DNA from: a virus
DNA: 43,601 bases
Virus record (IMG/VR): IMGVR_UViG_3300009285_003899
Coordinates: 1 to 43,601 of that record
Strand: one strand, 5' to 3'
In this document: positions 1-43,601 of the stretch, in pieces
How the letters are laid out: each line of letters begins with the position of its first letter
Position numbering within the stretch: the stretch's first letter is position 1
Notes under the pieces: model-generated
Told to the model about the DNA's origin: nothing
Database searches by the model: none
Seen by the model: the letters and a program-made list of their open reading frames with translations, nothing else
Position numbers and translations under genes: made by a program

Positions 1-32
1 TGTAGTATGTAGTAATTAGATGCTGATTACTG

Positions 33-44
33 GTAACATGTTAC
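33..44. repeat. 12-bp perfect palindrome near left end
   Basis: GTAACATGTTAC reads identically on both strands. Its core ACATGTTAC recurs at 99-107, just ahead of the -10 of the candidate late promoter, and a related CCACATGTTA lies at 43190-43199. This suggests a protein-binding site but no function can be assigned. A second short inverted repeat (GTTGCG, 5-nt loop, CGCAAC) lies at 61-77. Confidence 0.4.
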
Positions 45-80
45 TAGGGGAAGTGGTAACGTTGCGTGGACCGCAACTAC

Positions 81-110
81 TTGACATCCTACACCACCAC
101 ATGTTACACT
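81..110 (+). promoter_or_regulatory. candidate sigma70 promoter for the late operon
   Basis: The -35 is TTGACA (81-86) and the -10 is TACACT (105-110) with an 18-bp spacer. The -35 is perfect; the -10 matches 4 of 6. It lies about 100 bp upstream of the small terminase gene and faces it. A short inverted repeat (GGGGTG 124-129 with CACCCC 142-147) falls just after the predicted start at about 117, so the transcript would begin close to a hairpin. Confidence 0.45.
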
Positions 111-208
111 GTACTTGTAATGGGGGGTGCTGGGTAGCCTCCACCCCGACAAACCGGCCTGCTCCCTTCCCGGTCACCCCCCAATTCTCCAAGTAGTGAG
201 AGGATGTA

Positions 209-628
209 ATGGCAAAGCAGCAACCAAATATGAAAGTGACTGAAGATTTCAAGGAGTCCTTCCTCAACATGCTTGAGGTGCTCCCCAACATCACAGCCGT
301 ATGCCGCCTCCTGGGTGTATCCACCAAGAATTTGAGCAAACATCGCAAGGCGGACGCGGAGTTCGAGGCGGAAATAAAGGAGGCCGTTGAGCGCGGGTAT
401 GACATGCTGGAGGAAGAGGCGAGGAGAAGGGCTGTGGACGGGGTGCTGAAGCCGGTATTCTTCAAGGGAATGGAGTGTGGCCAAATCCGCGAGTATAGCG
501 ACCAACTTCTCGTGACGCTACTCAAGGGATACCGGCCTAAGAAGTTCAACCCTGGAGTGAAGATTGAAGGTGGTGACGGGCGGAAGGTGACAATGACGTT
601 CAATATTGGGGGGGACGATGCCTCCTAA
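209..628 (+). CDS. terS: terminase small subunit (putative)
   Basis: This 139-residue protein is the first gene of the late operon, directly ahead of the packaging genes. Residues 12-48 resemble the helix-turn-helix of phage small terminases ('NITAVCRLLGVSTKNLSKHRK'-like, with a Cys-Arg-Leu-Leu-Gly core). A central helical region rich in Glu and Arg follows, then a beta-rich C-terminus ending near 'VTMTFNIGG', typical for the segment that contacts the large subunit. Small terminase recognises the packaging site and presents phage DNA to the large subunit. A Shine-Dalgarno (GAGAGGATG) supports the ATG at 209. The assignment rests on fold pattern and position; the sequence itself is poorly conserved in this family. 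Confidence 0.75.
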   Translation: MAKQQPNMKVTEDFKESFLNMLEVLPNITAVCRLLGVSTKNLSKHRKADAEFEAEIKEAVERGYDMLEEEARRRAVDGVLKPVFFKGMECGQIREYSDQLLVTLLKGYRPKKFNPGVKIEGGDGRKVTMTFNIGGDDAS

Positions 629-860
629 GCCCATACAGCTTATAGAGTATCGGGAAGGGGTGCAGCGTACTCCCCAGGAAGCTATCGACTTTCTAAAGGA
701 GAGGGTGGATTCGGGGGAAGTCACTCACGTTATTCTCCTATATCGTAATGAGGATGCCGCAGGGTGGGTATTCGGAAGTCCCAAGCGGGACTACAAAAAT
801 AGTAGCATACTGTGGGATGCAATACAGTGGCTGAGGGAATTCACGGGGGGTGAAGAGTGA
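618..860 (+). CDS. conserved-type hypothetical protein
   Basis: This is an 80-residue soluble protein of unknown function. The ATG at 618 follows a G-rich ribosome binding run (607-614) and overlaps the end of the small terminase gene. Its stop overlaps the GTG of the next gene (GTGA), so translation is coupled through the packaging operon. The predicted fold is mixed alpha/beta with an N-terminal helix (EAIDFLKERVDSG) and a hydrophobic strand (VTHVILLYR). No motif is recognised. Confidence 0.65.
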   Translation: MPPKPIQLIEYREGVQRTPQEAIDFLKERVDSGEVTHVILLYRNEDAAGWVFGSPKRDYKNSSILWDAIQWLREFTGGEE

Positions 861-1393
861 GCAATCTCCTCATAGTCACGGGACAACCCCGCTCCGGAAC
901 CAGCCTCATGATGCGTATACTCCACGACTCCGGACTCCCCGTAGTGGCGGACGAGAAGCATTCATATGAGTGTGCGGCCACGGTCAATCTCCAGAGGGAT
1001 AACAAGTGGGTACTGGAGCTTCCCGATGGAGTGGCCATGAAGGTCCTCTACCCCCATGTAATGTACCTCCCCTCCACCATCTCTTATCGCATGATATGGA
1101 TGCACCGAAACCCCCGCGAACAGGCCAAATCCCAGCGCAAATTTGGGGGTCATTCGAGGCAATGGGTAGCCCCCCGCATAAAGTATATAGTGAAGGTGGA
1201 ACTGGCAGTCCCCCAAAGCCTCCACAAGATGGGGAATGATGTCCTCCGTGTATCCTTTGACGATATACTTCGGACTCACGATCTTGAGGAGTTGGCATTG
1301 TGGCTGCGGAACCCGGTTGAAGCAGGGGCTATAGCCTCCCGTAGCCCCAAGTCCTCCGGACTGCCCGTGGGGACTCTGGAGGTGGCCGTATGA
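857..1393 (+). CDS. small sulfotransferase-like P-loop protein
   Basis: This 178-residue protein is probably a cut-down PAPS-dependent sulfotransferase. Residues 8-17 (TGQPRSGTSL) match the 5'-phosphosulfate-binding loop, whose family form is P-K/R-S-G-T-T/S. Residues about 82-96 (MHRNPREQAKSQRKF) match the 3'-phosphate-binding segment of the R-x-P-x-x-x-x-S-x type. Sulfotransferases move sulfate from PAPS to hydroxyl or amine groups; the substrate here is unknown, with a cell-surface sugar, tRNA or virion component as possibilities. Translation starts at GTG 857, overlapping the previous stop, and the stop overlaps the terL start. Placement between the two terminase genes is odd for an enzyme of this type. 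Length is shorter than the usual 250-300 residues, so it may lack a full acceptor site. Confidence 0.6.
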   Translation: MSNLLIVTGQPRSGTSLMMRILHDSGLPVVADEKHSYECAATVNLQRDNKWVLELPDGVAMKVLYPHVMYLPSTISYRMIWMHRNPREQAKSQRKFGGHSRQWVAPRIKYIVKVELAVPQSLHKMGNDVLRVSFDDILRTHDLEELALWLRNPVEAGAIASRSPKSSGLPVGTLEVAV

Positions 1394-2835
1394 ACCTCAT
1401 CTATAATGCGGAGCCTACTCCAGCCAAATTCCACCTTGATGATTCCTTTTATCGTGGCATTCGAGGGCCTGTCCGATCCGGCAAATCCACCTGTTGCAGT
1501 GTGGAGATTATGAATCGGGCCAACAAGCAGCGGCCAGGGAGCGGCAACATTCGCCGCACTCGCTGGGGTGCCGTGCGGAATACGTACCGCGAGCTTGAGG
1601 ATACAACCCTTCGCACATGGCTTATGTGGTTCCCTGAGGATGTCTTTGGTTCCTTCAACCGTCGCACTATGACCCACACCCTCCAATTCAACGACGTGTA
1701 TATGGAGGTCATGTTCCGTGCTCTCGACCGTCCCGACGATGTGGCCAAGCTCCTATCCCTCGAATTGACCGGGGGCTGGATTAATGAGGCCAGGGAGGTC
1801 CCCAAAGTGATAGTGGACGTCCTTGGAGACCGTGTGGGTCAGTATCCCCCCAAAATGGACGAGGGGTGTACTTGGGGTGGGGTCTTCATGGATACCAACC
1901 CCCCGGACGAGGATCATTGGTGGTTCGATCTTGAGGCCAAACCTCCTGAAGGATGGCGCTTCTTCGTGCAGCCGGGTGCTCTCCGGGAGTTGAATGGTAA
2001 ATTTCTCCCCAACCCCAAAGCGGAGAATATACGCAACCTGAATGAGGGGCATGACTACTACCTCAAACGCAAAGAGGGGAAGAAGCTTAACTACATCCGG
2101 GTGTACTACTGCAACCAGTTTGGATTTGTGGAGGATGGGAAGCGGGTGCACCCCGACTATTCCGACGCCATTCACTGCGCACCTTCACCCCTCGTCCCTA
2201 GCCCCAATGATCCGGTGACTGTGGGCCTCGACTTTGGCCTCACTCCTGCTGCAGCCTTCTTCACTCGCCGTCCTAATGGCCAGTGGTGGCTGTTCCACGA
2301 AATTGCAACGGAAGTCATCGGCATCAAGAAATTCGCGGAGTTGCTACTCCTCCCCTACATACTCTCCAATCTCATGGATTATACCATTAACATTTGGGGG
2401 GATCCTTACGGCAACACTGGTAGTCAGAATGACGCTCGCACCCCGGTACAGATCCTGGATGCACTCCTGGACATTGCAGGGTTGAGTGTACAACTCCCCA
2501 ACGTGGACGGAGGACCCACAATTCGCCGGGAGGCCCTTAATGCCCCCCTCACCCGCATGATTGATGGGGAACCTGGGCTGCTGGTGGATCCCTCCTGCAA
2601 GGCTTTCCGCAAGGGGCTGTCCTCCAAGTACATATACAAGAGGGTGCAGGTGGTTGGGGATGAGAAGTTCCACGATAAGCCGGATAAGAATTTCTGGAGT
2701 CACGTGTGCGAAGCAGCGCAGCATGCCATGGTGGGAGCAGGAGAGGGGAAGGCTATAATCCGCAAACCGCACAGGGAGAGGACCCAACCCTCTATGAGGC
2801 AACACCGCAACAGCAACTCATGGATGGCAGCATGA
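1390..2835 (+). CDS. terL: terminase large subunit (packaging ATPase and nuclease)
   Basis: This 481-residue motor protein translocates DNA into the prohead and cuts it. The Walker A loop is residues 26-34 (GPVRSGKST). A Walker B-like segment (LLSLELTGGWINEARE) lies near 121-137 with the catalytic Glu. The C-terminal RNase H-type nuclease shows its acidic residues at VGLDFG (about 277-282), WGDPYG (about 336) and a later LLVDPS (about 398). The length fits P22/lambda-type large terminases. The ATG at 1390 overlaps the upstream TGA. This is a late protein working with the small subunit and portal. Confidence 0.92.
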   Translation: MNLIYNAEPTPAKFHLDDSFYRGIRGPVRSGKSTCCSVEIMNRANKQRPGSGNIRRTRWGAVRNTYRELEDTTLRTWLMWFPEDVFGSFNRRTMTHTLQFNDVYMEVMFRALDRPDDVAKLLSLELTGGWINEAREVPKVIVDVLGDRVGQYPPKMDEGCTWGGVFMDTNPPDEDHWWFDLEAKPPEGWRFFVQPGALRELNGKFLPNPKAENIRNLNEGHDYYLKRKEGKKLNYIRVYYCNQFGFVEDGKRVHPDYSDAIHCAPSPLVPSPNDPVTVGLDFGLTPAAAFFTRRPNGQWWLFHEIATEVIGIKKFAELLLLPYILSNLMDYTINIWGDPYGNTGSQNDARTPVQILDALLDIAGLSVQLPNVDGGPTIRREALNAPLTRMIDGEPGLLVDPSCKAFRKGLSSKYIYKRVQVVGDEKFHDKPDKNFWSHVCEAAQHAMVGAGEGKAIIRKPHRERTQPSMRQHRNSNSWMAA

Positions 2836-2842
2836 GGGGGGT

Positions 2843-2986
2843 ATGAAGATTGGTAAACGCAAACTGCGTATGTCTAACGGTAAAGTGCGCACATTCAAGT
2901 CTAAACGGGCACGGGACCGATTCGAGAGAGTAGCCCGCGCCATTAAGCACGGGTGGAAGCCTACAAGGAAGAGGAGAAAAAGATGA
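2843..2986 (+). CDS. small, very basic hypothetical protein
   Basis: This 47-residue ORF is dominated by Lys and Arg, including a basic N-terminus and a terminal run ending KRRKR. A helix (ARDRFERVARAIKHGW) is predicted in the middle. A G-rich ribosome binding run (GAGGGGGG) precedes ATG 2843, and the stop overlaps the ATG of the next gene (ATGA). Such a charge suggests nucleic acid binding, but no family is firmly recognised. It fills what would otherwise be a gap after terL. Confidence 0.6.
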   Translation: MKIGKRKLRMSNGKVRTFKSKRARDRFERVARAIKHGWKPTRKRRKR

Positions 2987-3459
2987 AAGCACTGTTGAGA
3001 ATAGTCACATTCGTACTGGTCATGTTTGTGGTCACGTCCACTTTTGCTGCAGGGACCATTGTTGCCGTCAAGGACGACTTCATTGCCTCCAATGTTCGCC
3101 GTGTGGAGTTCCTCTGTACTCACAGTGCTGCACCGGCTTTCAGTGTATCTGTAGACGCAACCACCTCCGGCCTGAGTATGCAACTTATAGGATGGAAAGT
3201 GGATTTCATTGAAGTGAAGCCTGGGGGTGTTGCCCCCACCACCGATACTGACCTTACCATCATCAATGACTTCGGGATGGACATCCTTGCCGGTCTTGGG
3301 GCAAACATAGTAGATGATGTGACTGCGAGAAGTACGTTTGCCTCCCTCGACGGTACTACATCATATGAATATCCCATAATGGGAACGCTGACCATGGCTA
3401 CTACAAATAACGCCGTGGCCAGCGCCACTTTCATTATACGGTTTAACCTATCAAGGTAG
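2983..3459 (+). CDS. exported beta-rich protein, possible virion component
   Basis: This 158-residue protein starts with a textbook Sec signal peptide: MKALLR, a hydrophobic core (IVTFVLVMFVV) and an A-x-A-type cleavage region (STFAAG). I chose ATG 2983, which is coupled to the upstream stop, over the in-frame GTG at 2953, because it places the charged end at residue 1. The mature part is Thr/Ala/Asp-rich with strand-like segments, resembling small phage structural proteins of unknown role. The signal peptide is unusual for a virion component; secretion to the periplasm of the infected cell is the alternative. Confidence 0.65.
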   Translation: MKALLRIVTFVLVMFVVTSTFAAGTIVAVKDDFIASNVRRVEFLCTHSAAPAFSVSVDATTSGLSMQLIGWKVDFIEVKPGGVAPTTDTDLTIINDFGMDILAGLGANIVDDVTARSTFASLDGTTSYEYPIMGTLTMATTNNAVASATFIIRFNLSR

Positions 3460-3467
3460 AGGTGGTT

Positions 3468-3824
3468 ATGGAATGCTCAGATCGGGAGTGCAAACAGGAA
3501 TTCAGAGAGTCGCTGAGGGAATTGCAGGAAGACCTTTACGGAGACGGACCGGAAGGGACCAGCGGAGTATATGGCGTCCTAAAGAAAAAGGTAAGTTGGC
3601 GAGTCTTAATATTGCTGGTAAGTCCATTCCTCGGAGTCATCGGGTACTTTGCGGCGTTTACTGTAACCCACGAGTCCAGAATGGCTAAAGTGGAAACGAC
3701 CGTTGCGAGGAATACGGAAGTAATACACAAATCGGTCAGCGACATTGAATCAATCCGGGAAGAAAGTCGCCGGACAGGAGAGAAAATATTGCATGCTATC
3801 CGGCAGTTGAAGGTGGTGGATTGA
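3468..3824 (+). CDS. membrane protein with coiled coil, candidate holin or lysis accessory
   Basis: The protein has 118 residues. An acidic N-terminal third is followed by one strong membrane segment (about residues 44-66, VLILLVSPFLGVIGYFAAF core) and a long heptad-rich tail (MAKVETTVARNTEVIHKSV onward). It sits directly upstream of the endolysin with the stop overlapping the endolysin ATG (TGATG), the usual place for a holin or lysis regulator. The single membrane helix with a periplasmic or cytoplasmic coiled coil is not a classical holin layout, so the role is inferred from context. ATG 3468 is preferred over GTG 3462 because GAGG lies 6 nt upstream. Confidence 0.6.
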   Translation: MECSDRECKQEFRESLRELQEDLYGDGPEGTSGVYGVLKKKVSWRVLILLVSPFLGVIGYFAAFTVTHESRMAKVETTVARNTEVIHKSVSDIESIREESRRTGEKILHAIRQLKVVD

Positions 3825-4126
3825 TGGCCGTTTGGCTCAAAATAGACGTCTGCGGGGACCTGCAGCCTATCGTAGCGAAGGCCAGGGGCAAGGTCGCTAA
3901 GGTATATCAGGATCACGGCGAGGACCTATACATTACGTCCAAACGTGAGGGTGTGCATGGCCTCGGATCCTTGCACCCGGAAGGTTGGGCATTCGATTTT
4001 CGCTACCCGGTGAGGCCGATTGATGGGCTTGTCGAAAAAATCAAAGCAGCACTTGGGCCAGACTTCGATGTCATCGCAGAAGGAGACCACCTGCATTGTG
4101 AGTACGACCCCAAGCATATGGTGTAA
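3824..4126 (+). CDS. endolysin, peptidase M15-type (L-Ala-D-Glu / D-Ala-D-Ala peptidase fold)
   Basis: This 100-residue protein carries the zinc-site pattern of M15 peptidases: SLHPEGWAFDFR (about residues 48-59) supplies the first His and the Asp of S-x-H-x(6)-D, and DHLHCEYD (about residues 87-94) supplies the H-x-H part with the last ligand. The family cleaves peptide cross-links of peptidoglycan, and phage members act as endolysins. It has no signal peptide, so it would need the membrane protein encoded just upstream to reach the wall. It is shorter than typical M15 endolysins (130-150 residues) but contains the full metal site. Confidence 0.8.
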   Translation: MAVWLKIDVCGDLQPIVAKARGKVAKVYQDHGEDLYITSKREGVHGLGSLHPEGWAFDFRYPVRPIDGLVEKIKAALGPDFDVIAEGDHLHCEYDPKHMV

Positions 4127-4211
4127 GTGCCCGATCTGCGGCGACCTGAAGCCCATGACCGAGCTGTGCGGCTGCTGGAAGATGGCAGAGGATAAGGTTA
4201 AAAAAAAATGA
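4098..4211 (+). CDS. possible tiny zinc-ribbon protein
   Basis: Translation from GTG 4098 gives about 37 residues with CKCPICGD and CGC, a pattern that could bind zinc, ending in a Lys-rich tail. It overlaps the end of the endolysin gene in another frame; AAGGAG lies 13 nt upstream, which is far. It is reported because it would fill 4127-4211 and its cysteines are not expected by chance, but it may be untranslated. A hairpin followed by a T-run on the - strand (about 4203-4236) is also present here. Confidence 0.3.
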   Translation: MSTTPSIWCKCPICGDLKPMTELCGCWKMAEDKVKKK

Positions 4212-4250
4212 ACCGCCGAGCGTGACTAACCGGGCGGGATGGAGGGGAGA

Positions 4251-4493
4251 GTGGCGACATACACGGTAATAGTTTTAGGACAATGCAGCGGCGGGGAGCA
4301 TATCTCGTTGCATCTTAAAAAAGATGGAGCGAATCTCAAGAAAATAGTTATTACCAAAACGGAGATTTTTCAGAATGAAACCAATCTTGAGGACGCCCTG
4401 ATTTTCTTTTTGCGTCAGGCTATTCGTGCGGCAGGGGCAACTACTTTAGCACAGGCAAAAACAGCGGTCGAATCCGCACAATGGGTGGTGTGA
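4251..4493 (+). CDS. hypothetical protein
   Basis: This is an 80-residue small alpha/beta protein starting MATYTVIVLG, with no recognisable family. I prefer GTG 4251 because GGAGG ends 5 nt upstream; ATG 4239 is an alternative that adds MEGR. Base composition begins to fall towards A+T here, matching the next gene. The stop is 1 nt from the following ATG, so both are probably translated together. Confidence 0.6.
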   Translation: MATYTVIVLGQCSGGEHISLHLKKDGANLKKIVITKTEIFQNETNLEDALIFFLRQAIRAAGATTLAQAKTAVESAQWVV

Positions 4494-4494
4494 T

Positions 4495-5601
4495 ATGGCA
4501 ATGAAAAAACTTTTACATGTACCAGGAATGCAGGCTGTAATTGCAAATGCATATACAACATTAGACGCAGAAAATGAACAAGTAGCACATTGCGGTTTTT
4601 GGGTTCCGGGGGATGGTGTTGCCAGAACAATTACACACATTTGCTGGAGTGTATTTTTAAAAACAACAAATGGCACAGTTACTTGTAGCCTTGAAACTAT
4701 TGATGCTGCAACAGGGCTTCCTGCCGGAGTAATTGCCGGAAAAACGGGAAATGAGGCGGTAACCGCCGCTGGGTATTTTGAAACGGCTTTAGGTGCATCC
4801 TACACTTTGCCTGCCGCTGGCGCATGGCTTGCGGTAACTTTTAAAATTGGTACTCCGGGGAATTTAGGTGTGTTTGAAGCCTTAATTTTACAGCAGAACA
4901 TTTTAAATGGGAATTGGGTCTGTGCAGATTTAGGAGGAGCTGGATGGGCAAAGAAAATAGGAGCGTCGACTTCCGCATTAAAAACTTCGACTGGGGAATA
5001 TATTCTACCTCTGGGAACAGGAGTTTTTGTTAGCAATTCATCCACAAGTATAAGCACAGTTCCTACAAATCCAAAATATGTTGGGAATAGAATAACTACT
5101 GAACAGGCGAGAAGAATCTCAGGGTTCATGCTTATTCGGATGGATACTGATGTTGATTATTCTGTAAAGTTGTGTGATGCGACCGGAACTGTTTTAAAAG
5201 GAGACGATGGAACAATAGACATGGCCGTTACTGTGGATTCTGAGTATAGAACGTCAACTTCAGCAAGTTTGATTTCTATGATACCATTTCCAAGCAAAAA
5301 AACATTAGCGGCAAATACGAATTATTACCTGATGTTTTTCCCTGAATCCGGTACAAATTTGGGTGTTTCTTTTGCAAATTATCCCACAGAAGCCATAATG
5401 AAACAAGGGGTTGAAATACCTGAAGACATAACCTTGCGTGCTGCGACAGCACCGGACGGATGGGATGGAGCAGAGGATATTACCGAAACAGCAACAAGGC
5501 TTTATGTTTTGCTGCCCGTGCTGGATGGCATCGACATTCCCACCGACGCAGAGGTCGCCCAAGCCGTTTGGGAATATGCTAATAGGGAGTTAACAGCTTA
5601 A
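4495..5601 (+). CDS. putative virion or host-interaction protein with C-terminal VWEYA-type motif
   Basis: This 368-residue protein is beta-rich with many Thr/Ala/Gly, no signal peptide and no enzyme motif. The middle resembles jelly-roll type phage tail proteins only in composition. The C-terminus (AEVAQAVWEYANRELTA) carries a motif that is repeated twice at the start of the next protein, linking the two. Base composition is clearly A+T-richer than the flanking packaging genes, suggesting later acquisition, as often seen for receptor-binding parts. A role in adsorption is an inference. Confidence 0.6.
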   Translation: MAMKKLLHVPGMQAVIANAYTTLDAENEQVAHCGFWVPGDGVARTITHICWSVFLKTTNGTVTCSLETIDAATGLPAGVIAGKTGNEAVTAAGYFETALGASYTLPAAGAWLAVTFKIGTPGNLGVFEALILQQNILNGNWVCADLGGAGWAKKIGASTSALKTSTGEYILPLGTGVFVSNSSTSISTVPTNPKYVGNRITTEQARRISGFMLIRMDTDVDYSVKLCDATGTVLKGDDGTIDMAVTVDSEYRTSTSASLISMIPFPSKKTLAANTNYYLMFFPESGTNLGVSFANYPTEAIMKQGVEIPEDITLRAATAPDGWDGAEDITETATRLYVLLPVLDGIDIPTDAEVAQAVWEYANRELTA

Positions 5602-6128
5602 TGTCGATCACGCCCGAATCCATAGCCCAGGCAGTTTGGGAGTACGGAACAAGGACGCTTGCAAGCGGGTCTCCTGCCGAGCCCACGAACAGGGCCGAGC
5701 AGTATGCCAAGGCGATATGGGAATATGCAACAAGGACGTTAACCGCCGGGGGGCTGTCGATTCCGGTTGCAGCCGCTTCAATCATATTCACATCCAAAGC
5801 TCTGACGGTCAATGCCCGCACAACTCTTGATATCGCTGCCGCCGCCATTGCCTACACGGCCAAAGCGCTGAAAGCAAACCAGTCCGTTCAGATTGCCAAA
5901 GCAGCAATCAGTTACACAGCCAAAGCGGTCTCAGTAAACATAAAAGTAACAATCGAGATCGTCAAGGCCGCGATTGCCTACACTTCAAAAATCTTCAAGG
6001 TCAACGAGATAATTCACATCGGAAAAGCTGCTATAAGATACGCAGCTAAAAGCCTTTCGGTAGCTGGCGGGAAATCGTTCATGCGCCGCATGTGGCCGAT
6101 CATTAAACTTTTACTTTTAAGGGGGTAG
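5601..6128 (+). CDS. repeat protein: VWEYA motifs plus degenerate KAAI-YTAKAL-VN repeats
   Basis: The protein has 175 residues. The N-terminus has two copies of the AQAVWEYGTRTL / AKAIWEYATRTL motif; a third copy ends the preceding protein. From about residue 55 it has five copies of a roughly 20-residue unit of the form AAI-x-YTAKAL-x-VN, with spacing suggesting a coiled or amphipathic repeat. The last 15 residues are basic and hydrophobic (MRRMWPIIKLLLLRG). It overlaps the previous stop by one base. Tail-fibre-associated or connector roles are possible; the sequence does not decide. Confidence 0.6.
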   Translation: MSITPESIAQAVWEYGTRTLASGSPAEPTNRAEQYAKAIWEYATRTLTAGGLSIPVAAASIIFTSKALTVNARTTLDIAAAAIAYTAKALKANQSVQIAKAAISYTAKAVSVNIKVTIEIVKAAIAYTSKIFKVNEIIHIGKAAIRYAAKSLSVAGGKSFMRRMWPIIKLLLLRG

Positions 6129-6130
6129 AT

Positions 6131-6412
6131 ATGTTTGAGTTCCTGACAAAGTTATTCCGCAGGGGAAAACGCACAGAGGAAAACGCAACAGCCAAAGCAG
6201 CTGGGCAACCGGTCTATGTAAATGCCACGGCTGGACCTGAGCGACGCCATCAGCGGGACCTAAACCGGATGAATCAAGCTGCCAGAAAGATGCGTGATAT
6301 GGAGGCAAAAGGGGTCGGTCCGGAGGATCCCACTTACCAGGCATGGTCTATCGAACATGCTAAGAGATCCACATCCGTGCGCGAATACAACCTCAAAAGG
6401 AGGACAAAGTAA
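6131..6412 (+). CDS. hypothetical small basic protein
   Basis: This 93-residue protein has a short amphipathic N-terminus (MFEFLTKLFRRGKR) followed by a charged helical region with many Arg, Lys and Glu. No domain is recognised. It lies between the repeat protein and a structural protein, separated by only 2 nt and 0 nt, and is presumably late-expressed with them. Confidence 0.6.
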   Translation: MFEFLTKLFRRGKRTEENATAKAAGQPVYVNATAGPERRHQRDLNRMNQAARKMRDMEAKGVGPEDPTYQAWSIEHAKRSTSVREYNLKRRTK

Positions 6413-6850
6413 ATGGCCTGGGCAATATTTCATACGTTTTTGGAAAAGCAGCATAACGGGGCTGCCGTTGATCTTAACACCGACGATTTGCGAGTAATGC
6501 TGGTAACAGATGTCCGCGCCCCGGTGCAGGCGACTGATACGAACATGGCAACTATCGACGATACCGAGGTCAGCGGGGACGGCTACACGGCAAAGGGGTA
6601 TGACCTCGCCACGCTTTCTGTTGCCCTTGCTGCCGGAGTCGTTACGTTCGACATCGAGGATGTCGTCTGGAGCCAGGCTGCCGGAGGGTTCACCACTGCG
6701 AGGTACGCAGTTTTGTATAAAAACACCGGCACGCCGGCAAACGACACCCCGATTGCCTATGCCGATCTTGGCGGCGACAAGGGTAATGTGGACGGGGATC
6801 TGACCTTGGAGATCGATGCGGACGGAGTGTTTACCGTAAGCCTCGTGTAA
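6413..6850 (+). CDS. phage structural protein (small beta-sandwich family)
   Basis: This 145-residue protein has the layout of a widespread group of phage virion proteins: an N-terminal FHTFLEKQHNGAAVDL region, a strand LRVMLVTD, a VSGDGYTAKGYDLA stretch, VVWSQA with TARYAVLYKNTG, then a final GDLTLEIDADGVFTVSL. In related phages these are found in virion preparations, often as head or neck decoration; the exact role is unknown. The start immediately follows the upstream stop, and AAGGAGG lies close upstream. Confidence 0.7.
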   Translation: MAWAIFHTFLEKQHNGAAVDLNTDDLRVMLVTDVRAPVQATDTNMATIDDTEVSGDGYTAKGYDLATLSVALAAGVVTFDIEDVVWSQAAGGFTTARYAVLYKNTGTPANDTPIAYADLGGDKGNVDGDLTLEIDADGVFTVSLV

Positions 6851-6862
6851 TGGAGGAGTAAT

Positions 6863-7174
6863 ATGGCACTAACTGTTGATAAATTAGGGTGGCCAGTGAA
6901 GGTTACGGGGACTACGGCCTTGGCAGAGACTGTATTCTCCTCGCAGGACACTTTATTTGGTAATCCCCTCATCAGTCACGTAGAGTGGCACAAGCCTACC
7001 ACCATCGGCCATAGACTGGTTATAAAGGAGGAGGGTACTGGTAGGGAACTCCTTGTATTCACCTGCGAGAAGGCAGATGAGTCGCAAATAAAGCCTCTCC
7101 TGAAGTCCGTGAAGGGGATAGTGATTGACGACATGGATTCAGGGGAAGTATACATATACCGTAGTCCGAGGTAA
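6863..7174 (+). CDS. hypothetical protein, probably structural
   Basis: This 103-residue protein has alternating strands and no signal peptide or motif. It is preceded by GGAGG (6852-6856) 6 nt before ATG 6863, and separated by 2 nt from the next gene. Its position between a structural protein and the portal suggests a minor virion component; the sequence alone gives no function. Confidence 0.6.
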   Translation: MALTVDKLGWPVKVTGTTALAETVFSSQDTLFGNPLISHVEWHKPTTIGHRLVIKEEGTGRELLVFTCEKADESQIKPLLKSVKGIVIDDMDSGEVYIYRSPR

Positions 7175-7176
7175 AT

Positions 7177-7566
7177 ATGGCTAAATTCGTTTCATACTTT
7201 GAATGTAAACTTCGGGAAGATACGGACGGCATTTGGGTCTGCAAACCGCTTATTTACGAGAGTGACATCCTCCAGCAGACTGTAATAGTCCCTGACGGAT
7301 TCGAGACCGACCTTGCCAGCGTTCCCAGGATTCCTTTGGTCTTTTGGTTTTGGGGAGGACGTTCCCACCGTGAGGGTGTATTGCACGACTACCTTTACCG
7401 CAAGGATAGCATTCCCGTAGTCGCCCGCGATGTGGCGGATCGTATATTCTATGAGGCCATGGCGTGCCGGGGGAAAAGCTGGAATGTGCGCTGGTTCATG
7501 TTCCTGGGGGTTCGCGTCGGGGGATGGACGGCATATCACAAGAGAAACGTGGAGGATAAACTATAA
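7177..7566 (+). CDS. DUF1353 family protein
   Basis: This 129-residue protein carries the pattern of the DUF1353 family common in phages: F-x-T-D-L-A-S-V-P-R (about residues 45-54), then EGVLHDYLYRK with a conserved His-Asp (about residues 71-81), a downstream RDVADRIFYEAM helix and a small hydrophobic C-terminus. The biochemical role of the family is not established, although the HDYLY element is conserved. ATG 7177 follows the previous stop by 2 nt and the stop overlaps the portal start by one base. Confidence 0.75.
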   Translation: MAKFVSYFECKLREDTDGIWVCKPLIYESDILQQTVIVPDGFETDLASVPRIPLVFWFWGGRSHREGVLHDYLYRKDSIPVVARDVADRIFYEAMACRGKSWNVRWFMFLGVRVGGWTAYHKRNVEDKL

Positions 7567-9638
7567 TGGATAAGATAGTCGATACGAAGGATAAGGACAT
7601 ACCGAAGGACGATGCCATCATCCAGCAGGCGCTTGAGCGTTTCCAGAAGGCGGACCTCTACGAAATGGATAACCGCCTTGAAGCTCTGGACGACCTGCAG
7701 ATGCTTGCGGGGAGGAACCACTGGCCTGCAGATGTAGTAGCCAAGCGTACTGAAACTGGTCGTCCCATGCTCACCATCAACAAGCTGCCATCCTTTGCAG
7801 ACCAGGTGATCAACGACTCCCGGATGAATAAGATCGCAATCAAGGTGTCCCCCAATGGAGGCGGGTCTACCGTGGAGCTTTCGGAGACCATGGCTGGCCT
7901 CATCCGCAATATTGAGAATGTAAGTGACGCCGGGGTTGCATATCAGACCGCCTTCGAATCTGCGGTGAATAGTGGCTTTGGCTACTTCATGATCACCACG
8001 GAGTATGCGGACGATAGTAGCTTTGACCTTGACATCTTCATCCGCCGCATCAAGAATCAGTTTACCGTATACCTCGACCCAAACCACGAAGAGGCTGATG
8101 GGAGAGATATAAAATGGGCTTTCATCACTCGCATGGTGAATCGCAAGGAGTACGCAATCCTGTACCCCAAGGCGGACCCCATAACCCCCTTCTCCCAAGT
8201 GAACATCACCGAATTCACCAAGCCTTGGATTGGGGATGCTAAAGTGCGGGTGGCAGAGTATTGGGTGAAGGAGCCTGCGGGGGAAAAGGAAATACTTCTG
8301 CTGAGTGATGGGCGCGTAGTGGATGGGGAGGAGTGGGAGTCCATTGCGGACGACCTCAAGGCTGCTGAAAAGACGATACACCTCGCCCCTTCTCCGGAAG
8401 ATCCCAACGTCCCAGTTGAAGTAGAAGGACCAGCCCCTGAGGGCAGCGGATACCCGGAGACCATACTCAACCCCGCACCCACCATTATGCGTAGTCGTAC
8501 CGTGGAGGTCAGCCACATAATGCAGTACCTCCTCGATGCGGAGAAGATCATCAGCCGCACGGAGTGGCCGGGACGTTACATCCCCATTATCCCCGTATGG
8601 GGTAAGGAGATAATCATTGATGAGATCCGCTACCTCCGTGGAGTCATCCGTAATGCGAAGGATCCACAGCGCATGTACAACTACTTCCGCACTGCAGCGG
8701 CGGAAACTGTAGCCCTCGCCCCCAAAGCTCCCTACCTTGTGGAAGAGGGGCAGATCGAGGGCCATGAGGAGGAGTGGGATTCCATTGGGGAGTCCAATCA
8801 GCCCTACATAGTATATAAGCACGTACCCAACGTGGACCGGCCACGTCGTGAGGTGGTGACGCAGACCGCCATCGGGGAGATTACTGAGTCCAACCTCGCC
8901 AACGACGAGATGAAGGCCACTACCAGCCTCTTTGACGCCTCCCTGGGGCAACGATCCAATGAGACCAGCGGACGCGCCATCCTCGCTCGTCAGCGTGAAG
9001 GTGATGTGGCCAATTTCCTCTTTCACGACAATCTCCGCAGGGCAGTGAAGTGTGCGGGTGACATGCTCATTGACTTGATCCCCAAGGTATACGACACTGA
9101 GAGGCAGGTGACGATACTCAACGTGGATGGTACGGAGAAATTTGTCACTGTAAATCAGGAGGTGACGGATGCAGCCACAGGCCGCAAGGTCGTGGTCAAT
9201 GACCTCTCTCTGGGCAAGTATAAGATCACTGCCACCAGTGGACCCTCCTACACCACCAAGCGAGTGGAAGCTGCAGAATCCATGCTCAATTTCGTGCAGA
9301 CAGCCCCCGACACTGCAAAATTTATGGTGGACCTGATCGCGGAGAATATGGATTGGCCGGGAGCGCAGAAGATCTCCAAACGCTTCAAGAAGCTCCTACC
9401 CCCCGACATTGATGATGAGGGACCCCCGAAACCGCCGCAACCCTCCATGGAGGATATAATTAATCAACTCAAAGCCCAGGGTATAGAGCTTGGGAATGAG
9501 ATAAAGAAGTTGAAGATAGTAACGGATCGCCGCAACCTTGAGGGGCGAGATGCAAGCCTCGTACAGGCTGGGGCACAGGGCGTAATGGATCTTATGAGAG
9601 GAGGTGGTGAGGGTGGCGCGAGTGGAACCCCGGCTTAG
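7566..9638 (+). CDS. portal protein, P22-like
   Basis: This 690-residue protein forms the dodecameric ring at the capsid vertex through which DNA passes. The N-terminal region (ERFQKADLYEMDNRLEALDD, then GRPMLTINKLPSFADQVI) and the following YFMITTEYADDSSFDLDIFI stretch have the sequence character of P22-type portals, and the length is close to P22 gp1 (725). The C-terminal 100 residues are helical (barrel-like) with a Pro-rich break (PPKPPQPS). It is followed, as in P22, by the scaffold and coat genes, with one small gene between. The start overlaps the upstream stop at 7566. Confidence 0.88.
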   Translation: MDKIVDTKDKDIPKDDAIIQQALERFQKADLYEMDNRLEALDDLQMLAGRNHWPADVVAKRTETGRPMLTINKLPSFADQVINDSRMNKIAIKVSPNGGGSTVELSETMAGLIRNIENVSDAGVAYQTAFESAVNSGFGYFMITTEYADDSSFDLDIFIRRIKNQFTVYLDPNHEEADGRDIKWAFITRMVNRKEYAILYPKADPITPFSQVNITEFTKPWIGDAKVRVAEYWVKEPAGEKEILLLSDGRVVDGEEWESIADDLKAAEKTIHLAPSPEDPNVPVEVEGPAPEGSGYPETILNPAPTIMRSRTVEVSHIMQYLLDAEKIISRTEWPGRYIPIIPVWGKEIIIDEIRYLRGVIRNAKDPQRMYNYFRTAAAETVALAPKAPYLVEEGQIEGHEEEWDSIGESNQPYIVYKHVPNVDRPRREVVTQTAIGEITESNLANDEMKATTSLFDASLGQRSNETSGRAILARQREGDVANFLFHDNLRRAVKCAGDMLIDLIPKVYDTERQVTILNVDGTEKFVTVNQEVTDAATGRKVVVNDLSLGKYKITATSGPSYTTKRVEAAESMLNFVQTAPDTAKFMVDLIAENMDWPGAQKISKRFKKLLPPDIDDEGPPKPPQPSMEDIINQLKAQGIELGNEIKKLKIVTDRRNLEGRDASLVQAGAQGVMDLMRGGGEGGASGTPA

Positions 9639-9795
9639 GGAGGGGGATATAGAGGCCCTACGACGCAAGATGAAATTAGAAGGTCGTCCCATTAAGAGTA
9701 ATGCACTTGTGGATGATCACGTCTGGACTCATTACAAGGTCCAGAAGGGTAAAGTGGAAATAGAGGATGTATATGATGACCGTACAGAAGCATAA
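9613..9795 (+). CDS. small hypothetical protein between portal and scaffold
   Basis: This protein of about 60 residues starts from GTG 9613, with the Shine-Dalgarno GAGAGGAGG ending 8 nt upstream inside the portal gene; a GTG at 9604 is also in frame but too close to it. It has a basic N-terminal helix and an acidic C-terminus (VEIEDVYDDRTEA). No family is recognised. Confidence 0.5.
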   Translation: MARVEPRLREGDIEALRRKMKLEGRPIKSNALVDDHVWTHYKVQKGKVEIEDVYDDRTEA

Positions 9796-9801
9796 CGCCT
9801 A

Positions 9802-9819
9802 CCGATGGGTTATCATCGG
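9802..9819 (+). repeat. short hairpin ahead of the scaffold gene
   Basis: CCGATG pairs with CATCGG across a 6-nt loop, 37 nt upstream of the scaffold start. There is no T-run, so a processing or spacer role is more likely than termination. Stretch 9796-9855 otherwise holds only the AAGGAGG ribosome binding site of the scaffold gene. Confidence 0.3.
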
Positions 9820-9855
9820 GTAAAATCCGGCCAATTGCCGCACAAGGAGGATGAT

Positions 9856-10683
9856 ATGGCTTTCGACGACAAGGGAAATTTGATTGAAGGGAGTGAAGGT
9901 GACGTAACCCCACCGGCTGGGGAAGCAGCCGCACCAGCGGAAGATGCAGGATCGCTACCTGCCGAGGATGATGCACTCGCAGCCGACGCCGAGGATGCCG
10001 GGGACGATGCCGGAAAGAAGAAAGGTGGAGTGGCCAAACGCATCAGCGAATTGACAACCGCAAGACGGACTGCAGAGCGGGATGCAGCGTACTGGAGGGG
10101 GGTCGCGGAGGGTGCTCGTACCGTCCCCGTAGCTCAGGGGACGCCTCAAGCCGACCCGGACGCCCAGGAGCTTGACCCGAACGACTTCGATTCAGACGCG
10201 GAGTATCTGAAGGCCAAGTCTGGCCAGATCGAACGCCGTCTGGAGCGCAAGTTTGCAGCCAGGATTCACTCTGGAGAGGAGACGCAGACTGTTGCCGTCA
10301 TTAAGACCTCTACGGAGAAAGCAAGGGCGAAATATACCGACTTTGATGTAGTAGCGAAGAATCCTGCAGTGCCCATTACCCGCGAAATGTTCGAAGCGGC
10401 TGTGGGGGAAAGTTTGGGGGAAGTCCTTTACTTCCTGGGGAAGAATCCGGACGTTGCGGATCGCATTTCCCACCTGCCCCCCGTACAGCAGGCTAAGGAA
10501 ATTGGAAAAATCGAGGACCGGTTGAGTGCAGCACCGGCACACAAAGCAACCAACGCGCCGAAACCCCCTGCGAGAGTGGGAGGGGGCGGGTCATCTCCGG
10601 CGAGACCGGATGGGCAGAAGATTCGCGCCGAACTCCATGCTGAGTGGGAGGCTAATCGACGCAAAAGATTAGGAGTAAAGTAA
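9856..10683 (+). CDS. scaffolding protein, P22-like position
   Basis: This is a 275-residue acidic, largely helical protein. Ala/Glu/Asp-rich disordered N-terminus (residues 1-55), helices with ERKFA-type heptads in the middle, and a basic helical C-terminus (RAELHAEWEANRRKRLGVK) fit a scaffolding protein, in which the basic C-terminal helices bind the coat protein. ATG 9856 is chosen because AAGGAGG (9844-9850) ends 5 nt upstream; an earlier in-frame ATG at 9805 has no ribosome binding site. It acts inside the prohead and is released before packaging. Position directly upstream of the coat gene is the strongest evidence. Confidence 0.8.
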   Translation: MAFDDKGNLIEGSEGDVTPPAGEAAAPAEDAGSLPAEDDALAADAEDAGDDAGKKKGGVAKRISELTTARRTAERDAAYWRGVAEGARTVPVAQGTPQADPDAQELDPNDFDSDAEYLKAKSGQIERRLERKFAARIHSGEETQTVAVIKTSTEKARAKYTDFDVVAKNPAVPITREMFEAAVGESLGEVLYFLGKNPDVADRISHLPPVQQAKEIGKIEDRLSAAPAHKATNAPKPPARVGGGGSSPARPDGQKIRAELHAEWEANRRKRLGVK

Positions 10684-10684
10684 A

Positions 10685-11935
10685 ATGGCTGATGTCTTTT
10701 TAACTCATACGATGATAGCGGAACGTGCCCTCTTTGATCTGGTAAACTCCCTTGCCTTGGGGGCGCACGTGTACAAGGGGTATAACACGGAATTTACCAC
10801 GGTGGGTAGATTCAAGAAGGGAGCGTCCGTCAGCATCATGCTCCCCAACAAATTCCGGGTAAAAGACGGAGCTACCATGGACCCGGTAGATGTACAGGAG
10901 CGATCAGTTTCCATCTCAGTGGACAAACATAAACATGTGGCCCTCGACTTTCTGGAGACGGATCTCACCCTCAAGATCGAGGATTACGCGAAGAAGTATA
11001 CCATCCCGGCCACCAATGCGCTGGGCAACTACGTGGACTATGACGGCCTGGGCGAATATGTGAATGTATACAATCTCGTGGGGACTCCCGGCACCCTTCC
11101 GTCCACCTTCGCAGTGCTTGCGGAAGCGGCTACCCGGTTTGCCAATGAAGCAATCCCGGAGGAAGAGAGAGTGGCAATCTGCTCACCCAAGTCTCTGTGG
11201 AGAGGATTTGCAGATGGGGAATTGAAGGGGATCTTCAATCCCGGCATGGTAGAGACCTTGATCAAGAAGGGGTTTGTGGGGAGATATGCCCTCATGGATT
11301 TCTTCCAGGATCAGAACGTGCGAAATCACACGGTAGGTACATGGGATGCGGGGTCCACAGGGGTAATGAATGGAGCTACGGCGGAGGGCGCTACCAGCCT
11401 CGTCACCAATGGCTGGGCAGCATCTACCGTCATTCTCCAGGCAGGTGACGTCTTCACCATCGCTGCCGTCTATGGAGTGAACCCCGTCAGCGGTCAGGTG
11501 TGGGAGGGGAACGAACTTCGCCAGTTCGTGGCCACGGCACAGGTAACTTCTGATGGAGCGGGTGCTGCCACCATTCCCATTGCCCCCAAAATCTACTCCA
11601 GTGCGGCAGCTGAGGACTACCTCCCATACCAGACGGTAGTTACCCTCCCGCAGAATGGTGCAGCCCTCACGGTAGTGGGGTCAGATGCAGGGGTCTATCC
11701 GCAGAATTTGCTCATCCATCCCAACGCAATGGCCCTGACGATGGTTCCGTTCGTGAAGCCGAAGTCTGCAGGGCAGAGCGTGATGTGGGGGCAGGCGTCC
11801 GACAAACTGCTGGGCCTCAGCATCACAGTGGCAACGGCATTCAGTCTCTCCAATTACCGGGAGGACACGAGGTTCGACATCCTGTATGGGTGGGATACCC
11901 CCCAGCCGGAGTACGCAATCCGGTTGACGGCGTAA
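10685..11935 (+). CDS. major coat protein, P22 gp5-like
   Basis: This 416-residue protein (P22 gp5 has 430) builds the icosahedral head. It has the P22-type N-terminal HK97-fold region (LVNSLALGAHVYKG, then FKKGASVSIMLPNKF, VSISVDKHKHVALDF), a segment ALMDFFQDQNVRNHTVGTWD in which the QNV-x-x-HTVG stretch is characteristic of P22-like coats, and a variable beta-rich insertion (about residues 225-330). The C-terminus includes SNYREDTRFDILYG as in that family. A short 5-nt-type ribosome binding site (AGGAG) is present. It should be one of the most highly produced proteins. Confidence 0.9.
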   Translation: MADVFLTHTMIAERALFDLVNSLALGAHVYKGYNTEFTTVGRFKKGASVSIMLPNKFRVKDGATMDPVDVQERSVSISVDKHKHVALDFLETDLTLKIEDYAKKYTIPATNALGNYVDYDGLGEYVNVYNLVGTPGTLPSTFAVLAEAATRFANEAIPEEERVAICSPKSLWRGFADGELKGIFNPGMVETLIKKGFVGRYALMDFFQDQNVRNHTVGTWDAGSTGVMNGATAEGATSLVTNGWAASTVILQAGDVFTIAAVYGVNPVSGQVWEGNELRQFVATAQVTSDGAGAATIPIAPKIYSSAAAEDYLPYQTVVTLPQNGAALTVVGSDAGVYPQNLLIHPNAMALTMVPFVKPKSAGQSVMWGQASDKLLGLSITVATAFSLSNYREDTRFDILYGWDTPQPEYAIRLTA

Positions 11936-11940
11936 GTTAA

Positions 11941-11969
11941 TTGACAATGTAAGGCGGAAATGGTATAAT
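11941..11969 (+). promoter_or_regulatory. consensus sigma70 promoter after the coat gene
   Basis: TTGACA (11941-11946), 17-bp spacer, TATAAT (11964-11969): both hexamers are perfect and the spacing is optimal. The predicted start is A11976. It lies in the 89-bp gap between the coat gene and the exported beta-repeat protein, so that protein and everything downstream can be expressed independently of the upstream late transcript. Confidence 0.85.
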
Positions 11970-11975
11970 ACAATT

Positions 11976-11997
11976 AGGGGTCCCAATCGGGACCCCT
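11976..11997 (+). promoter_or_regulatory. 5'-terminal mRNA hairpin (or coat-operon terminator)
   Basis: AGGGGTCCC and GGGACCCCT form a perfect 9-bp stem with a 4-nt loop (AATC). The stem begins exactly at the predicted +1 of the promoter at 11941, so the new transcript would start inside a closed stem, which is known to protect mRNA 5' ends from decay. There is no T-run after it, so intrinsic termination of the coat transcript is less likely. AAAGGAG follows for the next gene. Confidence 0.65.
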
Positions 11998-12024
11998 GGC
12001 CACTAATACAAAGGAGTACGACAT

Positions 12025-14394
12025 ATGAAAAAGTCACTTTCAATTTTCCTAATCCTCGCCTTGCTATGGGGGGCTACAGCCTCATTTGCCGGGATGGAGG
12101 ATCGATTCTCCGCTATAGAATTGGAGAAGATGCCCAATAATAGAATAAAGATGCCGGAAGTAACTGCCCCTACCGGCAATCCCCCATCTAACTACGGGTG
12201 GATTTACGTCAAGGACCTGGTAGGTACTTCGGCTTTGTATTTTGAGAACGATGCCGGGTCAGTGGTGCAGTTAGGGACCGGAGCGACTCCAACGATGGAT
12301 ACCGTCGCGGACCCGGCAGCGGACGTTACGCTTGCCTATGGTGATAATGAGACTGCCATCTATACTTTCGCCGACACCAATGAGGACATGTTCAACATCC
12401 AGGGTATAGGCGCGTTTGGGGATGTTTCGGTCGTCAGGATAGAACAGATCACCGGCAACCCGACCGACGGTACTGTACTTGAGGTGGTTGCGGCGGATGC
12501 GAACGTTGATCCTCTGGTTGTGTCGGCCAGCGGTAAAGCCAATGCCCTGGTTGTCGGTCAGAATACAGGGGTAGTGACAATTGCCGGGGTAGCTGAGGCG
12601 ACTGCCGCACTGGTCATTACTGCAGGGGACATTACCATTACCGATGGCGACCTTAATGTAACGGCTGGGGACGCCACTTTCGGTGAAGACGTAACCATAA
12701 CCGGAACCCTAAGTGCCGGTACGATCTTAATGGATGCTGTTACCGCTGCTACTGGCGGAGCGACCTTGGCACTAAATGGCGATGGAGTAGGTGGAGTTAA
12801 TATTGGTGCTACCAGCACTGGAGGAATCACCCTTAGCCGGGCAACCACCATGGCTGATGGTGTAGACTTTACGGTTGGAGAGGGAGTCCTGACTGTTGAT
12901 AATGACCAGGTGAATGAAACTGCCCTTGTCATTACCAGTGACGCTACCACTACCGGGGGTGCAATTGGGATCACTTCAGCGGTGACTACGGCCAGCGGTA
13001 AGGCAATCAGCGTTACAGCAGATGCCGTTACAACCGGCGACCTGCTCTACCTTGAGTCCAGTGCAGCCGGGATGACCACAGGGAATTTCATCAACGCCTT
13101 TAATGGTGCCGCTACTGTCTTCGAAGTAGGGTTGTATGGAGCCACCACAATCGCGGGTAATGCGGCCACCGATATTGTCACCATTACTGCAGGCAACCTG
13201 CAGATGACAAATGGCGACATCGATCTTGATGAAGGCAAACTTGAAATAGATACAGTAACAAATGAATCAAGCTACATCAAACGAAATCAAGGAACCACGA
13301 CAACTCCGGTACTTGAACTTGAAGAAACCGCCGCCGCCGCTGATAACCCGGTCCTGCTTATTGACCAGAACGCGACCGCTGCCGCGTCCTATGGACTCGA
13401 AATTGACACTGCTGGCGGCACTGCCATATTCGCAAATCTGGAGGCTGCAACCGGGGACGGCATCACATTCAGCACCCCAGCGGCATACACGGGGCAGTTG
13501 ATAGCTGTAAATGATACACTGGTGGGTACGAGTGGTGAGGGACTCATTGACATCAAGACGACTGCGAACCTTGCAGACGGGGCTACTTTGGTCCGGTTGG
13601 ACTTCGATACCGGCACGATGGCGGGAGCGCATGACGGGTTCATGCTGTCGGTGGATGATGACAGTGTGGCGGTGGGTACATCCTATGCCGTCCTCATCGA
13701 CTCTGCCAGCAATGAAGCCCTGCATGTAGCGACTGGAGTCTCCCTGTTTGACGAAACGGCCACCTTTACCGCCGGAGTACAGTTGAATGGGGATTTGGCT
13801 TTTGATGCCTCGGCCAATACGGAGGAAGTGAGCATCGAGACTACCGCAACCGACTTTGCTGCCGGGTCCGGCCTCGTGCAGATCCACGGGGATCATGCGG
13901 GGAATACAAACGACATGGCTCTGCTCCGGTTAGTGTACCAGGCCAACGGCGATGCGCAGGATACGTTTATTGAAGCTGTAGACAACTCCACGGGGGCTGC
14001 CGGTAATGGCGATTCGATGTTCAAAGTTGCTTCCGGGGGTGCTGTTACCATGGCCGGGAGTTTAACGGTAGGGGCAACCATCATCAATACCCCTGCCACC
14101 TTCGCTTTTACAACCGAAGGGGACATTACCATTGCATCAAGCATCGTTCTGTTAGATGGCGACAACGATGCGGATAATGACACAATCGATCTGCAGAACG
14201 GCACTACCGCTGGCCAAGTGCTGATAATGATAGCGGCAGTTGAGATTGACGCAGACGACACTTGCACGATCAATTATGGCGACACGACCTGCACCAACTG
14301 CCCGGCGACGGCTTTTGACAAGGTGGGCGAAAGTGTCACTCTGATATGGACCGGGGCAACGTGGGTAGTGACGGCACTTAATAGCAGCTTATAA
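12025..14394 (+). CDS. large exported beta-repeat protein
   Basis: This 789-residue protein begins with a Sec signal peptide (MKKSLSIFLILALLWGATASFAG). The rest is highly repetitive, rich in Ala, Thr, Gly and Asp with many short strands of the forms ITAGDITITDGDLNVTAGD and TTGDLLYLESSA, typical of elongated beta-solenoid or fibre proteins. The last 60 residues contain four cysteines (DDTCTINYGDTTCTNCPATA) and end VTLIWTGATWVVTA. It has its own consensus promoter and a strong ribosome binding site (AAAGGAG). A surface fibre, a decoration protein or a secreted host-cell protein are all possible; the signal peptide argues for export. No enzyme motif was seen. Confidence 0.65.
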   Translation: MKKSLSIFLILALLWGATASFAGMEDRFSAIELEKMPNNRIKMPEVTAPTGNPPSNYGWIYVKDLVGTSALYFENDAGSVVQLGTGATPTMDTVADPAADVTLAYGDNETAIYTFADTNEDMFNIQGIGAFGDVSVVRIEQITGNPTDGTVLEVVAADANVDPLVVSASGKANALVVGQNTGVVTIAGVAEATAALVITAGDITITDGDLNVTAGDATFGEDVTITGTLSAGTILMDAVTAATGGATLALNGDGVGGVNIGATSTGGITLSRATTMADGVDFTVGEGVLTVDNDQVNETALVITSDATTTGGAIGITSAVTTASGKAISVTADAVTTGDLLYLESSAAGMTTGNFINAFNGAATVFEVGLYGATTIAGNAATDIVTITAGNLQMTNGDIDLDEGKLEIDTVTNESSYIKRNQGTTTTPVLELEETAAAADNPVLLIDQNATAAASYGLEIDTAGGTAIFANLEAATGDGITFSTPAAYTGQLIAVNDTLVGTSGEGLIDIKTTANLADGATLVRLDFDTGTMAGAHDGFMLSVDDDSVAVGTSYAVLIDSASNEALHVATGVSLFDETATFTAGVQLNGDLAFDASANTEEVSIETTATDFAAGSGLVQIHGDHAGNTNDMALLRLVYQANGDAQDTFIEAVDNSTGAAGNGDSMFKVASGGAVTMAGSLTVGATIINTPATFAFTTEGDITIASSIVLLDGDNDADNDTIDLQNGTTAGQVLIMIAAVEIDADDTCTINYGDTTCTNCPATAFDKVGESVTLIWTGATWVVTALNSSL

Positions 14395-14400
14395 TCATCG

Positions 14401-14458
14401 CGGCGCACCATCGTTCTTTCTGCACTGGATCGTGCAACTCGTGTGCGCTGGTGCGTCG
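14401..14458. repeat. structured intergenic element with 24-bp match to the purZ leader
   Basis: The gap 14395-14494 contains an outer stem (14401-14410 with 14449-14458, 10 bp including one G-U) enclosing an inner hairpin (TGCAC/GTGCA, 6-nt loop). Bases 14414-14437 are an exact reverse complement of 37183-37206 in the leader of the PurZ operon, and the flanking GGTGCGTC matches GACGCACC-type sequence there too. There is no T-run. The rest of the gap holds the ribosome binding site GAGGAGGG for the next gene. Confidence 0.6.
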
Positions 14459-14494
14459 TGACAACTTGCGCTGAGGCGCTTAGAGGAGGGTATA

Positions 14495-14806
14495 ATGGGC
14501 AAAGTTAATTACTACAGACTGGCTCCGACGTGGTTATGCAAAGCCAGTGGGGAAAAGAAGTTATTCATGACTCAGGCCGAAGTGGATAAAGCCTGGGACG
14601 AGGGGTGGTATGGACCCCCCTGGTCGAGTCCGGAAGAGGAGAATCCGCTCCTATCTACGTTTGAGTGGCCTTCAAAGCAAGCCCTGAAGGATGCAGCTGC
14701 AGTGGACTCCCGGTATGGGGGGTTCGAGGTCAATCTCAAGGACAACGTGGAAACCATAATGAGCAAACTCGCGGCCTTTGAGGAGAGTATGGGCAAGGGG
14801 GAATGA
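14495..14806 (+). CDS. hypothetical protein upstream of the gp4-like gene
   Basis: This is a 103-residue soluble protein. The N-terminus NYYRLAPTWLCKASGEKKLFMTQAEVDKAWDEGWYGPP suggests a small alpha/beta domain, and the C-terminus is a helix (VETIMSKLAAFEESMGKG). AGAGGAGGG precedes ATG 14495 by about 7 nt. The stop overlaps the next start (ATGA). A head-completion role is possible from position only. Confidence 0.6.
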   Translation: MGKVNYYRLAPTWLCKASGEKKLFMTQAEVDKAWDEGWYGPPWSSPEEENPLLSTFEWPSKQALKDAAAVDSRYGGFEVNLKDNVETIMSKLAAFEESMGKGE

Positions 14807-15525
14807 TGGATTACAGTGCCAACGATCTAATCAAGGAGTCTATGGAGGAAGCTCGCATCATAGCTCCAGGAGAGGCAATACCTGCGGGGAAGTCCGCTGC
14901 CGCATACAAGAAGCTCAACGGATTGCTGGAGTCATGGTCCCTGGAGAAGTTGATGGTAGTTGCCGATGTACAGGAGTCATTTCCCCTCGTCGTTGGCGAC
15001 GCGGACTACTCATACGGGGCGAGCGGTAACTTCAACTCCGCTCGTCCCCTTGAGATTCGCAATCAGTCGTTCATCCGGTCTGGGGATATGGACTACCCCG
15101 TGACGGTGTATGCCCTCGACATGTATCGGAGGATATGCAACAAGTCCGGTAGTGGGAGGCCCAGCCTCATGGCGTATCACCCCACTTATCCGTTGGGAAT
15201 GGTATACCTGTGGCCTACTCCGGAGTCCACAGATCGGCTGTACATGCTGGTAGTGAAGACTCTGGACGCCTTCACGGACCTTACTACGGCTGTGGGTCTT
15301 GCCCCTGGATACTCCAGGGCCATCATCACCAACTTTGCCGTGGAACTGTGCAATGGGTATGGGAAGAAAGTGTCGAAGGAATTGGCCTTCGTCGCAGAGC
15401 AGTCCAAACGGAGTATAAAGTCTGCCAACTCCGTCCCCCGCAAGAGGGCTGTAGCTCGCGAACTGGCGAGCATGGTAGGAGGGGGAAGTGGGGGAGATAT
15501 AAACAGCGGACCATGGGGGGTGTAA
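14803..15525 (+). CDS. head-to-tail adaptor, P22 gp4-like
   Basis: This 240-residue protein matches the P22 tail accessory factor gp4 family in layout: an N-terminal helix (DLIKESMEEARIIAPGEAIPAGK), a central AYKKLNGLLESWSLEKLMV segment, a stretch with SGRPSLMAYHPTYPLGMVYLWPTP, and a C-terminal helix containing FAVELCNGYGKKVSKELA. gp4 binds the portal after packaging, closes the head and recruits gp10. P22 gp4 has 166 residues, so this one is longer. The gp10-like gene two positions downstream supports the assignment. Confidence 0.8.
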   Translation: MMDYSANDLIKESMEEARIIAPGEAIPAGKSAAAYKKLNGLLESWSLEKLMVVADVQESFPLVVGDADYSYGASGNFNSARPLEIRNQSFIRSGDMDYPVTVYALDMYRRICNKSGSGRPSLMAYHPTYPLGMVYLWPTPESTDRLYMLVVKTLDAFTDLTTAVGLAPGYSRAIITNFAVELCNGYGKKVSKELAFVAEQSKRSIKSANSVPRKRAVARELASMVGGGSGGDINSGPWGV

Positions 15526-15526
15526 C

Positions 15527-15706
15527 ATGGCATCAGACCGACCGGTTAGCAAGTATACGGAGCCAAAGAGCGTCACAATCGAGAAGGTACACAATGGGTA
15601 CTTAGTCTCCCACCATTGGGATATGGGGTGCTCCAAGGGTGTGGCCAGGGACTTCAAAGAGGCTCAGGAGATGGCTCGAAAGATATTGGAGGGGAAGAAG
15701 AAATGA
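15527..15706 (+). CDS. small hypothetical protein between the gp4- and gp10-like genes
   Basis: This 59-residue protein includes VTIEKVHNGYLVSHHWD, then a helix KEAQEMARKILEGKKK. It starts 1 nt after the gp4-like stop and its own stop overlaps ATG 15703 of the next gene (ATGA). No family is recognised; the layout (a beta strand pair plus a helix) resembles small phage proteins of unknown function that often sit in late operons. Confidence 0.6.
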   Translation: MASDRPVSKYTEPKSVTIEKVHNGYLVSHHWDMGCSKGVARDFKEAQEMARKILEGKKK

Positions 15707-17127
15707 GGATTGACATCCCATTCTGTGGACAGGCGTACAAGGAGCAGTCCACCTTCATATCCCCTGCTGAGTGCATCAATCTTTATCTCCATCCTTACCC
15801 CGAATTGGGGGAGAATCGCATGGCTTTGCTGGGAACCCCTGGCCTGCGGTTATTTGCGAATTTGGGTGGTGTAGGGGAGTCCCGCGCCATGATCTCCTTT
15901 GGCGGTTTTCTTTACACCGTCATTGGGAATAAGTTCTACAAAGTGTGGCCCAATGGAGCATATACGCATGTAGGTACGCTGCAGACCTCCTCCGGCAGAG
16001 TGGGGATCGACACTAATGGGCTGGATATAATAATGGTGGACGGTCCTCATGGGTATGTGTACGACTTGACCACAGGGGCATTCACCCAGATAGTGGATGC
16101 CGACTTCCCCGGTGGAGATGTAGTGGTGCAGGTGGATGGGTATTACCTCGTCAACAACCCAGGGACGGGACAAGTGTACCGATCCGACTACAATAACGGG
16201 TTGTCTTGGGAGGGTCTTGCCTTCAGTACTGCTGGGGGGGACCCGGACCCCGTAGTGGGTCTCGTCGTGGACCATCGGGATGTGTACGTCATAGGGGAAA
16301 AGACCACGGAAATATGGTACAACACGGGGACGGGTACATTCAACTTTGACAGGATTGACGGAGCTTTCACGGAGCAGGGGGGAAGTGCCTCCCATGCTCA
16401 ATGTAAGGCGAATAACGCAGTATACTCCCTGGGCAGGGATGCATTAGGGGTAGGGCAAGTCTTCCAGTACTCCGGTCGTCAACCCAAGGTGGTCTCCACC
16501 TTCCCTGTGGACTATGCCATCTCCAAGTACACTCTCAGTGACGCCTTCATGTGGCCATACCAGCAACTTGGGCACACTTTTGTGGCTCTCACTTTTCCTA
16601 CCTCCAATATTACTTGGGTATACGACTCCACCATGGGGTTGTGGCATCAGCGATCCTCTCTGTATACCGGAGTTGCCGGTCGTTGGAGAGCATACGCCCA
16701 TGCCGTCTTCAATGGACAGCATATAGTGGGGGATGCTACCAGCGGCAAACTGTACATCCTCGACCCCGAAGTGTACGATGAGGACGGCACCGAACTGGTG
16801 GCTACCCGTACCACTTCCGTACTTCGGAAGAAGCAGGACCGCATCACGGTGGACGAAGTGCAGGTCGTGACGGAGCCGGGGGTCGGGCTGATTACGGGAG
16901 ACGCGGAGGATGTAGACCCGAAAGGAATGCTGAGTTGGTCCAAAGACGGAGGCCGTACGTGGTCTGCGGAAGTGGACATACCCCTGGGGAAAATAGGGGA
17001 GACGGAGAATGTAGCATCCGTGACGCAATTGGGCCAAGGACGTAATTGGGCCTTTCGCCTGAGAATATCGGCAGCCGTGAAGCGGACGATATTGGGGGCT
17101 GTAGCGGAGGTGGAGCAGGATGACTAA
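15703..17127 (+). CDS. tail accessory / DNA stabilisation protein, P22 gp10-like
   Basis: This 474-residue protein is almost the same length as P22 gp10 (472). Its N-terminus (FCGQAYKEQSTFISPAECI, then NLYLHPYPE, then ALLGTPGLRLFANLG) has the signature of the phage stabilisation family. The remainder is beta-propeller-like with repeated G-Y-x-V and W-type strands (GFLYTVIGNKFYKVW, VVGLVVDHRDVYVIGE). gp10 binds gp4 under the portal, plugs the channel with the needle protein and carries the tailspikes. ATG 15703 is chosen because it overlaps the upstream stop and yields the conserved N-terminus. Confidence 0.85.
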   Translation: MRIDIPFCGQAYKEQSTFISPAECINLYLHPYPELGENRMALLGTPGLRLFANLGGVGESRAMISFGGFLYTVIGNKFYKVWPNGAYTHVGTLQTSSGRVGIDTNGLDIIMVDGPHGYVYDLTTGAFTQIVDADFPGGDVVVQVDGYYLVNNPGTGQVYRSDYNNGLSWEGLAFSTAGGDPDPVVGLVVDHRDVYVIGEKTTEIWYNTGTGTFNFDRIDGAFTEQGGSASHAQCKANNAVYSLGRDALGVGQVFQYSGRQPKVVSTFPVDYAISKYTLSDAFMWPYQQLGHTFVALTFPTSNITWVYDSTMGLWHQRSSLYTGVAGRWRAYAHAVFNGQHIVGDATSGKLYILDPEVYDEDGTELVATRTTSVLRKKQDRITVDEVQVVTEPGVGLITGDAEDVDPKGMLSWSKDGGRTWSAEVDIPLGKIGETENVASVTQLGQGRNWAFRLRISAAVKRTILGAVAEVEQDD

Positions 17128-17647
17128 GCTATTCATACCCCCCCTACCCCGGTCACCTATGTATATAGATGGAGTGATGAACCGCGAGTGGCAGGACTTC
17201 TTCCGGGAATTGTGGAATCGTGTGGGGGGATTTAATTCCATAAGTCTTTCCGATGTGGTAGAGTCAATCCTGAGTGGGTTGTATGAGACGAGAGTCTCCA
17301 CTCCTACTATACCCCCGGACGTTATCCCTACGGGGAAATCATATGACCGGGTACTCGACGAACTGAAGATGCTCTTTGAAGCAAGGCCATCTATCTCCGT
17401 TGTGAAGGTGCAGGACTCCTCCTTCTCCCAACCTGCTACATCAAAGTGGTCGGAGGATACTCTCCAGTTTGTCCAGCCCTCTCCCCGCACTATATTGTTA
17501 AATAGTTTGCTGGAGGATGTGATATTCGATGACAGTGCCAATGGGTTAGTTTTGAAGGATACCCAAGCTCCTCCCCACTACTGGAGGGTGACTATTGACA
17601 ATACAGGTACGCTTGTTATAACGGACTTAGGAACGGTAAAACCATAA
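17120..17647 (+). CDS. hypothetical tail protein, possible needle or adaptor
   Basis: This 175-residue protein overlaps the gp10-like gene by 8 nt. The N-terminal REWQDFFRELWNRVGG stretch is a common opening in small phage tail proteins. The rest has a Pro-rich linker and beta-strands (PPHYWRVTIDNTGTLVITDLG). P22 places its needle (gp26) after gp10, but no long coiled coil is visible here, so that role is only a possibility by position. Confidence 0.55.
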   Translation: MTKLFIPPLPRSPMYIDGVMNREWQDFFRELWNRVGGFNSISLSDVVESILSGLYETRVSTPTIPPDVIPTGKSYDRVLDELKMLFEARPSISVVKVQDSSFSQPATSKWSEDTLQFVQPSPRTILLNSLLEDVIFDDSANGLVLKDTQAPPHYWRVTIDNTGTLVITDLGTVKP

Positions 17648-17657
17648 GGAGATTAAG

Positions 17658-17993
17658 ATGCAAACATTAAGGAATGCATACATAGGGCAACCGGGGATAG
17701 CGGACACTACGGTGTACACTTGTCCCGCAAACACTGTCGCGAGGGTACTGAAGTGCACGGCCACAAACGACACTACCACGGCAGTGACGCTATCCACTCA
17801 TAAAGTGCCGAGTGGGGATGCAGTAGGGGATGACGTCCTCATCATGAACGCCAAAGCCCTGGGTAGCAAGGAGACCTACGAATGTCCTGAAGTAGTGGGG
17901 CAGGTGCTCGACGCGGGGGATCTCCTCAGCATGATCGCGAGTGTGGCAGCACAGATCACGGTAAGCATCGACGTAGTGGAGATAGTGCAGTGA
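17658..17993 (+). CDS. small beta-rich hypothetical structural protein
   Basis: This 111-residue protein has alternating Val/Thr/Ala strands (VYTCPANTVARVLKCTATND, later VGQVLDAGDLLSMIASVAAQITVSIDVVEI). Its composition fits a jelly-roll or beta-sandwich virion protein. AAGGAG precedes ATG 17658. The stop overlaps the GTG start of the acetyltransferase gene. Confidence 0.6.
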   Translation: MQTLRNAYIGQPGIADTTVYTCPANTVARVLKCTATNDTTTAVTLSTHKVPSGDAVGDDVLIMNAKALGSKETYECPEVVGQVLDAGDLLSMIASVAAQITVSIDVVEIVQ

Positions 17994-18448
17994 AAGTAGG
18001 GGTAAGAAGGGCTACTTTGAAGGATATACCAGTTTTGTCTTCAATGTGGATGAAACTGACAATGGAGGAGCACCCCGATGCTGATCCAGATGTCTCCATA
18101 ATGGGAAAAGCCATGTGTGGAATGATGGCATCAGACAATTACCACATATACATAGCTGAAGTGGAGGATGAGCCGGTTGGGTTCAACAGCGGTCTAATCT
18201 GTACTGATCCCGTGTCTCGCCTGAGATATGTTGAGGGTCAGTTCTTCTATGTAAATCCTGAATACAGGGGTAAGGGACCAGGGAAGGAGTTACACCGCAA
18301 CAGCTTGGAAGTATGCAGAGATCAGGGGGCAGCATTTATACGTAGACGTATAACGAGGGACCACCTGCAGATGATGCTGGACAAGGGGCATATACTCAGG
18401 GAGTTTATATTAGATGAATTAATAGAGGAGAATGAAAATGAGCGGTAG
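17990..18448 (+). CDS. GNAT family N-acetyltransferase
   Basis: This 152-residue protein has the GNAT order: an N-terminal strand and helix (VRRATLKDIPVLSSMWMKL), a central strand (YHIYIAEVEDEPVGFNSGLI), and VEGQFFYVNPEYRGKGPGKELHRNSLEVCRDQG, where R-G-K-G-P-G-K matches the acetyl-CoA pyrophosphate-binding motif R/Q-x-x-G-x-G/A. The C-terminus is charged. Acceptor is unknown: host protein, tRNA, nucleotide and virion component are all possible. Starts at GTG 17990 overlapping the previous stop. An enzyme inside the tail gene block is unusual in a P22-like order. Confidence 0.75.
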   Translation: MKVGVRRATLKDIPVLSSMWMKLTMEEHPDADPDVSIMGKAMCGMMASDNYHIYIAEVEDEPVGFNSGLICTDPVSRLRYVEGQFFYVNPEYRGKGPGKELHRNSLEVCRDQGAAFIRRRITRDHLQMMLDKGHILREFILDELIEENENER

Positions 18449-19241
18449 TCCATTTGGTATACTGGAATTTTTTGGTGCAAAGGAACAGTCCGCATCCGCA
18501 GAGAAGTCCACAAGGATGCAAGTGGATTCGCAGAATTCGGCCAACGCCATACTCATGGAGTACCTCCGGGAAACGAGAGCGGATATTGCGGATGCAGTGG
18601 AGAAAGGGGTCATCGATCTTGAGACGGGGTATAACCTTGCCATCAAGGAGATGGGAGGAGCGGGAGATGCCATAGGGAACTATGCAGCCCTCATGATGGA
18701 CCCCAACGCCGTGATGAAGCGTCCTGGGGTACAGTTCCAATACAAGCAGGGATTGGATGCACTCCAAGCTGCATTCAGCAAAACTTCCGGTGGTGGACTT
18801 ACTGGGAAGAGTATGAAGGCGGCGATGGAGTACGGGCAAAACTTCGCGTCCATGGCTCTTGACGCGGAGTTGGCACGGTACGGACCTCTCATTACAGCAC
18901 AGACCAACCGTGCCAACTTAATGACGGGGAAGGGAACTGCCCTGGCCAACCTGAGGGTGGGGGGAGCCGCTGGCATCGCGGGGGCTACAGGCGGCATGAC
19001 GCAAGCCGTAGCGGGGGGAGTGGCAAATCTGGGTAATATAGGGGCGGCAGGGCAGGTAAACCAGGCCAATATCCTCACCAATTTTCTCAACTCCATGAAT
19101 CAGAAGGGGGCGGATGTAGGGGGATACATGCAGTACAACAACTTATTCCGCAGTAACCAACCTAACTCCACCCCCGCTCCCACTTATGGGGGCACCGAAA
19201 GTTATAATGCCTACTACGACTTTGCCAATGCAGGAATGTAA
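18432..19241 (+). CDS. DNA ejection protein, P22 gp7-like
   Basis: This 269-residue protein overlaps the acetyltransferase end by 17 nt. It has an amphipathic N-terminus, a helical segment (LIMEYLRETRADIADAV-type), then PGVQFQYKQGLDALQAAFSKTSGG, a stretch typical of the gp7 group of internal ejection proteins, and a Gly/Ala-rich hydrophobic C-terminal half (ANLRVGGAAGIAGATGG). Such proteins leave the virion with the DNA and help form a channel across the envelope. ATG 18438 is an alternative start two codons later. Confidence 0.72.
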   Translation: MKMSGSPFGILEFFGAKEQSASAEKSTRMQVDSQNSANAILMEYLRETRADIADAVEKGVIDLETGYNLAIKEMGGAGDAIGNYAALMMDPNAVMKRPGVQFQYKQGLDALQAAFSKTSGGGLTGKSMKAAMEYGQNFASMALDAELARYGPLITAQTNRANLMTGKGTALANLRVGGAAGIAGATGGMTQAVAGGVANLGNIGAAGQVNQANILTNFLNSMNQKGADVGGYMQYNNLFRSNQPNSTPAPTYGGTESYNAYYDFANAGM

Positions 19242-19250
19242 GGAGGGGAC

Positions 19251-20528
19251 ATGCCTACACCAATACCCGAACTTCAGATGATGAAACCCGCAACCAGCAA
19301 CTTTGCGGAAAAAATGTTACAGTTGATGCAATACCAGCGAGGGACTCAAACCTCACAGAATGAATACGCCGTGAAGATGGCCGGGATTGAAGACAAACGC
19401 AAAGCGGATACGAGGAGGCAGTCCATAGACGCAAATGACTTTGCCCTCAACCTCCTGAGCGGCATCAACAGTGAGGAGGACCTCACCATAGCCAAGCGCC
19501 AATTCTCAGCCCGATATCCGGAGAGGGCTATGGACGTGGACCGCATACTTCCATACTACAATCCCCGGTCAGTAGAACTCATCCGCAATTCGCTCCGGAC
19601 TGAGACTATGCGGCTGAAACAGGAGGAGTTGACCTGGAACCAGTCCAATGAACTCAAGGGGTTTGCCCCCGGAACTGCCGTCTTCAAGGGTGGGGAGGAG
19701 GTAGGGATAGTCCCCAAGGATGTGAAGGAGGACTACGAACTGTTCACTTCCCCTGAGGGAGACCAAGCGTATGTGAAGAAAGGGGATGCAGTCCCCAAGG
19801 GGTACGTCAAGACGGAGAAGGACCTCAAGGAGGACTTCGAGGTCTTCGAGGGTCCGGAGGGTGAGCAGGTGTACGTGAAGAAGGGAGGAGCGATACCCAA
19901 GGGCTTCAAGAAGGTACAGACCAAGGGGACCGCCGTCACGGTCAATACGGGGGATCTGGCCAAGACGACCAAGAGCAAACTGGAAGATGACATAGTAGAG
20001 GCAACGAGGAATATACAGTCCTTCAAGGCCACTCGCGCCTCATTCAAGCCGGAGTATCTCACCTTATTTGGTAAGGCTGGGAACTTCATGGCGGAATCCG
20101 CAGACAAAGCGGGGGTATCCACCGCAGACCAGAAGAAGCTCATATCGGAGCGGTCAACTTGGTTCCGACAAGCGAAGGCGGACTTTATCGCATACCGCAA
20201 GTGGGCCACGGGTGTAGCAGGTGGGGAGAAGGAGATGGCTGAGATTGCAACCAGCTTCCCTGATCCTGTGAAGAACTCCCCGACCCAATACATTGCCAAC
20301 CTCAAGTCCATAGACGAAACTACGAAGAGGGTGTTGTCATTGAATGCGGAGTTCCTCCGGTCCGGCATTGACCTCTCCCAGCCTATAGAGTCCATCCTCA
20401 AGCAAGCGCGAGGGTTGGGGGTTGCCACTCCTCCGGCCAGTGGAGGTGGAGGCGGTGGCAAGGGGAGTGGGGGTGGTAGTGTAACCATAATCCAGTATGA
20501 CGCAGAGGGGAAGAGGGTATCCAAATGA
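19251..20528 (+). CDS. DNA ejection protein, P22 gp20-like position
   Basis: This 425-residue protein is highly charged and helical with no membrane segment. Residues about 160-222 hold two tandem copies of a unit of the form ED-Y/F-E-x-F-x-x-PEG-x-Q-x-YVKKG-x-A-V/I-PKG, probably a duplicated beta-hairpin. A Gly-rich tail (about residues 396-411, GGGGGGKGSGGG) precedes the last strand. It starts 9 nt after the gp7-like gene with AGGAGGGG upstream, and overlaps the next start. It is assigned as an ejection protein from position between the gp7-like gene and the large internal protein. Confidence 0.62.
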   Translation: MPTPIPELQMMKPATSNFAEKMLQLMQYQRGTQTSQNEYAVKMAGIEDKRKADTRRQSIDANDFALNLLSGINSEEDLTIAKRQFSARYPERAMDVDRILPYYNPRSVELIRNSLRTETMRLKQEELTWNQSNELKGFAPGTAVFKGGEEVGIVPKDVKEDYELFTSPEGDQAYVKKGDAVPKGYVKTEKDLKEDFEVFEGPEGEQVYVKKGGAIPKGFKKVQTKGTAVTVNTGDLAKTTKSKLEDDIVEATRNIQSFKATRASFKPEYLTLFGKAGNFMAESADKAGVSTADQKKLISERSTWFRQAKADFIAYRKWATGVAGGEKEMAEIATSFPDPVKNSPTQYIANLKSIDETTKRVLSLNAEFLRSGIDLSQPIESILKQARGLGVATPPASGGGGGGKGSGGGSVTIIQYDAEGKRVSK

Positions 20529-23500
20529 CAGTACAAGCAAAACTTGCAGATGGGACGATATTGGAGTTCCCCGATGGAACCCCTGATGAAGTGGTGGACC
20601 GTGCAGCGGCGGAAGCCTCCAGCAGGTACACACCGGACCCGGACTCTCCCGGACTCCTTATGGATAAGACTACGGGGGAAAAGGGAATCGGCACTATAAC
20701 GAAGCAGACCTTAGGGAAGACCCTCAAGGAGGCTGTGGTCAATGAAGGTCCGGCAGTGGCAGGGGGCATCGCAACGGGGTTGGCAGCGGCAGCTACCGGA
20801 GGAGTGAGCATCCCCGCAATGGCAGGGTATGTAGCCCTCGGCGCTGGAGGTGGGGAGGCCATAAAGCAATTGGGGCAGCGAATGTCCGGGAGCCTGGGTG
20901 CACCGGCTACGTCCCTCGAAGCGGCGAAGAGGATAGGGGCTGCTGGTGCTGAGGAGGGGGCCTGGGAGTTGGTAGGGGGCCTCGCTATGAAAGGTCTGCA
21001 GCGCTTCCTCAAGCCGTTCCGCTCCACTATGGTCGAGGGTGCGCAGGAGGTAGTGGACTCACTCAAGGGGAAGATTAAACCCGTAGTCCTTATGCCCTCG
21101 GAGCAAACCGAGTCGCGGGTACTGGACGTGCTCAACAACATAGCGGAAGCATCCCTCATCGGGGGGAATAAGATTGCAGAGTTCCGCACCTCGCGGGCGA
21201 AGGCATTCGAGGATCTGGCGGACAACATGATCGACCAATTTGGGGCACGGACGGACCCTACGGACTTAGGCAATCTTTTTGTCACTGCAGTGGAGCGCAA
21301 GAAGGCAATGCATGGACGAGTGGCATCCATACTGTATAATAATGTGGAGGAATCCATAGAGCGGTCAGGAGCGTCCACCGTCAGCTCAAATATTATCAGG
21401 AGGAACCTGGATTACACTTACAAAGCTACTCCGGAAGACTTACTTAGTACTGGATCTACAGAATGGGTAAGGGCATCTGATAAATCACCTATCGAAGCTG
21501 TAGGTACGGTAACTTACGATAATACAACGGGTAAATTTATTTCAGGGTCTACTGCCAGAGGTGCAGGTGGAGAGGAGTTGTTACCAATTGACAAATCCAA
21601 CAGGATAACCCCTCGCAATATAGTCTTCCATGGTAGACAGAAGAAAATGTTAAACTCTCAGTCCAGGACGACAGAAGGAGTAGGGGTTCACTTCTCCGAT
21701 GATCCTTCCGTGTCGCTGCAGGCTGCTACTGAGGGGGTTAGGGATGAGGATGTAACCGACGGCTTCCTACATGCCATTGACATAAGCAGGAAAAAATTTG
21801 TAGAATTGGGAGAAGAATTTAATGATAAACCGGAGTGGACTTTAGGTGCTATAAAAAGGAAACTCAGGGATCAGACCAGTATACCCAAGGAAGAAATTAG
21901 GGGATTGCGTAATGAGAGTGATCTGTTTGAATTCTTAAATAAGAAGGGGTATGACGGTATAAAATACCTGGATACCACTACCCATGGGGGAAACAATGCC
22001 TATTCGTATATAATAAACAAGGAGAAACTAGATTTCAACAAGATGGACGTATTTAGTGTGCCTGAGAAAGACGCAAATGTTAACAACTTTAACATGGACA
22101 GTTTCCTTAAGTCCATACTTCATAAGAGGGAGGGGGTATTCATCCCCACTCTTTCCTTGAAGGAGTTCGCCATTCATCCCCGCAAGTTAGCCTCCGAGTT
22201 GGGCGGCATCGAGGCGAAGAATGCGGGGGATGATCTCATGGCGGCAGTAATGGACCTCCCCGATGAAATTGACTTCCATACTGCACGGGAGTTACGGTCG
22301 AGGCTCATAAGCAGAGTGGATGAATTCGCCGTGATCAACAAAAAGGCTCCGGCTATAGGGAAAGCAAAGAAGCTTATAGGGCTGCTGGATTCGGCTATCG
22401 AGGATGGACTAAAGAAACTGGACGTGCCCGTGGCCGCTCCAGTGGCGGGGGGCAAGGCCGGGATTGAGCCTGCAAACGTCAACATCATCAAGAGGGAACT
22501 GGCTAAGTTCGATCCCAAGTTGAGTGAGGGCTGGGACGGAAGTCTGTGGAGGGCAGGGAAGGTGAATAAAGACGCCACTTTCTTCGCTCTATCCAAAGCG
22601 GATGCGGAACTGTACGAGGGGATAAACGTAGGGGAGAAAGTGGGGCAAGTAACCCCTAATGGACTTGGAAAAGTGAAAGTGCTGAATACCAGCAATACGA
22701 AGGAGTTGATGCGTCTGACGGGGAAATCGAAGAGGGAAATAGCGGATGCCGGGGACGACATGTTCCTGATAGTGGAGGAGGCACTCCCGAAGCTGAAGAA
22801 AGAGGGGTATGACTCCGTGGTGATCTCCTTCTCCGATGAACTAAGCAAGGAGGGGTCGGAAGTGCAGGTGGAAGTGGCAATCCTCAACAAAAACCTACTC
22901 AAGGGGGGCAAGGCCGCTGCCAGTGGGGGTGGGGGCGCAGCGGGGGGAGTGGAGGAAGCAAGTCGTCAGTTGGGTCCCTACGACGCATGGCGAGTGGCCA
23001 ACCGCTTCTACAAGGAGGGCCAGGAGAAGTTCAATAACGTCACCCTCCGCCGACTCATTAAGCTCGCGGACGACACTGGCACTGGAGCGGAGACCATAGC
23101 TCCATCCATCTTCAAGCCTGGACGCGTCAGTACCGTGCGGAAGGTGAAGTCCGTCCTCCCCCCTGAGGACTGGCGCAAGATGCAGTCCTTCTTCATGGAG
23201 CATATCCTCAGCAAGTCCACCGACACTGACGGGCAGATCATTGGTAAACGCATCGTGAATAACATCAGCGGCAAGCCTGGGTCATTCGGCCTCCCCCTGA
23301 TGCGGGAGGCATTCACTCCGGAGCAAGTGAACCGGCTGCAGGTCTTCGGTCGTGCAGTGCAGTTGTCCCAGGAGAGGGGTTCGGAAGGTGCGGGGAAAAT
23401 GGTAATCCAATTGACCCAAATGGGAGCCTTGGGTGCCATCCTCACAGGCAACCTGGAGTTACCCGCTGCCACTGTCATTTTCGGGCCAGCCCTCCTCAGC

Positions 23501-23647
23501 AGAATGCTGCTCCACCCACAGACCGCAAAACTGCTCACCCAAGGCGTAACGCTCCCTGCCAAGTCGAGGGAAGCGGCAGGATTAATGGCGCGGCTGGTTG
23601 CCGCATCACACCGTATATCAAAGGAGACTGACGATGAAGTTAAGTAA
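20525..23647 (+). CDS. large ejection protein with two ADP-ribosyltransferase-like domains
   Basis: This 1040-residue protein takes the place of P22 gp16. The N-terminus (FPDGTPDEVVDRAAAEAS) is a typical phage internal-protein opening, followed by a Gly/Ala-rich hydrophobic stretch (about residues 76-120). Residues about 360-510 look like an ADP-ribosyltransferase fold: NIVFHGR, GVGVHFSDDPSVSLQAA, then GYDGIKYLDTTTHGGNNAYSYIIN, the pattern of polyvalent-protein ART domains. A second candidate at about 670-795 shows LWRAG, TFFALSKADAELYEG and KKEGYDSVVISF. Both are bounded by flexible linkers (PVAGGKAG; AAASGGGGAAGG). The first lies in an A+T-rich stretch (21410-22110), suggesting insertion. 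The C-terminus (about 800-1040) is helical and hydrophobic. ART activity would act in the host cytoplasm soon after injection; this is inference. Confidence 0.7.
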   Translation: MTVQAKLADGTILEFPDGTPDEVVDRAAAEASSRYTPDPDSPGLLMDKTTGEKGIGTITKQTLGKTLKEAVVNEGPAVAGGIATGLAAAATGGVSIPAMAGYVALGAGGGEAIKQLGQRMSGSLGAPATSLEAAKRIGAAGAEEGAWELVGGLAMKGLQRFLKPFRSTMVEGAQEVVDSLKGKIKPVVLMPSEQTESRVLDVLNNIAEASLIGGNKIAEFRTSRAKAFEDLADNMIDQFGARTDPTDLGNLFVTAVERKKAMHGRVASILYNNVEESIERSGASTVSSNIIRRNLDYTYKATPEDLLSTGSTEWVRASDKSPIEAVGTVTYDNTTGKFISGSTARGAGGEELLPIDKSNRITPRNIVFHGRQKKMLNSQSRTTEGVGVHFSDDPSVSLQAATEGVRDEDVTDGFLHAIDISRKKFVELGEEFNDKPEWTLGAIKRKLRDQTSIPKEEIRGLRNESDLFEFLNKKGYDGIKYLDTTTHGGNNAYSYIINKEKLDFNKMDVFSVPEKDANVNNFNMDSFLKSILHKREGVFIPTLSLKEFAIHPRKLASELGGIEAKNAGDDLMAAVMDLPDEIDFHTARELRSRLISRVDEFAVINKKAPAIGKAKKLIGLLDSAIEDGLKKLDVPVAAPVAGGKAGIEPANVNIIKRELAKFDPKLSEGWDGSLWRAGKVNKDATFFALSKADAELYEGINVGEKVGQVTPNGLGKVKVLNTSNTKELMRLTGKSKREIADAGDDMFLIVEEALPKLKKEGYDSVVISFSDELSKEGSEVQVEVAILNKNLLKGGKAAASGGGGAAGGVEEASRQLGPYDAWRVANRFYKEGQEKFNNVTLRRLIKLADDTGTGAETIAPSIFKPGRVSTVRKVKSVLPPEDWRKMQSFFMEHILSKSTDTDGQIIGKRIVNNISGKPGSFGLPLMREAFTPEQVNRLQVFGRAVQLSQERGSEGAGKMVIQLTQMGALGAILTGNLELPAATVIFGPALLSRMLLHPQTAKLLTQGVTLPAKSREAAGLMARLVAASHRISKETDDEVK

Positions 23648-26111
23648 ACGACTGCTAGTTGCAACATTCATATTACTACTCCCGGCTTTCGTATTTGCAG
23701 CAGCGACTGCCACCATAGCCCCCAACCCCAAATTCCGTGCCATGAATTCCAATGGAGATCCGTATGTGGGGGCAAAACTCTACACGTATGCTACGGAGAC
23801 CACTACTCCAAAGACTACGTGGACGGATTCCACTAAGGCTACACCTAATGCAAATCCCATCATCCTCGACTCAAAAGGGGAAGCTGACGTGTGGATTGAT
23901 TCCACTGACGGTTTATACCGCTTCCGCCTCCTTGACGCTGATGATGTGACCCTGTGGACGAAGGACGGCATCATGGATGTACGGGGGGTCAGGGAGGAGT
24001 TCAGCATAACCCATAATGCAGACGGGACTCAGAAGGGATACAGGTTAGTCAGTGAGTTCGACGACTTGGCAGATGCAGTATCGGACCTGGGATCCACCCC
24101 CACCAATCTGATAATAAATGAAAACGAAACCGTCACCGAGAATCTTGTAGTCCCATCTACCATTATACTCCACTTTACACATGGAAGTATGGTATCCATA
24201 TCCGCCGGCAAGACTCTTACCGTCTATTCTCCTTCTCACATAATCGCCGCCCGCACCCAGCAGATAAAAACTGGGGCGGGGACGTTGGCTTTTTCAGTTG
24301 GCGGGGAAGTTTATCCTAACTGGTGGCTTACAAATACTACCCCAGGAACTACAGATATGACAGATGCTTTTCAGGCGGCGAGCGATTCGTTAGTGGTTGC
24401 ATCTGGAGGCGGGAACATACAACTTTTGTCACAGCTTTATCTATCTGGCCCATTTACATTAGGATATAAGGTTAATATTACGGGCATAGCCCCGCAGAAT
24501 TTTAACGAATTAGCAGCCAATATGCCGATGCAAAGCGGAATGAAGCTAAAAGCAAGTTCCGCTGCTCCTCTCATAACAACTGATAATACTAATGGGTATA
24601 GCAGAGGTGCAAGTGCAATTGGGGTTGGGAATAGACTCTATCAAAATTCTACAATAAAAAACATAGCTTTTGACGGAAACAAAGATAATCAAACCAGTTT
24701 CGATGCCGACATTATTCGCATTTTTCAATCCTGGAATGTCACAGTTGAGAGTTGTTCTTTTTTAAATTCAAAAGGTTTTGGGTTAAGAATACTAGACAGT
24801 AATATTGTTAACATCCTTAAAAACCATATGATTGCAGCCCCTATGTTTGTTGAGTCCTCTGCCGACTCCCTATTTTTCGGGAATCAGATCGGGGGAGGGA
24901 ATGGAGATATATGGACGCCCTTCTGGATGGCAGATGTCGGGGAAGCTTGCTGGCAAAATATAATATCCAACAATTTTATCTTCAATAACAGTAATAATGT
25001 TGATTCAACAAGTCTTACCTTTACCGCAGCCGGGGCCGTTATAACGACATCTGCTCCTCACGGATGGGCTGATGGAACTCCGGTATCTCTCCTAACTTCT
25101 GCGTCTGATCTTCCAAGCGGTCTGCTTGTTTACAGAACATACTATGTGACCTCAACAGGAGCATCGACTCTGAAATTAAGCGTATCAAGAGCGGCATTAG
25201 CTGCTGGCACTTACATTACCACGGCTGACGCCGGAACTGGCACCCATACAATCCGGATGGGAAAATCCGCTGGACTGTATTTGTCGGGCGGTGCTGGTGT
25301 TATGAAATGGAACACTTTTAGCAGCAACCGATTTGACCAGAATTACGGCAGTAATATTCTGTTAGATAATGCAGATGAAAATACTTTTGTTGCCAATATT
25401 GTTAATGGCGCAGGCATGGGAAATGGTACCGGCCAGGCAGGGGTAATGTTGCAGAGCACGTCTGACCGTAATGTTTTTTCCGGCAACACAATCAATGGAA
25501 CAGTTTACGCCTCCTCTGTTTATACGTCCAACCAGGATTATGGCATATTAGATGATGGATCAACAGCCCACACAAAACTATCCGGAAATCTTATTTATAA
25601 TCATGCTACGGCAAATATCAGTTTAACAGAATACACCACAGAAGATATAACCGATGAAGTATTTATTTCTCAAAAAGAATTTGATGCTGTCTCCGGATCT
25701 CCTGTATTAGGAACAATAGGAGGAACACGCAGGCCGGTAATATTATTTGATGCTGCTGCTAATGAAATCATAGCGGCCTGGTTTATGGTTCCTAAAGGAT
25801 GGGATTCCGCACTACCCTATCTGGTGTGGGCCAATGCCGGTGCTGGAGCTGGAGACGTAGTATGGACTGTGCAATGCTTAAACGTAACTGCTGGAGAAAC
25901 ACTTAATGCTGTAGATTCTGTTGGTCCTTCCCTGATGGTGTCCACTGCTGGTGCTCAAGACGTAGTTGTGGAATTAACAGGGGCGAGCAGCCTGTCAGGT
26001 TTGTCAGAGGGATATTGGATGTCATTGCGAGTCACAAGAAATGCGAATGATGTTGGCGACACCCTTGCAAACGATGCTGGCTTTATCGGAATAAAGTTGG
26101 TTAGAAACTAA
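23634..26111 (+). CDS. tailspike-like protein with Sec signal peptide
   Basis: This 825-residue protein sits at the end of the late operon where P22 has its tailspike. It begins with a signal peptide (MKLSKRLLVATFILLLPAFVFAAA) and then a well-known podovirus tail-protein N-terminal domain (NPKFRAMNSNGDPYVGAKLYTY, later NPIILDSKGEADVWI). Residues about 270-640 show the repeating strand pattern of a right-handed beta-helix (NIAFDGNKDN, VESCSFLNSKGFGLRIL, NTFSSNRFDQNYGSNILLDN), with an inserted beta-domain near 460-545 (APHGWADGTPVSL). A C-terminal sandwich follows. ATG 23634 has AAGGAG 7 nt upstream. From about 24280 the DNA is much more A+T-rich, a sign that the receptor-binding part was exchanged. 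Why a virion spike would carry a signal peptide is unclear. Confidence 0.8.
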   Translation: MKLSKRLLVATFILLLPAFVFAAATATIAPNPKFRAMNSNGDPYVGAKLYTYATETTTPKTTWTDSTKATPNANPIILDSKGEADVWIDSTDGLYRFRLLDADDVTLWTKDGIMDVRGVREEFSITHNADGTQKGYRLVSEFDDLADAVSDLGSTPTNLIINENETVTENLVVPSTIILHFTHGSMVSISAGKTLTVYSPSHIIAARTQQIKTGAGTLAFSVGGEVYPNWWLTNTTPGTTDMTDAFQAASDSLVVASGGGNIQLLSQLYLSGPFTLGYKVNITGIAPQNFNELAANMPMQSGMKLKASSAAPLITTDNTNGYSRGASAIGVGNRLYQNSTIKNIAFDGNKDNQTSFDADIIRIFQSWNVTVESCSFLNSKGFGLRILDSNIVNILKNHMIAAPMFVESSADSLFFGNQIGGGNGDIWTPFWMADVGEACWQNIISNNFIFNNSNNVDSTSLTFTAAGAVITTSAPHGWADGTPVSLLTSASDLPSGLLVYRTYYVTSTGASTLKLSVSRAALAAGTYITTADAGTGTHTIRMGKSAGLYLSGGAGVMKWNTFSSNRFDQNYGSNILLDNADENTFVANIVNGAGMGNGTGQAGVMLQSTSDRNVFSGNTINGTVYASSVYTSNQDYGILDDGSTAHTKLSGNLIYNHATANISLTEYTTEDITDEVFISQKEFDAVSGSPVLGTIGGTRRPVILFDAAANEIIAAWFMVPKGWDSALPYLVWANAGAGAGDVVWTVQCLNVTAGETLNAVDSVGPSLMVSTAGAQDVVVELTGASSLSGLSEGYWMSLRVTRNANDVGDTLANDAGFIGIKLVRN

Positions 26112-26149
26112 TGGGCAAAGAAACTCAACAAATACAAACGGACGGGCGA

Positions 26150-28765
26150 TTAACGAATCTTGTCCATTGAACCCCACTTGGTCCCACTTTTGAAGTCGAC
26201 CCCCAGCGGTACTATAAAATCCCTGGGGGTCACCCCTATCATAACTCCTCTTATTTGCGGGATGATTATTGTGGGCATCCACTCCTCCATCTCCCATACT
26301 ATGTCGTCGTGAATTTGGATCAGGGGCTTGCAGTACCCCATCTCCTCCTGCACCTCCCGGTATAGGGGGACCAGTCTCCCCATGGCCTCCTTGATTATCC
26401 CCTGTGCCCCCATCTGTATCGGCGCGTTCCCTGCTTGCCTCTCAGCTTCCATTCGTATCCACCTGTTCGTGCTGCGTATCCCCGGAATGTAGCGTATGCG
26501 CCCCCACATGTCGCGGACGTACCCGTACCGCTTGGCTTGCTCCCCGTTGGCCTTCATATACGCTGCAACTCCGGGGTAGATGGCAAACCACGACCTTATC
26601 ATCCCCTTGCAATCGTCCAGGGTCCACCCCCCTGCTCCTCCCACCGCCAACTCCCGCTGCAGACCTTCAGCGGTTATGAGGTTGAGTATGCCGAAGCCCA
26701 CCCTCTTTGCTGGGTATCGGTGCTTCATCTCATCCAGTTGCCCCCTGGGGACCCCAAACATGTCGCTGGCCGTGACGCTGTGTATATCCTCCCCACTCCA
26801 GAATATGGACATCATTCTTTCATCCTTCGCTCCGTCTGCGGCCACTCGCATCTCCACCTGGCTGTAGTCCCCACTCACCAGCACATGACCTGAGGGAGCC
26901 TCATAGCAGTCCCGCACCATTCGTCCCTCTTCACTCCGCACTGGCTGGGCCATGAGGTTGGGGTTGCTGCTACTGAGCCTGCCAGTGGCCACTCGCGTCA
27001 TTCGGATGGTGGTGCGTATACGTCCATCGGGGGATACCATCTTGGGGATTGCGTCCGCATATGACGTCTTCAACTTCTGGTACCCCCTCCAGTCGATAAT
27101 ATCCTCCACTACGGGGTGCAGACCTATGTAACGCTTGAGTATGTCGTCCGCCGTACTGTGGTTTGCTGCACCCTTCTTGGATCTATACCGTCCCCCCACT
27201 TCATGCAGCTTCAACCGGTCGTATATGAGGGTTGCCATCTGCTGGCTGCTCGCGGGGTTAATGGCCTTACCATCGAGGTGCTTCCCCACTGTATACTGCA
27301 TCTTCCTCTGGAGGAGGTCCATCCGCTTCTGCAAGTATGCACTCAGCTTGGAGAATGCAGCCAAGTTCACCGGCATCCCTGCAGCCATCATGTCTACCAC
27401 CATAGGCATCGCTCGCATGTCGCGGCTGAGTGTACCCTCCAGCCCCAAACTCAATATACGCTCCCATAGGATGGGGTATACCCGGATGGTGGCGTCCGCG
27501 TCCCGTGCACTATAATGCACTGCATCCTCCACAGGCACGTCACATAACTCTCCCTGCTGCATCATACCCATCACAGCCTCTACTTGCTCCGTATCCCCCA
27601 TCCGCTTCCATCTTCCGTATAGGTCGTCCCCCTTCTTCAGCGCCGCAGCCACTTTGCGGGCCACATTCTGCGGTTGACGCACTTTGGGTTCCCCCTTCGC
27701 CCACTCAAGGACCGGAGGTGGGTCTGGCCACTCACGCTCCATTACGGCCTCAAGGTACTCCAGAGCGAGCCGATGGGTTGCATCCGCCACCATCTCCTCA
27801 TAGGATGACATCTCCATACCACAGTGGCGGTATGCGAGGGGCTTCAACCCCTGGGGTTCGCTCTGCAGGAGGTATGCCGCCACCATCGTATCTACCACTC
27901 TTGGGGGGTGGATGCCCACGGAAGCCAGCACCGGCAGGTCGTAAAGTGCATTGTGGATGGCCGCGATACACTGCCCGTAGCTCAGGGCTTCATTCAAGAG
28001 GCTGAGGCAAGGCTGCTGGTCGGCCATGATCACCCGTGCGCTCCCTGGGGCTACGGAGACGCTGGAGCACCACATCCGGCCTCTCGCCCACTCCGTATCC
28101 ACTGCCACCAGCGATGGGTTGGGGCCTATATATCGCTCCAGATCCTCTGCGTCCTCCGCGAGTCTGTAGTCCTCCTTCCCCTCCCACTCATCCGTTGGGG
28201 GATGGGGGTGTATGAGGCCACGGATCACGTCCCCTGCCACCTGCATATCCGTATGGAATAGGAGCATCTGATTTGGATCGTGGAGACCAGCGGCGGGATG
28301 GTAGGAGGGTATGACTACGACCTTGAAGCCATGGAAATATATAGTGCGGGGGACTCCGTGGGCAAGCTCCATGTTAATGTCGTCTCCCAGCAGCCACTGG
28401 GTGCTGACCCGACCCATGGTGATGATCCACTTCGGCTTACGACTGAGGATCTCCGCCGTGAGGTGGGCTTCAGTGCAGTTGCGTATCTCCTCCGCTGTGG
28501 GGTTGCGGTTGTCCAAGGGGCGGCACTTGATGACGTTGTCCAGCCACACTCCTCGGTTAGCTATGCCATTGAGCATGAGATGGTGACGTCCCTCCTGGCC
28601 ACTGGTGCCCACTATGGGTCTGCCACTGCGGTCCTCCTCTTCTCCGGGGGCTTCGGCTATGGCCATGACTTCGGGGTCTCTACCGGTGGGGGTGGTGATG
28701 AATTCCTCCCCCCAACAGATGCGGCGGCGAGTGCGGACCAATTCGCTACATAAAGTGCAATTCAT
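26150..28765 (-). CDS. uracil-DNA glycosylase-like / family A DNA polymerase fusion (DpoZ candidate)
   Basis: This 871-residue replicative polymerase has three parts. Residues 1-200 are a family 4-type UDG domain with C3, C6, C81 and C97 as likely 4Fe-4S ligands and EAPGEEEDRSGRPIVGTSGQ (38-57) as the base-pocket motif. Residues about 215-430 are a 3'-5' exonuclease (VDTEW ExoI, IHNALYDL ExoII, YSARDAD ExoIII). Residues about 430-871 are the polymerase: motif A DYSQVEMR (about 634), motif B KRVGFGILNL (about 690), motif C HDDIVWE (about 819). There is no 5'-nuclease. ATG 28765 is chosen because GGAGGGGG is directly upstream and gives the CxxC start. Together with PurZ this is the DpoZ position; Z preference cannot be read from sequence. 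UDG-polymerase fusions also occur in SPO1. Confidence 0.9.
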   Translation of the reverse strand: MNCTLCSELVRTRRRICWGEEFITTPTGRDPEVMAIAEAPGEEEDRSGRPIVGTSGQEGRHHLMLNGIANRGVWLDNVIKCRPLDNRNPTAEEIRNCTEAHLTAEILSRKPKWIITMGRVSTQWLLGDDINMELAHGVPRTIYFHGFKVVVIPSYHPAAGLHDPNQMLLFHTDMQVAGDVIRGLIHPHPPTDEWEGKEDYRLAEDAEDLERYIGPNPSLVAVDTEWARGRMWCSSVSVAPGSARVIMADQQPCLSLLNEALSYGQCIAAIHNALYDLPVLASVGIHPPRVVDTMVAAYLLQSEPQGLKPLAYRHCGMEMSSYEEMVADATHRLALEYLEAVMEREWPDPPPVLEWAKGEPKVRQPQNVARKVAAALKKGDDLYGRWKRMGDTEQVEAVMGMMQQGELCDVPVEDAVHYSARDADATIRVYPILWERILSLGLEGTLSRDMRAMPMVVDMMAAGMPVNLAAFSKLSAYLQKRMDLLQRKMQYTVGKHLDGKAINPASSQQMATLIYDRLKLHEVGGRYRSKKGAANHSTADDILKRYIGLHPVVEDIIDWRGYQKLKTSYADAIPKMVSPDGRIRTTIRMTRVATGRLSSSNPNLMAQPVRSEEGRMVRDCYEAPSGHVLVSGDYSQVEMRVAADGAKDERMMSIFWSGEDIHSVTASDMFGVPRGQLDEMKHRYPAKRVGFGILNLITAEGLQRELAVGGAGGWTLDDCKGMIRSWFAIYPGVAAYMKANGEQAKRYGYVRDMWGRIRYIPGIRSTNRWIRMEAERQAGNAPIQMGAQGIIKEAMGRLVPLYREVQEEMGYCKPLIQIHDDIVWEMEEWMPTIIIPQIRGVMIGVTPRDFIVPLGVDFKSGTKWGSMDKIR

Positions 28766-28788
28766 CCCCCTCCCCCTTTCACGGCTAG

Positions 28789-29388
28789 TCACAGTCCCCT
28801 GTGGGTTATATTGTCGTAATTCGTATATCCATCCACGGACCTGTCTCCCCACATGATGCACTTCCGTATGAGGTCGCGATCATCTCCCCATCTGGTCTCC
28901 CGTCTTCCCCATAGGGCTTTGTACTTTTTGTGGAACCGGCGTAGCCCTCGGATGGTCATAGGCTCAGCATCCACGTAGTCGTGCCCGTGGGGGTTGGCCA
29001 TGTACTCCCACCCTTCCCCCGAAGCTGCGGCCATCAGCGCCCACAATATGGAGGGCATGAGGGCAGTCCCCAGTTTGTCTGCCCAGCACAAGCGGCTTGG
29101 GGGCAATCCAATCTCCTTGGCCAGATACCGCGAGTGGAGGTACACTTCCCACTTCATATCCTCCCATTTACCAACCCCATACCCTATGATTCGGCGTATG
29201 GGGTGAGTGAAGCCGTCAGGACCGTCCATGGATTTGCAGCCCCAATACCCCCAATCGTGGATGATGATGGCTGCAAGCATTTGCAGGTTGAGGGTGCGCC
29301 ACCCGTACAGACGAAGCCAGGCAATGAAGACGAAGATGGGGTGCAGAAGGAATTGGTGACAGCCCCATAATAACGATTTAGACCCCAT
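28789..29388 (-). CDS. HD-domain phosphohydrolase, candidate dATP triphosphohydrolase (DatZ role)
   Basis: This 199-residue protein has HD-domain metal ligands in order: H16 (LHPIFVF), H44-D45 (IIIHDWGYWG), H62 and H85 (LHSRYLAKEIG) and D104 (CWADKLG). The family includes dNTP triphosphohydrolases. In Z-genome phages an HD enzyme (DatZ) destroys dATP so that only dZTP is left for the polymerase; this gene lies 23 bp upstream of the polymerase gene in the same operon and PurZ is encoded in the same genome, so that role is likely but not proven. AGGAGG ends 7 nt before ATG 29388. It belongs to a phage HD group with a conserved HDWGYWGC-type motif and is not a close match to S-2L DatZ by eye. 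Confidence 0.75.
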   Translation of the reverse strand: MGSKSLLWGCHQFLLHPIFVFIAWLRLYGWRTLNLQMLAAIIIHDWGYWGCKSMDGPDGFTHPIRRIIGYGVGKWEDMKWEVYLHSRYLAKEIGLPPSRLCWADKLGTALMPSILWALMAAASGEGWEYMANPHGHDYVDAEPMTIRGLRRFHKKYKALWGRRETRWGDDRDLIRKCIMWGDRSVDGYTNYDNITHRGL

Positions 29389-29524
29389 AGAATACCTCCT
29401 CTATTTTTACCAGCACCACTGTCCAGTGATCTGGCATCCTCACCCATTGATACCCGAACAGTCTTCCGGAAAATTGCATGGATATTATTTTTCTCTTTAG
29501 TCTGTTGGACATTTCAGTGCCCAT
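29378..29524 (-). CDS. small hypothetical protein
   Basis: This 48-residue ORF closes the gap between two early genes. It starts one base after the stop of the upstream gene with GGGAG close by, and its end overlaps the HD-hydrolase start by 11 bp, so it sits in a coupled operon. The sequence has a basic N-terminal part (NRLKRKIISM), then WVRMPDHWTVVLVKIEEV, which reads like a short beta-sheet. No family recognised. Confidence 0.5.
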   Translation of the reverse strand: MGTEMSNRLKRKIISMQFSGRLFGYQWVRMPDHWTVVLVKIEEVFYGV

Positions 29525-29525
29525 A

Positions 29526-29843
29526 TTAGTCTCCCACCATATCGTCTGTGCGATATTTGTTTGCCACCAACTGCACTCTGGTGACTGCGTGGACGAACCC
29601 TACGCTACGCTCGTTGAGATTATTGGAGTACTCCGGGTGCATTTTCAAGTTGGCCACCACCTCATCCAACTCCTCCACCATACACTGCAGCCGGGGTTCC
29701 GCTGTCACCTTTGGGCTGCTCGCGGCCATTTCCTCCAGTATCTCCTGGGCCACCGCTCCCCGCACAACCAGTTGCACTGACAGTTTTCTTCCTGCCTTGG
29801 AGATTACCAACCAGTATTCCCCATTACACTTCATCACTCTCAT
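29526..29843 (-). CDS. hypothetical protein
   Basis: This is a 105-residue soluble protein. Two N-terminal strands (GEYWLVISKAGRKLSVQLVV) precede a helical middle (QEILEEMAASS, CMVEELDEVVANLKM). ATG 29843 is preferred over GTG 29849 because GGAGG ends 5 nt before it. The gene overlaps the end of the ERCC4 nuclease gene by 20 bp. Function unknown; operon context suggests a role in DNA metabolism. Confidence 0.55.
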   Translation of the reverse strand: MRVMKCNGEYWLVISKAGRKLSVQLVVRGAVAQEILEEMAASSPKVTAEPRLQCMVEELDEVVANLKMHPEYSNNLNERSVGFVHAVTRVQLVANKYRTDDMVGD

Positions 29844-30558
29844 CTTCACCTCCCCATATTTGCTTCGCTATAGATTTTGCCAGTTTGGGGCCTATACCAT
29901 CCACTACAGCCCAATCCTCTGCCTCAAGTACGTCCTTCATCGTGGGGAACGCTGCCCCCAATTTGCGGGCCTTGTCCCACCCTATACCTTCCAGTTGGGA
30001 GAAGAAGCGAGTAGTGAGTCCCGGCTTGCTGAGTTGGGCATGGGCCACTGGTTTGTGGAACTGGAGGTGCGACTTGTGGGAGGTCCAAGGCTTGGACCAC
30101 CACCCGTGGATGGAGTCCAGCCACTTTGCAGACTCCCACTTGCTGCTTGTAGCCACCGTCGTCACCCCACACATCACTCCCATACTGGAGATGAAATTCC
30201 ATACGTCCCGTGCCATGAAGCGTCTCGATCCCTGTGAAGCTGCTACCCACTTTCCCTTGTGGTTCATCCGCATCAACATGCCATGCTCCCGGTCCGCTCT
30301 CCACACCCCCTCCAGTATGATGTACACCCAATCATACTGCTGGGTGAGACCCACAAGCTGGTGTCCACTCAAGCGGCCTGTAGTCATGGACTGGAGGAAG
30401 TCGAGTATGGACTTGCGCTCCACACCCACATTCACAGGACCAGTGGGGCCACACCCGGACCAACAAAAGTCGGCATAGTCCAGGTGACATACCACATGGG
30501 GTGCCCCCAGCAACTCGGCTAACTCCACTGCTCCTGTACGATCATCGACGAGTATCAT
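29824..30558 (-). CDS. ERCC4-type (XPF/Mus81-like) structure-specific nuclease
   Basis: This 244-residue protein has the catalytic ERKxxxD motif of XPF/Mus81 nucleases at residues 47-53 (ERKSILD), with the preceding acidic strand LVDD at 3-6 and D27/D30 near VCHLDYAD. The C-terminus (about 185-235) has tandem helix-hairpin-helix character (LEGIGWDKARKLGAAFP, WAVVDGIGPKLAKSIAKQI), which binds branched DNA. Such enzymes cut flaps, forks or Holliday junctions and fit recombination-dependent replication or debranching before packaging. It sits with a Sak4-like ATPase, a PD-(D/E)XK nuclease and a helicase. Confidence 0.85.
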   Translation of the reverse strand: MILVDDRTGAVELAELLGAPHVVCHLDYADFCWSGCGPTGPVNVGVERKSILDFLQSMTTGRLSGHQLVGLTQQYDWVYIILEGVWRADREHGMLMRMNHKGKWVAASQGSRRFMARDVWNFISSMGVMCGVTTVATSSKWESAKWLDSIHGWWSKPWTSHKSHLQFHKPVAHAQLSKPGLTTRFFSQLEGIGWDKARKLGAAFPTMKDVLEAEDWAVVDGIGPKLAKSIAKQIWGGEDESDEV

Positions 30559-30697
30559 GCAACTCCCTTCTGCTGACCTTCAGCCACTTTATCCACGCCG
30601 TCACCTGGGCACACCCTTTGCACAGGGGGTACTCCGACCCCACCCTGTATGCATACTTCCTTAACTTCACTTTACACGCTGTCCTCTTGCATTTCAT
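30542..30697 (-). CDS. tiny zinc-ribbon protein
   Basis: This 51-residue basic protein has two cysteine pairs (C3-x4-C8 and C26-x2-C29) compatible with one zinc site, followed by a Trp-containing helix (VTAWIKWLKVSRREL). ATG 30697 follows a GGGGGTGAAG ribosome binding stretch. It overlaps the ERCC4 gene start by 17 bp and the upstream gene by 26 bp, as expected for packed phage early genes. Possible DNA-binding accessory. Confidence 0.5.
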   Translation of the reverse strand: MKCKRTACKVKLRKYAYRVGSEYPLCKGCAQVTAWIKWLKVSRRELHDTRR

Positions 30698-30845
30698 CTT
30701 CACCCCCGCTCAGCAGCCTGCATATCTCCGCCATACCACACCAGTAGCATCCACTATACTTCCCATAATCCTCCCCGAACACTGCGAGGATGGACTGGCA
30801 TTTGGCTTCCCCACTAATTGGTGGTACTTGGGTTATTCGTTTCAT
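30672..30845 (-). CDS. tiny Cys-containing hypothetical protein
   Basis: This 57-residue ORF starts at ATG 30845 (MKRITQVPPISGEAKC) and has four cysteines (C16, C33, C36, C42), with C33-Y-W-C36 suggesting metal binding, and an acidic tail. It overlaps both neighbours in other frames. No good Shine-Dalgarno is visible, so the call rests on length, the cysteine pattern and the tiling with adjacent genes. Confidence 0.45.
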   Translation of the reverse strand: MKRITQVPPISGEAKCQSILAVFGEDYGKYSGCYWCGMAEICRLLSGGEDEMQEDSV

Positions 30846-31095
30846 CTGCAGTATACCCCGTGATGGTTGTGGGTGTGAAGGATTTGAGGAATGTTTCCCA
30901 TGCCATATTCACAAACCGGCAACGGGCAGCGGACCCCATGGCGTAGATGGTGAGGACCACTTGTATGTCAGCTTCCACTAATGGTCTGGAGAAGTTGATG
31001 GAGGCCGGTCCTATGGTGATGGACCTTGCCTCGGCGTCTACCGTCATTATATCCCCACCTAACAGTCTCATCTCATGACTAACTACTTGCTTCAT
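30814..31095 (-). CDS. hypothetical protein
   Basis: This is a 93-residue protein. Two strands (DIMTVDAEARSITIGPASINF) are followed by ADIQVVLTIYAMGSAARCRFVNMAWETFLKSF, with a final polar tail. ATG 31095 has GGGGGAAAT upstream and overlaps the stop of the preceding gene (ATGA). No function inferred beyond membership of the early operon. Confidence 0.55.
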   Translation of the reverse strand: MKQVVSHEMRLLGGDIMTVDAEARSITIGPASINFSRPLVEADIQVVLTIYAMGSAARCRFVNMAWETFLKSFTPTTITGYTADETNNPSTTN

Positions 31096-31286
31096 ATTTC
31101 CCCCAGATTTCCTTTTGGAACCACTACCAATCTATTACACCTTAATAGGACCAGTACATTCCTTGGTCCCCTTCCATTTGCCATTGCCACCACTACACCT
31201 TCATTCCCCTCATACGGCATGGAGTCGGCAGCGGACCTTCTGTAGTGCAGTCGCACCTCCATTCCGAGTCGGGGGAATCGGATCAT
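31092..31286 (-). CDS. small SH3-like beta-barrel protein (hypothetical)
   Basis: This 64-residue protein has the layout of a small five-stranded barrel: MEVRLHYRR, NEGVVVAMANGRGPRNVLVLL, NRLVVVPKGNL. Such folds are common in small nucleic acid or protein-binding phage factors. ATG 31286 is chosen over an earlier start because AAAGGAGGAA ends 6 nt before it. It overlaps the next upstream gene's stop. Function unknown. Confidence 0.6.
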   Translation of the reverse strand: MIRFPRLGMEVRLHYRRSAADSMPYEGNEGVVVAMANGRGPRNVLVLLRCNRLVVVPKGNLGEI

Positions 31287-31522
31287 ATGAGTTCCTCCTT
31301 TACTGCGAACCACTCTGGCACTTCCACCTGCCGGTCCTCCTCCCAGTAGTCCTCAATCTGGCTGTTGGGTATCCACACCTCACGGTCCGCAATCCGAAAG
31401 AGAGTGGCAGTGCCCTCCTCGCAACAGTCCCCACGGATGATGCAGTCATAGTCCACAAGCACCATCCTCGGTTCACGCGGGGTTCGATTGGACCTCTCCC
31501 CCGGTTTGCCCCATAAGCTCAT
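31283..31522 (-). CDS. hypothetical protein
   Basis: This 79-residue protein includes VDYDCIIRGDCCEEGTATLF, then REVWIPNSQIEDYWEEDRQVEVPEWFAVKE; the last part resembles small phage proteins in which a W-I-P-x-S-Q-I motif recurs beside recombination genes. It lies 1 bp downstream of the Sak4-like ATPase gene and overlaps the next start, so it is co-translated with recombination genes. Metal binding by the Cys pair is possible. Confidence 0.6.
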   Translation of the reverse strand: MSLWGKPGERSNRTPREPRMVLVDYDCIIRGDCCEEGTATLFRIADREVWIPNSQIEDYWEEDRQVEVPEWFAVKEELI

Positions 31523-31523
31523 G

Positions 31524-32273
31524 CTACACCTCCCATGCCGATGCCGGTACGTCGGGGAGGACTAACGAAGCCAGAGTGGGGAAATTGCACATTGGACCCA
31601 CCAACTCCTCCCCTGCAAGGTCCGGGTTCTGCCTGCAGTCCTTGATGTATATAGCAAAGTCACCCCCATCCTCCCGTGCGTAACGGTAGACTTGGGCATT
31701 CACCTGTACGAGGAAGCCGGTGTCCGCAAACCCTGCTCTTTCGTAGTCCCCCGTCTTCTTGTCGTTTACATATGCCGCCTTCATTTTGTGCAGCAGGATT
31801 ATATTCTTGTCGTACTTGTACGCCTCCCGGATCAACATGCGATACTCTTTATTCACCGGACCATATTGGTAGGGCATGACTTGCGTCAATCGTCCGAACC
31901 GTGCCAGCCTCAGGATTTCCCACAGTTCCGTGGCCGTATCCACGATGATGGTGCGTACATCCTTGCTGTGGAGGGTGAAGTAGTAGGACTTCTTAAATTC
32001 GTCCAATTCCTTCACGGATGCCTCCACGTGGTCTTCATCTGCCATGGCGATTTCCTTGATCCATACATCCTTGGTCTTAGTGAATTTATTTAACACTCCC
32101 TCCTCTCCAGTATCGATGGAGAAGAACGCTATAGGGCCTGGGGCAGTGAGAGCAAAATGACTTTTTCCGCATTTTTCCAGACCAGATATGGATACTACAA
32201 TCCTGGGTTTGATTGTCACTTCCTTTCCTGGGCTGAACCCAGCCCCTATCATGCTATTCCTTATGTTTGCCAT
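31524..32273 (-). CDS. RecA-like ATPase, Sak4/AAA_24 type recombinase
   Basis: This 249-residue protein has a Walker A loop at residues 31-38 (GLEKCGKS), a Walker B strand VRTIIVDTATELWE (about 106-119) and the compact RecA-core length typical of Sak4-like phage ATPases that help anneal single-stranded DNA. LHKMKAAYVNDKKTGDYERAGF fits the sensor region. ATG 32273 is preferred over ATG 32279 because AAGGAGG directly touches the latter. Likely partners are the putative ssDNA-binding protein at 33533 and the nucleases in the same operon. Confidence 0.8.
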   Translation of the reverse strand: MANIRNSMIGAGFSPGKEVTIKPRIVVSISGLEKCGKSHFALTAPGPIAFFSIDTGEEGVLNKFTKTKDVWIKEIAMADEDHVEASVKELDEFKKSYYFTLHSKDVRTIIVDTATELWEILRLARFGRLTQVMPYQYGPVNKEYRMLIREAYKYDKNIILLHKMKAAYVNDKKTGDYERAGFADTGFLVQVNAQVYRYAREDGGDFAIYIKDCRQNPDLAGEELVGPMCNFPTLASLVLPDVPASAWEV

Positions 32274-32667
32274 ATTCATCCTCCTTGTGTGGGCAGTATC
32301 CGTATGCTCCTAATGACATATTACAGTTATGACACAAAACCCTAAATATGTTGGGGAAGTTATTTTTTATAATCCACTTGTACATTGGGGTTCCACTACT
32401 AACTTCCTTCCTATGTTTATTTCCTCCTCCCTCTGTATGGTCAATGCACAAAAATTCAACCCTGTGTTCCCCACAGCACTCACATAATCCTCCGTAGTGG
32501 GTTATTATAGTATGTTTCCTTCGTGCATTCCTTAGGCTGTGCCTGGACAGTATATCTTCCCTATTTGTATTGTAATATTTCCTTTTTGATATAGATATTT
32601 TGGTCTTGTTATTTTCATTATATTTCCTGTTGTATTCTCTGCGAAGGTCAGGATCTTTAATGGACAT
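32254..32667 (-). CDS. HNH-type endonuclease, probably a homing gene
   Basis: This 137-residue protein shows a zinc-finger HNH pattern: CECCGE (residues 62-67), LCIDHTEGGGNKHR (73-86), then LCHNCNMSLG and GYCPH (111-127), matching free-standing phage HNH nucleases. The N-terminus is basic and Asn/Lys-rich. The gene is strongly A+T-rich compared with neighbours and overlaps both (26 and 11 bp), typical of a mobile insertion that preserved the operon. The family normally cuts DNA to spread itself; activity here is not shown. No clear ribosome binding site. Confidence 0.75.
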   Translation of the reverse strand: MSIKDPDLRREYNRKYNENNKTKISISKRKYYNTNREDILSRHSLRNARRKHTIITHYGGLCECCGEHRVEFLCIDHTEGGGNKHRKEVSSGTPMYKWIIKNNFPNIFRVLCHNCNMSLGAYGYCPHKEDEYGKHKE

Positions 32668-33220
32668 TTCCCATTGCCTCCTTATGTTTGACGACCATTT
32701 GCCAGTTTTGCTCCAACTCCCGTGCAGTGAACGTCATCCGGGCTACGCGGTACAGAGGGCCACTCCCTTTGTAGTCCCCCATAATATAAAAGACCCGCAT
32801 AACGGCTACCGGAGTCCCTATAGCACGACAGTAGGACTTCACTTGGATCATATAACTGAAGTTATCCTCCAGAGATCGGTTGGAAGACTGCCACGTGCAC
32901 TTGTACTCCTCCACCACCAGCGGGACCTCCCCCTTGGGGTCGGGACCTATACCGTCAGGGGACATCCAGATCCCGTCGCAGCATATCTGCCCTGGTCTTG
33001 TGGCATACTTATCCCTCATGATCTTGCGGAGGACCTCCTCCCATAGCAAGCCGATCTCTGCGGTCAACTCCATATCGCTGAACCCCTTTCCCCTGTAGCC
33101 GAATCCACTCCCAGCTAACAGGGACCTGGTTACCTCACCCAAATGGAGTCCCTCTTCCCTTGCCTCAGCATCATCGAACAGAGTCTTGGGCCATTTTTCA
33201 TCTGCTACTTCAATTTCCAT
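32657..33220 (-). CDS. PD-(D/E)XK nuclease (Cas4/RecB-like)
   Basis: This 187-residue protein has the nuclease motifs in order: a helix with E61 (IGLLWEEVL), D89 (SPDG), and E105-x-K107 in VVEEYKCTW, the classic D-x(n)-ExK core. A helix downstream (YMIQVKSYCRAIG) with Gln and Tyr fits motif QxxxY of RecB-family nucleases. Such phage enzymes make 3' ends for annealing or degrade host DNA. It lies next to the HNH gene and Sak4-like ATPase. GAGGATATAA supports ATG 33220. Confidence 0.75.
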   Translation of the reverse strand: MEIEVADEKWPKTLFDDAEAREEGLHLGEVTRSLLAGSGFGYRGKGFSDMELTAEIGLLWEEVLRKIMRDKYATRPGQICCDGIWMSPDGIGPDPKGEVPLVVEEYKCTWQSSNRSLEDNFSYMIQVKSYCRAIGTPVAVMRVFYIMGDYKGSGPLYRVARMTFTARELEQNWQMVVKHKEAMGNVH

Positions 33221-33470
33221 TTATATCCTCTACTCTCTGCTCCAGGTTGGGGCAGGTGCACCCCTTCAGGAGGCATCGGTTTACGTGTTCCCGTGGACCC
33301 ACACTGTTGCTTGAGTCCTTCGTCTTCCCATCTGCCCCCTTCATGGGGATTACGTCCCTGGGGCACCATATCCACATTGACTTGCTGTACCTGGGTCGGG
33401 AGATCGCCACTGTCTTCTCTTCAGCCTCCACGTCCTCTGCCCACTCACCCTCTTCGTCCAATTCGTCCAT
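33210..33470 (-). CDS. hypothetical acidic protein with C-terminal Cys pair
   Basis: The 86-residue protein starts at ATG 33470 (GAGGGGTG upstream). The first 20 residues are mostly Asp/Glu, followed by RPRYSKSMWIWCPRDVIP, then NRCLLKGCTCPN. The Cys residues (CPRD, RCLLKGCTC) may bind zinc. It overlaps the nuclease start by 11 bp. The segment 33471-33532 between it and the next gene holds nothing recognisable. Confidence 0.55.
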   Translation of the reverse strand: MDELDEEGEWAEDVEAEEKTVAISRPRYSKSMWIWCPRDVIPMKGADGKTKDSSNSVGPREHVNRCLLKGCTCPNLEQRVEDINGN

Positions 33471-33532
33471 AGCACCCCTCCATAGTTGAAGTGGGAGGGG
33501 CCGACACTGCACCCCTCCCTTGGCCGCCCCCA

Positions 33533-34363
33533 TCATCCGCCGATGAGGGTTCCGTCCGCATATTCCCACGGACCGGATTTGAGGAATTCATCATTAAAGA
33601 CGAGCTTGATGATCTCATTCCGGTTGGGGTCCGCCTTCAGGGTCTGGAACAGCTTCGCGGGAAGTTCCTTTTTTGTGATCGTACCAGCGGCCTCAAGGAT
33701 GGAGAGGATGGCGGTCGTGGCCTCTCCGGTCAGGTCGTCTCCACTCGTTTCGGGGGCAGGGGCAGCGGCCTTGGTTGTGGCCTTGGCCTTAGCCGGGGCT
33801 GCAGCCGGTTTCCCTGCGGGGGCTTTGGCCTTCGGCTTCCCAACGGGGGCTTTGGTCTCCCATGGCAGTCCTTTGATTTCACTGACCACGAGAATGGTCT
33901 TGGGTCCGAATTTCTCCTCCCGCTCCTCCTGCTCCTTGGTCTTCTTCAATCCCTTGCGGGCCGGAGCCGGGACCTGGATCATGTGCGCTTGGAGTCCGGT
34001 CAGGATCGAGATGTCGTCCCCCAGCTTGTCGGCGGGGAACCCGGCATCGATCAGCGACTTGAGGAATATGCCCCCGTTGGAGGACAGGCGGATGGCGGTG
34101 GCCTTCCCCACTGCTACAAGCTGGGAACCATCTTCGCTGGGAATCCAGTCCTGGGTCGACCCCATGCTGTAATACTGCTCCGCGTCATCCCCCTCCTCCA
34201 CTGCCAGTACGATCTTGAGGCAGGGGGCCGGGGTTGCGGATTTCCCCTGGTAATCGAACATCTCGAAGCCACACTCCTTGAAGGTAACGTCCACGTCGTC
34301 GATGAGTCCTCCCCCTTCCGTGAAGTTCTCCGGGTTTAATGATGCTGCTTTCTTGTCTACCAT
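33533..34363 (-). CDS. putative single-strand DNA-binding / recombination accessory protein
   Basis: This 276-residue protein starts MVDKKAASLNPENF, followed by a beta-rich region (GLIDDVDVTFKECGFEMFDY, TPAPCLKIVLAVEEGD, EQYYSMGSTQDWIP) that could form an OB-like fold. A long Ala/Pro/Lys linker (about residues 170-205) leads to a small helical C-terminal domain (AILSILEAAGTITKKELPAKLF). Similar proteins occur beside Sak4-type ATPases, hence the suggested role; no diagnostic motif was seen. ATG 34363 has AAAGGAGAG upstream. Confidence 0.45.
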   Translation of the reverse strand: MVDKKAASLNPENFTEGGGLIDDVDVTFKECGFEMFDYQGKSATPAPCLKIVLAVEEGDDAEQYYSMGSTQDWIPSEDGSQLVAVGKATAIRLSSNGGIFLKSLIDAGFPADKLGDDISILTGLQAHMIQVPAPARKGLKKTKEQEEREEKFGPKTILVVSEIKGLPWETKAPVGKPKAKAPAGKPAAAPAKAKATTKAAAPAPETSGDDLTGEATTAILSILEAAGTITKKELPAKLFQTLKADPNRNEIIKLVFNDEFLKSGPWEYADGTLIGG

Positions 34364-34365
34364 AG

Positions 34366-35910
34366 CTACTCTCCTTTGTTTGGTGGTTGAGGTATGGTTA
34401 CTTTCACCATGAAAGCCCCCTTGAACCATTCAACCGATAAATGTTTGTAACTCTTGAGAAACCACGTGATGTTATTATCCAATATAAATGTCTCGCACCA
34501 GTCTCGCTTACTACGCACACCCCTCCCAGTGGCCTGTATAAGCTGTTGCATGGTAATATATGAAGTGAAGTCCGAGTCGGACCTCGACCTTGCCGACATT
34601 ATTTTCCCCCTTGTGTCGGGGTAGGGAAGCTTAATGATGATCTGCCACCTGCACTCGTCGTCAGGGAAGTCCCAGCCTGTGGCCATTGAGGGGGATACGA
34701 GGATGCAGGGTGCCTCTGCCCTTTTAAAGCTTCGGACCACGGCCTCCGTATCCTTCCGCTGATGGGTGATCATGTCCCCTGCGTACTTAGAATTGTGGAG
34801 AACTAAATCCCTGCGGGCATAACTTACGGTGTGGATGATGCCCTTGGTCCCAATCCGGTCCCTTATTATATTGTCCACCTTAGTGAGCCACAAGCGTTCG
34901 TCCATCGACGTGTTGCGGTAATTCATCCGCACTGTGGGAACGTGGATCAGGGGGCGATTGGCTACGGGGAATGAGTGGGGGTACTCTTCATACAGCATGT
35001 CACTGGCGGGTATCCCCAGGAGGGCTGCAGTCTTAGGGACTACTGTAGCGGATGTGAGGATCACCTTGGGGAAGCCAAGAAAGAGGCGAGACTCCGCATA
35101 GGGTGCAGGCCAAATGGGGCTGAGATTGAGATTGAAGTCGTCCTCCTCCCATATCCAGGAGGGGTTGAGGTTGTCCACAAGCCTCCCCAGTTTCTCCACG
35201 AGTCTTTTCAGATGAAGGTACGCCTTCTCCTTACGCGCCACCTTTGCCTCTTCCATGTCGGCCTTCAATTCCCACAGGTGATCCGAAGCCCAATCCTGCC
35301 ATCCCCCTACCGTATTGGGTAGTGACTCGTTGAGTCTGAGCCTCTTCGCATCTGCATTCGTCTTACTGAAGGTGACGCTAATGTGATCAATCACATGATC
35401 CGGGGCTGCATGCGCTTCGTCCAACACCACCATCTGGAAGTTCCCTATACCCTCGCTATATTCATTCTGCGACATCCAGTAGGCATAGTTGGTGATGACC
35501 ACCTTCGCCTTTAGTGCCTTCCGCAACTGGTCGTAGTAGTAGCACCCACCTTCCTCCCGCATGCTGCACTTCACTCCGAAGATGCACATACCCACATCAC
35601 AGGAGACTTGACTGTTGAGTCTGCAGGGGTAGTTATTTCGCCCTCGAATGTCCGCCACATCCTCCATCTCCCCGAAGTCGTGCATAAGCTGGGACTGCAG
35701 ACCCTTGGTGGACGTGAGGACGACCGTGCGACCTTCGAGCAGCATCGCGGCAGTCATGTACGTCACGGACTTGCCGAATCCGGTCGGGCAGACTTGCAAA
35801 AGGAAACGGGGGCTGGGGGAGGCCATAGACTCACAGGCTCGGTCCTGGTTCTCCCTCCACTCGCTGAACTTCAGTGGCATCCCGAATGTTATCGGTGGTG
35901 GTAATCTCAC
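34366..35910 (-). CDS. DinG/XPD-like superfamily 2 helicase with Fe-S-type cysteines
   Basis: This 514-residue helicase shows motif I CPTGFGKS (residues 41-48), five cysteines between 96 and 123 (YPC, SCDVGMC, KC, GGC), in the place where XPD/DinG helicases bind a 4Fe-4S cluster, motif II DEAH at 164-167, and motif VI QATGRGVRSKRD near 470. XPD-type enzymes unwind 5'-3' at forks, flaps and D-loops. The GTG start at 35910 has AAAGGAG 6 nt upstream and overlaps the lipoprotein stop. The gene is the largest in the early recombination block. Confidence 0.85.
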   Translation of the reverse strand: MRLPPPITFGMPLKFSEWRENQDRACESMASPSPRFLLQVCPTGFGKSVTYMTAAMLLEGRTVVLTSTKGLQSQLMHDFGEMEDVADIRGRNNYPCRLNSQVSCDVGMCIFGVKCSMREEGGCYYYDQLRKALKAKVVITNYAYWMSQNEYSEGIGNFQMVVLDEAHAAPDHVIDHISVTFSKTNADAKRLRLNESLPNTVGGWQDWASDHLWELKADMEEAKVARKEKAYLHLKRLVEKLGRLVDNLNPSWIWEEDDFNLNLSPIWPAPYAESRLFLGFPKVILTSATVVPKTAALLGIPASDMLYEEYPHSFPVANRPLIHVPTVRMNYRNTSMDERLWLTKVDNIIRDRIGTKGIIHTVSYARRDLVLHNSKYAGDMITHQRKDTEAVVRSFKRAEAPCILVSPSMATGWDFPDDECRWQIIIKLPYPDTRGKIMSARSRSDSDFTSYITMQQLIQATGRGVRSKRDWCETFILDNNITWFLKSYKHLSVEWFKGAFMVKVTIPQPPNKGE

Positions 35911-36185
35911 TCTTTTCTCCTTTTTATTACTTGGTCAACTAGCCGGTTCATGTCATAAGTCTTCATTACATCCTTGTCCCCCTCCTTGCATCGTGACCAA
36001 ATAAAACCTCCTCTCTCAGATAGGAATTCCGGCCTGCATCCTTTACTCTCTATGTCCTTTATCGCCGTCATCAGAATTGCGGATACTTCCGCAGGGGTCA
36101 TTTTCGTTTGTACGGTCTGTTGGGGCTGAATTGTAGCACATCCCGCCACCATCATCATTACCATAACTATCCATCCTCTTTTCAT
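35907..36185 (-). CDS. small lipoprotein
   Basis: This 92-residue protein has a lipoprotein signal: MKRGWIVMVMMMVAGC with lipobox VAGC, cysteine at position 16, followed by ATIQPQQTVQTKMTPAEVSA. AAAGGAGGAG ends 3 nt before the ATG. The mature part has two more cysteines and a basic C-terminus (QVIKRRKE). It lies among replication genes, not in the lysis block, so superinfection exclusion or another envelope role is more likely than an outer-membrane spanin, though a spanin is not excluded. It overlaps another ORF in a different frame over 143 bp. Confidence 0.7.
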   Translation of the reverse strand: MKRGWIVMVMMMVAGCATIQPQQTVQTKMTPAEVSAILMTAIKDIESKGCRPEFLSERGGFIWSRCKEGDKDVMKTYDMNRLVDQVIKRRKE

Positions 36186-36267
36186 ACACTCCTCCTTTCA
36201 CTCTGAATGTTAGCGTCCACCCATCTTCGTCCTCCGTGACTGTGGGCAGCGGCACTGTGGGCCTCAT
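36043..36267 (-). CDS. overlapping hypothetical protein
   Basis: This 74-residue ORF starts at ATG 36267, overlapping the upstream stop (ATGA), and extends 143 bp into the lipoprotein gene in another frame. The N-terminal 35 residues (VTEDEDGWTLTFRVKGGVYEKR) look like a real beta-hairpin; the rest is polar and low in hydrophobics, probably constrained by the overlap. It is called because the spacing is exactly operon-like. Confidence 0.4.
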   Translation of the reverse strand: MRPTVPLPTVTEDEDGWTLTFRVKGGVYEKRMDSYGNDDGGGMCYNSAPTDRTNENDPCGSIRNSDDGDKGHRE

Positions 36268-36791
36268 TCCGTACCCCCCATCACCCCCAAGTTGGCCTTC
36301 GTTGCCTTCTTCATGAGTCCCCCGTACTTCTCCACCAGTTTCGCCTTATACTTGTCCTTCCAGAACCCAGGGGGCATCTCCCCCACGTGACCTTGGACTA
36401 TCATTAGCAGCCTCATTGCCTCCCGGTCACTGCCCTCCGTCATATGGCGGCTGATTCTCTCCTCCAATTTGTCGAAGACCTGGGCGAAGTCGTTGCTCAT
36501 CTCCTCATCCCGCATGACCTCCAGGATCGTATCCACCTGGCCACTGACGGAGACCATAGGCTCCACGGACTGCAGCCATCTCATATGCCGGTGGAGTGCA
36601 TGCCGAAGGATGTCCCCTTTAGTGCGGTAGGGGAAGCTCCGAGCCTGCAGCATCTGCTCCAATTGCCGCGTCATGGCTGGTATGCAGCGGAACCACAACC
36701 TTGCCGAGTGCCCTTTAGTGTCCGACGCCGTTATGCGAAATTCTTCGGGGGAGGGCCTATCTTCTGGTTGATCAACTGCTCTTAGCGACAT
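36264..36791 (-). CDS. putative ribbon-helix-helix-like protein
   Basis: The 175-residue protein has near its N-terminus ARLWFRCIPAMTRQLEQ followed by two helices, suggesting a ribbon-helix-helix DNA-binding unit. Long helices follow (TILEVMRDEEMSNDFAQVF, LEERISRHM). It is the second gene of the early leftward operon, overlapping the HTH regulator gene by 20 bp, so it may be a second regulator or a partition-like factor. Evidence for RHH is only pattern-based. Confidence 0.5.
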   Translation of the reverse strand: MSLRAVDQPEDRPSPEEFRITASDTKGHSARLWFRCIPAMTRQLEQMLQARSFPYRTKGDILRHALHRHMRWLQSVEPMVSVSGQVDTILEVMRDEEMSNDFAQVFDKLEERISRHMTEGSDREAMRLLMIVQGHVGEMPPGFWKDKYKAKLVEKYGGLMKKATKANLGVMGGTE

Positions 36792-37011
36792 TCATATTTC
36801 CTTTCTCCAGCATGTCAGTGAATTCCCCCAGCCCCATCCCCAGCATCTTGGCCAAGTCGATGGCACACTTCATGGATGGGGTAGTCTCCCTGCGGAATAC
36901 GCGGCTGACATGCCCCTTGGTATATCCCGTGAGCCTGGCCAACTGGGAGAGGTTGACGAACTTGCGATCCTTCTTCGTCCCGTCCCGTATAATGAGAGTG
37001 AATTCTGCCAT
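36772..37011 (-). CDS. Cro/XRE-like HTH regulator
   Basis: This 79-residue protein contains FVNLSQLARLTGYTKGHVSRVFRRETTPSM, a compact helix-turn-helix, followed by CAIDLAKMLGMGLGEF, as in XRE/Cro proteins. It is the first gene transcribed leftward from the divergent promoter region, so it is likely autoregulated and may also act on the facing PurZ-operon promoter. ATG 37011 has AAAGGG upstream; a longer upstream reading frame lacks support. No lysogeny module was found, so it is probably a timing regulator. Confidence 0.78.
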   Translation of the reverse strand: MAEFTLIIRDGTKKDRKFVNLSQLARLTGYTKGHVSRVFRRETTPSMKCAIDLAKMLGMGLGEFTDMLEKGNMNVAKSS

Positions 37012-37069
37012 AATTACCCTTTCCGCTTTTCCGTTGATAATTCCTCTTCGAGTTGCTTCATCCGCAACG

Positions 37070-37098
37070 ATTTTACCACGCGCCGAGACTCGCGTCAA
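37070..37098 (-). promoter_or_regulatory. leftward promoter of the replication operon
   Basis: On the - strand: TTGACG (-35, 37098-37093), 17-bp spacer, TAAAAT (-10, 37075-37070), with TGG just before the -10. Predicted start is about 37063. A GTTGC/GCAAC stem (37052-37068) lies at the start of the leader. It drives the HTH regulator and probably the whole leftward block. Confidence 0.75.
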
Positions 37099-37104
37099 GG
37101 GGGG

Positions 37105-37133
37105 TTGCGGAGCGCCTCGCGGCGTGCTATAAT
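37105..37133 (+). promoter_or_regulatory. rightward promoter of the PurZ operon
   Basis: TTGCGG (-35, 37105-37110), 17-bp spacer, TATAAT (-10, 37128-37133), with TGC before the -10 (extended -10). Predicted start is about 37140. Its -35 is only 6 bp from the -35 of the leftward promoter, so binding of one regulator between them could control both. CGAG-A-CTCG (37084-37092) inside the leftward spacer is a possible operator. Confidence 0.7.
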
Positions 37134-37147
37134 GGTTGTGTGAGGGA

Positions 37148-37206
37148 GACGCACAGCGGCACAGCGCAACGACGCACAGGACTTGCACGATCCAGTGCAG
37201 AAAGAA
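37148..37206 (+). repeat. repeat element in the PurZ-operon leader
   Basis: GACGCACAG occurs twice (37148-37156 and 37171-37179), followed by a 24-bp segment (37183-37206) identical to the reverse complement of 14414-14437. The segment contains a short hairpin (TGCAC, 6-nt loop, GTGCA). It lies within the first 70 nt of the predicted transcript. The gap 37012-37217 holds only this element and the two promoters. Confidence 0.6.
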
Positions 37207-37217
37207 AGCGGGGGGTT

Positions 37218-37487
37218 ATGGAGCGAACGACGAGGCGAAGACTGCAGGCGGAGTTACACGCCATTGAGCAGGAGTTGGATAAGACGACGGCGGAGGAGAA
37301 CTCCCCATACCGCTACGCAAGGCAAAAACTAAATCGAAGAAAGGAGGCGATACTTAGGGCATTGAAGGGGGATCCCCGATTTGAGGCCACAGGGGAACTG
37401 CAGAGAGTAGGGGGCCTCACGTCACCGGAGCAGAAGGTATACCGCATGAAGCGGGCACTACAACAACTAAAGGAGGAACTGGAATGA
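37218..37487 (+). CDS. small coiled-coil protein upstream of purZ
   Basis: This 89-residue, highly charged protein is made of two helices (RRLQAELHAIEQELDKTTAEE and a longer one to the end, MKRALQQLKEELE) with heptad pattern. It is the first gene of the PurZ operon, and its stop overlaps the purZ start (ATGA). A G-rich run (GCGGGGGG) precedes ATG 37218. Function unknown; regulator or accessory role to the nucleotide pathway is possible from position. Confidence 0.65.
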   Translation: MERTTRRRLQAELHAIEQELDKTTAEENSPYRYARQKLNRRKEAILRALKGDPRFEATGELQRVGGLTSPEQKVYRMKRALQQLKEELE

Positions 37488-38566
37488 AGAGAGGCAAATT
37501 CAACATTATAATTGGAGGGCAAGCAGGGAGTGAAGCAAAGGGGAAGCTCAGTGGCTTCCTGTGTGAGCAGTACAAACCGGATCTGCTGGTAATGACCGCC
37601 AGCCCCAACGCGGGGCACACGGTAGTGACGGATGAAGGGGTGAAGAAGGTGAGTTACCACCTGCCCATCGGGATGGTAATGTGCGATGCCCCTGTGGTGT
37701 TGGGACCGGCCAGCCTCATCAATGTGGTTATACTGGAGAAGGAAATCCACGACCTGGGAGTGGACCCCAACCGCATTATGATAGACCCCAGGGCCTCAAT
37801 CATTACCCCTGGCCATGTTGCGAGCGAATGCAACGGGAGGATGAGCGACATCGGCAGCACTCTGCAGGGGATAGGGGAATGCCGCACGGGGAAGATGAGG
37901 CGGAAGGACCACTACTTTGTGGGGGACATATGGGAGGAACTGGGTGCCTTTGGAGTGCAGGTAGGGGAGACCACACCCATCATCCACATGCATATGTCCA
38001 GGGGGGACCGCGTACTGTGTGAAGCCACCCAGGGATTCGACCTCGACTTGGAGCACGGCATTGACCGACGCTACTGCACCTCCAAGATGATCAACACCTC
38101 CATGGTGGCGGCGGAAGCGGGGGTGCCACCCTCAATGGTAGGGGAAGTGTATGGAGTCATTCGCCCCTACCCCATAAGGGTGAACAATCGGACTGGTAGC
38201 AGTGGACCTTATGCGGAGGCGGAGGAGTTAAGCTGGGGTGTAGTGGCGGACCGGTGCGGTGCTCCCTATGGATTTGAAGGGGAGATCACCACCACCACCA
38301 AGCTCCCCCGTCGCGTCTTCGAGTTCTGCTGGTCCCGGTTTGAGGCTTTCCTTCAAGTATGCCGCCCCACATCCCTATGCCTCCAGTTTGCCAATTACCT
38401 CAACTGGAGTGCATTTGGGGCGAAGTATGAAGACGAATTGAGGGATAACGAGCGGGTGACGGGCTTCATCGAGCAACTGGAGGATGAGACGATGGAGTAT
38501 GGGGATGCAAGGGTGGACTTTGTGGGCACTGGACCCCAACAATCACAAATGGTGTGGAGGAGGTAG
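37484..38566 (+). CDS. purZ: PurZ, aminoadenylosuccinate synthetase for 2-aminoadenine DNA
   Basis: This 360-residue protein is a PurA relative. Its P-loop region GGQAGSEAKGK (residues 11-21) has Ser16 where PurA has its catalytic Asp (GTQWGDEGKGK); this Asp-to-Ser change marks PurZ. NAGHT at 42-46 keeps the PurA His. PurZ couples Asp to dGMP to give aminodeoxyadenylosuccinate, the first step towards dZTP. The downstream body (GPASLINVVILEKEI, RVLCEATQGFDLDLEHG, TGSSGP) is PurA-like, and the length is shorter than cellular PurA (about 430). AAAGGAGGAA precedes the start. The MazZ-like gene follows after 1 bp. A diverged PurA is the alternative, but the genome context makes PurZ the better call. 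Confidence 0.9.
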   Translation: MKRGKFNIIIGGQAGSEAKGKLSGFLCEQYKPDLLVMTASPNAGHTVVTDEGVKKVSYHLPIGMVMCDAPVVLGPASLINVVILEKEIHDLGVDPNRIMIDPRASIITPGHVASECNGRMSDIGSTLQGIGECRTGKMRRKDHYFVGDIWEELGAFGVQVGETTPIIHMHMSRGDRVLCEATQGFDLDLEHGIDRRYCTSKMINTSMVAAEAGVPPSMVGEVYGVIRPYPIRVNNRTGSSGPYAEAEELSWGVVADRCGAPYGFEGEITTTTKLPRRVFEFCWSRFEAFLQVCRPTSLCLQFANYLNWSAFGAKYEDELRDNERVTGFIEQLEDETMEYGDARVDFVGTGPQQSQMVWRR

Positions 38567-38567
38567 T

Positions 38568-39335
38568 ATGGCTCCAGGGTTGTGGGAGAGCATATTTGGG
38601 TTCGACTTGTTTGATCCAAATCTTGGGCATTTATATAAAGGAGGTAGTATGGACAAGAAATACTCGGAGGAAATGGAGAATACAGCGTGCGAGCGGGAAA
38701 TTGGCAGAGTAAGGATTGGGGACATTCTCATAGTGTACGATCGTTACCTATTTGCTCTCCCGGTCAAGGGAGTAGTGATGGGTAAATCTACCCACGATGG
38801 GAGTATACAAATAAACTTCCACCCGTTCAAGGATACAAACCACGGAGGGATAAATACCCTTGCTTATTCCGGAAAGTACTTTCACCCTGAACAATGTCGT
38901 CGCCTTGACGGGTCCCCACTGTTAGACGAGTCCTTCGAACCAAAGAGGGTGAACGCAGTAAAGAATCCGGATACTCCCGACATACTAAGCGGGGCTGAGG
39001 ATGAACGCCTCGACCCGCTGCAGGGGAATCTCATCGGCTACATTCCCTTTGCATACCACTTGGTCCCACCTCGCGGATTTGCGAAGGTGGCGGCGGTCAT
39101 GCGCTGTGGGGAACGGAAGGGGAGATCCCCCAATGAATGGCGGCAGGTGCCAATTGCGGAGCACATAAACCACGCTATAAGCCACCTGCAGGCATACCTC
39201 GCGGGGAGGAGTGGTCACAGCCACCTGGCTAACGCGGGGTGTAGGGTGTTGATGGCGCTGGACCTCGATCGGAGGGAGCGGTTGCCGGAGCCAGTGTACG
39301 ATCCCCGGTTGAAGGTTGAGGACCCGTATCCGTAG
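38568..39335 (+). CDS. mazZ: MazZ-like dATP/dGTP diphosphohydrolase
   Basis: This protein has 255 residues from ATG 38568; an in-frame ATG at 38649 (228 residues) carries the same AGGAGGTAGTATGG context, so two starts are possible. The C-terminal domain (about residues 155-240) fits the dATP/dGTP diphosphohydrolase family (DUF5664 type): HLVPPRGFAKVAAVM, N-x-W (NEWRQ), EHINHAISHLQAYLAG, HSHLANAGCRVLMALDLD. This type of MazG-like enzyme removes pyrophosphate from dATP or dGTP; in Z phages MazZ makes dGMP for PurZ. The N-terminal part (residues 40-100) is an added beta-domain. Operon position right after purZ supports the role. Confidence 0.7.
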   Translation: MAPGLWESIFGFDLFDPNLGHLYKGGSMDKKYSEEMENTACEREIGRVRIGDILIVYDRYLFALPVKGVVMGKSTHDGSIQINFHPFKDTNHGGINTLAYSGKYFHPEQCRRLDGSPLLDESFEPKRVNAVKNPDTPDILSGAEDERLDPLQGNLIGYIPFAYHLVPPRGFAKVAAVMRCGERKGRSPNEWRQVPIAEHINHAISHLQAYLAGRSGHSHLANAGCRVLMALDLDRRERLPEPVYDPRLKVEDPYP

Positions 39336-39356
39336 CCCCTGGAGACCTCAGAGACG

Positions 39357-39396
39357 CGTCTGGAGGCGGTGGTCAAGGCCACAACGCCTCCAGACG
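39357..39396. terminator. strong hairpin between convergent operons
   Basis: CGTCTGGAGGCG (39357-39368) pairs perfectly with CGCCTCCAGACG (39385-39396), a 12-bp stem, with an inner GTGG/CCAC stem in the loop. It lies just after the mazZ stop, where the rightward operon meets leftward genes, so bidirectional termination is likely, although no T-run follows. AGACGCGTCT (39353-39362) beside it is a 10-bp palindrome. Confidence 0.6.
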
Positions 39397-39415
39397 ATTC
39401 GATGCAAGCGGAGAG

Positions 39416-39526
39416 CTACAAAGCTGCAAGCAGCAAGATCAATGCGATGATGCCAGCCTCTTTATAATCCCCAAAGAGAATGAACCCAAGCCCAATGACT
39501 ACTACCGGTATGAACCAGTCGCTCAT
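39416..39526 (-). CDS. tiny two-helix membrane protein
   Basis: This 36-residue ORF starts at ATG 39526 (CAAGGAGGCACG upstream), overlapping the upstream gene's stop. It is almost wholly hydrophobic in two segments (WFIPVVVIGLGFILF and AGIIALILLLAAL) separated by a charged turn GDYKE, so it should span the membrane twice. Small holin-like or membrane-modulating roles are possible. It is the last gene of its leftward operon. Confidence 0.5.
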   Translation of the reverse strand: MSDWFIPVVVIGLGFILFGDYKEAGIIALILLLAAL

Positions 39527-39864
39527 CGTGCCTCCTTGAACTCCACATACTCCGTACTCCAGGTAGTGGAGGATTTGGTGATGATCTTGCCCACAGTCTT
39601 GAGGTCCATGCCATTCAGCAGTAATTGCTCCGTCAACTTCTCGCGATTGATGCTGCTGCCGCTGTTCACTTTGGCGGTGGACGTACCCACGCCATCGATG
39701 GTGTACGACTTGAGGCCATAGGCGCTCATAATGGGGAGGATGATGGCCTTTGCGCCTCCGCTGAGATCCTTCGCCTCCTTCTCCATGGCCTTAGCCCTGG
39801 CCTGCATGCTGATTGCCTCCTCCAATTCCCTTCTCACTTTTGCCGGTATCTTCACTTCATCCAT
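39523..39864 (-). CDS. hypothetical protein, recombination-associated type
   Basis: This 113-residue protein has an N-terminal helix (RRELEEAISMQARAKAMEKEAKDL) and a C-terminal region (GLKSYTIDGVGTSTAKVNSG, then KLTEQLLLNGM). The layout resembles phage proteins found near recombination genes (N-terminal helix plus a small beta-domain around a TSTAKV-type strand), without a known mechanism. AGGGAGG precedes ATG 39864. Confidence 0.6.
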   Translation of the reverse strand: MDEVKIPAKVRRELEEAISMQARAKAMEKEAKDLSGGAKAIILPIMSAYGLKSYTIDGVGTSTAKVNSGSSINREKLTEQLLLNGMDLKTVGKIITKSSTTWSTEYVEFKEAR

Positions 39865-40168
39865 GACTCCCTCCCTTCAGTTTGGCTATCCTCTGTTCCA
39901 TGCGTCTGTCTGTGGCCTTGGCCTTTATCTCCTCCCGGTTCTTCTCCCGGTATTCCCGCTTCGCTTCAGGATTCGCACCTCCCCACTCATTGTACCTGTC
40001 GATTTTCTCCACCAGGGTGTTGATGGCTGCACGAAACGCCTCCTTTGCTTTCGCGGGATCCACCTTCGACTTAGGGCACTTGCCACAGACCAGCATACGG
40101 TTGACGGCATAATCCGGGAGATTGAAGATCGACTCCCCATCCCGGATTATGCCGTTGATGGTGTCCAT
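39857..40168 (-). CDS. hypothetical Cys-containing protein
   Basis: This protein has about 103 residues from ATG 40168. It has LVCGKCPKSKVDPAKAKEAF (a CxxC pair) and a long basic C-terminal helix (EAKREYREKNREEIKAKA). No Shine-Dalgarno is seen for 40168; an in-frame ATG at 40207 would add 13 residues but lies inside the arm of a large inverted repeat. Start therefore uncertain; the repeat may control initiation. Confidence 0.55.
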   Translation of the reverse strand: MDTINGIIRDGESIFNLPDYAVNRMLVCGKCPKSKVDPAKAKEAFRAAINTLVEKIDRYNEWGGANPEAKREYREKNREEIKAKATDRRMEQRIAKLKGGSHG

Positions 40169-40183
40169 TGCCACGCGGCGGTT

Positions 40184-40222
40184 GCTTATACATGCAGCAA
40201 GTCGCATGCTGCATGTATAGGC
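40184..40222. repeat. 39-bp near-perfect inverted repeat
   Basis: TATACATGCAGCA (40187-40199) and TGCTGCATGTATA (40207-40219) form a perfect 13-bp stem with a 7-nt loop; outside it GC/GC pairs extend the stem to 16 bp with one G-T. It lies between the stop of the upstream gene (40234) and the next start on the - strand. No T-run follows, so operator, translational control or DNA-binding site is likelier than a terminator. Confidence 0.65.
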
Positions 40223-40233
40223 TTCGCACCAGA

Positions 40234-40980
40234 TTACTCGGTCAGGTTCCCCAAGGCTGCAGTCTTCTTCGCGGCAGCTTTGGCCGGTGCCTTCGGCTTG
40301 GGTGCGTTTTTTTCCGGTGCCGGTGCCGGTGCCTTCGGAGAGGCTTTGGATACCTTCGGAGCGGCCTTCGCTGCCGGTGCCGATGCCTTCGCCTTCTCAG
40401 CGGCCTTAAGCGCAGCCTTCGCCTCCTTTGTGGCTTCGAGGACCGTCAACTCGCGGATGTCGAACCACCCCTTGAGGGCTTCGGCACTGGCATTGCCCTG
40501 GGAAGCCTCGAAGGCAATTCCTGCGGACTGCTTCAGGTCGAAGAGTGTGAGCGGATGATGGGTGCCGCTGACGGCAGTCATGGCGCGTCTGCACAGACGA
40601 ATGACTACATCCGCCACTGCGGCGAAGTCTGTCCCATTGAGCGGATTGCCAGTGATGCTGATGACGCCAGCCGCATCGTCCCAACCGATTTCGCTCATGC
40701 TGATGGCCACTTTCCCCATGGCCACCACTGAGCGGTTAATGATGCGTCCAAGTGCGGGGATTCCCTCAGCGGTAACGATGACCGTCACTGCCGCTCCCTG
40801 GGCTTTGAGCAGTCGCATGTCCTTGCTGATCTCCGCGTAGAAGTCGGTGCACCCCACGTTCTCCTTATCCACTTTGACCTCGACTTTGGTCTTGGTCTTG
40901 AGGTGTGTGGCCTTGAGTACGCTAAGCCCCTTCACCTCCGCTGTTGCCGCATTGATTTCCCCTGTGATTACGATGTTCAT
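40234..40980 (-). CDS. hypothetical protein with long Ala/Pro/Lys tail
   Basis: The 248-residue protein has a beta-rich N-terminal domain (MNIVITGEINAATAEVKGL, KTKVEVKVDKENVGC, AAVTVIVTAEGIPALGRII) up to about residue 160, and a C-terminal tail of 60-70 residues made of repeated KAPAP/KAAPK sequence. The tail composition resembles the linker in the 33533-34363 protein. It is the first gene of a leftward operon behind a strong promoter with AAGGAGG before ATG 40980. Function unknown; the basic tail could bind DNA. Confidence 0.6.
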   Translation of the reverse strand: MNIVITGEINAATAEVKGLSVLKATHLKTKTKVEVKVDKENVGCTDFYAEISKDMRLLKAQGAAVTVIVTAEGIPALGRIINRSVVAMGKVAISMSEIGWDDAAGVISITGNPLNGTDFAAVADVVIRLCRRAMTAVSGTHHPLTLFDLKQSAGIAFEASQGNASAEALKGWFDIRELTVLEATKEAKAALKAAEKAKASAPAAKAAPKVSKASPKAPAPAPEKNAPKPKAPAKAAAKKTAALGNLTE

Positions 40981-41044
40981 GTGTTACCTCCTTGTGTGCT
41001 CCTGAGCGGAGCGGTTGATGTGCCGTAGTTGGCACGATATACCC

Positions 41045-41073
41045 ATTTTACCATACCTTCTACTTGCTGTCAA
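41045..41073 (-). promoter_or_regulatory. strong leftward sigma70 promoter
   Basis: On the - strand: TTGACA (41073-41068), 17-bp spacer, TAAAAT (41050-41045), with TGG before the -10. Predicted start about 41038; a GTGCC/GGCAC hairpin (41020-41035) follows within 3 nt. It overlaps the 3' end of the upstream small gene and drives the 40980 gene. Apart from this, 40981-41059 contains only the leader. Confidence 0.8.
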
Positions 41074-41248
41074 GTCCCCTTATCTGCCTATCCCCTTCCC
41101 TGCGGATCACGCGATCCCTGCATATTAGACTGCAGGCTCTGAATTTGATGGTAATTCCCTTCTTTGGAATAAGGATGGTATGCCGTATAGGAGCATGCGG
41201 CCATCCGCACTCTGCACATCTGCCCACCACTTGCGGTATTAACACCAT
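41060..41248 (-). CDS. small Cys-rich zinc-ribbon-like protein
   Basis: This 62-residue protein has CAEC near the N-terminus (residues 11-14) and CSLIC later (residues 39-43), separated by IPKKGITIKFRA, a plausible two-knuckle zinc site. TGAGGAGGTAGT precedes ATG 41248. Its 3' end is overlapped by the -35 of the leftward promoter. Likely a small regulator or accessory. Confidence 0.65.
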   Translation of the reverse strand: MVLIPQVVGRCAECGWPHAPIRHTILIPKKGITIKFRACSLICRDRVIRREGDRQIRGLDSK

Positions 41249-41257
41249 ACTACCTCC

Positions 41258-41485
41258 TCACTGTACATCCTGCAGATTGTTTGTGATGTCCTCCAGAGTG
41301 GAGATGGCATCCTCCAAGGTGGAAATGGCATCGTCAGACCGATTAGCCTGATCCCCGTCTTGCATTCCCTCAGGGATGTTATCCCTATACTCCTGCTCCT
41401 CCTCAAGCAATTCCTCCAGTCGTTGCCTGAGGTCCTCTATGCTTGTGGCAATCTCCCCTATCCTCTTCAGTCGTGCTTTATTCAT
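41258..41485 (-). CDS. coiled-coil protein with heptad repeats
   Basis: This 75-residue protein has two helical regions: IATSIEDLRQRLEELLEEEQEY and the tandem DAISTLEDAISTLED, a 7-residue repeat (AISTLED twice). Such short coiled-coil proteins of similar layout are common in phage early regions and their function is unknown. GGAGGGAGG precedes ATG 41485. The 82-bp gap before the next gene is without a recognised signal. Confidence 0.65.
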   Translation of the reverse strand: MNKARLKRIGEIATSIEDLRQRLEELLEEEQEYRDNIPEGMQDGDQANRSDDAISTLEDAISTLEDITNNLQDVQ

Positions 41486-41567
41486 ATGCCTCCCTCCCTA
41501 TTGGTTGCGGCCTACCCCATGCAGACCGGCATAAGGCTCCCAACCACAGCCGGAAGCCCTATACCCG

Positions 41568-41747
41568 CTACACGCGATACTCAGCCACTTCGGTCTCTTC
41601 CTTGTGGTAGATGAATAACGGCCTGTGGTCTCCCCAGTAAGTCTTCGTGCCCCTTGCACTTGCAACTACCGGAGTCTTTACATACCCTGGCGTCGGGTTG
41701 CAGTAGGTGCACCATTCCCTGACCATACCATGCTTACATCGGTCCAT
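41568..41747 (-). CDS. tiny Cys/His-containing protein
   Basis: This 59-residue protein starts at ATG 41747 (MDRCKHGMVREWCTYC), overlapping the upstream stop, with GAGGAGG upstream. The Cys/His set (C4, H6, C13, C16) fits a single zinc site. The rest (YVKTPVVASARG, WGDHRPLFIYHKEETEVAEYRV) is strand-like. Function unknown. Confidence 0.6.
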   Translation of the reverse strand: MDRCKHGMVREWCTYCNPTPGYVKTPVVASARGTKTYWGDHRPLFIYHKEETEVAEYRV

Positions 41748-41977
41748 CACTCCTCCTCTGGTATTGAGACCATATCGAGAGTGGTCTCGGTAATGTAGTC
41801 GTGGACGTACAGCCCGTGCTTTACGGGCACCCTCACCCTCTGTGGGCTTCGCACCCATACCTTGGGCTGTCCGCTTACTCTCCACTTCTGTGGTGCACCA
41901 TTTGCATTTCGGTGAACGGTATGGTGCAGTACCTGCCCTGGGCGTAATGCCTTTGCCTGGTCCAATGTAATTCCCAT
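41747..41977 (-). CDS. conserved-type hypothetical phage protein
   Basis: The 76-residue protein reads MGITLDQAKALRPGQVLHHT, then NGAPQKWRVSGQPKVWVRSPQ, then VRVPVKHGLYVHDYITE. Phage proteins of this layout (an ITL-x-QAK start followed by a W-RVSG segment and KHGLY) are frequent and have no assigned function. Predicted small beta-barrel, possibly nucleic-acid-binding. AAGGAGAC lies before ATG 41977. Confidence 0.7.
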   Translation of the reverse strand: MGITLDQAKALRPGQVLHHTVHRNANGAPQKWRVSGQPKVWVRSPQRVRVPVKHGLYVHDYITETTLDMVSIPEEE

Positions 41978-42014
41978 GTTGTCTCCTTATGGTTGTGGGT
42001 TAATTCATGCGAAG

Positions 42015-42038
42015 TCCCCAAGCTTGCACCTGGGGACC
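42015..42038. repeat. intergenic 7-bp hairpin
   Basis: GTCCCCA pairs with TGGGGAC across a 10-nt loop in the 70-bp gap between two leftward genes. No T-run; may act in mRNA processing or stability. The rest of the gap holds the ribosome binding site of the 41977 gene. Confidence 0.35.
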
Positions 42039-42047
42039 TCTGGGCAG

Positions 42048-42233
42048 CTATCCTCTTCCCTTGCGCAGTCTTTCACTGCAATAGAAGCAAGTCACCTTTG
42101 CCGGATCTGTGGTGCCCTTCTGCTTGCTGGCTATGGGATTGCCGCATAACGACACTCGTCGGATTCTGGTCGTTCCATCCCGCAGTGAGTATCGTTCCTC
42201 TTCCTTCACCTGGTAGTGTACTCTCTTCGCCAT
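42048..42233 (-). CDS. small Cys-containing hypothetical protein
   Basis: This 61-residue basic protein has LCGNPI and CFYC, a possible zinc site, and a C-terminal RLRKGRG. GGAGGAGAT precedes ATG 42233. The fold could be a short treble-clef or ribbon finger. Function unknown. Confidence 0.6.
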   Translation of the reverse strand: MAKRVHYQVKEEERYSLRDGTTRIRRVSLCGNPIASKQKGTTDPAKVTCFYCSERLRKGRG

Positions 42234-42257
42234 ATCTCCTCCATTTGTGGGTTTGGT

Positions 42258-42311
42258 CCCTCAGGGATCAGGCCAAAGGCAGGTGCCCTCAGCCGTCACC
42301 CTCAGGGATCA
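42258..42311. repeat. 13-bp direct repeat
   Basis: CCCTCAGGGATCA occurs at 42258-42270 and 42299-42311, spaced 41 bp. Each contains the small inverted repeat CCCTCAGGG. The second copy overlaps the 3' end of the 42309-42581 gene. Possible operator or remnant duplication. Confidence 0.5.
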
Positions 42312-42581
42312 AGCCTTCGCTTTGGCTATCGTCTTAGCTGCTACGTCCTGCGGCACACCAGCGGCTATCATGGCCTTCAATGCCCTCTCGCGTGCGCGTT
42401 CCTTTTTCTCTTCGCTCTTCGCACCACCAGCAGCTTCGGCCTTGATTGCTGCCGTCAGCCTGCTCTCTGCCGCTTCCAGCTTCGCCCTCAGGCCGTCAAC
42501 GACCTTCTGTGCGATCTGCACTCGGCTTAATCCCTTGCCGCTTAATTCTTGCTTCCTTGCGTCCTTCGCTTGATTCTTCAT
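42309..42581 (-). CDS. helical hypothetical protein, first gene of the leftward right-end operon
   Basis: The 90-residue protein is strongly charged and helical (VQIAQKVVDGLRAKLEAAESRLTAAIKAEAA, then EKKERARERALKAMIAAGVPQDVAAKTIAKA). AAGGAGAG precedes ATG 42581. A -24/-12-type motif on the - strand (42651-42666) lies upstream and points at this gene. Function unknown. Confidence 0.6.
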   Translation of the reverse strand: MKNQAKDARKQELSGKGLSRVQIAQKVVDGLRAKLEAAESRLTAAIKAEAAGGAKSEEKKERARERALKAMIAAGVPQDVAAKTIAKAKA

Positions 42582-42650
42582 GCTCTCTCCTTCTGCCCTC
42601 TTGGGGCTTCGCGGGTTTCAGGCACGGGAACCGGCCCTATCCCGATAAAT

Positions 42651-42666
42651 TGCAAATCCCGTGCCA
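42651..42666 (-). promoter_or_regulatory. sigma54-type promoter motif facing the leftward operon
   Basis: On the - strand TGGCACG, 4 nt (GGAT), TTGCA: a full match to the sigma54 -24/-12 consensus. It is 70 bp upstream of the first leftward gene, with the predicted start about 12 nt downstream. No enhancer-binding activator is encoded in the window, so a host activator would be needed. Confidence 0.6.
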
Positions 42667-42738
42667 ATCCCGCATCACAACCCGTTGCGGTCGGCACAAC
42701 GCTCCACCACAACCCATAGTGTACCACACTGTGGCATC

Positions 42739-42860
42739 GGAATTCGCAGTTCCGGTCGATCGGAACTCGCAGTTCTCATCCCGCGAGCGCCCGTCGGACG
42801 CGGCATCGCGGCCATCGGCATCGGAACTCGCAGTTCTTATTGATCGGAATTCGCAGTTCC
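42739..42860. repeat. four 15-bp iteron/operator dyads
   Basis: GGAATTCGCAGTTCC at 42739-42753 and 42846-42860, GGAACTCGCAGTTCT at 42762-42776 and 42823-42837. Each is a GGAAYT-N3-AGTTC dyad. They form two pairs, each with an 8-bp spacer and 23-bp start-to-start period, in mirrored order. This looks like binding sites for a dimeric regulator or initiator. Confidence 0.8.
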
Positions 42861-42907
42861 GATTCGCGGCGTTTCGTCCCTCGGAACGGGTAGCGGTATG
42901 GCGGTAC

Positions 42908-43075
42908 TGGCACGATACTTGCTATTGCAAGAGCCATGCCAACCGATCTGGCACGAGTCTTGCATGTGGCCCATTGGCACGAGTCTTGCATGTGCAAGGG
43001 GTATGCCACAGGCCCATATCACGCTGTGGCAGCCCACTATTGGCATGAAGCTTGCATTATGCAAGGGGCGTGCCA
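42908..43075. promoter_or_regulatory. cluster of sigma54-like -24/-12 motifs arranged as dyads
   Basis: + strand motifs TGGCACG-N4-TTGC start at 42908, 42949 and 42975, and TGGCATG-N4-TTGCA at 43041. On the - strand matching motifs (TGGCATG or TGGCATA or TGGCACG, N4, TTGCA) end at 42941, 43008 and 43075. Three units (42908-42941, 42975-43008, 43041-43075) are therefore inverted repeats of 34-35 bp. Either back-to-back sigma54 promoters or dyads for a DNA-binding protein. Confidence 0.7.
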
Positions 43076-43095
43076 ACCGGGTCCCCCGGTATAGG

Positions 43096-43151
43096 GAGAG
43101 GGGGATATGAGCGCGGTCTGGGTCCCCCGAAACCAGTCCATATCCCCTCTC
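43096..43151. repeat. imperfect inverted repeat with inner stem
   Basis: GAGAGGGGGATATG (43096-43109) and CATATCCCCTCTC (43139-43151) pair with one unpaired G; an inner CTGG/CCAG can form. GGGTCCCCCG occurs twice (43079-43088 and 43120-43129), and TTATCGGGT twice more (43181-43189, 43197-43205). Adds to the repeat-rich nature of this control region. Confidence 0.6.
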
Positions 43152-43246
43152 GAATTCCACGGACATAATGGGGTAGCATATTATCGGGTCCACATGTTAT
43201 CGGGTGAGGCATTACCCCCCTCCCCATACCCCCCGTCGCAGGGGGC

Positions 43247-43276
43247 TTGACGCGCAGCGGCCTCGCATGATACAAT
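43247..43276 (+). promoter_or_regulatory. rightward promoter near the right end
   Basis: TTGACG (43247-43252), 18-bp spacer, TACAAT (43271-43276), with a start near 43283. A 6-bp stem with GTTC loop (43281-43296) lies at the predicted +1. If the genome is circularly permuted or concatemeric, transcription would run through the end into the late operon beginning at position 209. Confidence 0.55.
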
Positions 43277-43320
43277 CGGACTGCCCGTTCGGGCGGTACC
43301 CACCCCCTCCCCCCCACACC

Positions 43321-43415
43321 GTGGCGTACACCCTACAGCCCACACCCCACGCTACAGCGTGGCGTACAGCCTACAGCGTGGCGTACAGCCCACAGTGTGA
43401 CGTACACGCTACACG
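43321..43415. repeat. five tandem 19-bp repeats
   Basis: Units begin at 43321, 43340, 43359, 43378 and 43397 with an exact 19-bp period; the clearest copy is GTGGCGTACAGCCTACAGC at 43359-43377. The second unit is degraded, and the last starts GTGACGTACA. This is iteron-like and fits a replication origin or DNA-binding array. The region 43297-43601 has no gene. Confidence 0.75.
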
Positions 43416-43427
43416 CTGGCAGGCACT

Positions 43428-43457
43428 GCCGCAACGGCGCCTTGGCCCCGTTGCGGC
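43428..43457. repeat. 10-bp stem hairpin after the tandem repeats
   Basis: GCCGCAACGG (43428-43437) pairs with CCGTTGCGGC (43448-43457) across a 10-nt loop that itself contains GCC-TT-GGC. G+C-rich, no T-run. Beyond it, to 43601, only short G+C-rich palindromes are visible. Confidence 0.55.
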
Positions 43458-43601
43458 TGGGCCTGTAGGCCACACCCAGGAGCCTTGGCCGCCAGCCTAC
43501 AGCGCCTAAAAACGGCCCCGAGGTGGCGCCTCAAAAAGACATCCGGGTCCGGATCTCCCGACAACGGCCGGCCGAGAGCTCGTTTCTTGGCACCTTCTAA
43601 T

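What the first reader, a model, noticed from the sequence alone, without database searches (positions are those of the whole stretch)
37484..39335. Predicted 2-aminoadenine (Z) genome pathway in a P22-like podovirus
PurZ with Ser16 replacing the PurA catalytic Asp is followed at once by a MazZ-like dATP/dGTP diphosphohydrolase. A HD hydrolase next to a family A polymerase elsewhere in the genome can fill the DatZ and DpoZ roles. Together these make up the known Z-pathway; the prediction is that this phage's DNA carries Z in place of A. The set here is split over two divergent operons with a shared promoter region and is joined to a P22-type virion module.
Basis: partly seen in the sequence, partly recalled or inferred. 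Interest (0 to 1): 0.9.

Follow-up and report, generated by a model that had tools for sequence, protein, structure and literature searches.

The report
Third phage lineage replacing adenine
This uncultivated P22-like phage carries a divergent version of the known enzyme set that swaps the DNA base adenine for 2-aminoadenine (Z); its key enzyme and polymerase both fall outside the two lineages characterised so far, so it probably has Z-DNA, but no chemistry has been tested.

Summary
In detail: a 360-aa PurZ (37484-38566) with Ser16 at the PurA Asp13 position, followed directly by a DUF5664 dATP/dGTP diphosphohydrolase gene ending at 39335, in a P22-like phage. With 15 relatives the PurZ forms its own clade (100/100), joined to classical PurZ; grouping with PurA is rejected (p 0.0175). 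Catalytic residues are kept; Arg303 is Leu, and Asp333 is Asn as in ATP-using PurZ. It scores far below the curated PurZ cut-off (179 against 300 bits), so it is easily missed. Two new points. First, the slot before the polymerase holds either this HD gene or a deoxyribosyltransferase-like gene, never both, with at least four switches; two genomes fuse the latter to DUF5664. Second, the helix-O tyrosine that both known DpoZ lineages changed to Phe is Asn in every relative. This is a new variant of the known Z-genome pathway. Z in the virion DNA is untested.

The parts
37484..38566 (+). purZ-type 2-amino-adenylosuccinate synthetase, 360 aa, Ser16 in place of the PurA catalytic Asp
38568..39335 (+). 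DUF5664 (PF18909) dATP/dGTP diphosphohydrolase-type gene; start 38568 or 38649 (both with SD); PF18909 domain in the C-terminal part, unassigned N-terminal part
37218..37487 (+). small charged protein whose stop overlaps the purZ start (ATGA); homologues in the same place in L005, L008, L017, L024, L036
28789..29388 (-). HD-type hydrolase candidate (H11...H44-D45...D104) in the slot before the polymerase; candidate dATP/dAMP-removing enzyme
   Evidence: no Pfam/PHROG/NCBIfam hit
26150..28861 (-). DNA polymerase: family-4 UDG domain + 3'-5' exonuclease + family A polymerase; likely start about 28765; helix-O Tyr replaced by Asn
29824..30558 (-). ERCC4/HhH nuclease that bounds the HD/NDT slot on its far side
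36772..37011 (-). HTH (Cro-like, by eye) gene heading the leftward replication operon, divergent from the purZ operon
7566..9638 (+). P22-like portal protein
10685..11935 (+). P22-type coat protein

Best explanation
The phage makes Z-DNA. The DUF5664 enzyme cuts dGTP and dATP to dGMP and dAMP. PurZ joins dGMP and aspartate, with ATP, to give succino-amino-dAMP. Host PurB and kinases turn that into dZTP. The HD enzyme (or, in sister phages, a deoxyribosyltransferase-like enzyme) destroys the remaining dATP/dAMP, and the phage's own UDG-PolA polymerase copies the genome from dZTP. Shown here: gene content, catalytic residues, phylogeny, conserved linkage and the HD/NDT exchange. Inferred: every enzyme activity, the host steps, and Z in the virion.
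For: PurZ clade 100/100, separate from PurA 100/99 and stable without long branches; grouping with PurA rejected, p-AU 0.0175. Ser16 in all 15 relatives; H45, T126, R140, Q183, T199, R276 kept; R303 to L274; D333 to N304 as in classical PurZ. AF2 model pLDDT 78.8 matches PurZ structures 7odx and 6fm1 (E 1.6e-21, 5.3e-20), and PurA 2d7u equally well. A PF18909-type gene follows purZ in 16 of 19 purZ contigs where the place is readable; Wayne DUF5664 hydrolyses dATP and dGTP (PMC12884076). Slot before pol: HD in 11 contigs, NDT-like in 7 (two fused to DUF5664), a GSTRF Rossmann gene in 2, HD and NDT never together; at least 4 HD/non-HD switches on the tree. NDT group matches PHROG 355 nucleoside 2-deoxyribosyltransferase, E down to 4.5e-21. 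Helix-O Tyr is Asn in all readable relatives; PMC8599892 reports Tyr to Phe there as the only characteristic change shared by both known DpoZ lineages.
Against: PurZ scores 178.6 bits against a curated cut-off of 300, while known PurZ score 346-421. HD protein: no homology to DatZ; model pLDDT 64, no significant fold match. Polymerase outside both DpoZ clades, so Z preference is unproven. Window-type DUF5664 lacks the acidic residue kept in SH-Ab 15497 and Vulture. ctLwi270, a podovirus with UDG-type polymerase, NTP-PPase and NDT-like gene, shows no purZ hit, so NDT genes near such polymerases are not specific to purZ phages.
Confidence: 0.8

Rival explanations
1. dZTP is made but only partly replaces A, because this polymerase is a normal PolA that accepts both; the genome is mixed A/Z.
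For: The polymerase is not in DpoZ-1 or DpoZ-2 and scores 92.5 and 68.7 bits against DpoZ cut-offs of 500 and 350. S-2L uses a non-selective PrimPol and relies on DatZ to remove dATP (PMC8065100).
Against: A candidate dATP/dAMP-removing gene is kept in nearly every relative where the slot could be read; helix-O Tyr is lost in all readable relatives.
Confidence: 0.12
2. It is a phage PurA that boosts ordinary AMP/dATP synthesis.
For: The archaeal-type PurA model scores 162 bits, near the PurZ model at 179, and slightly better than PurZ in two relatives; the best fold match is archaeal PurA 2d7u.
Against: Catalytic Asp is Ser and Arg303 is Leu in all relatives; the tree rejects grouping with PurA; the neighbouring DUF5664 family destroys dATP rather than supplying it (PMC12884076).
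Confidence: 0.04
3. The pathway makes a further modified base, for example a retained N6-succino group or other adduct, rather than plain Z.
For: No phage PurB was seen; the N-terminal part of the DUF5664 gene and several early genes are unassigned.
Against: Known PurZ phages also rely on host enzymes for these steps (PMC8342488, PMC12884076); no base-modifying enzyme family turned up in the genes scanned.
Confidence: 0.03

Closest known systems
Z-cluster of S-2L, phiVC8 and SH-Ab 15497 (PurZ, DatZ, MazZ; DpoZ-2 where present)
   Same: Ser for Asp in PurZ; Asn/Gln at the guanine-sensing Asp; a nucleotide diphosphohydrolase directly after purZ; an HD protein; a PolA in phiVC8 and SH-Ab (absent from S-2L)
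   Different: PurZ is a separate clade, about 30-35% identical; the HD gene sits in the other operon and is not recognisably DatZ; the polymerase is a UDG fusion outside DpoZ-2
PurZ0 phages (Ghobes, Wayne/Vulture): PurZ0, DutZ, DmtZ, DUF5664-1, DpoZ-1
   Same: Use of DUF5664; sister phages use an NDT-like enzyme, twice fused to a diphosphohydrolase, as DmtZ is fused to DutZ in Wayne
   Different: PurZ is not PurZ0 (Asn, not Asp, at the nucleotide-sensing site); no Dut gene was found in the genes scanned; the NDT fusion partner is DUF5664 instead of Dut
UDG-PolA fusion polymerases of Pseudomonas phages Lebethron and Almagne
   Same: Same domain order UDG-exo-PolA
   Different: They keep the helix-O Tyr-Gly, form another clade, and show no purZ hit near the polymerase; thymidylate genes lie next to it
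Bacillus phage vB_BpsS-140 'PurA'
   Same: Ser at the catalytic position, Asn at the Asp333 position; branches at the base of PurZ plus this clade
   Different: No DUF5664, HD or NDT is annotated next to it; the phage encodes Dut and adenylate kinase

Membership tests
PurZ (2-amino-adenylosuccinate synthetase) | Catalytic Asp13 replaced by Ser | tested here: met
   Ser16, invariant in 15 relatives
PurZ (2-amino-adenylosuccinate synthetase) | Groups with PurZ/PurZ0 and not with PurA | tested here: met
   100/99 split from PurA; p-AU 0.0175 against grouping with PurA. Archaeal PurZ-like basal sequences were not included
PurZ (2-amino-adenylosuccinate synthetase) | Passes the NCBIfam NF038379 cut-off (300 bits) | tested here: not met
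   178.6 bits; known PurZ and PurZ0 346-421 bits
PurZ (2-amino-adenylosuccinate synthetase) | Uses dGMP + Asp + ATP | not testable with these tools
   Only predicted from R303 to L274 and D333 to N304
Classical PurZ or PurZ0 subclade | Falls inside one of the two described subclades | tested here: not met
   Own clade 100/100; sister to PurZ 90/84, or 100/97 without long branches
DUF5664 dATP/dGTP diphosphohydrolase | PF18909 match above cut-off | tested here: met
   41.6 bits against 27
DUF5664 dATP/dGTP diphosphohydrolase | Acidic motif (DEESG, DPE) of characterised members or their close kin kept | tested here: not met
   GRSGHSHLANAG in the window; acidic residue kept in L004, L009, L021, SH-Ab 15497 and Vulture
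DatZ | HD motif order H...HD...D | tested here: met
   H11, H44-D45, D104 invariant in 7 aligned members
DatZ | Sequence or fold homology to DatZ/YfbR | tested here: not met
   hhalign probability 0.1 with shallow profiles; no significant Foldseek hit, though HD hydrolases have the highest probabilities, 0.08-0.23
DpoZ | Clusters with DpoZ-1 or DpoZ-2 / passes NF038380 or NF038381 | tested here: not met
   Own clade 100/100; 92.5 of 500 and 68.7 of 350 bits
DpoZ | Loss of the helix-O Tyr | tested here: met
   Asn instead of the Phe of known DpoZ, in all readable relatives
DmtZ (sister phages) | NDT family with catalytic Glu | tested here: inconclusive
   PHROG 355, Pfam DUF7768/DUF4406, invariant Asp and Glu; only a weak hhalign match to Ghobes DmtZ
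P22-like podovirus | P22 portal and coat families | tested here: met

The most novel reading that the evidence does not exclude
This is a third, independently assembled Z-genome system: a third PurZ clade; a UDG-fused family A polymerase that became Z-selective on its own through loss of the same helix-O tyrosine (to Asn); and an adenine-nucleotide removal slot filled interchangeably by an HD hydrolase or a DmtZ-like enzyme, including DUF5664-NDT fusions that could run dATP to dAMP to adenine (or dZMP) in one protein.
Probability: 0.5. Interest if true: 0.72.

Novelty: new variant of a known kind. Interest (0 to 1): 0.58.

Why it matters
The published survey used NCBI viruses and recognised two PurZ clades and two DpoZ clades (PMC12884076). 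This lineage falls outside both and below the PurZ annotation cut-off, so Z-DNA phages are probably under-counted. It offers a third natural polymerase in which to test what makes a polymerase choose Z, with a specific residue to test, and a natural exchange of HD and NDT enzymes that makes the adenine-removal step testable.

Tried and rejected
HD protein against PDB sequences, Pfam, PHROGs, NCBIfam and hhalign to DatZ (56): nothing. Foldseek of the HD model: no significant match. NDT profile against PDB: only designed proteins and an RNase. DUF5664 window protein against PDB: none. Placement with PurZ0: not favoured (p-AU 0.079) but not firmly rejected; with Bacillus vB_BpsS-140: not rejected (p 0.30). 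Promoter/terminator scan of the divergent region: near chance. Polymerase relatives lacking purZ: the close ones without visible purZ (L026, L028, L030, L034) are short contigs, so no clean purZ-minus sister was found. One genome contig (Dehalococcoidia MAG, L036) hints at a host, but binning error is not excluded. L005's 108-aa protein after purZ looks MazG/DUF1599-like by eye; Pfam did not confirm it.

Full report
What is there. The window is a 43,601-bp IMG/VR viral record. ORF 37484-38566 (+) encodes a 360-aa adenylosuccinate-synthetase-family protein (Pfam 2.2e-31; PHROG 1211, 1.2e-54). The gene after it ends at 39335 and carries a PF18909 (DUF5664) dATP/dGTP diphosphohydrolase domain (1.2e-10). 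Its start is 38568 or 38649. The leftward operon holds an ERCC4/HhH nuclease, an HD-type protein (28789-29388) and a polymerase (26150-28861) with family-4 uracil glycosylase, exonuclease and PolA domains. Portal and coat are P22-type.

Is it PurZ? Aligned to PurA and PurZ, the E. coli catalytic Asp13 is Ser16. His41, Thr129, Arg143, Gln224, Thr239 and Arg305 are kept. Arg303, which senses the 2'-OH of IMP (PMC8342488), is Leu274; classical PurZ has Lys, Leu or Arg in that column. Asp333, retained in PurA and PurZ0, is Asn304, as in ATP-using PurZ (Asn or Gln). From this I predict a deoxy substrate and ATP; this is inference. The AF2 model (pLDDT 78.8) matches archaeal PurA and PurZ structures about equally, so fold alone does not decide it.

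Placement. Fifteen relatives put in the tree all keep Ser. With the window they form one clade at 100/100, split from PurA at 100/99, separate from PurZ0, and sister to classical PurZ (90/84; 100/97 once long branches are removed). Forcing them with PurA is rejected (p-AU 0.0175); with PurZ0 it is disfavoured but not rejected (0.079). The curated PurZ model gives 164-179 bits for three members of this clade against a cut-off of 300, while known PurZ and PurZ0 score 346-421. Automatic annotation by that model would not name these proteins PurZ.

The gene after purZ. It is a PF18909-type protein in 16 of the 19 purZ contigs where that place can be read; L005 has an unassigned small protein, and L010 and L022 have none. 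Two forms occur: a canonical DUF5664 (L004, L009, L019-L021) and the window form, which keeps the Trp and His positions but lacks the acidic residue of the DEESG/DPE motif seen in SH-Ab 15497 and Vulture. DUF5664 from phage Wayne hydrolyses dATP, dGTP and dUTP (PMC12884076). Activity of the window form is inferred.

The slot before the polymerase. A local profile of the HD protein finds it in 11 contigs. A profile of an NDT-like protein finds that in 7 others. None has both. Two further contigs (L012, L008/L027) carry a 'CLCGSTRF' Rossmann protein in the slot with at most a marginal NDT match. The NDT group matches PHROG 355 nucleoside 2-deoxyribosyltransferase (E 4.5e-21 to 5.9e-8) and Pfam DUF7768/DUF4406. 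In L011 and L023 it is fused to DUF5664. On a six-gene tree of 18 contigs the HD/non-HD state changes at least four times, two of them forced by strong branches. Several HD contigs are near-identical, so the independent number is smaller than 11. DatZ destroys dATP, and DmtZ destroys dAMP or moves its sugar phosphate onto Z (PMC12884076). Replacement of one by the other in the same place is what is expected if the slot's job is to remove adenine nucleotides. Caution: ctLwi270 (MW202554), a podovirus with a UDG-type polymerase, carries an NTP-PPase and an NDT-like gene with no purZ hit, so such genes are not specific to purZ phages.

HD protein. H11, H44-D45 and D104 are invariant in seven aligned members, the order expected of HD hydrolases, but no library, PDB or DatZ comparison matches. 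The AF2 model is weak (pLDDT 64). Its PDB hits are not significant, though those with the highest probability (0.08-0.23) are HD hydrolases. I call it an HD-type candidate, not DatZ.

Polymerase. It forms its own clade at 100/100, apart from DpoZ-1, DpoZ-2 and the UDG-PolA enzymes of Pseudomonas phages. At the helix-O position where PolA enzymes carry a conserved Tyr, both DpoZ lineages have Phe (PMC8599892; seen also). All readable members of this clade have Asn, and the control polymerases keep Tyr. This suggests, without proving it, a third polymerase adapted at the same site. How often Asn occurs there in ordinary phage PolA was not counted.

Verdict. Its reading is right in outline, but the DatZ and DpoZ roles are analogies. 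Best account: a new variant of the Z-genome pathway in an uncultivated P22-like lineage. No chemistry has been tested.

Noticed in passing
L025:10001-11557: The purZ of IMGVR_UViG_3300031354_000002 carries an intein-like insert right after the residue matching Tyr197, in a conserved active-site stretch (PF14890 E 3.7e-5 and PT-HINT 2.2e-5, both below cut-off).
   Followed up: partly
L011:3701-4474 and L023:4143-4766: DUF5664 and deoxyribosyltransferase-like domains fused in one protein.
   Followed up: partly
window 26150-28861: Polymerase fused to a family-4 uracil-DNA glycosylase domain; why a Z-phage polymerase would carry it is open.
   Followed up: no
L036 (JAUXIH010000023.1): A relative sits in a Dehalococcoidia metagenome-assembled genome that has its own normal PurA elsewhere; possible host hint or binning error.
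   Followed up: partly
window about 38700-38900; L025:11564-12481; L018:1102-1713: The N-terminal part of the window DUF5664 gene resembles the N-terminal part of the L025 protein and, by eye, a free-standing gene in L018; function unknown.
   Followed up: no
L013:11956-13077 (Bacillus phage vB_BpsS-140): The annotated purA has Ser at the catalytic position and branches at the base of PurZ plus this clade; the phage also encodes adenylate kinase and Dut.
   Followed up: partly
L038/L056 (MW202554, ctLwi270): Podovirus with UDG-type polymerase, NTP-PPase and NDT-like gene and no purZ hit; a possible control or a remnant of a nucleotide pathway.
   Followed up: partly
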